From: Clostridia bacterium
GTDB lineage: Bacteria; Bacillota; Clostridia; UMGS1883
Assembly (NCBI GenBank): GCA_021202495.1
Contig: JAJQCX010000053.1
Location: 1 to 35,407 of the forward strand
Reading direction: 5' to 3'
Length of the DNA stretch: 35,407 nt
The notes beneath the pieces are model-generated. The model did no database searches. It was not told the origin of the DNA and saw nothing but the letters and a program-made list of their open reading frames with translations. The position numbers and the translations under genes are program-made. This document shows positions 1 to 35,407 of this stretch, in pieces (positions within the stretch are counted from its first letter, which is position 1; each line of letters starts with the position of its first letter).

Positions 1-2
1 CG

Positions 3-440
3 GTTATAGCATCAATACTCGGTCTTGCCGCAAAGGAAGAGGTTGTCGGTGTTCTTGGACAATTTGCGGCTATGTCCGACGCGCTTGATGTGGTAGAAAC
101 AGGCGGAAGCCTCGCCCCGATTGCCGCATTGTTAGGCAACAGCGCTGTTGTGGGCTACGCGTTCCTTGCGTTCAATCTTTTATGCGCACCTTGCTTCGCG
201 GCGATAAACACTATTCGCGTTGAAATGCAAAACGGTAAGCTGGCTGCGTTTGCAATCGCATATCAGTGCGTGTTTGCATACGCGGTATCGTTGATAATTT
301 ATCAATTCGGATCCTTGTTCACAGGCGGCGGTTTTACAGCGGGAACATTCGCGGCTATCGCGGTGCTTGCTTTTATCCTGTTTATGCTGTTGCGCCCCAG
401 ATATAAACCGGCAAAAAAAGCGAAAAAAGTCGCTGCGTGA
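3..440 (+). CDS. feoB: Ferrous iron transport protein B, C-terminal part (truncated by window edge)
   Basis: Open frame from window start; VIASILGLAAKEEVVGVLGQF...ALLGNSAVVGYAFLAFNLLCAPCFAAINTIRVEM resembles the FeoB C-terminal membrane domain. Confidence 0.85.
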   Translation, partial: VIASILGLAAKEEVVGVLGQFAAMSDALDVVETGGSLAPIAALLGNSAVVGYAFLAFNLLCAPCFAAINTIRVEMQNGKLAAFAIAYQCVFAYAVSLIIYQFGSLFTGGGFTAGTFAAIAVLAFILFMLLRPRYKPAKKAKKVAA

Positions 441-460
441 TTCGCCAATAGGAGTTATAT

Positions 461-625
461 ATGAATTGGATAATAAATAATTTGGCGTCTGTTGTTGTGG
501 GTATGATTTTGCTTGCGGCTGTTATAATCGCTGTTTGCAAGCTCATAAAAGATCGGAAACACGGCGGCTGCGGCAATGGCTGCTCCGGCTGCTCGCTTGC
601 CGGAAAATGCCCTCATCACAAATGA
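461..625 (+). CDS. FeoB-associated Cys-rich small membrane protein (54 aa, below ORF-track cutoff)
   Basis: GGAG upstream of ATG; MNWIINNLASVVVGMILLAAVIIAVCKLIKDRKHGGCGNGCSGCSLAGKCPHHK: one TM helix plus Cys-rich tail, directly after feoB. Confidence 0.75.
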   Translation: MNWIINNLASVVVGMILLAAVIIAVCKLIKDRKHGGCGNGCSGCSLAGKCPHHK

Positions 626-629
626 CAAA

Positions 630-664
630 AAAGGCAGATGTTTCATCATGAGATGTCTGCCTTT
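630..664 (+). terminator. Hairpin terminator after feoB-associated ORF
   Basis: aaaggcagatgtttcatcatgagatgtctgccttt, long stem starting 5 nt after the stop codon. Confidence 0.6.
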
Positions 665-698
665 AAAAGAATATTTATGTTTACGGAGAGGCTGCAAA

Positions 699-947
699 AT
701 GATAAAGACTATATTACAAATAGAAGGTATGTCCTGCGGAATGTGCGAAGCTCATATAAACGATATCATCCGCCGCACGTTCAATGTGAAAAGCGTAAAA
801 TCATCACATAAGAAAAAATCAACAGAAATATTGTCGGAGCTGCCCATTGATGAGAAAGAGCTTAAAAAAGCGATTTCAGCTATCGGCTATACGCTTATTG
901 ACATTCGGAGTGAAGAATGTATAAAAAAGGGATTTTGGAATGGGTGA
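699..947 (+). CDS. Heavy-metal-associated (HMA) domain protein, 82 aa
   Basis: MIKTILQIEGMSCGMCEAHINDIIRRTFNV...; GMSCGMC metal-binding motif; SD-like ggagag upstream. Confidence 0.75.
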   Translation: MIKTILQIEGMSCGMCEAHINDIIRRTFNVKSVKSSHKKKSTEILSELPIDEKELKKAISAIGYTLIDIRSEECIKKGFWNG

Positions 948-1018
948 AACTTATGAACGCTGTCGGCGCGGTGATTTTCATAGTTATGATTATAAAGCTA
1001 TTGACAGAGCTGTTGTAA
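917..1018 (+). CDS. Putative 33-aa single-pass membrane peptide
   Basis: MYKKGILEWVKLMNAVGAVIFIVMIIKLLTELL, overlaps end of HMA ORF; hydrophobic core; no homology checked. Confidence 0.35.
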   Translation: MYKKGILEWVKLMNAVGAVIFIVMIIKLLTELL

Positions 1019-1047
1019 AGTGCTTGATAGTGAACAGTATGTATAAA

Positions 1048-1082
1048 AAAGGCAGATATTTCATTATGAAATGTCTGCCTTT
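1048..1082 (+). terminator. Hairpin terminator, near-identical to 630-664
   Basis: aaaggcagatatttcattatgaaatgtctgccttt. Confidence 0.55.
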
Positions 1083-1097
1083 TAAACCACTCTATGC

Positions 1098-1325
1098 TTA
1101 CTCCAATCCGTTCTTATACACCGCACCCCAGTCTTCCATAGACTTGATGACGGGGCGCATTGATTCGCCCAAATCGCTGAGAGCATATTCCACCCGCGGC
1201 GGAACTTCGGGATAGACTGTCCTTGTGATAATTCCGTCTTCCTCTATAGAGCGCAGGCTGTCCGTGAGTACCTTTTGACTGATTCCGTCCAAATCTCGCC
1301 GCAGCTCGTTAAACCGCCACGGGCG
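1098..1325 (-). pseudogene. HxlR-family transcriptional regulator remnant (C-terminal two thirds only)
   Basis: RPWRFNELRRDLDGISQKVLTDSLRSIEEDGIITRTVYPEVPPRVEYALSDLGESMRPVIKSMEDWG is HxlR-like; the expected N-terminal CPVE...GGKWK segment is absent and a terminator-like hairpin lies there. Confidence 0.6.
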
Positions 1326-1344
1326 CTTAAATGTTGACACACCA

Positions 1345-1381
1345 AAAAAGCGGCGGCTGTCCGAAACAAACGGACAGCCGC
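1345..1381 (-). terminator. Rho-independent terminator-like hairpin inside the HxlR locus
   Basis: GCGGCTGTCCG aaacaaa CGGACAGCCGC, 11-bp perfect stem, followed on minus strand by T6. Confidence 0.6.
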
Positions 1382-1420
1382 ATCTTTTGCCGATATGATT
1401 AAAAATCAAAAAAAGTATTG

Positions 1421-1440
1421 ACTCCATTATAATGGTGGAG
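1421..1440. promoter_or_regulatory. Palindromic operator candidate upstream of MATE gene
   Basis: actCCATTATAATGGtggag: perfect 12-bp palindrome 1424-1435 that includes a TATAAT -10-like hexamer. Confidence 0.45.
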
Positions 1441-1481
1441 TGTAAAATAGAAAGAGTGCATAAATAATTGGAGGAATAAGC

Positions 1482-2861
1482 ATGAGCAATAATATAACCG
1501 AAACACAAAATCCGCTGGGTGTGAAGCCGCTTGGGTGGCTCATTCCGCATTACGCAATTCCGGCGACGGTCGCGCTTGTTGTAAATGCGCTCTATAACAT
1601 TGTCGATCAGATTTTCATAGGCCAAAGCGTCGGCTATTTGGGAAACGCGGCGACGAACGTAATCAATCCTCTTATGGTGGGCATGATTGCCGTTGCGACG
1701 CTTTGGGGCGACGGGTGCGCGTCCTACGCAAGCCTGCAGCAGGGAAAGGGCAACCGCGAAAGCGCGTCAATCGGCGTGTGCAACACGTTTGCCGCGTCGT
1801 TCGTCTTGGGGCTCATCGTGATGGTGCTTTCATGGATTTTCATGGAGCCGCTGTGCAACCTTTTCGGCGCTTCGGAAAATTCGCTGCCCTATGCGATGGA
1901 ATACGGCTATGTTATCGCGCTCGGTTTTCCGCTCATGGCGATTTTAAACCCCGTTACGGCATGCATCCGCGTTGACGGCGGCGCGACCTACGGCATGGTG
2001 GGGCTGCTTGTCGCCTGCTGCTCGAATGTCATTCTCGACGCCGTCTTTTGCCTGGGGCTTGGCTGGGGCGTGCGCGGCGCGGCAATAGCGACAATACTCG
2101 GTGAATTGATAAACGTTTTGTGGGTTGTGGCGTATATCCCGCGCTTTAAAACGGTGTCCATCCGCAAAAAATATTTCCGTCCGAACCTTTCCGTCATTAA
2201 AAGCATAGCCGCGCTCGGCGTTTCGAGCTTTATTTTGCAGATGTCGTTTGCGCTCATTTCCGCAGTTGCAAACAACATGCTCGCAATTTACGGCGCGCTT
2301 TCAAAATACGGCGCGGACATAACTGTCGCGGCGTTCGGAATTACGATAAAAATTTATCAGGTCGCCCTCAACGTTGTGCAGGGCTTTGTCACGGGCTCAC
2401 AGCCGATAATGGGCTACAACTACGGCGCGGGCAAATACGAGCGCACAAAAGCCACGTTTAAAATTTCCGTGATCGCGGGAACGATATTCTTGATTATCGC
2501 GACGATTGTCTTTCAGCTTTGCCCGATGTCGCTCGTCTCCCTTTTCGGCTCGGAAACGGAACTTTACAACGAATTTGCGGTGATGTGCCTGAGGATTTTC
2601 CTCATGTGCTGCATAGCAAACGGACTGCAGACCTGCACAAGCGTTTTCTTTCAGTCGGTGGGAAAGCCTGTGCAGGCGTCGGTCAATACTTTTGTAAAGC
2701 AAATTCTTCTTGTTCCGCTCGGCATGGTTATAATGGCGCACATAATCGGCGTGAAGGGCGTTCTTTGGGCGGGCGCCGTCAGCGACACTATTGCTTTTGT
2801 GATATCTATTGTTCTTTTGAAACTTAACTGGAAGGATATATTCGTAACAGCTCAGCCATGA
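1482..2861 (+). CDS. MATE family efflux transporter
   Basis: 459 aa, MATE-like NALYNIVDQIFIGQSVGYLGNAATNV...; SD ggagg upstream. Confidence 0.9.
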   Translation: MSNNITETQNPLGVKPLGWLIPHYAIPATVALVVNALYNIVDQIFIGQSVGYLGNAATNVINPLMVGMIAVATLWGDGCASYASLQQGKGNRESASIGVCNTFAASFVLGLIVMVLSWIFMEPLCNLFGASENSLPYAMEYGYVIALGFPLMAILNPVTACIRVDGGATYGMVGLLVACCSNVILDAVFCLGLGWGVRGAAIATILGELINVLWVVAYIPRFKTVSIRKKYFRPNLSVIKSIAALGVSSFILQMSFALISAVANNMLAIYGALSKYGADITVAAFGITIKIYQVALNVVQGFVTGSQPIMGYNYGAGKYERTKATFKISVIAGTIFLIIATIVFQLCPMSLVSLFGSETELYNEFAVMCLRIFLMCCIANGLQTCTSVFFQSVGKPVQASVNTFVKQILLVPLGMVIMAHIIGVKGVLWAGAVSDTIAFVISIVLLKLNWKDIFVTAQP

Positions 2862-2862
2862 A

Positions 2863-2984
2863 AAGTGACGTCACACGTCGAAAAGAGCGCCGAGAAAACG
2901 CTCTGCGTTGTCTCGGCGGAGGGGGTGCGGGGGAGGAAATGCCCCCGCGTAAAATCGTCAAAAACCAAAGCGTCTTTGGTTTTT
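2863..2984. repeat. Copy 1 of a ~120-bp three-hairpin intergenic element ending in a terminator-like stem
   Basis: Strong match to 35286-35407; stems CGCCGAGA/TCTCGGCG, GCGGGGG/CCCCCGC, AAAAACCAAAG/CTTTGGTTTTT. Confidence 0.8.
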
Positions 2985-3102
2985 GACTCCTCTATCGCGG
3001 TAGCCCGCCGTAGGCGGGCGTAAGCGTAAGCGCGCGATGTGAAAAGAGGTTTACGGGGAAAAGCGGAGCTTGTCCCCGTGTTCAGCCGCGAAGCGGCTGA
3101 AC
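2985..3102. repeat. Cluster of further palindromes (three more hairpins)
   Basis: GCCCGCC gta GGCGGGC inside ATCGCG/CGCGAT; ACGGGG..AAGC gga GCTT..CCCCGT; GTTCAGCCGC gaa GCGGCTGAAC (3080-3102). Confidence 0.7.
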
Positions 3103-3149
3103 TGTAACATATATTTCCGTCAGAATCAACGAAGGGATAAGGGGGAGGC

Positions 3150-3178
3150 TTTACTTTATAATCAAAGTATGGTATAAT
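3150..3178 (+). promoter_or_regulatory. Putative sigma-A promoter for the YczE-like gene
   Basis: TTTACT - 17 bp - TATAAT. Confidence 0.5.
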
Positions 3179-3207
3179 ATCAGAAAAACAGAAGGAAGTA
3201 ATACCAA

Positions 3208-3867
3208 ATGATTAAAAGTAAGGCTCCGGGGCGCAGGTTTGTTATTTATATTATCGGTCTTTTCATAATGACGATGGGCATAGCGCTCTCGGTCAAGTCA
3301 AACTTGGGAGTGCCGCCGGTGAGCTCGATTCCGTATACGATTACATGCGTATTCGGGATTGAAATGGGCAACGCGACAATTTTGTTCCATGCTTTTCTTG
3401 TGCTTTTGCAGATAATACTGCTGCGCAAAAATTTTAAAGTGATAAATCTGCTGCAAATCGTCGTGGGCGTTGTTTTCGGCAAATTTACGACGTTGTGCAA
3501 CTATTTGGCGGGAATGCTGCCGGCTGTCGACAACATGGTAATTCGGATAATATTTGTGCTGATAAGCACGATTCTTGTCGCGGTGGGGATTTTTTTCTAT
3601 TTGCCCGCAAACATTATGCCGCTTGCCGGAGAGGGCGCAATGCAGGCGGTGTCGCAGATAACGAAAATTGAATTTTCAAAGGTGAAAATAGGCTTTGATG
3701 TGACCATGGTTGTAATTTCGCTGACGGTCTGCCTGATCGCCCTTCACACCATGGGAAGCGTCGGAGCGGGAACGATTGTGTCGGCGTTTTTGGTGGGCTT
3801 TAATTTGGGTGCGATAAATAAGAAGTTCGGAGCATGGCGGGATAAATTGCTGTGCGTAAATGCGTAA
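3208..3867 (+). CDS. YczE/YitT-like multi-pass membrane protein
   Basis: FVIYIIGLFIMTMGIALSVKSNLGVPPVSSIPYTI... resembles the YczE/YyaS family. Confidence 0.65.
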   Translation: MIKSKAPGRRFVIYIIGLFIMTMGIALSVKSNLGVPPVSSIPYTITCVFGIEMGNATILFHAFLVLLQIILLRKNFKVINLLQIVVGVVFGKFTTLCNYLAGMLPAVDNMVIRIIFVLISTILVAVGIFFYLPANIMPLAGEGAMQAVSQITKIEFSKVKIGFDVTMVVISLTVCLIALHTMGSVGAGTIVSAFLVGFNLGAINKKFGAWRDKLLCVNA

Positions 3868-3879
3868 TACATAAAAAAT

Positions 3880-3905
3880 GCGGCTGTCTCGGCAGCCGCT
3901 TTTTT
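3880..3905. terminator. Bidirectional terminator
   Basis: aaaaaat GCGGCTG tctcgg CAGCCGC tttttt between convergent genes. Confidence 0.8.
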
Positions 3906-4686
3906 ATGTGTCAATCACCTGTATCTCATTGTATCTGCTGTTGATTTCAAGCTCGTCGCGGATTAAATTTGAAACAATCGCAAGCCGGTTTGAAGATGAG
4001 CCGAATTGTTGATCGATAAATTCGACGTGGTTCATGTGGGGCTCAAATTCAACCTGCAGGCAGCGGTACTCTCCCTTTGGGATTTCGATTATTTTTTCGT
4101 CCTTCACATCGGTCGGCAAAACCTCGTAAAAGAGGAATTGCCGAATTTTATTTTCATTGAATGTGAACATAAACCCCGTCGGCAATACGGCGGAAAAGCC
4201 TTTGCGCTCGGCATAATCGAAAAGCTCTGTCGAAATGCGCCCGAACTGCGTTATGTTTGCCAAGTCGCCTATGTATTCCTCAACGATGAAAAACCGCGCG
4301 TGAATTTCTCTTTTGTAAATGCCTTTGCAGTCGGAATAGTGATTTTGCTCATCTCGGCATTTTAAGGCGTATTCAATCTTTTGCAAATCATTTTGCAGCT
4401 TTTGCATTTTCATTTCGGCAATGCGTTTGCCGTCGTTTAACATTTTTTTCTGCCAGTAAACGTTTTCGTCTTGATATTGCTTCATTTCCTTTAACGGAAT
4501 GTCTAAATTTATGCACAGCAAAATAATGTCCAGTGCTGAAAGCTGCTCTGTGGCGTAGTAGCGGTATTTCGTTTTCGGGTCGATATATGCGGGGCAAAGA
4601 ATGCCGAGTTTTTCGTAATAGAGAAGCGAATTTATGTTGACGCTGCGAAGCTTTGCGAATTCGCCTATCGTGAGATAGTCCTTCAT
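3904..4686 (-). CDS. MerR family transcriptional regulator with effector-binding-like C-terminal domain
   Basis: MKDYLTIGEFAKLRSVNINSLLYYEKLGILCPAYIDPKTKYRYY; MerR HTH; start overlaps upstream LysR stop (ATGA). Confidence 0.8.
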   Translation of the reverse strand: MKDYLTIGEFAKLRSVNINSLLYYEKLGILCPAYIDPKTKYRYYATEQLSALDIILLCINLDIPLKEMKQYQDENVYWQKKMLNDGKRIAEMKMQKLQNDLQKIEYALKCRDEQNHYSDCKGIYKREIHARFFIVEEYIGDLANITQFGRISTELFDYAERKGFSAVLPTGFMFTFNENKIRQFLFYEVLPTDVKDEKIIEIPKGEYRCLQVEFEPHMNHVEFIDQQFGSSSNRLAIVSNLIRDELEINSRYNEIQVIDT

Positions 4687-5567
4687 CTGTAAATCCCTCC
4701 CTGCGCCGCGGCTTTTCGCTCCTCGAAAAAGGCGGAGAGAAAGTCGAAAAAGTCGGTAACGTGGCGGTTGTCGGCTTTGTTTTTGTTGTGAGATATGACA
4801 ACCTCTCTCTTCCACGCAAAGCCCTCAATCGCAAGAAGCCTGACGTTTTCGTGCTCAATCGCGCCCCACGTAAATTCGGGCCAGAAGCCTACGCCCAAGT
4901 TTGCGGCAATCATGTTTTTCACGGCGGCGGGGTTGTCGCTTTCAAATATAATTCTCGGCTCGAAGCCCGCCGCTTTACAGCGCGCGTCGCATATGCTGCG
5001 GAATTGACGCGAGCCCATGAGGCTGATAAAGCCCTCTTGGCGCATTTCGTCAAGGGAGACGCTTGTGCGAGTGTCAAATTTGCCGCCGGAGGGCACGGCG
5101 ATAAATATGTTTTCGCTTATGCAGTACGCCTTTTCGTCGGGCTCGTGCTCCTCTTTTGTCGTTATCTCAATGTCAAAGAGATCGTCGCCCGCGTTTTGCA
5201 AAAGCTGAAAGCTTACGTTATCGTGCTTTGCCTTGTATTTTATTATCGCCTCGGTGACAAGCGAGGACGCCGCGTTCACGCTGACGTGAATTGTCTCATC
5301 CCACAGCCGCGCCATCGTCGCGAGGTGCGAGGGGATTTCATCAAGCTCGGCTACAATGGGGGAGAGTGTGTCGCGCAAGTATTTCCCGTATGCCGTCAGC
5401 ACAATGCCGCGCCCTTTGTGGACGAAAAGCGGTACGCCCATTGCTTCCTCAAGTTTTTTCATCGCCTGTGAAAGCGCGGGCTGCGCAATGAGCAGCCTCT
5501 CCACGCTTTTTGTCATGCTGCCCGTTTCGGCAATGTCGAGAAAATAGCGGTACCGCGTCAGCTCCAT
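4683..5567 (-). CDS. LysR family transcriptional regulator
   Basis: MELTRYRYFLDIAETGSMTKSVERLLIAQPALSQAMKKLEEAMGVPLFVHKGRGIVLTAYGKY. Confidence 0.85.
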   Translation of the reverse strand: MELTRYRYFLDIAETGSMTKSVERLLIAQPALSQAMKKLEEAMGVPLFVHKGRGIVLTAYGKYLRDTLSPIVAELDEIPSHLATMARLWDETIHVSVNAASSLVTEAIIKYKAKHDNVSFQLLQNAGDDLFDIEITTKEEHEPDEKAYCISENIFIAVPSGGKFDTRTSVSLDEMRQEGFISLMGSRQFRSICDARCKAAGFEPRIIFESDNPAAVKNMIAANLGVGFWPEFTWGAIEHENVRLLAIEGFAWKREVVISHNKNKADNRHVTDFFDFLSAFFEERKAAAQGGIYR

Positions 5568-5682
5568 AATAACCCCTCCATTCATAAGTGAAATTTATGG
5601 ATTTGATATAAATTATATATTGGACTTTTGATAATGTCAATACTATAATGAAATCGAAATATGAATTACGGAGGAATTAACA

Positions 5683-5988
5683 ATGACAAACTTTCTTGAA
5701 GCTATGATGCTTATCTGCTTTGGGCTTTCGTGGCCTATCTCAATTTACAAGTCGCTCACGTCGCGCACGGCGCAGGGCAAGAGCGTGCTCTTTGAGCTGT
5801 TCATTTGGGTGGGCTACGTTTGCGGCATATTCAAAAAGGCGATAGATCTTTATCAGAATCCCAATCAGGAGTGGCTTTTTTACCTCGCGTTCGCGTTTTA
5901 CGTACTGAATTTGGCGGAAATAACGATTGATATGGTGCTCTATGTTAGAAATTTAAAGCTTGACGACAAGTGCAAGCGTGCCGCTTGA
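5683..5988 (+). CDS. Small membrane protein (101 aa), PQ-loop/SemiSWEET-like appearance
   Basis: Several hydrophobic segments, LSWPISIYKSLTSRTAQGKS motif; divergent from LysR. Confidence 0.55.
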   Translation: MTNFLEAMMLICFGLSWPISIYKSLTSRTAQGKSVLFELFIWVGYVCGIFKKAIDLYQNPNQEWLFYLAFAFYVLNLAEITIDMVLYVRNLKLDDKCKRAA

Positions 5989-5989
5989 G

Positions 5990-6104
5990 ATTAATGCAGA
6001 AATAATAATGCAGAATGCAGAAAGACGGAACAAATTCAGCGGAGCTGAATTTGAATGGATGCGCCTGTGGGCGCGGGGCGGCAAGCAGGATGCTTGGGAG
6101 GCGG
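5990..6104. repeat. Short repeats and three small-loop hairpins
   Basis: ATGCAGAA x3 (5994, 6008, 6015); AAATTCAGC gga GCTGAATTT; GCGCC tgtg GGCGC; CAAGCA gga TGCTTG. Confidence 0.55.
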
Positions 6105-6109
6105 TCTGA

Positions 6110-6304
6110 ATGAAAGATGCGTATCAAATTCCGATTAAAGTGAAATACACCGCAAAGATTGAGGATGTTGACTTTTTTGAGGGGCAGATATGCGAAGCGG
6201 AGATTTTGAAAAGCGACGCTTCGGGGCGGTGGTATTTGATAAAATATCCCGACGGGGCGCAGTATGCCTGCCCGCGGAGCTGGTTTGCGCCGATTGGAGA
6301 GTAA
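6110..6304 (+). CDS. Hypothetical 64-aa protein
   Basis: MKDAYQIPIKVKYTAKIEDVDFFEGQICEAEILKSDASGRWYLIKYPDGAQYACPRSWFAPIGE; globular composition, followed by terminator. Confidence 0.5.
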   Translation: MKDAYQIPIKVKYTAKIEDVDFFEGQICEAEILKSDASGRWYLIKYPDGAQYACPRSWFAPIGE

Positions 6305-6305
6305 A

Positions 6306-6337
6306 AAACACAGCGCCGCAGATGTGGCGCTGTGTTT
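6306..6337. terminator. Bidirectional hairpin terminator between convergent genes
   Basis: AAACACAGCGCC gcagatgt GGCGCTGTGTTT. Confidence 0.65.
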
Positions 6338-6354
6338 CAAAGATTGATATAAAA

Positions 6355-7623
6355 TTACAAGAACGTTCCTATCAGATTCGACGCCAGAACGACGAGCACG
6401 AGGGCTATCGGGTACGTTGAAGCGTACGCCGAAGCGACGTCCTCCGTGCCGGCAACGCCGATAAGGGTGCCGAGGGCGGGGGTAGATGTCATGCCGCCGG
6501 TGAGGGAGCCGAGGTTGTTCAGAAGCGGGAGTTTGAAGACATACTTTGCCATGACAAAGCCAATCAGGAGCGGCAAGATTGTCATGATAACGCCCGCGAT
6601 GAAGCCGTAAACGACGAGCATGATACCGAGCGACGACTGGCTGACCTGCGCAACAAGGTTTGCGCCGCCTTCAACGCCTGCGCCGACGAGGAACATTGCC
6701 AAGCCAAGCTCGCGGAAAACCTTTAAAACGCTCTCAGGTACGCGAAGGCTGAGACCGCCGACGCGTCCGAAGTGACCGCAGAGCAGCGCAACAATGAGCG
6801 GACCGCCTGTATTGCCGAGGTTGAAGCACGCGCCGTCAAAGCCCTTGCTTGTGAGCGGAATTTTAATCGAGCCGAGCAAAATGCCTAAAATAATCGCAAC
6901 GCCGAAGGACGCAAGACCGAATTCGTCAATGAGAACCGCCTTGTGTTCTTTTTTATGTACTTTTCCCGTTTCAACGTGCTTTATTTCTATTAAAGCGCGT
7001 TCTTTATCCATATCGGCGTTCATGAGCTTGGGGATTATTTGAACGAAAAGCACAACGCCGATAACGCCGAAGGGATATGCCACGGCGTGACCGAGAGCGA
7101 CGAGCGACGTATCCTGCGCAACGTCCTGTGCTGCGGAGAACGCGGGGGTGGAGGTGAGTGCGCCGGAGAGAATGCCTGTCGCGTAGTCCGAGCCGATGCC
7201 GGGAACGAGCGAAAACGCAACCGTGATTGCCGCGCCGATGACGATGATTATAGCGCCGAGCGGAACGTAGCCCTTGGCGTTCTTTTTAAGGTCGTGGAAG
7301 AAGTTCGGGCCCGCGATAAAGCCGACGCTGGTGACAAACAGGATAAGACCTATGCTCTGAATAAACTTGTAATCGGTGATTACGGCGCTGTTTGTCGGGT
7401 CGGGAACATAAAAGTGCGAAATAACGGGAATGTGTTCCACAATGGGAAGCGTGTAGAGATAGCCGCACAAAAGCGCCATCAGAAATACGCCCGCGGTGCC
7501 CAGGCAAATGCCCTTAACCTTAATGTGCCCTATCGCGTAGCCTGTGAGAAAGATGAAAAACGTTCCCATGAGCGTGATTGTAGCCGCGCCCGAAACGGAA
7601 ATAATACTGTTGATAATGTCCAT
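6355..7623 (-). CDS. AspT/YidE-YbjL-like antiporter (aspartate-alanine exchanger superfamily)
   Basis: 422-aa polytopic protein with two related halves (ILSGALTSTPAFSAA / SLTGGMTSTPALGTL). Confidence 0.75.
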   Translation of the reverse strand: MDIINSIISVSGAATITLMGTFFIFLTGYAIGHIKVKGICLGTAGVFLMALLCGYLYTLPIVEHIPVISHFYVPDPTNSAVITDYKFIQSIGLILFVTSVGFIAGPNFFHDLKKNAKGYVPLGAIIIVIGAAITVAFSLVPGIGSDYATGILSGALTSTPAFSAAQDVAQDTSLVALGHAVAYPFGVIGVVLFVQIIPKLMNADMDKERALIEIKHVETGKVHKKEHKAVLIDEFGLASFGVAIILGILLGSIKIPLTSKGFDGACFNLGNTGGPLIVALLCGHFGRVGGLSLRVPESVLKVFRELGLAMFLVGAGVEGGANLVAQVSQSSLGIMLVVYGFIAGVIMTILPLLIGFVMAKYVFKLPLLNNLGSLTGGMTSTPALGTLIGVAGTEDVASAYASTYPIALVLVVLASNLIGTFL

Positions 7624-7714
7624 CGGAAATTCCTCCCAATCTCCACGTCATTTCGACGCCGCTATAAACGAAAAACGCGGGGATATCATAAATTAAATTT
7701 TTTTGATATAATAG

Positions 7715-7880
7715 AGACAGCGGCAATAGCTCGATAATTTTTAGGGCTTCGAGCTCGACTCCCAATCTGGGTATGGTTCTCGTTTCGCACCGCGGATTGT
7801 TTCATACTCTAAGAGTTTAAGAACGTACGTTAAATCGTAAATAAAGGCGAGAACCGCGCCGTAATAACAAATGTCAGGAG
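7715..7880 (+). ncRNA. Candidate IS110 bridge RNA region (5' non-coding end)
   Basis: TATAAT at 7707-7712 followed by structured sequence: TCGAGCTCGA palindrome, CCCAatcTGGG, GGTTCTCG(7775-7782)/CGAGAACC(7848-7855) enclosing a ~65-nt loop. Confidence 0.45.
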
Positions 7881-7887
7881 AATTTTT

Positions 7888-9177
7888 ATGTCAAAAGCTA
7901 AAACTCAACCGGTTATACAAACCGACGATGACACATTGTTCTACGAGCGTTGTGCGGGTATTGATGTTCACAAAAAGCTCTTGGTTGTCTGCTTACGTAT
8001 CGGACGCAAAACTGAATCGAGAGAATTTGGAACAACCACAGGCGAAATCCGAGAAATTGTAAAGTGGCTCAAATCAAACGGTTGTCAAATGATAGCCATG
8101 GAAAGCACCGGTTCGTATTGGAAACCTCTTTACAATATTTTTGAGCAGGAAAACCTTCCCGCTATGGTAGTAAACGCCTATCACATTAAAAATGTGCCCG
8201 GGCGTAAAACCGACTGGAATGATGCATTTTGGATTGCAAAATGCCTTGCGCAGGGTCTTTTAAAGCCAAGCTTTGTATCCGACCGAGAACAACGTGAATT
8301 ACGTGATATGACGCGTTTTCGTAAATCACAGATTGAAGAACGCTCACGTAATATCAATCGTCTTCAAAAGCTTCTTGAAAGTGCTAACATTAAGTTGTCA
8401 AGTTGGCTTTCCGACATTGAAGGCAAAAGTTCGGGCGAGCTTTTGGAACTGATAATCGGAAAAGAAGATTTTACTCTTAATGATGTCAAGGAACGTATGT
8501 ACGGCAGGATGAAATCTACACCCGAAGAAATTTTTGCTGCAATTGAGGGGTACATCACTCCGACCCAACGCAAATTTTTCTCACACGTTATAAACATTAT
8601 TAAGGAACAAACCAAGCTTATTGAAATAACTGACAGCATGATTAAGTCATCCTTTAGCGATGAGCAAAAAACCGCTGTAGATAAGCTTGATGTCATTCCC
8701 GGTATCGGTAGAATCAGTGCAGAACAGATAATTGCAGAAACCGGTATTGATATGAGCAACTTTAGAAATCAACATGCTTTTTCCAACTGGATTGGCGTTG
8801 CACCCGGCAATAACGAAAGCGCCGGCAAACGAAAAAGCGGCAAAACGACTTATGGAAACAAGACATTAAAGTCCACTCTTACCCAATGCGCAAAGTCAGC
8901 TGTCAAAAACAAAAATACATATTTTCATGCTCAATACAGTCGACTTGTTACACACAGAGGTAAAAATCGTGCCACAATGGCTGTTGCACATTCTATGGCT
9001 ATTGCAATTTACTTTGTTCTCTCCGGGGCTGAATTTAAAGACCTTGGTGCTGACTACTACAATCAATTTAATCGTGAAAAGAAGGTGAATTCGCACTTAA
9101 AGCAACTCAACAAACTTGGCATTACCTTATCCGATGAGGTATTGCAGAGCATATACTTGCAAACTGCTGACGCATAA
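7888..9177 (+). CDS. IS110 family transposase (DEDD recombinase)
   Basis: AGIDVHKKLLVVCLRI...MESTGSYWKPLYNIFE...VKNVPGRKTDWNDAFWIA-type N-domain (NAYHIKNVPGRKTDWNDA) and C-terminal IPGIGRISAEQIIAETG..FSNWIGVAPGNNESAGKRKSGKTTYGNKTLKSTLTQCA. Confidence 0.93.
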   Translation: MSKAKTQPVIQTDDDTLFYERCAGIDVHKKLLVVCLRIGRKTESREFGTTTGEIREIVKWLKSNGCQMIAMESTGSYWKPLYNIFEQENLPAMVVNAYHIKNVPGRKTDWNDAFWIAKCLAQGLLKPSFVSDREQRELRDMTRFRKSQIEERSRNINRLQKLLESANIKLSSWLSDIEGKSSGELLELIIGKEDFTLNDVKERMYGRMKSTPEEIFAAIEGYITPTQRKFFSHVINIIKEQTKLIEITDSMIKSSFSDEQKTAVDKLDVIPGIGRISAEQIIAETGIDMSNFRNQHAFSNWIGVAPGNNESAGKRKSGKTTYGNKTLKSTLTQCAKSAVKNKNTYFHAQYSRLVTHRGKNRATMAVAHSMAIAIYFVLSGAEFKDLGADYYNQFNREKKVNSHLKQLNKLGITLSDEVLQSIYLQTADA

Positions 9178-9270
9178 TTGCATGGATTCTTCTTACCCAT
9201 CAGTTGGGTTTATTTGCTATGCACTTTTTTATGCGACCTACCTTCTTTTTTCACGTTAAATTTCGATAAC

Positions 9271-9352
9271 GGCTCTGAGGTATTCGCCGCGCAACACGGG
9301 GACAACGTTGCTACGCTGTCCCCGTGCCCGTCAGCGTAAGCCGCAGAGCTTT
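9271..9352. repeat. Nested palindrome at the 3' end of frdA (terminator-like)
   Basis: CACGGGGACA (9295-9304) / TGTCCCCGTG (9317-9326) inside ggctctgagg...gccgcagagc. Confidence 0.6.
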
Positions 9353-9359
9353 TCTTATT

Positions 9360-10967
9360 TTATTGATGTTTCGGATTACCGTGTGTATATGTGGGAAGGA
9401 GCTTGGGCGAAACGAGGTCTGTTTCGATTCCTGCGTCCTTCAGTTCCTTTGCAAATGCGTTGACGTGCTCAAGCGTGAGTGCGCCGGTCTCTGTTTCTTT
9501 TGCCTTTTCCGCCGCGTGTATGCCGGCGTTTCTGCCGAATACGATGACGTCGAGAAGGGAGTTGCCCATAAGACGGTTTCTGCCGTGGATGCCTCCGACA
9601 GCTTCGCCCGCAACGAACAGGTTTTCAACGCCGGTCATGCCGTCGGGAGTGATGTCGAGTCCGCCGTTCTGATAGTGGAGCGTCGGGTAAACGAGAATGG
9701 GCTCCTTTCTGATGTCGATGCCGTACTTGCCGAACATGCGCATCATTGCGGGTATTCTCTTTTCAATCGTGCCCTCGCCGCCGATTGCCTCAATCATCGG
9801 CGTGTCGAGCCAAACGCCCAAGCCGGTGCCTGTGTCGACGCCGTTTCCTCTGTCGTCGCACTCGCGGATAATCGATGCCGCAGCGACGTCGCGCGTTTCA
9901 AGCGGATGCATGAATACTTCGCCGTTGCAATTGACGAGCTTTGCACCCAAGGAGCGTACCTTTTCGGTAACGAGCGCGCCGAAAATCTGCTCGGGGTATG
10001 CAGCGCCTGTCGGGTGATACTGAAGAGTGTCCGCATAGAGCAGCTTTGCGCCCGCTCTGTAGCCCAAAACAAGTCCGTCGGCCGTCGCGCCGTAGTGGTT
10101 CGAGGTCGGGAAGCCCTGGTAGTGCATTCTGCCCGCGCCGCCGGTTGCGATGATAACGGTCTTTGCCTTGGCAATGAGAATGTCGCCTGTCTCCATGTTA
10201 AGCAAAACAGCGCCCGCCGCCTTGCCGTCCTCGTCCTTAATTATTTCGATTGCCGCCGTGAAATCAATCACGGGAATACCGCGGTTCAAAACCTCGTCGC
10301 GCAGCGTTCTCATGATTTCAGCGCCGGAATAGTCCTTTGCGGCGTGCATTCTCTTTCTCGATGTGCCGCCGCCGTGGGTTGTAATCATTGTGCCGTCGGG
10401 CGCCTTGTCAAATTCAACGCCCAGCTCGTTGAGCCACTTAATCGCGTCGGGAGCCTCGGTGACGAGCTTGTACAAAAGCTCCTTCTTCGCCGCGAAATGT
10501 CCGCCGCCGTAAGCGTCAACAAAGTGGATTGCGGGCGAATCGTTGGGCTTGTCTGCCGCCTGAATGCCGCCCTCCGCCATCATTGTGTTTGCGTCGCCTA
10601 TGCGAAGCTTCGTCACAATCATAACCTTTGCGCCCGCATTGTCAGCCTCGATTGCTGCGCTCGAACCCGCGCCGCCGCCGCCGATAACGAGCACGTCGGT
10701 GTCGTAGTCGGGGTTTGAAAGGTCAATATCCTCAGGCTTTATGCGTGCGTTCGCCTCGAGCATTGCCGCAAGCTCGCGCGGTACCTTTTCGCCCTTGTTG
10801 GGACCTACCTTCAGCGTTTCAAACTGGTCGGCTCTGTAGTCGGGATGATATGTCGCCAAAAGCTTATCCTTTTCATCAGCCGTCATTCTGTCGGGAGTGT
10901 ACGCAATGTTAGCCGCGCGTGCCGCCTCAACCGCCTTGAGTGACGCTTGGAATTTTTCAGAATACAT
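9360..10967 (-). CDS. frdA: Soluble fumarate reductase-type flavoprotein subunit
   Basis: VLVIGGGGAGSSAAIEADNAG Rossmann motif, MMAEGGIQAA, QYHPTGAAYPEQIFGALVTEKVR, HGRNRLMGNSLLDVIVFGR. Confidence 0.85.
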   Translation of the reverse strand: MYSEKFQASLKAVEAARAANIAYTPDRMTADEKDKLLATYHPDYRADQFETLKVGPNKGEKVPRELAAMLEANARIKPEDIDLSNPDYDTDVLVIGGGGAGSSAAIEADNAGAKVMIVTKLRIGDANTMMAEGGIQAADKPNDSPAIHFVDAYGGGHFAAKKELLYKLVTEAPDAIKWLNELGVEFDKAPDGTMITTHGGGTSRKRMHAAKDYSGAEIMRTLRDEVLNRGIPVIDFTAAIEIIKDEDGKAAGAVLLNMETGDILIAKAKTVIIATGGAGRMHYQGFPTSNHYGATADGLVLGYRAGAKLLYADTLQYHPTGAAYPEQIFGALVTEKVRSLGAKLVNCNGEVFMHPLETRDVAAASIIRECDDRGNGVDTGTGLGVWLDTPMIEAIGGEGTIEKRIPAMMRMFGKYGIDIRKEPILVYPTLHYQNGGLDITPDGMTGVENLFVAGEAVGGIHGRNRLMGNSLLDVIVFGRNAGIHAAEKAKETETGALTLEHVNAFAKELKDAGIETDLVSPKLLPTYTHGNPKHQ

Positions 10968-10979
10968 TGTTACTCCTCC

Positions 10980-11654
10980 TTATTTCTCAATTTCACGCGT
11001 GTTGTAAAGCTCTTTTATTTCCTCGATGGGCTTTTGCATGAGATTTTGCAAAAGCTCCTCGAATGTGCCGTCCTTTATTTCCTGCACTCGATCCTCCAAA
11101 TGCTGCGTCTTGGGCGCAAGGTATTTGCCGTTGAGTCTGCGCGCAAGCATTGCAACCTGCGGATGCGAAATGCCCGCCGGGCAGCGGGAAGAACATACGC
11201 CGCACATTACGCAGTCAAACGACTCCTCCGCGCACTTGTCAAATTCGCCTCTCTGTGCGTATGCGATGTACTGCATAACGTTGAGCTCCTGCGTGCAGCT
11301 CTTCGTACATGCGTTGCAGCCGATACATGCGTAAATTTCGGGGTAAAGCTGCATCATTATCTGCTCTGTCGGCTTTATTTTCTCAATGTCGTACACCTGC
11401 TTTTCGAGCGGGAAGAAGGGAAGCGTTGCGATGTACATATTGTTTTCTACCTTTGTTTGGCATGCAAGAGCCGCTTTCAGCTCGCGCTCGCCCTTGATGC
11501 GGTAGATTGTCGCGCACGCTCCGCAAAAACCGTTTCTGCAGCCGCAGCCGCGCACAAGGCGGTAGCCTGCGTATTCCATAGCCGTCATGATTGTGAGGTT
11601 GGAAGGAACGGTGTACTTTTTGCCGAACAGGAATATGTCAACCATGTTTTCCAT
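10980..11654 (-). CDS. FrdB-like iron-sulfur subunit (2Fe-2S plus two 4Fe-4S-type motifs)
   Basis: CGCRNGFCGACATIYRIKGERELKAALAC; CIGCNACTKSC; CVMCGVCSSRCPAG. Confidence 0.8.
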   Translation of the reverse strand: MENMVDIFLFGKKYTVPSNLTIMTAMEYAGYRLVRGCGCRNGFCGACATIYRIKGERELKAALACQTKVENNMYIATLPFFPLEKQVYDIEKIKPTEQIMMQLYPEIYACIGCNACTKSCTQELNVMQYIAYAQRGEFDKCAEESFDCVMCGVCSSRCPAGISHPQVAMLARRLNGKYLAPKTQHLEDRVQEIKDGTFEELLQNLMQKPIEEIKELYNTREIEK

Positions 11655-11672
11655 AATCGTTACTCTCCTTTA

Positions 11673-12512
11673 TCAATATTCATCGGGAAGGGCGTCAAGC
11701 TGGTCGAAGCGGAAGACCGGTCCGTCCTTGCAGACGTATTTTGAACCGATGTTGCAGCGGCCGCACTTGCCGATGCCGCACTTCATTCTGAGCTCCATCG
11801 TCGTGTAAACCTGCGTTGGCTTAAATCCGAGCTCGTTTAAGCCCGCAAGCGTGAACTTAATCATAACCGGAGGCCCGCACATGATAACGATTGTGTCGTC
11901 GTCGGGCTTGAAGCCGAGCTCCTTGACGTAGTTGGGAACAAAGCCGACGTGTCCGTCCCATTCGGGCTGCTCACGGTCGATTGTGAGGTAAACCTGTGTT
12001 CCCTCCTCCTTTTCCCATTCGGAGGTTATCTCCTCATAATCAACCAAGTCCTGCATACTTCTTGAGCCGTAGACAATTTCAAGCTTGCCGTAGCGGTCTC
12101 TGTAGTGGCGCACGTAGTTGATAACGCTGTGAAGCGGCGCGAGGCCGATGCCGCCCGCGATGCAGATGAGGTTTTTGCCGACAAATGCATCGTCAACCGG
12201 GAAGCCGTTGCCGTAGGGTCCGCGAATCGTTATCATCTGACCTACCTCCATTGCGTGAAGCCAGTCTGTCACGCAGCCGCATTTTTTAATTGAAAATTCC
12301 ATATATTCTTCTTTTGTGGGGGAAGATGTAATAGAGAAAAGCGCTTCGCCCACACCCGGCACCGAAAGCATTGCGCACTGACCGGGCTTATGGATAAAGG
12401 GCTTTTTACCGTCGGGGGTGACAACGCGGAACGTCTTAACGTCCGGCGTGTCGCATCTTATGTCGGTCACAACGCCGAGAGACGGCATAAGGGGTTCGTT
12501 TTTTTCAATCAT
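11673..12512 (-). CDS. FAD/NAD(P)-binding oxidoreductase subunit, FlxA-like
   Basis: ICIAGGIGLAPLHSVINYV, VYGSRSMQDLVDYEE, MCGPPVMIKFT, C-terminal ELRMKCGIGKCGRCNIGSKYVCKDGPVF. Confidence 0.85.
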   Translation of the reverse strand: MIEKNEPLMPSLGVVTDIRCDTPDVKTFRVVTPDGKKPFIHKPGQCAMLSVPGVGEALFSITSSPTKEEYMEFSIKKCGCVTDWLHAMEVGQMITIRGPYGNGFPVDDAFVGKNLICIAGGIGLAPLHSVINYVRHYRDRYGKLEIVYGSRSMQDLVDYEEITSEWEKEEGTQVYLTIDREQPEWDGHVGFVPNYVKELGFKPDDDTIVIMCGPPVMIKFTLAGLNELGFKPTQVYTTMELRMKCGIGKCGRCNIGSKYVCKDGPVFRFDQLDALPDEY

Positions 12513-13543
12513 TTGCCCTCCTCCTCTCCCAAAGCTTTCATAACCTTAACTATATTCATCGAGATGGGGCAGCTTGCGACGCATCTTCCGCAGCCCACGC
12601 AGCTGAAAAGCCCGTCGTTGTTTGCGGGATAGTACACAAGCTTGTGCATGAACCTCTGACGAAAGCGCTCAAGCTGCGTCAAACGCGGCTGACCCGCGCT
12701 CATCAAGGTAAAGTCCGAATACATGCACGAATCCCAGCAGCGGAAACGCTTTACGCCGTGCCCCGTGTCAAATTCCTTGATGTCGTAGCACTGGCAGGTC
12801 GGGCACACGAATGTACATGTTCCGCAGCCGATGCAGGACTGCGACAGCTCCTTCCACTTTTCGCTGTTAAAGTATGTGTTGGTCTTGTCGCCGCCGAATT
12901 TTTCGGTTGAGAGATTTGCGAGCGGCAGCTTTTTCATGCGCTCGTGGGTAACTTCCTTCTGCGCGTCAACCTTCTCAGAACCGCATTCCTCGGTGAGGGA
13001 AATTATTGTTTCAAGCGCCTTTTCACCCTTTTCAGTCTTCGCGTCAAAATATATCTCATTATCTTCGATATAGCACTGAACGTCGCCCGCGGGGTCTGCC
13101 GCGTCTATGTCAAACGTAGAGCAGAAGCATGTTTCCGCCGGGCGGGTGCAAGCCATCGACATGATAACGCCGTGCTCGCGGCGCGATTTGTAATACGAAT
13201 CAGCCGGGGGAAGAAGGAACACGTTGTCCAAAACCTCAAAGCTCTTCGCGTCGCACGCTCTCACGCCGAACACGATAAAGTCCTCCGATTCCTCGCGCGT
13301 ATCGATAATTTCAATGTTTTTGCCGTCAACCTTAAACTCCATCAGATTTTCGCTCTGCGGGAAGAAAAAGTCCTTCGCGCTGCGGACGGTGTTCAAAGCA
13401 TTGCTGTATTTTACGCCCTCGCTCCATTTTTTGTAGCTCGCGTGCTTGTCGTGTCCGTCGCCGTCAACAGGAAGATAGACCGAATACGCGCCGCTCATCG
13501 CCGCAAAGAGGGAATCGAGCGCGTCAAGAGAACATTTACGCAT
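12509..13543 (-). CDS. 4Fe-4S dicluster protein, FlxC/AsrA-like
   Basis: SCIGCGTCTFVCPTCQCYD...; FSCVGCGRCVASCPISMNI; GVRACDAKSFEVLD. Confidence 0.75.
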   Translation of the reverse strand: MRKCSLDALDSLFAAMSGAYSVYLPVDGDGHDKHASYKKWSEGVKYSNALNTVRSAKDFFFPQSENLMEFKVDGKNIEIIDTREESEDFIVFGVRACDAKSFEVLDNVFLLPPADSYYKSRREHGVIMSMACTRPAETCFCSTFDIDAADPAGDVQCYIEDNEIYFDAKTEKGEKALETIISLTEECGSEKVDAQKEVTHERMKKLPLANLSTEKFGGDKTNTYFNSEKWKELSQSCIGCGTCTFVCPTCQCYDIKEFDTGHGVKRFRCWDSCMYSDFTLMSAGQPRLTQLERFRQRFMHKLVYYPANNDGLFSCVGCGRCVASCPISMNIVKVMKALGEEEGK

Positions 13544-14531
13544 TAAAAGTGCCCCCTTCCACAGCCTGTGAAGGCTCAATGTCGCCCTGGGTGTAATCTA
13601 CGAGCGGCGCACGGCTGCCTTCCTCCGCGCCCGCGGCGTAATCGCCGTAGAAACGGTCGATGTCATAAATAAACTTGCGGTTCAAAAGGTGCAGCGGAAT
13701 TCTCTCCGGGCACACTCTTGAGCATTCGCCGCAGTCGGTGCATCTGCCCGCAACGTGGAACGCTCTTATAATGTGGAACATCTTTTCCTCAAAGCTGTCC
13801 GAAATAGCCTTGTTTTGCACGCCCGACGCGGGGTTGTCGAAAACGCACTTTTCGCATGTGCACGCAGGGCACACATTCCTACAGGCGTTGCAGCGAATGC
13901 AGCGCGAAAGCTCGCCGCGCCAGAAGGCAAAGCGCTCATCCTCGCTCATCGCCTCTATCTTTTCAACTTCTTCAAAACGCTTTGAAGAAGTCACCTCGCA
14001 CTCCTCGCCGATAAATTCGTCAAACGCGGCGCACTTTTTGCTTTTGCAGTTAACGCAGCGTTCGGGGAGCGTGTCGGCATAGGGAACGATTTTGTCGCCG
14101 TCGTAGAGCGTGTGAACGATTAAATTGTCGCCGTCGCGCTCAGCGCCCGTGACGCCGTCGCCCGCAATGTCCTTGATGATGCGAATGTCGGACATGCCGT
14201 CGCACGAAATGCCTATAACATAGACCTTTTCGCGGTCGAAGCGGTGCTCGGTCAAAAGCTGATTAAAGCTGTATGTGTCGCAGGGCTTCATAAACACAAG
14301 TATTTTGCCGTCGCCCTTTTTTGTTTCTTTAACAAGATATTTTGAAAAATTCGCCCCGCAGAACGCGTCATAGACAAAATCTTTGTCTATTTCCTCCGCG
14401 CTGTAAAACACCGCGGGCGTAACGTCGTAGGAGAATTCGCCGCGCTTCCAGCCCAAAACTCTTGACACACTGCCGTCTGCCAAAAGAGATTTTGCCTTGT
14501 CGCACAGCATATCGCGTGTTATTGTTTGCAT
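13536..14531 (-). CDS. 4Fe-4S protein, FlxB-like (F420H2 dehydrogenase/hydrogenase beta-like)
   Basis: VFMKPCDTYSFNQLL; CIRCNACRNVCPACTCEKC; CTDCGECSRVCPERIPL. Confidence 0.7.
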   Translation of the reverse strand: MQTITRDMLCDKAKSLLADGSVSRVLGWKRGEFSYDVTPAVFYSAEEIDKDFVYDAFCGANFSKYLVKETKKGDGKILVFMKPCDTYSFNQLLTEHRFDREKVYVIGISCDGMSDIRIIKDIAGDGVTGAERDGDNLIVHTLYDGDKIVPYADTLPERCVNCKSKKCAAFDEFIGEECEVTSSKRFEEVEKIEAMSEDERFAFWRGELSRCIRCNACRNVCPACTCEKCVFDNPASGVQNKAISDSFEEKMFHIIRAFHVAGRCTDCGECSRVCPERIPLHLLNRKFIYDIDRFYGDYAAGAEEGSRAPLVDYTQGDIEPSQAVEGGTFNA

Positions 14532-14953
14532 CGTAAATCCTCCAGTCTCTTATTTTCGCCAAGCGCCGCAACCTGCGCGACAAAGCTGTTCATTGTCTCC
14601 GCAAATTTCGCGCCCTCCGCCGCCGAAACCCACTCAACTCTCGTTCTTTCCTTTTCAATGCCGAGATAGTTGAGCATTGAGAACAGCAGCGCCATTCTTC
14701 GCCTTGTGTAGTAGTTGCCCGATATATAGTGGCAGTCTCCCGGGTGGCAGCCACAGAGGATAACCCCGTCGGCGCCGCGCTGGAACGCGCGCAGAATAAA
14801 CATCGGGTTTACGCGGCAGGAGCAGGGAACTCTGATTATCTTAACCTCCGCCGGATAGTTGAGGCGGTTGTTGCCCGCAAGGTCCGCGCCCGCGTATGAA
14901 CACCAGTTGCAGCAGAACGCAACTATTTTGGGTTTATATTCGTTTACCGGCAT
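14519..14953 (-). CDS. MvhD/FlxD-like hydrogenase iron-sulfur subunit
   Basis: PKIVAFCCNWCSYAGADLAG...IRVPCSCRVNPMFILRAFQRGADGVILCGCHPGDCHY. Confidence 0.88.
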   Translation of the reverse strand: MPVNEYKPKIVAFCCNWCSYAGADLAGNNRLNYPAEVKIIRVPCSCRVNPMFILRAFQRGADGVILCGCHPGDCHYISGNYYTRRRMALLFSMLNYLGIEKERTRVEWVSAAEGAKFAETMNSFVAQVAALGENKRLEDLRCKQ

Positions 14954-16938
14954 ATAGCATCCACCTCCGCCATGATTTGCTTGTTCGCGAAGCCCTTAAG
15001 ATCCATAGCTCCGGACGGGCACGCAACCGTGCAGGCGCCGCAGCCCTGGCACACAGCCTCGTTCACCTGCGCCACGCGGCGAACCGCCGTCGTTCTGTCG
15101 GGCATTCTGAACTCTTTGTCAACATATGTTATAGCGCCGTAAGCGCAGACGTTTGCGCAGCTTGAGCAGCCGTTGCACATCATTTCGTCGGAATGAGCGA
15201 CACAGGGGTTGCCCGTGAGCTTATCCTTCGAAAGAAGACCGATAACCTTCGACGCCGCCGCGCTCGCCTGAGCGACAGTTTCGGGAATGTCCTTTGGTCC
15301 CTGGCAGCAGCCGGAGAGGAACACGCCCGCCGTCGGGCTTTCCACGGGACGAAGCTTGGGATGAGCTTCGGTGAAGAAGTCGTTTGTGTCCATGCTCGCG
15401 GTGAGCATTGTGGCAATGCTTCTCGCGCTCTTGTCGGGCTCAATCGCCGCCGCAAGAACAACCAAGTCCGCGTCTATGTGAAGCTGCTTGTTCGCAAAAA
15501 GGTCGCTTGCCTGAACCTTGAGCTTCTTTCCTTCGGGCACAATCTTGCCCACCATGCCCTTTATATAATGTACGCCGTATTCCTCAACGGCACGTCTGTA
15601 AAATTCGTCAAAGCTCTTGCCCGGCGTGCGGACGTCGATGTAGAACACATAGACCTCCGTGTCGGGATACTTGTCGCGCGTGAGCATTGCGTGCTTTGCC
15701 GTGTACATGCAGCAAATCTTTGAGCAGTATTCCTTGCCCTTTTCCGCGCACTTGTCGCAGCGCGAGCCTACGCACTGAACAAAAACAATCGTGTGCGGAT
15801 GCTCGTGGTCGGACGGACGGAGCATAATGCCCGCGGTCGGACCTGCCGCGTTCGTCAGACGCTCAAACTCAAGGCTTGTTATAACGTCGGGCGACTGGTT
15901 GTACGCAAATTCGTCAAACTTGTCGAGGCTTATGGGGTTGTAGCCTGTCGCCGCGACAATCGCGCCGTACTTTTCTTCGATTATTTCATCCTGCTGCTTG
16001 TAGTCGATGGCCCCCGCCGTGCATACACGCGAGCAGAGTCCGCACTTGCCGTTTTTCAGCATGAGGCAGTAGTTGGGGTCAATCGTCGCAACCTTGGGCA
16101 CCGCCTGCGCGAACGGAATATAAATTGCCGTTCTGTTGTCCATGCCGAGGTTAAACTCATTCGGCACCTTTTTCATCGGGCACTTTTCCGTGCAGGCGCC
16201 GCAGCCTGTGCATATGTCCTCTTTAACGTAGCGCGCCTTTCTTCTTATCTTAGCCTCAAAGCTTCCGACAAAGCCGCTTACAGCTTCAACCTCGCTGTAG
16301 GAGAAAATTCTTATCTTGTCGTTCTGTGCCACGTCAACCATCTTGGGCGTCAAAATACACGCCGCGCAGTCAAGCGTGGGGAAAGTTTTGTCTATCTGCG
16401 CCATCTTGCCGCCGATAGTGGGCTTTTTCTCAACGATGTCAACCTCGAAGCCCGCGTCGGCAATGTCAAGCGCCGTCTGAATGCCGGCAATGCCGCCGCC
16501 GATAACGAGCGCTCTCTTTGTAACGGGGCTTTCGCCGGGAGTTAAGGGGGCATTGAGCTGAACCTTCGCTATCGCCGCCTTGCCCAATATGATTGCTTTT
16601 TCGGTGCCTGTTGCCTTATCTTTGTGTACCCATGAGCACTGCTCACGAATGTTCGCTATCTCAACCATGTAGGGATTGATACCCGCGCTTGCCGCGGTTT
16701 TGCGGAATGTCGCCTCGTGCATACGCGGCGAACAGGAACAGACAACTATCCCCGTCAGATTGTGCTCTTTGACAGCTTCTTTGATTATGTCCTGACCCGC
16801 CTGCGAGCACATATACTGATAATTCGTGGAAAATACCACGCCCGGTTCTTTGCCCAGCGCGTCCGAAACCGCCTGCACGTCAACCGTTGCCGCGATGTTC
16901 GAGCCGCACCAGCACACAAATACGCCGATCCTTTGCAT
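14944..16938 (-). CDS. hdrA: CoB-CoM heterodisulfide reductase iron-sulfur subunit A-like flavoprotein
   Basis: GVFVCWCGSNIAATVDV; ALVIGGGIAGIQTALDIADAGFEVDIVEKKPTIGGKM; several CxxCxxCxxxC motifs. Confidence 0.9.
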   Translation of the reverse strand: MQRIGVFVCWCGSNIAATVDVQAVSDALGKEPGVVFSTNYQYMCSQAGQDIIKEAVKEHNLTGIVVCSCSPRMHEATFRKTAASAGINPYMVEIANIREQCSWVHKDKATGTEKAIILGKAAIAKVQLNAPLTPGESPVTKRALVIGGGIAGIQTALDIADAGFEVDIVEKKPTIGGKMAQIDKTFPTLDCAACILTPKMVDVAQNDKIRIFSYSEVEAVSGFVGSFEAKIRRKARYVKEDICTGCGACTEKCPMKKVPNEFNLGMDNRTAIYIPFAQAVPKVATIDPNYCLMLKNGKCGLCSRVCTAGAIDYKQQDEIIEEKYGAIVAATGYNPISLDKFDEFAYNQSPDVITSLEFERLTNAAGPTAGIMLRPSDHEHPHTIVFVQCVGSRCDKCAEKGKEYCSKICCMYTAKHAMLTRDKYPDTEVYVFYIDVRTPGKSFDEFYRRAVEEYGVHYIKGMVGKIVPEGKKLKVQASDLFANKQLHIDADLVVLAAAIEPDKSARSIATMLTASMDTNDFFTEAHPKLRPVESPTAGVFLSGCCQGPKDIPETVAQASAAASKVIGLLSKDKLTGNPCVAHSDEMMCNGCSSCANVCAYGAITYVDKEFRMPDRTTAVRRVAQVNEAVCQGCGACTVACPSGAMDLKGFANKQIMAEVDAICR

Positions 16939-16953
16939 CTTGTCTCCTCCTTA

Positions 16954-17346
16954 TTACTTACTGAAACGTCTGAACGCGCTGACGATTGCCTGCTGTGGAA
17001 GATCGTCGTCAAGAGCCTCCGGCACGTCGTTGGGCGTCATGTGATTGTTGCCCTGCTGTCTTATTGCCATGAGGCGCACCGCCTCAATGACCTTTGCCGG
17101 CTCAACGCCGCGCGGGCAGCGGTCGACGCACGCAAAGCACGTCAGACATTTGTAAAGCGACTGCGAGTTCAAAAGCGGCTCGATGTCGCCCGTTTCGACC
17201 ATATATACAAACTGATGCGGATGGTATTCCATCTCGTCGTAGGAGGGGCAGGTGCCCGAGCACTTGCCGCAGCGCATACATTTGAGCACGTTTACGCCGC
17301 TTGTGCGCTCAATCTGTTCTTTAAGACGTGCGTTCTTGTCCATCAT
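16954..17346 (-). CDS. hdrC: HdrC-like 4Fe-4S protein
   Basis: CMRCGKCSGTCPSYDEMEYHPHQFVYMVETGD...CLTCFACVDRCPRGVEPAKVIEAVR. Confidence 0.85.
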   Translation of the reverse strand: MMDKNARLKEQIERTSGVNVLKCMRCGKCSGTCPSYDEMEYHPHQFVYMVETGDIEPLLNSQSLYKCLTCFACVDRCPRGVEPAKVIEAVRLMAIRQQGNNHMTPNDVPEALDDDLPQQAIVSAFRRFSK

Positions 17347-18131
17347 GCTTCCTCCTTTATGCCGAGCGCCTCAGCCAAAAGCTCCGTGAAGTAAACCACC
17401 GGAAGCTTTTCCTCGCTCGTGCATTTTTCAAGATTGTAGCGGCAAAGGGGACATGCGGTGACGAGCATGTCAGCGCCGTGCGCCGCAGCGTCCGCGTGAA
17501 CAGCGCTGCTCTTTTTGTCCGCCAAGTCGGGAGAATCCATCGTCACATATCCGCCGCAGCACTCGTTGCGCATTGAATAAATGACGGGTGTGGCTCCTAT
17601 CGCGCGGATAAAATCCTCCAATATCTTCGGATTTTCCGCGTCGTCCATCTTCATCGTCGTCGAAGGACGAAGTAAGAGACATCCGTAATACGCGCCAATC
17701 TTTTTGCCCTTCAAGGGGTTTACGACAGCGCTCTTTATTTTGTCAAAGCCGATGACGTCGCGGAGAAGCTCAAGATAGAACATGACCTCCGTTTCGCCGT
17801 TGTAGGGCTCCTCTTTCATGTAGTTATTGACCTTCATCGCGAAATCCGCGTCCGTCTGCATTGCGTGGTTTGTCTGCTTTATCACGTTATGACAGGCGGA
17901 GCAGGCGGTAACGAGGATTTGCCCCTTGTCCTTTGCCGCCTTGAGCGCGCGCACGGAGGAGAGCTTTGTCGCAATCTCGTCCTTCGCCGACGAAAAAACG
18001 CCGCCGCAGCACTGCCAGTTTTCGATTTCCTCCAACGTCACACCCAGCTTTTCAGCCGAAAGACGCGCGTATTTGTCAAGCTCCTTTGCCTTCGTTTTTA
18101 ATGTACAGCCCGGGAAATAGCTGACTACCAT
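17343..18131 (-). CDS. hdrB: HdrB-like CCG-domain protein
   Basis: YFPGCTLKTKA...WQCCGGVFSS...TACSACHN and GCLLLRP...NECCGGYVT...TACPLCRYN: both CCG motifs present. Confidence 0.87.
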   Translation of the reverse strand: MVVSYFPGCTLKTKAKELDKYARLSAEKLGVTLEEIENWQCCGGVFSSAKDEIATKLSSVRALKAAKDKGQILVTACSACHNVIKQTNHAMQTDADFAMKVNNYMKEEPYNGETEVMFYLELLRDVIGFDKIKSAVVNPLKGKKIGAYYGCLLLRPSTTMKMDDAENPKILEDFIRAIGATPVIYSMRNECCGGYVTMDSPDLADKKSSAVHADAAAHGADMLVTACPLCRYNLEKCTSEEKLPVVYFTELLAEALGIKEEA

Positions 18132-18213
18132 ATTTTGCTCCTTGCCTTTCTGCCCGCGTATTTTTAAAGCCTCTCTCCGTATGCGGGCCTGCGGAGGAAT
18201 TGTTTATATTAAG

Positions 18214-18339
18214 ATTGCTTGCCGAACTGACGGCGAGCAATTGCCTCCCCACGTCGCGCGAAGCGCGTAAGAGGGGAGGGGGACCGCCCACGCTTTGCGC
18301 GGGTGGTGGTGGGGTCACAAATTCCGCTCTGCGGAATTT
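18214..18339. repeat. String of hairpins between fumC and hdrB
   Basis: ATTGCTTGCCG/CGGCGAGCAAT; CCTCCCC[CGCGC gaa GCGCG]GGGGAGG; AAATTCCGC tct GCGGAATTT. Confidence 0.7.
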
Positions 18340-18348
18340 GCTCCTATT

Positions 18349-19728
18349 TTAAACCATCTCTTCCGGATGGAAAACCTCGTCAAATCTTTCGGGTGTCAAA
18401 AAGCCCAGCTCAACGCACGCTTCCTTGAGCGAAATGTTGTCCTTGAACGCCTTTTTCGCCGTCTTAGCCGCGTTTTCGTAGCCGATGTATGGGTTGAGCG
18501 CCGTGACGAGCATGAGCGAATTGTGAAGATTGTGGTGCATCTTCTCCTTGTCCGCCGTTATGCCCGAAGCGCATTTTTTGTCAAACGAAACGATCGCCTC
18601 GCTCAAAAGCCTTACCGACTGCAGGAAGTTGTATGCGCAGACCGGCATGAATACGTTGAGCTCAAAGTTGCCCTGAGATGCCGCCATGCCGACAGCGACG
18701 TCGTTGCCGATTACCTGCACCGCAACCATCGTCACAGCTTCGCACTGTGTCGGGTTTACCTTGCCCGGCATTATCGAGCTGCCCGGCTCGTTTTCGGGAA
18801 TGTGTATCTCTCCCAAGCCGTCGCGCGGACCTGATGCGAGCCAGCGGACGTCGTTTGCTATCTTCATCATGTCGCAAGCGAGCGCCTTCACAGCGCCGTG
18901 CGCAAAGACAATTTCATCCTTGCTGGTGAGTGCGTGGAACTTGTTTTCTGCCGTCACAAATTCCTTGCCGGTCAAGCTTGATACAGCCTTGGCAACCTTT
19001 ACGTCAAAGCCCTTGGGCGCGTTGAGACCCGTGCCGACAGCCGTGCCGCCCAATGCGAGCGCGCGGAGCGGTTTGAGCGAAAGCTCAATTAACTCCTTGT
19101 CCTTTTCAAGGCTCGCCCTCCAGCCGCTTATCTCCTGGCTGAATTTAATCGGCGTCGCGTCCTGCAAATGCGTTCTGCCGCTCTTGACGATGCCCTCGTT
19201 TTCTTCTTCCAAGCGTTTAAACGTCGCGATAAGCTCGTCAACCGCGGGAATGAGCTTGTCTTCAAGCGCGCACACCGCCGAGATGTGCATTGCGGTGGGG
19301 AATGTGTCGTTTGACGACTGGCTCATGTTGATGTCGTCGTTGGGGTGCAGAAGATGCGGCGTGCCCGCAATTTCGCTCGCGCGGTTTGCAATGACCTCGT
19401 TTGCGTTCATGTTTGACTGCGTACCCGAACCCGTCTGCCATACAACAAGCGGAAAATGGTCGTTGAGCTTGCCTGCGATAACCTCGTCGCACGCCTGCTC
19501 GATGGCGGAGAGCTTTTCATCCGTCATTTTTTCGGGTTTCAAAGAATGGTTCGCGATTGCCGCCGCCTTTTTCAAAACGCCGAACGCATATGTTATCTCG
19601 CGCGGCATTGTTTCGATTCCGACGCCGATTTCAAAGTTTTCGTGGCTGCGCTGTGTCTGTGCGCCCCAATAGCTGTCCTTCGGCACCTTCATTTCGCCCA
19701 TTGAATCGTGTTCTATGCGGTATTCCAT
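18349..19728 (-). CDS. fumC: Class II fumarate hydratase
   Basis: MGEMKVPKDSYWGAQTQRS...GSGTQSNMNANEVIANRA...SSNDTFPTAMHI...GSSIMPGKVNPTQCEAV. Confidence 0.92.
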   Translation of the reverse strand: MEYRIEHDSMGEMKVPKDSYWGAQTQRSHENFEIGVGIETMPREITYAFGVLKKAAAIANHSLKPEKMTDEKLSAIEQACDEVIAGKLNDHFPLVVWQTGSGTQSNMNANEVIANRASEIAGTPHLLHPNDDINMSQSSNDTFPTAMHISAVCALEDKLIPAVDELIATFKRLEEENEGIVKSGRTHLQDATPIKFSQEISGWRASLEKDKELIELSLKPLRALALGGTAVGTGLNAPKGFDVKVAKAVSSLTGKEFVTAENKFHALTSKDEIVFAHGAVKALACDMMKIANDVRWLASGPRDGLGEIHIPENEPGSSIMPGKVNPTQCEAVTMVAVQVIGNDVAVGMAASQGNFELNVFMPVCAYNFLQSVRLLSEAIVSFDKKCASGITADKEKMHHNLHNSLMLVTALNPYIGYENAAKTAKKAFKDNISLKEACVELGFLTPERFDEVFHPEEMV

Positions 19729-19746
19729 TTGTATTGCTCCTTCTCA

Positions 19747-20691
19747 TCAGAATGACAATCCGTTTATAACTTCTTTCAACGCGTCCGCGCTCTTTTGCAG
19801 TTGTGCGCGCTCCTCGTCCGTTATCGGCATGAGAATTTTGTTGCGGACGCCTGTGTTGTTGACTGCGCAAAGCACGCTCAGGCACACGTCGTCGATTCCG
19901 TACTCGCCGTGCATCATGGTGGAAATCATCATCGTCGTGTCGATGGGATTCAAGAGGCACTTGCAGATGTGCGCCACGCTCATCGAAACTGCGTAGAACG
20001 TCGCGCCCTTGCGCGCGATAACCTTTGAGCCGGACTTCTTCACAAAATCTGTAACCTCTTCTTTATTGAGCGGGGGATATACAGCGCCCTTGCCCGAAAC
20101 GGAATTGGGATAATCCTCAAGCGGTATGTTTGAAATGTTTGCAACCGACCACGGAATAAAGCTCGAATCGCCGTGCTCGCCCATTACATATGCGTGAACG
20201 TTCTTCTGGCTCACGTCGTAGTGGTCGGAAAGACATGCTCTGAGGCGCGATGTGTCCAAAATTGTGCCCGAACCGATAATCTGATTTTCCGGCAAATCGG
20301 AGCACTTGCAGAATGTGTACGTCAAAATGTCCACCGGGTTTGAAACGATGATGTACTTCGCACTCGGTGCGTACTTTGTGATCTGCGGGATAATCTCCTT
20401 TGTGATGTTTACGTTAGTCTGAGCCAGTTCAAGACGCGACTGACCCGCCTTTCTCGGAAGACCCGATGTGATAACGACAATGTCCGAGCCTACGGCGTCG
20501 GGATAGTCGCCCGCATAGATTGTGCACGGATAGCAGAACGGAACGCCCTGAACAATGTCGAGCGCTTCGCCCAGCGCCTTTTCTCTGTTGATGTCGATAA
20601 GTACGATCTCATTTGCCACGCCGTTGATTGCGGTTGTGTAGGCGATGGTAGCTCCGACGCTGCCCGCGCCGATGATGGTTATTTTACTCAT
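19747..20691 (-). CDS. mdh: LDH-like malate dehydrogenase
   Basis: KITIIGAGSVGATIAYT...ITSGLPRKAGQSRLELAQTN (Arg at the LDH Gln102 position)...GEHGDSSFIPWS. Confidence 0.75.
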   Translation of the reverse strand: MSKITIIGAGSVGATIAYTTAINGVANEIVLIDINREKALGEALDIVQGVPFCYPCTIYAGDYPDAVGSDIVVITSGLPRKAGQSRLELAQTNVNITKEIIPQITKYAPSAKYIIVSNPVDILTYTFCKCSDLPENQIIGSGTILDTSRLRACLSDHYDVSQKNVHAYVMGEHGDSSFIPWSVANISNIPLEDYPNSVSGKGAVYPPLNKEEVTDFVKKSGSKVIARKGATFYAVSMSVAHICKCLLNPIDTTMMISTMMHGEYGIDDVCLSVLCAVNNTGVRNKILMPITDEERAQLQKSADALKEVINGLSF

Positions 20692-20739
20692 AAATCAACA
20701 CTCCTCTACGTTTTTCTCATTTGATAGATTTTTGTCGTA

Positions 20740-20781
20740 TTGATACTATCAAGATTATATCAGAATTTGACGAAAAATCAA
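20740..20781 (-). promoter_or_regulatory. Promoter with overlapping palindromic operator for mdh-fumC-hdr-flx-frd locus
   Basis: Minus strand TTGATT(20781-20776) -16 bp- TATAAT(20759-20754), followed by TTGATAGTATCAA palindrome. Confidence 0.55.
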
Positions 20782-20816
20782 CATAAATCTATCACATGTA
20801 TTTGGTTTTGCGAAAA

Positions 20817-21466
20817 TTATTCTTCAATTTCATTTTTTGCCGTGCTTTCGCGGTGCAGCTCGCCCGAAAGTACCGCAAGCCTTAACGCAAGGTTTTCGTT
20901 TTGCACAAGCGTGTCGTCGGGAACCTTTAACCGCTCGGGCGCAAAATTCCATATCGCGCGTATCCCCGCGCCCGTCATTTCGTCGCACACCTTTTGCGCC
21001 GCCGCAGCGGGCACCGTAATAATGCCTATCTTAATGTCTTCTCTTTTGACAAACTCGCCAAATTCCGCCATCGGCAGCACTCTTTTGCCGCTTTCCGTCA
21101 TGCCGACCTTCGCGTCGTCCGAGTCGAACGCCGCCACAATCTCCGCCGCATAGTCGCTAAAGCCCTCGTAATAGTAAAGCGCGCGCCCCAGCTTTCCCGC
21201 GCCGACGATTACCGCGCGGCTCACGCTGTCAAAGCCCATAAAGCGCTCCAAATGACCGATGAGTTCGCCTATTTCATATCCCGTCCGCGGCTTTCCCGCG
21301 CCGCTCACCGCGCCGAGGTCCTTTCTCACCTGCACCTCGCCGTAGCCCAGCGCCTTCGCCAGCGCCGTCGCGGAAATGTTTTTTTACCTGTCTCCGCCGC
21401 GTTTTTCAAAAACCGCAGATAAATCGGCAGCCTTCCTATAGCCGCGCCGGACAGAGCCTGTTTCAC
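20817..21466 (-). pseudogene. rex: Redox-sensing repressor Rex, split by a -1 frameshift in an A7 run
   Basis: GTG start with AAGGAGGG: VKQALSGAAIGRLPIYLRFLKNAAETGKK / (NISATALAKALGYGEV)QVRKDLGAVSGAGKPRTGYEIGELI...; frames join only if one A is added at 21379-21385. Confidence 0.8.
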
Positions 21467-21543
21467 AGTCGTATCCCTCCTTCCCCAATTTTCGTGCTTT
21501 ACTATTGTAGCACAATTTTTTGCGACAATCAAATGTAAATGTC

Positions 21544-21571
21544 GTATATCGATATATATTTATCGATATAC
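21544..21571. promoter_or_regulatory. AT-rich palindrome between lysR and rex
   Basis: GTATATCGA tatatattta TCGATATAC, 9-bp perfect arms. Confidence 0.5.
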
Positions 21572-21572
21572 C

Positions 21573-22511
21573 TCAATCGATAAATCCCGTCCATGTTTCG
21601 TCGCGCACTTTTTTTAATTCCTCCAAAAACTCTTTATCGAGCCTTGTCAATTCATATCCGGCGCGGCTGAGCAAAACGTCGCGGTAGCGCCGCGTTTTTT
21701 CGACAATCCTTTTCTGCACGAGCGAATATTTTTCCAAAAAGTCGCGCGGCAGAGGAGAGGAGCACATAAATGTGTCCGAGTTGTGCTCCAAAAGGTCAAA
21801 CTGGCTCGCCCGCTCAAAGAGGAAAATCTTTTTCCTGACCTTGTCCGAAAATTCCGTCCTTTTTACGTCAATCGACGGCACGCTCGGCACATAAGGGTCG
21901 GCATAGGCAAGCTCGGTGTAATCGTAAAGCTCGCGCAGCGACACCGCGTCCTTTCCCGCAAGCGGATGATTTTCGCTCATCACGATAACCCGCTCAAAAT
22001 CCTTTATCAATTCGTATGATAAGCTCTTGTCCTTCGCCATTTTTTGAAAATATACGTCGTATTCCGACGCGTAGCGCACAATCGCAAGGCGGCATTCCGA
22101 ATTTAAAATGTTATTTATCGCGCGCATGGAATTTGTCTCACGATAGTAAAGCTCGCTTTCGCACTCGGGATCCGTTTTTTGCGCAAATCGCTCAAATGCG
22201 CGCGCAATGTAGCTCACTCTCGGCGCGGAGAGGGAAAAGCGCAAAACGTCGCGGCGCTCGGATTTATAAAATTCCTCTAATTCCTCCATCTGCCCCAGCA
22301 GCTTTTTCCCGCGCTTTATAAATTCCTCGCCTTCCTCCGTCACAACCATGCCCTTGGGCGTGCGCGAAAAGACGGCAAAGCCCAATTCCTCCTCAAATTC
22401 CTTCACCGCACGGCTCAAATTGGGCTGATTCATGCAAAGCTTTTCCGCTGCTTTCTTTACGGACCCCGCGTCCGCCACCGCCGCAACGTATTTCAAATGC
22501 TGCATATTCAT
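21573..22511 (-). CDS. LysR family transcriptional regulator
   Basis: MNMQHLKYVAAVADAGSVKKAAEKLCMNQPNLSRAVKEFEEELGFAVFSRTPKGMVVTEEGEEFI. Confidence 0.87.
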   Translation of the reverse strand: MNMQHLKYVAAVADAGSVKKAAEKLCMNQPNLSRAVKEFEEELGFAVFSRTPKGMVVTEEGEEFIKRGKKLLGQMEELEEFYKSERRDVLRFSLSAPRVSYIARAFERFAQKTDPECESELYYRETNSMRAINNILNSECRLAIVRYASEYDVYFQKMAKDKSLSYELIKDFERVIVMSENHPLAGKDAVSLRELYDYTELAYADPYVPSVPSIDVKRTEFSDKVRKKIFLFERASQFDLLEHNSDTFMCSSPLPRDFLEKYSLVQKRIVEKTRRYRDVLLSRAGYELTRLDKEFLEELKKVRDETWTGFID

Positions 22512-22640
22512 TCCGCCGCCCCCAATCCCTAAAGTATCTCTACATTATATATGTTTATTATACGATAAATTCCGCTCAAAAGCAAGAACATAAAAACGGC
22601 GCGGGCAGCGGCATTTAATTTGTATTTTTCGCCGTCTTAG

Positions 22641-22700
22641 TTGTAGGGGCGCCCGCTTGTCCCCGCCCGGCAATGCGCAGCATTGCATTGCCCCATTGAG
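22641..22700. repeat. GC-rich TTGTAGGGGC... dispersed repeat copy plus adjacent GCAATGC/GCATTGC hairpin
   Basis: ttgtaggggcgcccgcttgtccccgcccgg; related to inverted copies at 27465-27509 and 27549-27595. Confidence 0.55.
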
Positions 22701-22735
22701 GCAATCACCGGCGTCAAATTAACGTATCAAACAAA

Positions 22736-22760
22736 CGGCGCGGGGCAAATCCCCGCGCCG
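22736..22760 (-). terminator. Terminator of the secreted-protein gene
   Basis: CGGCGCGGGG caaat CCCCGCGCCG, perfect 10-bp stem just after the stop codon. Confidence 0.7.
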
Positions 22761-22770
22761 CGTAAAAAGC

Positions 22771-23751
22771 TTATTTAGCATATCCCGCGTATATCACAAC
22801 GTCCGTCACCTTGCTTGCCGAGTCGGCGGTTGTTTTCACGAACACATACCGCGGATTTGATGCGGAATATATTATATCCTCAAAGCTTCCCTTTTCAACA
22901 GTTATGCCGCTGCTCGTCTTTGTGACGAGCGTGTAACTGCAATAGCTTGTCGGCGCATAGAGTATTTCCGCTTCAAATTCGCCGCTTTCCAATTCGTCAA
23001 GGGTTTCGCATATGCAGAAATACGACGACGTTTTTGCGGCGACCCAACCGCCCGCAACGTTCACACACTTGTCGCTCGGCGTGTCGGAAATGCTGCCTCC
23101 GTCGCCCGAAACTTCTCCCAAGCTTGTTTTTGTCGCGTTAAATAAAACAGCAATATTTTCGGCGTAATTTCCGTTTTCCTCATATACGATAACATTTCCC
23201 GCGGCAATTGTTTCGCTCAATGCCATATCCTCCGCGCTGTCGGGATTTACGATGATTGAGGTTGAAGCTCCGTTAATCATGCCCGTAATCTTGTAGCTGT
23301 CCTTGCCGTCCGCCAGCGTCATGGCGTTTCTTGTAACAACCATCACCGACGCTTCCGCGTCGGAGCGCGTCGCTTCGGCATCTGTGAGCGAGGTGATTTT
23401 TTGAGAAAGAACGTCCGCAAGCGGCTCTGTTTCCCTCCATAAAAATGCCGTCACAATGTCACCGTTTTCCGTGCCCTTTGGCAGATTTATTTCAGCACAA
23501 GCCCTATCGTCCGCCGCAATGCTCAAATTTTCCGAAACAACACCCTTTACAATCCCTTCATCGTCCGAAACGGCAAGATATATAGTGCTGTCAATGTCAT
23601 TTTCACTCATATTACCCGCTTCGATTTGACACACTCCGCCGCTCGTAATCTCTGAAATGTCAAGATAACAATAACTTGCCGCACCGCACGGCATTGCCGC
23701 GAAAATCAGCGTCCATGCCAAAAACAGCGCACAAAACTTTTTTCCGTGCAT
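22771..23751 (-). CDS. Hypothetical secreted protein
   Basis: Signal-peptide-like MHGKKFCALFLAWTLIFAAMPCGAAS; no family recognised. Confidence 0.6.
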   Translation of the reverse strand: MHGKKFCALFLAWTLIFAAMPCGAASYCYLDISEITSGGVCQIEAGNMSENDIDSTIYLAVSDDEGIVKGVVSENLSIAADDRACAEINLPKGTENGDIVTAFLWRETEPLADVLSQKITSLTDAEATRSDAEASVMVVTRNAMTLADGKDSYKITGMINGASTSIIVNPDSAEDMALSETIAAGNVIVYEENGNYAENIAVLFNATKTSLGEVSGDGGSISDTPSDKCVNVAGGWVAAKTSSYFCICETLDELESGEFEAEILYAPTSYCSYTLVTKTSSGITVEKGSFEDIIYSASNPRYVFVKTTADSASKVTDVVIYAGYAK

Positions 23752-23813
23752 ATGAAATCCTCTCCCAATATGAAAATCCCGAACGGTTCTCGCTCGGGAT
23801 TCCCTCTTTTTGC

Positions 23814-24452
23814 TTAGCCTCGTACTTCTTTTACAATCTGCACAGCCTCCGCGACAAGCTCGGTTATCTTCGCAAAATCGCCCGCCTTAACAAGGTCGCC
23901 CTTTACCATCCAGCTTCCGCCGCAGGCAAGGATCCTGTCATATGCGAGATAGTCGCGCACATTGTTCTGATTTATGCCGCCCGTGGGCATAAATTTAACG
24001 CTCGTGTAGGGAGCCGCCATCGCCTTAATCATCTTAAGACCGCCCGCCTGCTCCGCCGGGAAGAACTTTACAACATCGAGCCCGTTTTCAAGAGCCTGCT
24101 CAACGTCGGAGGGGTTCGCCGTGCCGGGCATAATTAAAATGCCCTTTTCAACGCAGTATTTTACAATTCTCGGATTGAGCCCCGGACTTACGATGAATTT
24201 CGCACCCGCGTTTACCGCGCGGTCAACCTGCTCCGTCGTCAAAACCGTGCCCGCGCCCACAAGCATATCCGGGAATTTTTCCGTCATTATTTTTATCGAT
24301 TCCTCAGCCGCGTCGGTTCTGAACGTAACCTCCGCGCACGGAAGTCCCCCGTCGCACAGCGCCTTGCCCAAAGGCTCCGCGTCCTTCGCGTCGTTAAGCA
24401 CAACCACCGGCACAATGCCCATCTCGCCGATTTGTTCCAATACCTTGTTCAT
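23814..24452 (-). CDS. eda: 2-dehydro-3-deoxyphosphogluconate (KDPG)/KHG aldolase
   Basis: GIVPVVVLNDAKDAEPLGKALCDGGLPCAEVTFRTDAAEESI...VGAGTVLTTEQV...FFPAEQAGG...FMPTGGI. Confidence 0.92.
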   Translation of the reverse strand: MNKVLEQIGEMGIVPVVVLNDAKDAEPLGKALCDGGLPCAEVTFRTDAAEESIKIMTEKFPDMLVGAGTVLTTEQVDRAVNAGAKFIVSPGLNPRIVKYCVEKGILIMPGTANPSDVEQALENGLDVVKFFPAEQAGGLKMIKAMAAPYTSVKFMPTGGINQNNVRDYLAYDRILACGGSWMVKGDLVKAGDFAKITELVAEAVQIVKEVRG

Positions 24453-24562
24453 ACTATCCTCTCCTAAATAAAATAATCTTACATATATAATAGTATAAAA
24501 CGCACACTTTTTCAAGAGGGAAATGAAAAATAAGGTTAAAAATTGAAAAGGGAATTTTACTA

Positions 24563-24591
24563 TTGACAAACTTTATGGCGAACGGTATAAT
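24563..24591 (+). promoter_or_regulatory. Perfect consensus promoter for short RNA
   Basis: TTGACA (24563-24568) - 17 bp - TATAAT (24586-24591). Confidence 0.8.
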
Positions 24592-24598
24592 AAATATA

Positions 24599-24680
24599 GA
24601 AAAGGCAAGACCTCAAACGGTTATGCCAAAGAGTATTTTATCAAAATAACGCACTCATTGGTGGGGGGCGTTATTTTTTT
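24599..24680 (+). ncRNA. Candidate antitoxin small RNA, ~80 nt
   Basis: Starts about 7 nt after the consensus promoter and ends at AAAATAACGC...GCGTTATTTTTTT hairpin; antisense to the 3' end of the 22-aa ORF. Confidence 0.55.
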
Positions 24681-24739
24681 ACGGAATTTAACAATAACAA
24701 AAGAACAATCAAAAATAAAATCATTCCTTCGTATTCCAT
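24671..24739 (-). CDS. Candidate type I toxin, 22-aa hydrophobic peptide (holin-like toxin style)
   Basis: aaaGGAGGTGatgact-ATG; MEYEGMILFLIVLLLLLNSVKK*; below ORF-track cutoff. Confidence 0.6.
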   Translation of the reverse strand: MEYEGMILFLIVLLLLLNSVKK

Positions 24740-24834
24740 AGTCATCACCTCCTTTCATTGATTATGGAGATGATGGCATAACCGCCCTTAACTGTTTAGT
24801 CTTGCCCTTTTGCCGAAGTTCATCGGCGAAAGAT

Positions 24835-24863
24835 ATTATACATTATGTTTTGTCGAATTGCAA
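24835..24863 (-). promoter_or_regulatory. Promoter for toxin mRNA
   Basis: Minus strand TTGCAA -17 bp- TATAAT; predicted RNA would begin at a GCCGA tgaact TCGGC hairpin. Confidence 0.6.
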
Positions 24864-24932
24864 GAAAAACATTGATTATTTGTAGTATAAAAGCGAATCT
24901 TTCTTAAATAAACCAAAAAATTGAAAAACTCT

Positions 24933-25217
24933 TTAAAGATTGGCGTTGGATTCATTTTCCTCTCGGCGGGATTTTGTAATCCACTCGGCTACGTCTTCTT
25001 CCGAATTAAAGCCCGCCTTTTCGGCTTCACCCTGCATTTGCCGCCGGAATTGCTGCATAGCATAAATGGCGGAATTGATAACTCTGACTTGCCCGTTTTC
25101 GACAATGAATGTAACGCGGTCGCCGGTTGAAACGCCGAGAACGGCGCGGATGTTTTTGGGTATTGTCACTTGTCCCTTGGACATAACTCGTGCATCGTTT
25201 ACTAAAGTTTCGGTCAT
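24933..25217 (-). CDS. AbrB/SpoVT-MazE-type DNA-binding antitoxin-like protein
   Basis: MTETLVNDARVMSKGQVTIPKNIRAVLGVSTGDRVTFIVENGQVRVINS. Confidence 0.85.
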   Translation of the reverse strand: MTETLVNDARVMSKGQVTIPKNIRAVLGVSTGDRVTFIVENGQVRVINSAIYAMQQFRRQMQGEAEKAGFNSEEDVAEWITKSRREENESNANL

Positions 25218-25388
25218 AATGAAACACCTCCTGATTAAAAAGTAGGGAAGTAGGAAATCCCTACTTTTATTATATACAAATATGCGCAAAAAGTCAAGCC
25301 CCCTCTATGCTCCTGCTTGACATACCGGAAAAAAGAGAGTAAAATAGGGCTAATATTTATAATTTAACCGGCGGGGAGGTGTGCGGGC

Positions 25389-26900
25389 TTGAAATTTTTA
25401 AACAGGGCGCTCAATAGGTTTGTGCTTGTCACGCTGTCACTCGCGCTGCAGATGGCGCTGCTTTTTTGGTTTTCGGCAAATATGCTGCCTGCGGTGGATA
25501 TAATCATACGTATATTAAGCGTTTTTGCGGTGTGCTACGTGATAAGCAATTCCGGCAATTCCGAAATGAAGCTTTCGTGGACTGTCGTCATTTTGGTGCT
25601 GCCGGTTTTCGGAACGCTGCTCTATCTTTTGACCGGCGGCAAACGTCCCGCGCGCAGGCTCCGCCGCCGCTGCGAGAGCGTCATTGCGAAAAACGACGTC
25701 TTTGTTATTCATCAGCCCGAAAACGAAGCGGAGTTGGCTGAGAAAAACGAGCATCTTGCCGCACAGGCGCACTATCTTGACAATTGGGGCTTTCCGCTTT
25801 ATAAAAATACCGACGCGGTCTATTTTCCGCTCGGCGACGACATGTACCCCGTGCTTTTAGAGGAGCTCCAAAAGGCGGAAAAATTTATCTTTATGGAGTA
25901 TTTCATTTTAAACGAGGGCGAAATGCTGCAAAGCGTGCTGGGCATTTTGGAGAAAAAAGCGGCGGAGGGCGTTGAAGTTCGCCTTATTTACGACGACGTC
26001 GGCAGCGTTTTCAACCTTCCCTACGGCTATGACAAAAAGCTTGAGGAACGCGGCATAAAGTGCCACGCCTTTAACCCATATGTGCCCATCTTTTCCTCCG
26101 TTATGAATAACCGCGACCACAGAAAAATCTGCGTCATAGATTCAAAGGTGGGCTTTACGGGCGGGATAAACCTTGCGGACGAATATATAAATAAAATTGA
26201 AAAATTCGGTCATTGGAAGGACAACGCCGTCATGCTGAAGGGCGTCGGCGTGTGGGGGCTGACGATGATGTTTCTTGACATGTGGAACGCCTTTCGCCCG
26301 GAGGATGCCGATCTTAACCGTTTCAGAGCCCCGCTTTATTTTTCGGGCGACGATTGCGGCTTTGTGCAGCCGTTCGGCGATTCGCCGCTCGACGACGAGC
26401 TCGTTTCGGAAAACGTCTATATGAATGCGATAAACGCGGCGCAGAAATATATTTATATTTATACCCCTTACCTCATTCCCGACAGGGAATTGACGACCGC
26501 GCTCTGCCTTGCGGCGAAAAAGGGCGTCGACGTCAAGCTCATCGTTCCCGGCATTCCCGATAAAAAGGCCGTTTATGCAATAACAAAGTCGTATTACGGC
26601 GCGCTTATCCGCGGCGGAGTTAAGATTTATAAATATCTCCCCGGCTTTGTCCACGCCAAAGGCTTTGTAGCGGACGACATTGTCGCCTGCGGCGGCACGA
26701 TTAACCTTGATTTCCGCAGTCTTTACCACCACTTTGAATGCGGCTGCATGTTTTATTATTCGCCGGTTGTCGGCATGATAAAAAAGGATTTTGAAGAGAC
26801 GCTCGAAAAATGCGAGCGGATAGAAAAATATCAAAAATTCAACGGTCTTTTCGGGAATATGTACCACGCAATTATGAGATTAATCGCACCGCTTTTGTAA
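25389..26900 (+). CDS. cls: Cardiolipin synthase
   Basis: Two HKD motifs: NRDHRKICVIDSKVGFTGGINLADEY and VHAKGFVADDIVACGGTINLDFRS; N-terminal TM segments. Confidence 0.9.
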   Translation: MKFLNRALNRFVLVTLSLALQMALLFWFSANMLPAVDIIIRILSVFAVCYVISNSGNSEMKLSWTVVILVLPVFGTLLYLLTGGKRPARRLRRRCESVIAKNDVFVIHQPENEAELAEKNEHLAAQAHYLDNWGFPLYKNTDAVYFPLGDDMYPVLLEELQKAEKFIFMEYFILNEGEMLQSVLGILEKKAAEGVEVRLIYDDVGSVFNLPYGYDKKLEERGIKCHAFNPYVPIFSSVMNNRDHRKICVIDSKVGFTGGINLADEYINKIEKFGHWKDNAVMLKGVGVWGLTMMFLDMWNAFRPEDADLNRFRAPLYFSGDDCGFVQPFGDSPLDDELVSENVYMNAINAAQKYIYIYTPYLIPDRELTTALCLAAKKGVDVKLIVPGIPDKKAVYAITKSYYGALIRGGVKIYKYLPGFVHAKGFVADDIVACGGTINLDFRSLYHHFECGCMFYYSPVVGMIKKDFEETLEKCERIEKYQKFNGLFGNMYHAIMRLIAPLL

Positions 26901-26935
26901 CTTAACACAAATTTAATTATTTCGGCATTTTTATA

Positions 26936-26964
26936 TTGACAAAGGGTTTTCTTTGTGATATTCT
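26936..26964 (+). promoter_or_regulatory. rpsO promoter
   Basis: TTGACA - 17 bp - TATTCT. Confidence 0.6.
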
Positions 26965-26971
26965 TCTATTT

Positions 26972-27030
26972 GGTTTTTGACATAAAACCATGCTGTCCGC
27001 GGTCAACGGATTTGGTTTTCTCCGACCTTT
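26972..27030 (+). promoter_or_regulatory. rpsO leader with competing hairpins
   Basis: GGTTTT(26972)/AAAACC(26984)/GGTTTT(27014): the middle segment can pair with either side. Confidence 0.4.
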
Positions 27031-27071
27031 CACTTTGGCTGACGGGAATTAAATTTTTAGGAGGATTTTTT

Positions 27072-27335
27072 ATGACACCGCAGAAAAAAGCAGAAATCAT
27101 CAACGATTTCAAGAGAGCGGAGAACGATACCGGTTCTCCGGAGGTACAGATTGCGCTTCTCACCGAGCGTATCAATCACCTCAACGAGCATTTGAAGATT
27201 TATAAGAAGGATCATCATTCAAGACGCGGTCTTTTGAAGATGGTCGGTAAGAGACGCGCGCTCCTCGACTATCTAATGAAGAAGGACATCGAAAGATACC
27301 GTGCCGTTGTCGCAAAGCTCGGACTTAGAAAGTAG
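27072..27335 (+). CDS. rpsO: 30S ribosomal protein S15
   Basis: [68 protein letters not shown]. Confidence 0.97.
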
Positions 27336-27342
27336 CATTTTA

Positions 27343-27380
27343 AACAAGGCGGGTGCAAAATATTGTTCCCGCCTTGTTTT
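27343..27380 (+). terminator. rpsO terminator
   Basis: AACAAGGCGGG...CCCGCCTTGTTTT. Confidence 0.8.
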
Positions 27381-27464
27381 CATACGGAGACTTATGTGAA
27401 GTTTCTCACTTACAAATGAAAATTGATATACGTTCAGCCGCGAAGCCTGTGTTGATTGTTTGTT

Positions 27465-27509
27465 GGGTGGCAGACTGCGGGCGGGGATAAACCCCGCCCC
27501 TACAACCGA
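27465..27509. repeat. GC-rich dispersed repeat (inverse of TTGTAGGGGCGGGG...CCCCGCCC)
   Basis: gggtggcagactgcgggcggggataaaccccgcccctacaaccg. Confidence 0.6.
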
Positions 27510-27548
27510 GACAGCGAGAAAATTGCGTAAAATGGGCTGATTTTGGGC

Positions 27549-27595
27549 TGGGCGGTAGACCGCGGCGGGAGCAAGCCCCCCGCCCTACGACCGAT
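27549..27595. repeat. Second copy of the GC-rich repeat, same orientation
   Basis: tgggcggtagaccgcggcgggagcaagccccccgccctacgaccga. Confidence 0.6.
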
Positions 27596-27704
27596 GAAGT
27601 GCGTAATTGTGAATTGGATTGGTTTTCATTTGTAAGTGATAAAATCATCGCATAAGTCCTCCGAAAAAAATGATATGAAAATTTTTATGGAGGAGTGTAA
27701 AAAC

Positions 27705-29795
27705 ATGTTCAAAACGTTTGAAACAACATTTGCCGGCAGACCTCTTGTTATCGAAACCGGCAAGATGGCACAGCTGGCGAGCGGTTCGTGCCTTGTGCGC
27801 TACGGCGAAACCGTCGTTCATGCGGCATGCACAATTTCCGCAAAGCCCCGTGAGGGAGTCGATTTCTTCCCTCTCTCGGTTGATTATGAGGAAAAGCTTT
27901 ACGCGGCGGGCAAAATCCCCGGCAGCTATTTAAAGCGCGAGGGTCGTCCTTCCGAAAAGGCAATCTTGGCGTCGCGCTGCATCGACCGTCCGATGCGTCC
28001 CCTGTTCCCCAAGGATTTGAGAAACGATGTTTCCATCGTAACAACCGTTATGAGCGTCGACCCCGATTGCTCGCCTGAGGTTGCGGCAATGCTGGGCGCG
28101 TCAATCGCGGCGTCGATTTCTCCCGCTCCGTTTAACGGACCTATCGCGGGCGTTGCCGTAGGTCTTGTTGACGGGCAGATTGTGTTAAACCCGACGCTTG
28201 AGCAGCGCAAGGTTTCGCAGATGTTCCTCACGATTGCGGGCACAAAGGAAAAGGTAAACATGATTGAGGCGGGCGGCAATGAAATCCCCGAAGACACCAT
28301 CTTCGAGGGCATTATGACCGCGCACACCGAGATTATTAAAATGTGCAAATTCATCGAGGAAATTCAGAGTGAAATAGGCAAGGAAAAGATTGAATACACG
28401 CCCATCGTCGTTCCCGAAGATTTGTATGAGGACGTCAAGGCGTTCGCGATTGATAAAGTAAAATACGCGCTCGACACCGACGACAAGAACATCCGCGAAG
28501 AGCGCCTCAAGCCCGTTTACGAAGAAGTTTATGAGGCAATGGCTGACAAATACCCCGAAACGGAGACCGCTATCATCGACGAGGCTATATATAAGCTGCA
28601 GAAATACATCGTTCGCCGTTGGATTCTTGACGAGGGCAGACGTGTTGACGGAAGAAAGCTTGACGAAATCCGTCCGCTCGCGAGCGAGGTAGGCATTTTG
28701 CCGAGAACGCACGGCTCCGCACTCTTTACGCGCGGTCAGACGCAGGTTTTGACAACCGTAACGCTCGGCATGCTTTCCGAGGCGCAGCTTCTTGACGGCA
28801 TCGACGAGGACGTTGAAAAGAGATATATGCATCAGTATAATTTCCCGTCGTATTCCGTGGGCGAAACGCGCGCGAGCCGCGGTCCCGGCAGACGTGAAAT
28901 AGGACACGGCGCACTTGCGGAAAAGGCGCTCGTTCCGGTCATTCCCTCACCCGAGGAATTCCCTTACGCGTTGCGCCTTGTTTCCGAGGTTCTTTCCTCC
29001 AACGGTTCGACCTCTCAGGGCAGCATCTGCGGCAGCACTCTCGCGCTCATGGACGCGGGCGTTCCGATTAAGGCTCCCGTTGCGGGCATTTCGTGCGGTC
29101 TTGTCACCGAGGGCGACAGATTTATCACAATGGTCGACATTCAGGGCTTGGAAGACTTCTTCGGCGACATGGACTTTAAGGTTGCCGGCACAAAGAAGGG
29201 CGTAACGGCAATTCAGGTTGACATTAAGATTGACGGCTTGACGCCCGAAATCATCAAAGAGGCGCTTGCAAAGACGCGCGAGGCGAGATTTAAGATTCTT
29301 GACGACTGCATGCTCAAGGCAATCGCCGAGCCGCGCGCCGAGATAAGCAAGTATGCGCCCAAGGTATTCACAATGAATATCGACCCCGAAAAAATTGGCG
29401 ATGTTATCGGCAAGCAGGGCAAGACAATTCAGGAAATAACGGCTCTGACCGGCACAAAGATAGATATCGAAGAGGACGGCACAATCTTCATCTCCACAAC
29501 CGACACCGAAGCTGCCGAAAAGGCGATAAAGATTATAAACGGCGTCTGCGGCGACATCAAGATTGGCGAGGTCTTCAAGGGCACGGTTACAAAGCTGATG
29601 GATTTCGGCTGCTTTGTCAAGTTCCTGCCCGGCAAGGAAGGACTTGTCCACATTTCAAAGCTCGACACAAAGCGTGTTGAAAAGGTTTCCGACGTTGTTT
29701 CGGTGGGCGATGAGATTGTGGTTAAGGTCATCGAATTTGACCGCCTCGGAAGAATAAATCTTTCGCGCAAGGATGCGCTCGGCGAAAAAGCGTAA
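27705..29795 (+). CDS. pnp: Polyribonucleotide nucleotidyltransferase
   Basis: MFKTFETTFAGRPLVIETGKMAQLASGSCLVRYGET...; KH (IGKQGKTIQEI) and S1 (GEVFKGTVTKLMDFGCFVKF) domains; SD ggaggag. Confidence 0.96.
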   Translation: MFKTFETTFAGRPLVIETGKMAQLASGSCLVRYGETVVHAACTISAKPREGVDFFPLSVDYEEKLYAAGKIPGSYLKREGRPSEKAILASRCIDRPMRPLFPKDLRNDVSIVTTVMSVDPDCSPEVAAMLGASIAASISPAPFNGPIAGVAVGLVDGQIVLNPTLEQRKVSQMFLTIAGTKEKVNMIEAGGNEIPEDTIFEGIMTAHTEIIKMCKFIEEIQSEIGKEKIEYTPIVVPEDLYEDVKAFAIDKVKYALDTDDKNIREERLKPVYEEVYEAMADKYPETETAIIDEAIYKLQKYIVRRWILDEGRRVDGRKLDEIRPLASEVGILPRTHGSALFTRGQTQVLTTVTLGMLSEAQLLDGIDEDVEKRYMHQYNFPSYSVGETRASRGPGRREIGHGALAEKALVPVIPSPEEFPYALRLVSEVLSSNGSTSQGSICGSTLALMDAGVPIKAPVAGISCGLVTEGDRFITMVDIQGLEDFFGDMDFKVAGTKKGVTAIQVDIKIDGLTPEIIKEALAKTREARFKILDDCMLKAIAEPRAEISKYAPKVFTMNIDPEKIGDVIGKQGKTIQEITALTGTKIDIEEDGTIFISTTDTEAAEKAIKIINGVCGDIKIGEVFKGTVTKLMDFGCFVKFLPGKEGLVHISKLDTKRVEKVSDVVSVGDEIVVKVIEFDRLGRINLSRKDALGEKA

Positions 29796-29804
29796 GATAA
29801 AAAT

Positions 29805-29833
29805 AAAAAGGGGCAGTAAAACGCCCCTTTTTT
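29805..29833 (+). terminator. pnp terminator
   Basis: AAAAAGGGGC agtaaaac GCCCCTTTTTT. Confidence 0.8.
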
Positions 29834-29852
29834 AATAGGATGTGATTCTTAT

Positions 29853-31070
29853 ATGATCAAAGTTACGGAGCTTAAAAATTCGCTCAAGGTCGTCTGTGAA
29901 AAAACGGCGGCGCAGAGCGTCTATGTCGGCGTGTGGGTCAAGGCGGGCAGCGGCAATGAAACGCTTGACGAATGGGGGATAAGCCATTTTATCGAGCACA
30001 TGGTTTTTAAGGGTACGACAAACCGAACCGCGCAGGAAATCAGCGAGCAGACCGATTTTGTCGGCGGCCAGTCAAACGCGTTCACCTCGCGCGACTGCAC
30101 CTGCTTTTACTGCCGCACACTGCCTGAGGATTTGGAGCTTTCGTTTGACATTCTTTCCGATATATACCACAATTCCCTTTTGGACAAATCCGACGTCGAT
30201 TTGGAGCGCGGCGTTATCAAAGAGGAAATAAATATGCTTGAGGACTGCCCTGAGGATTTGGTGCAGGACAGGCTGCTCGCCGCAATGTATCAAAACCACG
30301 CCATGGGTCGCGAAATTGCGGGCAGCGCCGAAAGCGTGGATAAAATAGACGCTCGTCTCATGCGTGATTATATGCGCCGCTACTACACCCCCGACAACAC
30401 GGTTATAACAATTTGCGGCGCGTTTGACGAGGCTGAGGCAATCGCTCTTGCCGAGAAATATTTTTCGCATAGCACGCTTCACTTTTCGGGAAAGAGAGCG
30501 GAAGTGCCGCCCTTCACGCCCGTTTCGTGCAAATGGACAAAGGAGACGGAGCAGACGCATCTTTGCATTACATATCCGTCCTTTTCCGGCTTTGACAAGC
30601 GGCTTTACGCGGTTTCGGCGCTCAGCAACATTTTCGGCGGCAGCATGTCGAGCCGTCTTTTCCGCACCGTGCGCGAGGAGCGCGGCTTGTGCTACAGCAT
30701 TTATTCCTACGCCTCACAAACGCCCGTTTCGGGGCTCTTTGCGATATATGTCGGGCTTAACCAAGCCTGCCTTGACGAGGCGGAGAATATAATAGCCTCC
30801 GAAACGGCGCGCCTTTTAAAGGACGGGATAACGGATTACGAGCTACAAAAGGGAAAGGCACAGCTCAAAGCCTCCATGCTGATGGACATGGAAAACCCCG
30901 CCTCGCGAATGAGCCTTTTGGGACGCGATTTGCTGCTCTACGGCGAGGTTCGCCCGGTTGAACAGATTGCAAATCTTATCGACAGCGTGACAAAGCGCGA
31001 CATCGAGGACGCCGCGCACGCGATTTTTGAGCAAAAGCCCGCGCGGGGAATAATCATAAACGACAGATAA
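29853..31070 (+). CDS. M16 family zinc peptidase (mitochondrial processing peptidase-like)
   Basis: GISHFIEHMVFKGT (HxxEH inverted zinc motif). Confidence 0.92.
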   Translation: MIKVTELKNSLKVVCEKTAAQSVYVGVWVKAGSGNETLDEWGISHFIEHMVFKGTTNRTAQEISEQTDFVGGQSNAFTSRDCTCFYCRTLPEDLELSFDILSDIYHNSLLDKSDVDLERGVIKEEINMLEDCPEDLVQDRLLAAMYQNHAMGREIAGSAESVDKIDARLMRDYMRRYYTPDNTVITICGAFDEAEAIALAEKYFSHSTLHFSGKRAEVPPFTPVSCKWTKETEQTHLCITYPSFSGFDKRLYAVSALSNIFGGSMSSRLFRTVREERGLCYSIYSYASQTPVSGLFAIYVGLNQACLDEAENIIASETARLLKDGITDYELQKGKAQLKASMLMDMENPASRMSLLGRDLLLYGEVRPVEQIANLIDSVTKRDIEDAAHAIFEQKPARGIIINDR

Positions 31071-31077
31071 AAAATGC

Positions 31078-31112
31078 GCATCAAAGAAGTTTTGCCTCTT
31101 TGATGCGTTTTT
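31078..31112. terminator. Terminator after M16 peptidase
   Basis: GCATCAAAGA agttttgcc TCTTTGATGC gtttttt. Confidence 0.8.
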
Positions 31113-31114
31113 TC

Positions 31115-31309
31115 TCATTTTTCTTCTTCGGGGAAACAGGATTTGCCGTACCAAATAGGCTCAAAATCCTTTTCATCATTCAGCGGAATTTCCTTTGCCC
31201 TCTCCGCCTTCGGAAACGGAAACGCGGCGGCGGCTTCTATCGGCAGCGGATATGTCACATAAAAAACCTTGGGCTCATCCAAAGCGAAAACCTCCTTTTT
31301 GTGGTTCAT
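31115..31309 (-). CDS. Hypothetical small protein (64 aa from internal Met)
   Basis: MNHKKEVFALDEPKVFYVTYPLPIEAAAAFPFPKAERAKEIPLNDEKDFEPIWYGKSCFPEEEK; no clear SD. Confidence 0.3.
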   Translation of the reverse strand: MNHKKEVFALDEPKVFYVTYPLPIEAAAAFPFPKAERAKEIPLNDEKDFEPIWYGKSCFPEEEK

Positions 31310-31333
31310 ATATATGAATCCGAAGGAGGTTTT
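31287..31333. promoter_or_regulatory. Nested palindrome
   Basis: AAAACCTCC...TTCATATATATGAA...GGAGGTTTT. Confidence 0.4.
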
Positions 31334-31367
31334 ATGACATGAGGAAGCATGAATTTGATTGCCGCAG

Positions 31368-32153
31368 TTATTCTCCGAATCCGATATATGTTCCAAATCC
31401 GAGCATATACAGAGCTAATTCAAAAGAACCTTCCTTGCTTTCGGCAATTTTTTTCAATTCGTCAATAACCGTATCGTTTGGTGTTGCCACCGAATCTGAA
31501 GATTGAAGCACATCCTCTATAACAGCGGGCAAAACCATACACATTCGGTAAAATGCATCAGGCTGTCCGGTAACCATTTTATAGAATTCATCCATACTGA
31601 CGCGGCGAATTCTGCGGTGCTTTTGTTTTACTCCGTCAACCGTTACTTGCCATGTTATGTTTTGAGACCTTTTGGCTATTGCTTCTACTAAGCAGCAGGC
31701 GCAATCATCATCTGACAACAATTGCCCTTGCATTTTAATGTATGTTTTTCCGCTTGACGCGGAATTCATCGTATTATGCTTATTTTTCATTTCAACATAC
31801 ACAGTTTTTACTTTGCCACATTCGGGTATTTCTATTCCGCTTTCCTGTGTAAAAATCACATCCCAGCCCGCCGACGGTACGGTACAGCCGGGCATATATT
31901 GAAAAATGCGCTGATGAAAATACCCTATGTCATTATTGTTTGACTTGTCTCGCTGCCTGAAAATTTCGTTTTTTATAATTTCGTCCCAAGTGTAACAATA
32001 AACGGTCTTGTCAAAAATAAGTTTAATGGGGTCAACGATGTTGCTGTTAAATTTCGATAAGTCGTAGGGAGCGAGTTTTTCGCCATAGTGTTGTATGGTC
32101 ATTTGAACATGATGGCGAAAATCCTGTTCGGATATAAAGCTTAAATTCCACAA
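31368..32153 (-). CDS. Type II restriction endonuclease, Eco47II family
   Basis: MWNLSFISEQDFRHHVQ...SNIVDPIKLIFDKTVYCYTWDEIIKNEIFRQRDKSNNNDIGYFHQRIFQY...YVEMKNKHNTMNSASSGKTYIKMQ. Confidence 0.85.
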   Translation of the reverse strand: MWNLSFISEQDFRHHVQMTIQHYGEKLAPYDLSKFNSNIVDPIKLIFDKTVYCYTWDEIIKNEIFRQRDKSNNNDIGYFHQRIFQYMPGCTVPSAGWDVIFTQESGIEIPECGKVKTVYVEMKNKHNTMNSASSGKTYIKMQGQLLSDDDCACCLVEAIAKRSQNITWQVTVDGVKQKHRRIRRVSMDEFYKMVTGQPDAFYRMCMVLPAVIEDVLQSSDSVATPNDTVIDELKKIAESKEGSFELALYMLGFGTYIGFGE

Positions 32154-33205
32154 TTCAATCCATCCAATCCTTTTTTTATTTCAAGAGCAATATCATATGC
32201 CAAATTAACCGGCACAGCGTTTCCGACTTGTTTATATTGACTGCCAACACTTCCGCAGAAAGTCCATTCGTCGGGGAAAGACTGGATGCGCGCATTTTCC
32301 CGCACGGTGAACGGACGGGGTTCTAACGGATGACACCTTTCGGTTTGCTTTTGTGTAGGTGAGGTCAAAACCGCTAAAGACGGTTCGTCCATACTCATTC
32401 TGCGTAAAATGCCGGTTCGTCCGCCTCCCATATTCCAACAGCTTTTCATATATGCTTTGGCGATATTCTCCGGAATGTCGCGCCAATAGCCGCCCGGAGG
32501 TACAAGCGCAAAAATGTCACGCTTATATTTGGAATACTGCACGCCCAAGCTATCCGGAACATCTTGCAAAACATCGCGCAAAATGGGCTTGTATTCGTGA
32601 GGCTTTGGAAATTCAATTTTAATTTTATCGGTTAAATCACTGCGAATGCCTATTGTAATAAGCCTCTCACGTTTTTGTGCATTTCCATAATCCCATGCGT
32701 TCAGAACCTTTTTCTGAATTGTATATCCGGCATTTCTAAAAACATTTGTTATTGTGGCATAAGTTTTTCCACCGTTATGAGTTAATAATCCGCGCACATT
32801 TTCAAACAGAAAAGTTTTAGGCTTTAATTTTTCCAAAAAAACAGCATAATGATAGAACAACGTTCCTCTCGTATCCTCTAATCCCAGCCGCTTTCCGGCA
32901 TATGAGAACGCTTGACACGGCGCACCACCGGAGAGCATATCAAGTTGTCCGACTTCAAGATTGAAATATTCGGGCAAGTCCAAAGGCGAGATGTTCGCTA
33001 TATCGTCACAAATAACATTCCACTCAGGGCGGTTTAATTTCAAAGTATCTGCGGCATCCTTATCCAATTCTATTAAAGCAAGTGTGTTAAAGCCGGATTT
33101 TTCAATGCCGAGAGCCAGTCCTCCCGCACCTGCGAATAATTCAATAGTGGTGTAATCACGCTTGACGGGTGCAAGCGGTGTGTTTGAGCATAACTGCTTT
33201 TCCAT
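32141..33205 (-). CDS. DNA (cytosine-5-)-methyltransferase
   Basis: TIELFAGAGGLALGIEKSGF, GGAPCQAFSYAGKRLG, FLFENVRGLL, QKRERLITIGIR, GNAVPVNLA. Confidence 0.93.
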   Translation of the reverse strand: MEKQLCSNTPLAPVKRDYTTIELFAGAGGLALGIEKSGFNTLALIELDKDAADTLKLNRPEWNVICDDIANISPLDLPEYFNLEVGQLDMLSGGAPCQAFSYAGKRLGLEDTRGTLFYHYAVFLEKLKPKTFLFENVRGLLTHNGGKTYATITNVFRNAGYTIQKKVLNAWDYGNAQKRERLITIGIRSDLTDKIKIEFPKPHEYKPILRDVLQDVPDSLGVQYSKYKRDIFALVPPGGYWRDIPENIAKAYMKSCWNMGGGRTGILRRMSMDEPSLAVLTSPTQKQTERCHPLEPRPFTVRENARIQSFPDEWTFCGSVGSQYKQVGNAVPVNLAYDIALEIKKGLDGLNCGI

Positions 33206-33300
33206 ATTTGAACGCCCTCCAAGACAAAAGGTCGTCTATTCTTAGTATTTATTATACCTCAAGATGTCAAACGCTTCAAGCGCGAAATGTAAATGTTTCG

Positions 33301-35265
33301 TCAGCTCACATCAATCATTTCAAGGTAGCTTTTGCCGAACTTGGCTATGTGCTCTTTTCTGCCTTGTAAATTGTCGCCTAAAAGCAAATCAAACGTATCG
33401 CTCGTTTTTTGCGCGTCCTCGGGAGTTACCAAAATGAGGCGGCGGGTTTCGGGGTTCATGGTCGTCTGCCACATCATTTCGGGCTGGTTTTCGCCCAAGC
33501 CCTTGGAGCGCTGAATGTTTATCTTTTTGCCGTCCAGCTTTTGCAGAATGTCCGCCTTTTCTTTGTCGCTGTAGGCAAAATATGTGTCGTCGCCGCAGGT
33601 TATTTCAAAAAGCGGGGATTCGGCGATATAGACCTTCTCCTTTTCGATAAGCGTCGGCATGAGGCGGTAAATCATCGTGAGAATGAGCGTTCTTATCTGA
33701 AAGCCGTCGACGTCGGCATCGGTGCAGATGATGACCTTTGACCAGCGCAGCATGTCAAGGTCGAACGAATTGAGCTCGCGGTTGTGCTTTGATTTTACCT
33801 CGATTCCGCAGCCCAAGACCTTAACGAGGTCTGTTATGATGTCGCTTTTGAAGATTTTTTCAAAATCCGCCTTGAGGCAGTTTAAAATTTTGCCGCGAAC
33901 GGGCATGATTGCCTGAAATTCGCTGTCGCGGCCGAGCTTGCAGGCGCCGAGAGCGGAGTCACCCTCAACGATGTATACCTCGCGCTTGCTGACGTCCTTG
34001 CTGCGGCAGTCGACAAATTTTTGTATTCTGTTTGTGATGTCAATCGAGCCTGTCAGCTTCTTTTTGAGGTTGGCGCGTGTTTTTTCCGCGGTTTCGCGGC
34101 TGCGCTTGTTCAAAAGAATTTGGTCGGCAATTCTGAGCGCATCGGCGCGGTTTTCGATGAAATATACCTCCAGAACGTGGCGGAGGAAATCGTTCGTAGC
34201 CTCTTGAATAAACTTGTTTGTAATGCTTTTTTTCGTCTGATTTTCGTAGCTGACAACGGTTGAGAAGCAGTTTGTCACAAGAATGAGACTATCGGTGATG
34301 TCGTCAAACGTAATCTTCGATTCGTTTTTGTTGTATTTGCCTTCGTTTTTGATGAAATTGTCAATCGCGAACGTAAATGCGCTTTTCGCCGCCTTTGCGG
34401 GAGCGCCGCCATGCTCGAGAAAGCTTGAATTGTGGTAATATTCAATCACGTTCACGTCGTTTGAAAAGCAGAACGCCGCCGAAAGCTTGACCTTGTAGTC
34501 CTTCATGTCCTCGCGGTCGCGGCCTACCCTCTCGCCCTCGGAAAAATGAACGTCGGTGAAGCGCTTGTCGCCGCAGAGCTCCGCAACGTAGTCGACAATT
34601 CCGTTTTCGTATTTATATTCAAATTTTTCGCCCTTGTAGTCAAGCTTGAACAAAATGCCCGAATTTACGACCGCCTGACGCTTTAGCGTCTCCTGAAAAT
34701 AGGAAAGGGGAATGTCAATGTCGGTAAAAACAGCCGTGTCGGGACGCCATTTTATCGTCGTGCCGGTGAAGCGGTAACGCTTTTGCTCTTTGTAGAGCCC
34801 GCCCACGTTTTCGCCCTTTTCAAAATAAAGCTTGTGTTCATAGCCGTCGCGGTTTATAACGACGTTCATGTATTCCGCAGCAAACTGTGTGGCGCAAAGA
34901 CCCAAGCCGTTTAGACCGAGCGAATAGAGATAGCTTTCGTTGTCGCCCTTTTCATATTTGCCGCCCGCGTAAAGCTCGCAAAAGACGAGCTCCCAGTTGT
35001 AGCGCTGTTCCTTTTCGTTCCAGCCGACGGGAATGCCGCGTCCGTAGTCCTTGACCTCGACGCTGTTGTCGGCAAAATACGAGATTTCGATTATGGAGCC
35101 GAAGCCCTCCTTTGCCTCGTCGATTGAGTTTGAGACTATTTCAAAAACGCTCTGTTCGCACCCGTCGATGCCGTCCGAGCCGAAAATGACGCCGGGACGC
35201 TTGCGCACCTTGTCGGGACCCTTGAGAGCGACGATGCTTTGATCGTCATATACTTTTTTTGCCAT
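33301..35265 (-). CDS. Divergent type IIA topoisomerase ATPase/TOPRIM subunit (GyrB/ParE-like)
   Basis: GPDKVRKRPGVIFG, NSIDEA, VKDYGRGIPVG, EGDSALGACK, TDADVDGFQIRTLILTMIYR, RSKGLGENQPE. Confidence 0.85.
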   Translation of the reverse strand: MAKKVYDDQSIVALKGPDKVRKRPGVIFGSDGIDGCEQSVFEIVSNSIDEAKEGFGSIIEISYFADNSVEVKDYGRGIPVGWNEKEQRYNWELVFCELYAGGKYEKGDNESYLYSLGLNGLGLCATQFAAEYMNVVINRDGYEHKLYFEKGENVGGLYKEQKRYRFTGTTIKWRPDTAVFTDIDIPLSYFQETLKRQAVVNSGILFKLDYKGEKFEYKYENGIVDYVAELCGDKRFTDVHFSEGERVGRDREDMKDYKVKLSAAFCFSNDVNVIEYYHNSSFLEHGGAPAKAAKSAFTFAIDNFIKNEGKYNKNESKITFDDITDSLILVTNCFSTVVSYENQTKKSITNKFIQEATNDFLRHVLEVYFIENRADALRIADQILLNKRSRETAEKTRANLKKKLTGSIDITNRIQKFVDCRSKDVSKREVYIVEGDSALGACKLGRDSEFQAIMPVRGKILNCLKADFEKIFKSDIITDLVKVLGCGIEVKSKHNRELNSFDLDMLRWSKVIICTDADVDGFQIRTLILTMIYRLMPTLIEKEKVYIAESPLFEITCGDDTYFAYSDKEKADILQKLDGKKINIQRSKGLGENQPEMMWQTTMNPETRRLILVTPEDAQKTSDTFDLLLGDNLQGRKEHIAKFGKSYLEMIDVS

Positions 35266-35285
35266 GATTTGATGTTCCTTTCGAT

Positions 35286-35407
35286 GAAATGACATCGCAC
35301 ACTGAAAAGAGCGCAGAGAAAACGCTTGCGTTGTCTCTGCGGAGGGGGAGCGGGGGAGGAAATGCCCCCGCATAAAATCGTCAAAAACCAAAGCGTCTTT
35401 GGTTTTT
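35286..35407. repeat. Copy 2 of the ~120-bp three-hairpin element (cut by window end)
   Basis: tgacatcgcacactgaaaagagcgcagagaaaacgcttgcgttgtctctgcggaggggg...aaaaaccaaagcgtctttggttttt aligned to 2863-2984. Confidence 0.8.

Follow-up and report, generated by a model that had tools for sequence, protein, structure and literature searches.

The window, that is, the whole stretch of 35,407 nucleotides analysed here, corresponds to contig C51 of a genome assembly of 2.42 Mb in 217 contigs (G000). Near its left end, a 265-bp non-coding element lies between a MATE gene and a gene for a DUF6198 membrane protein (positions 3208 to 3867, + strand), close homologues of which occur in several Lachnospiraceae-labelled MAGs. 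At its right end, a partial copy of the element lies antisense, upstream of a gyrB-type gene that is directly followed downstream by a C-5 cytosine DNA methylase gene (32141 to 33205, - strand). The complete copy consists of six hairpins between inverted ends (GTAACAGCTCAGC...GCTGAACTGTAAC), outside which there is a near-perfect 8-bp putative target duplication (Table 1).

An earlier note, made from the letters of the window alone, had described a three-hairpin repeat present twice, after the MATE gene and before a topoisomerase gene. Both copies were indeed found there, aligning almost end to end with 91% identity, and the C-G to A-T swap reported in the first stem was confirmed (CGCCGAGA/TCTCGGCG versus CGCAGAGA/TCTCTGCG). 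The three-hairpin repeat is, however, only the left half of the element. The palindrome with which it was said to end, AAAAACCAAAG-CGT-CTTTGGTTTTT, exists, but the boundary at position 2984 was wrong, since it was set by the second copy, which stops where contig C51 does (position 35407). Similarly, the first copy does adjoin the MATE gene but does not merely follow it: the left end of the element supplies the last codons of the ORF and its stop codon (2859 to 2861).

Table 1. Parts of the element in the window
Feature	Position	Strand	Remarks
Complete element copy	2844..3108	+	Homology starts and stops here in an alignment of ~20 copies; 7/8 flanking bases duplicated
Left putative target duplication, ATATATTC	2836..2843	.	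Flank comparison; perfect 8 bp in C122, C194 and the C176 solo copy
Right putative target duplication, ATATATTT	3109..3116	.	Flank comparison
Left inverted end, GTAACAGCTCAGC	2844..2856	+	Final codons of the MATE ORF lie in it
Right inverted end, GTTACAGTTCAGC on the - strand, within hairpin 6	3096..3108	-	Exact match to the end consensus GTTACAGTTCAGC
Hairpin 1, CGCCGAGA-A-AACGC-TCT-GCGTT-G-TCTCGGCG	2888..2918	+	Stem with the swap reported earlier
Hairpin 2, GCGGGGG/CCCCCGC	2927..2948	+	Contains a ~285-bp second element in C149, C159, C87 and C86
Hairpin 3, GTCAAAAACCAAAG/CTTTGGTTTTTGAC	2957..2987	+	Varying pairs change on both sides
Stem P4, CCTCT-ATCGCG/CGCGAT-AGAGG, enclosing the hypervariable hairpin	2989..3049	+	Helices 2 and 3 of the pairing analysis
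Hypervariable hairpin P4a, CCCGCC-GTA-GGCGGG	3004..3018	+	Other near-perfect palindromes here in other copies
Conserved unpaired linker, CGTAAGCGTAAGCG	3019..3032	+	Matched exactly in two genera; no match with the reversed pattern as control
Hairpin 5, ACGGGGA-A-AAGC-GGA-GCTT-G-TCCCCGT	3053..3079	+	
Hairpin 6, GTTCAGCCGC-GAA-GCGGCTGAAC, overlapping the right inverted end	3080..3102	+	
Left half of the second copy, truncated where contig C51 ends	35284..35407	+	Antisense, upstream of the gyrB-type gene (33301-35265, - strand)

When the whole genome was searched with a 270-bp query (2843 to 3112), approximately 40 places were matched, with E values down to ∼1e-110, and roughly ten of them span the element end to end or nearly so. 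The earlier note had proposed such a count, and the outcome it feared, only two copies with pairing lost in any others, is clearly not what was found. Many other contigs start or stop within a copy, as expected of a repeat that breaks the assembly. No ORF of at least 80 amino acids is present inside the 265 bp, and the element is thus short, non-coding and repeated in many places, as MITEs are. Compared with shuffled sequences, its folding gave z-scores of -7.8 (RNA, + strand), -10.0 (RNA, - strand) and -11.6 (DNA). With some 40 further genomic places and folding scores of this strength, neither the repeat nor its fold is due to chance. No similar DNA was found in plasmids and phages, nor was the exact linker found in viral contigs.

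The copies sit between genes, commonly right at stop codons. Where the left neighbour is transcribed toward the element, 14 of 17 copies start within approximately 25 bp of the end of that gene. Position and orientation relative to genes nevertheless vary, and several copies, including the second one in the window, lie upstream of genes. A comparison with an empty site was attempted through orthologues of the 3208 to 3867 gene; the MATE neighbour was not conserved beside it in the relatives fetched, and no clean empty site was obtained.

In the genus of the window (g1), many copies start with GTTACAGTTCAGC and finish with its reverse complement, thus carrying the terminal inverted repeats of a MITE. 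For the flanks, the eight bases on either side of 12 two-ended copies were compared, two of these copies being 35-bp palindromes made up of hairpin 6 and the ends only (in C176 and C58). All eight bases matched in C122, C194 and the C176 palindrome, seven in the window copy and six in C58, while none of 132 cross-pairings of flanks exceeded six. A duplication of fixed length (8 bp), as in MITEs, was therefore perfect in three of the 12 copies and matched at 7/8 in one more. We read these repeats as the target duplications that transposition of the DDE type would leave. Five copies (C148, C85, C147, C110 and C164) have no ends of the GTTACAGTTCAGC type, and three of them (C148, C85 and C164) have neither end type; the copy in C86 is flanked by an exact 23-bp repeat instead of 8 bp.

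The suggestion of a mobile palindromic repeat in the earlier note was accordingly right in kind, the element being dispersed and MITE-like. That a RAYT (Y1 transposase) moves the element as a REP/BIME-like repeat is, for its part, extremely improbable. In REP sequences, GTAG precedes the hairpin, and GGTAG does occur at the foot of P4a in g1 and g2; the copies are also palindromic, extragenic and numerous. However, GTAG is not kept in g5, the units measure 170 to 267 bp and contain several hairpins rather than a single imperfect palindrome of 20 to 40 nt, and the inverted ends and the target duplications suggest a DDE enzyme, with the relatives described below pointing to an IS1182-family transposase.

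An associated transposase was sought, as had been proposed, with models of the IS1182, IS256 and IS30 families. Those of IS1182 and IS256 matched nothing in this genome, whose assembly is fragmented at repeats, and the IS30 model detected one fragment only; a transposase with GTTACAGTTCAGC ends was not among the results. This fragment (C124:9692-10190, L062) starts with GTTACAGTTCAGCC and is bordered by imperfect direct repeats of ∼33 bp; being single and without a second end, it was dropped as a candidate partner. An IS256 partner, considered from a contig-end sequence in C90, was also dropped, as the model found nothing in the genome; that contig-end sequence belongs to a different multi-copy insertion sequence (IS), inserted in an element copy. 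Multi-copy ISs are poorly represented in the fragmented assembly, where one other IS is present only as the ends of approximately eight contigs. The sequence TATGTCCCGCATTTTGTGTAAACTCC, with which approximately eight contigs of this genome end (C90, C217, C128, C121, C142, C41, C113 and C32), represents an insertion sequence of several copies that the binned assembly lacks.

Several copies carry, inside hairpin 2, a second element of ∼285 bp with the ends TAAGGGTAGAGGGGAACGTCCCC and TCCCTCTACCCTAA (C149:2745-3027, C159:19297-19580, C87 and C86:25679-25961; L077 to L079 and L059), which in C86 has the opposite orientation. Hairpin 5 is the site of a similar insert in C136 and C40, and C4 retains a short remnant. 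This insert may be either a nested mobile element or an inverting palindrome.

Part of the element extends well beyond the genus. Sister genera contain multiple copies of the core, which consists of hairpin 3 and the hairpin framed by GGTAG...CGTAAGCGTAAGCG. Among 28 genomes of the order, the pattern GGTAG-N(10-40)-CGTAAGCGTAAGCG was present in 7, belonging only to genera g1 and g2, and always enclosed a palindrome, usually a perfect one; the reversed control pattern gave no match. A slightly shorter pattern added a single match, lacking a palindrome, in 391 genomes of the class. A covariance model, also proposed in the earlier note, was built from the g1 and g2 copies and detected the core 31 times in this genome and as many as 65 times in one g2 genome; in g5, the matches were weak but recurred. 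The parts of the g5 copies follow one another in the same order, with GGCGTGTACC as the loop of hairpin 3, stem P4 and the linker GCGCGAGCGAAAGC. A second model, made from these copies, found the core in 20 of the 391 class genomes, including five other families of Clostridia (f3, f20, f31, f36 and f67), mostly with several copies per genome (a single weak match in f42 was left out of the family count). Hairpin 3 of the relatives reads ATxAAATCCC..GGCGTGTACC.., and the motifs kept across families are the unpaired ones, namely, the GGCGTGTACC loop and the RAGCGNAAGC linker, while the stems turn over.

Two further observations were made among these copies. In three species, copies lie upstream of the same gene, whose protein starts with MLKIGVDV (L094/L245 in G002, L237 in G004 and L256 in G008); they have different hairpin arms, two of the three species show a duplication of ∼41 to 46 bp of the gene start, and the copies are likely to be orthologous insertions. 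In a g2 subfamily (L118, L130, L141 and L219 to L227), the linker is followed by GCCAGCGTGACGCTGGACCC... and a long insert in place of the usual sequence, several copies ending with GAAACGGCACGTTTCCGG; this constitutes another module swap.

Many copies in the relatives start with CAGACTRYTGACAAA or CAGACTGTMGAWAAA and are flanked by direct repeats of 12 to 46 bp, usually a whole terminator stem-loop. In g2, direct repeats with a score of at least 15 flank approximately 26 of the 96 copies, at fixed distances from the core, whereas the maximum among 389 control cross-pairs was 14 (L125 and L130 were left out of this count as contig-end artefacts). Most of these repeats are entire terminator-like stem-loops, such as CCGCCCCTTTTGGGGCGG. 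A-rich sequence tends to precede the left repeat copy and a T-run typically follows the right copy only; thus, the duplication split the original terminator. Between the duplicated stem-loops, the g2 element starts with CAGACTRYTGACAAACCC and ends with GCGCTGACCTTTGTCAGCGCTCTG. Some g2 copies without these ends are flanked by duplications of 20 to 46 bp of ordinary sequence, and in L232 and L237 the duplication covers the start codon and the region upstream of it. In other families, the copies of four genomes (G254, G060, G183 and G289) are flanked by duplicated stem-loops of 15 to 29 bp and have ends such as CAGACTGTAGATAAA or GGACTGTCGAAAAA. Two of the G254 copies are identical at 185 of 187 aligned positions outside an 80-bp deletion and lie in different duplicated terminators, which indicates recent mobility.

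A search with the IS1182 model rendered one intact element, of 1,576 bp, in a sister genus of the same bacterial family (G013). Its protein belongs to DDE_Tnp_1/DUF772 (NF033551, 416 bits), its ends are CAGACTGTCGAAGAA/CAGACTGTCGAAAAA, and a perfect 29-bp duplicated terminator lies at its flanks. The ends of this IS1182 element, CAGACTGTCGAA, are the same as those of the relatives in g2, G254, G060, G183 and G289 (CAGACTGTCGAARAA versus CAGACTGTAGATAAA, GGACTGTCGAAAAA and CAGACTACTGACAAA), and a palindromic target with duplication of the stem-loop was seen for both. Because they share the ends and the stem-loop duplication with the G013 element, the relatives are best read as putative IS1182-type MITEs. 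By contrast, the window element has the ends GTAACAGCTCAGC, an 8-bp duplication and no duplicated terminator; its ends and its duplication do not fit, and for that reason it was not filed under IS1182.

The earlier note had called the repeat terminator-like in both directions, which was not borne out: the T-run lies inside the stem, and a simple terminator scan did not flag it. A bidirectional terminator or insulator module kept at gene ends would account for intergenic copies so often right at stop codons, for the A/T-rich, symmetrical arms of hairpin 3 and perhaps for the insertion of the relatives into terminators. We regard it as quite improbable, given that no T-run follows the stems, that no terminator was called at hairpin 3 of the window copy and that several copies are found upstream of genes. 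Moreover, since the relatives come with a duplicated terminator of the host, the element itself presumably need not terminate transcription.

Base pairing was analysed in 27 copies, in which 97.4% of the cells pair and 19 of the 31 pairs show two-sided changes; with the partner shifted by one column, pairing fell to 56% or less. Overall, 126 two-sided changes keep pairing, and helices 1, 3 and 4 contain 121 two-sided cells versus 1 one-sided. Among 22 variants of hairpin 3 of g2 there were 282 Watson-Crick pairs and neither G-T nor A-C, and among 56 variants of g2 P4a there were 720, with 8 G-T and 4 A-C. The joint core alignment of g1, g2 and g5 (A2) was left out of the pair counts, since stem P4 stands in different registers in it. 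In stems that were otherwise equal, loops occurred either way round: GAA/TTC, GCA/TGC and AAA/TTT in hairpin 6 (for which only the loop sequences were used in the sister genus), GCGTC/GACGC in hairpin 3, ACA/TGT in P4a, and also CTTT/AAAG.

Homogenisation of arms together with inversion of the spacer is the known footprint of template switching during replication (PMC8604942, PMC8794818). Judging from these patterns, template switching in DNA would be the more likely cause of the matched changes in the arms. The compensatory change reported in the earlier note is real and hinted at a functional structure, but changes in more than 100 copies are almost always two-sided and loops are inverted; a functional RNA is not needed to explain them because DNA template switching accounts for both. 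This serves as a warning for RNA discovery: even with two-sided changes at 19 of 31 pairs, the pattern is the one template switching predicts, and covariation alone is thus no proof of RNA function here.

The core could still be a structured element conserved for a role as RNA, either as a small RNA, one of the suggestions of the earlier note, or as a 3′-UTR or leader element, and only hitch-hike on transposons, a reading we consider unlikely. One pair in g5 is mostly a fixed G-U (7 of 10), hairpin 5 shows some G-U changes, and overall G-T is slightly more frequent than A-C; this hints at a degree of tolerance at the RNA level. Together with a loop and a linker that stay unpaired and conserved between families while the stems turn over, the G-U features leave room for a possible RNA role. 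The many copies starting close to an upstream stop codon would, in addition, be cotranscribed with that gene. On the other hand, one-sided or wobble changes are almost absent from the main helices, position and orientation relative to genes vary, and the conserved loop of hairpin 3 has been lost in most g1 copies. Nor was any Rfam family matched in the window at the gathering score or E-value thresholds, the best below-threshold E value being 1.1.

Taking these data together, it is highly probable that the element belongs to a widespread family of clostridial MITEs (non-autonomous DNA transposons) whose hairpin core is conserved, and that it is mobilised and kept paired as follows. A DDE transposase would act in trans on the element ends. 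In the relatives, an IS1182-type enzyme would recognise the cruciform or hairpin at a terminator and join the element at the feet of the stem-loop; the stem-loop would then be copied to both sides, and both neighbouring genes would keep a terminator. In the genus of the window, the core would have been taken over by other ends (GTTACAGTTCAGC, with 8-bp duplications), and the transposase serving these ends would be absent from the assembly. The arms would be kept complementary mainly by replication template switching, one arm being rewritten from the other and loops being inverted, and selection for the hairpins may contribute as a second force.

Several observations count against this account: the searches for a transposase with GTTACAGTTCAGC ends in this genome yielded none, some copies have neither end type or carry a 23-bp duplication, the G-U features hint at tolerance at the RNA level, and the GGCGTGTACC loop and the linker are not needed by a plain MITE. 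It is possible, if doubtful, that the hairpin core with its fixed loop and RAGCGNAAGC linker has moved from one transposon type and bacterial family to another owing to an activity of its own, for example, as an RNA or as cruciform DNA read by the transposase or the host, while its stems are continually rewritten by template switching. If so, it would be a natural case of textbook RNA covariation made largely by a DNA mutation process.

As a MITE, the element resembles others such as QMITE2 of Coxiella, which are shorter than 300 bp and intergenic and have inverted ends, a stable stem-loop and short target duplications, of 7 to 9 bp in QMITE2 (PMC10969869). It differs in having a core structure conserved between bacterial families with the stems replaced, and ends that differ between genera. 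The mobile element family is real, well supported and of a known kind (MITE), its unusual features being the preservation of the core across families, the exchange of ends between genera and the duplication of terminators. Likewise, the pneumococcal BOX, RUP and SPRITE repeats are short, intergenic, strongly structured and presumed parasitic, and insert into one another (PMC3049150, PMC10969869); compared by description, they are reported to be almost absent outside a few streptococci, whereas the window family spans several families of Clostridia. As a family of mobile elements, it seems not to have been described before; single genomes of its own bacterial family contain up to 65 matches to the core.

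With the IS1182 family (IS1272 and the G013 element), the relatives share the outer ends CAGACTGT.GA.AAA and the location in stem-loops duplicated on both sides. Unlike IS1182 elements, the window family has no transposase gene and contains a conserved hairpin core, and in the genus of the window its ends are different and its duplications measure 8 bp. The targets of IS1272 are inverted repeats of 21 to 38 bp, which it is reported to replace (PMC5678879), whereas the relatives duplicate the stem-loop, an outcome that the published model draws, at both IS ends, as an alternative (6b) (PMC5678879). The relatives would thus illustrate in nature the outcome with a duplicated stem-loop, which was proposed alongside replacement of the stem-loop for transposition in this family, having probably spread across Clostridia via terminators, with the whole terminator copied to both sides and the neighbouring genes left intact.
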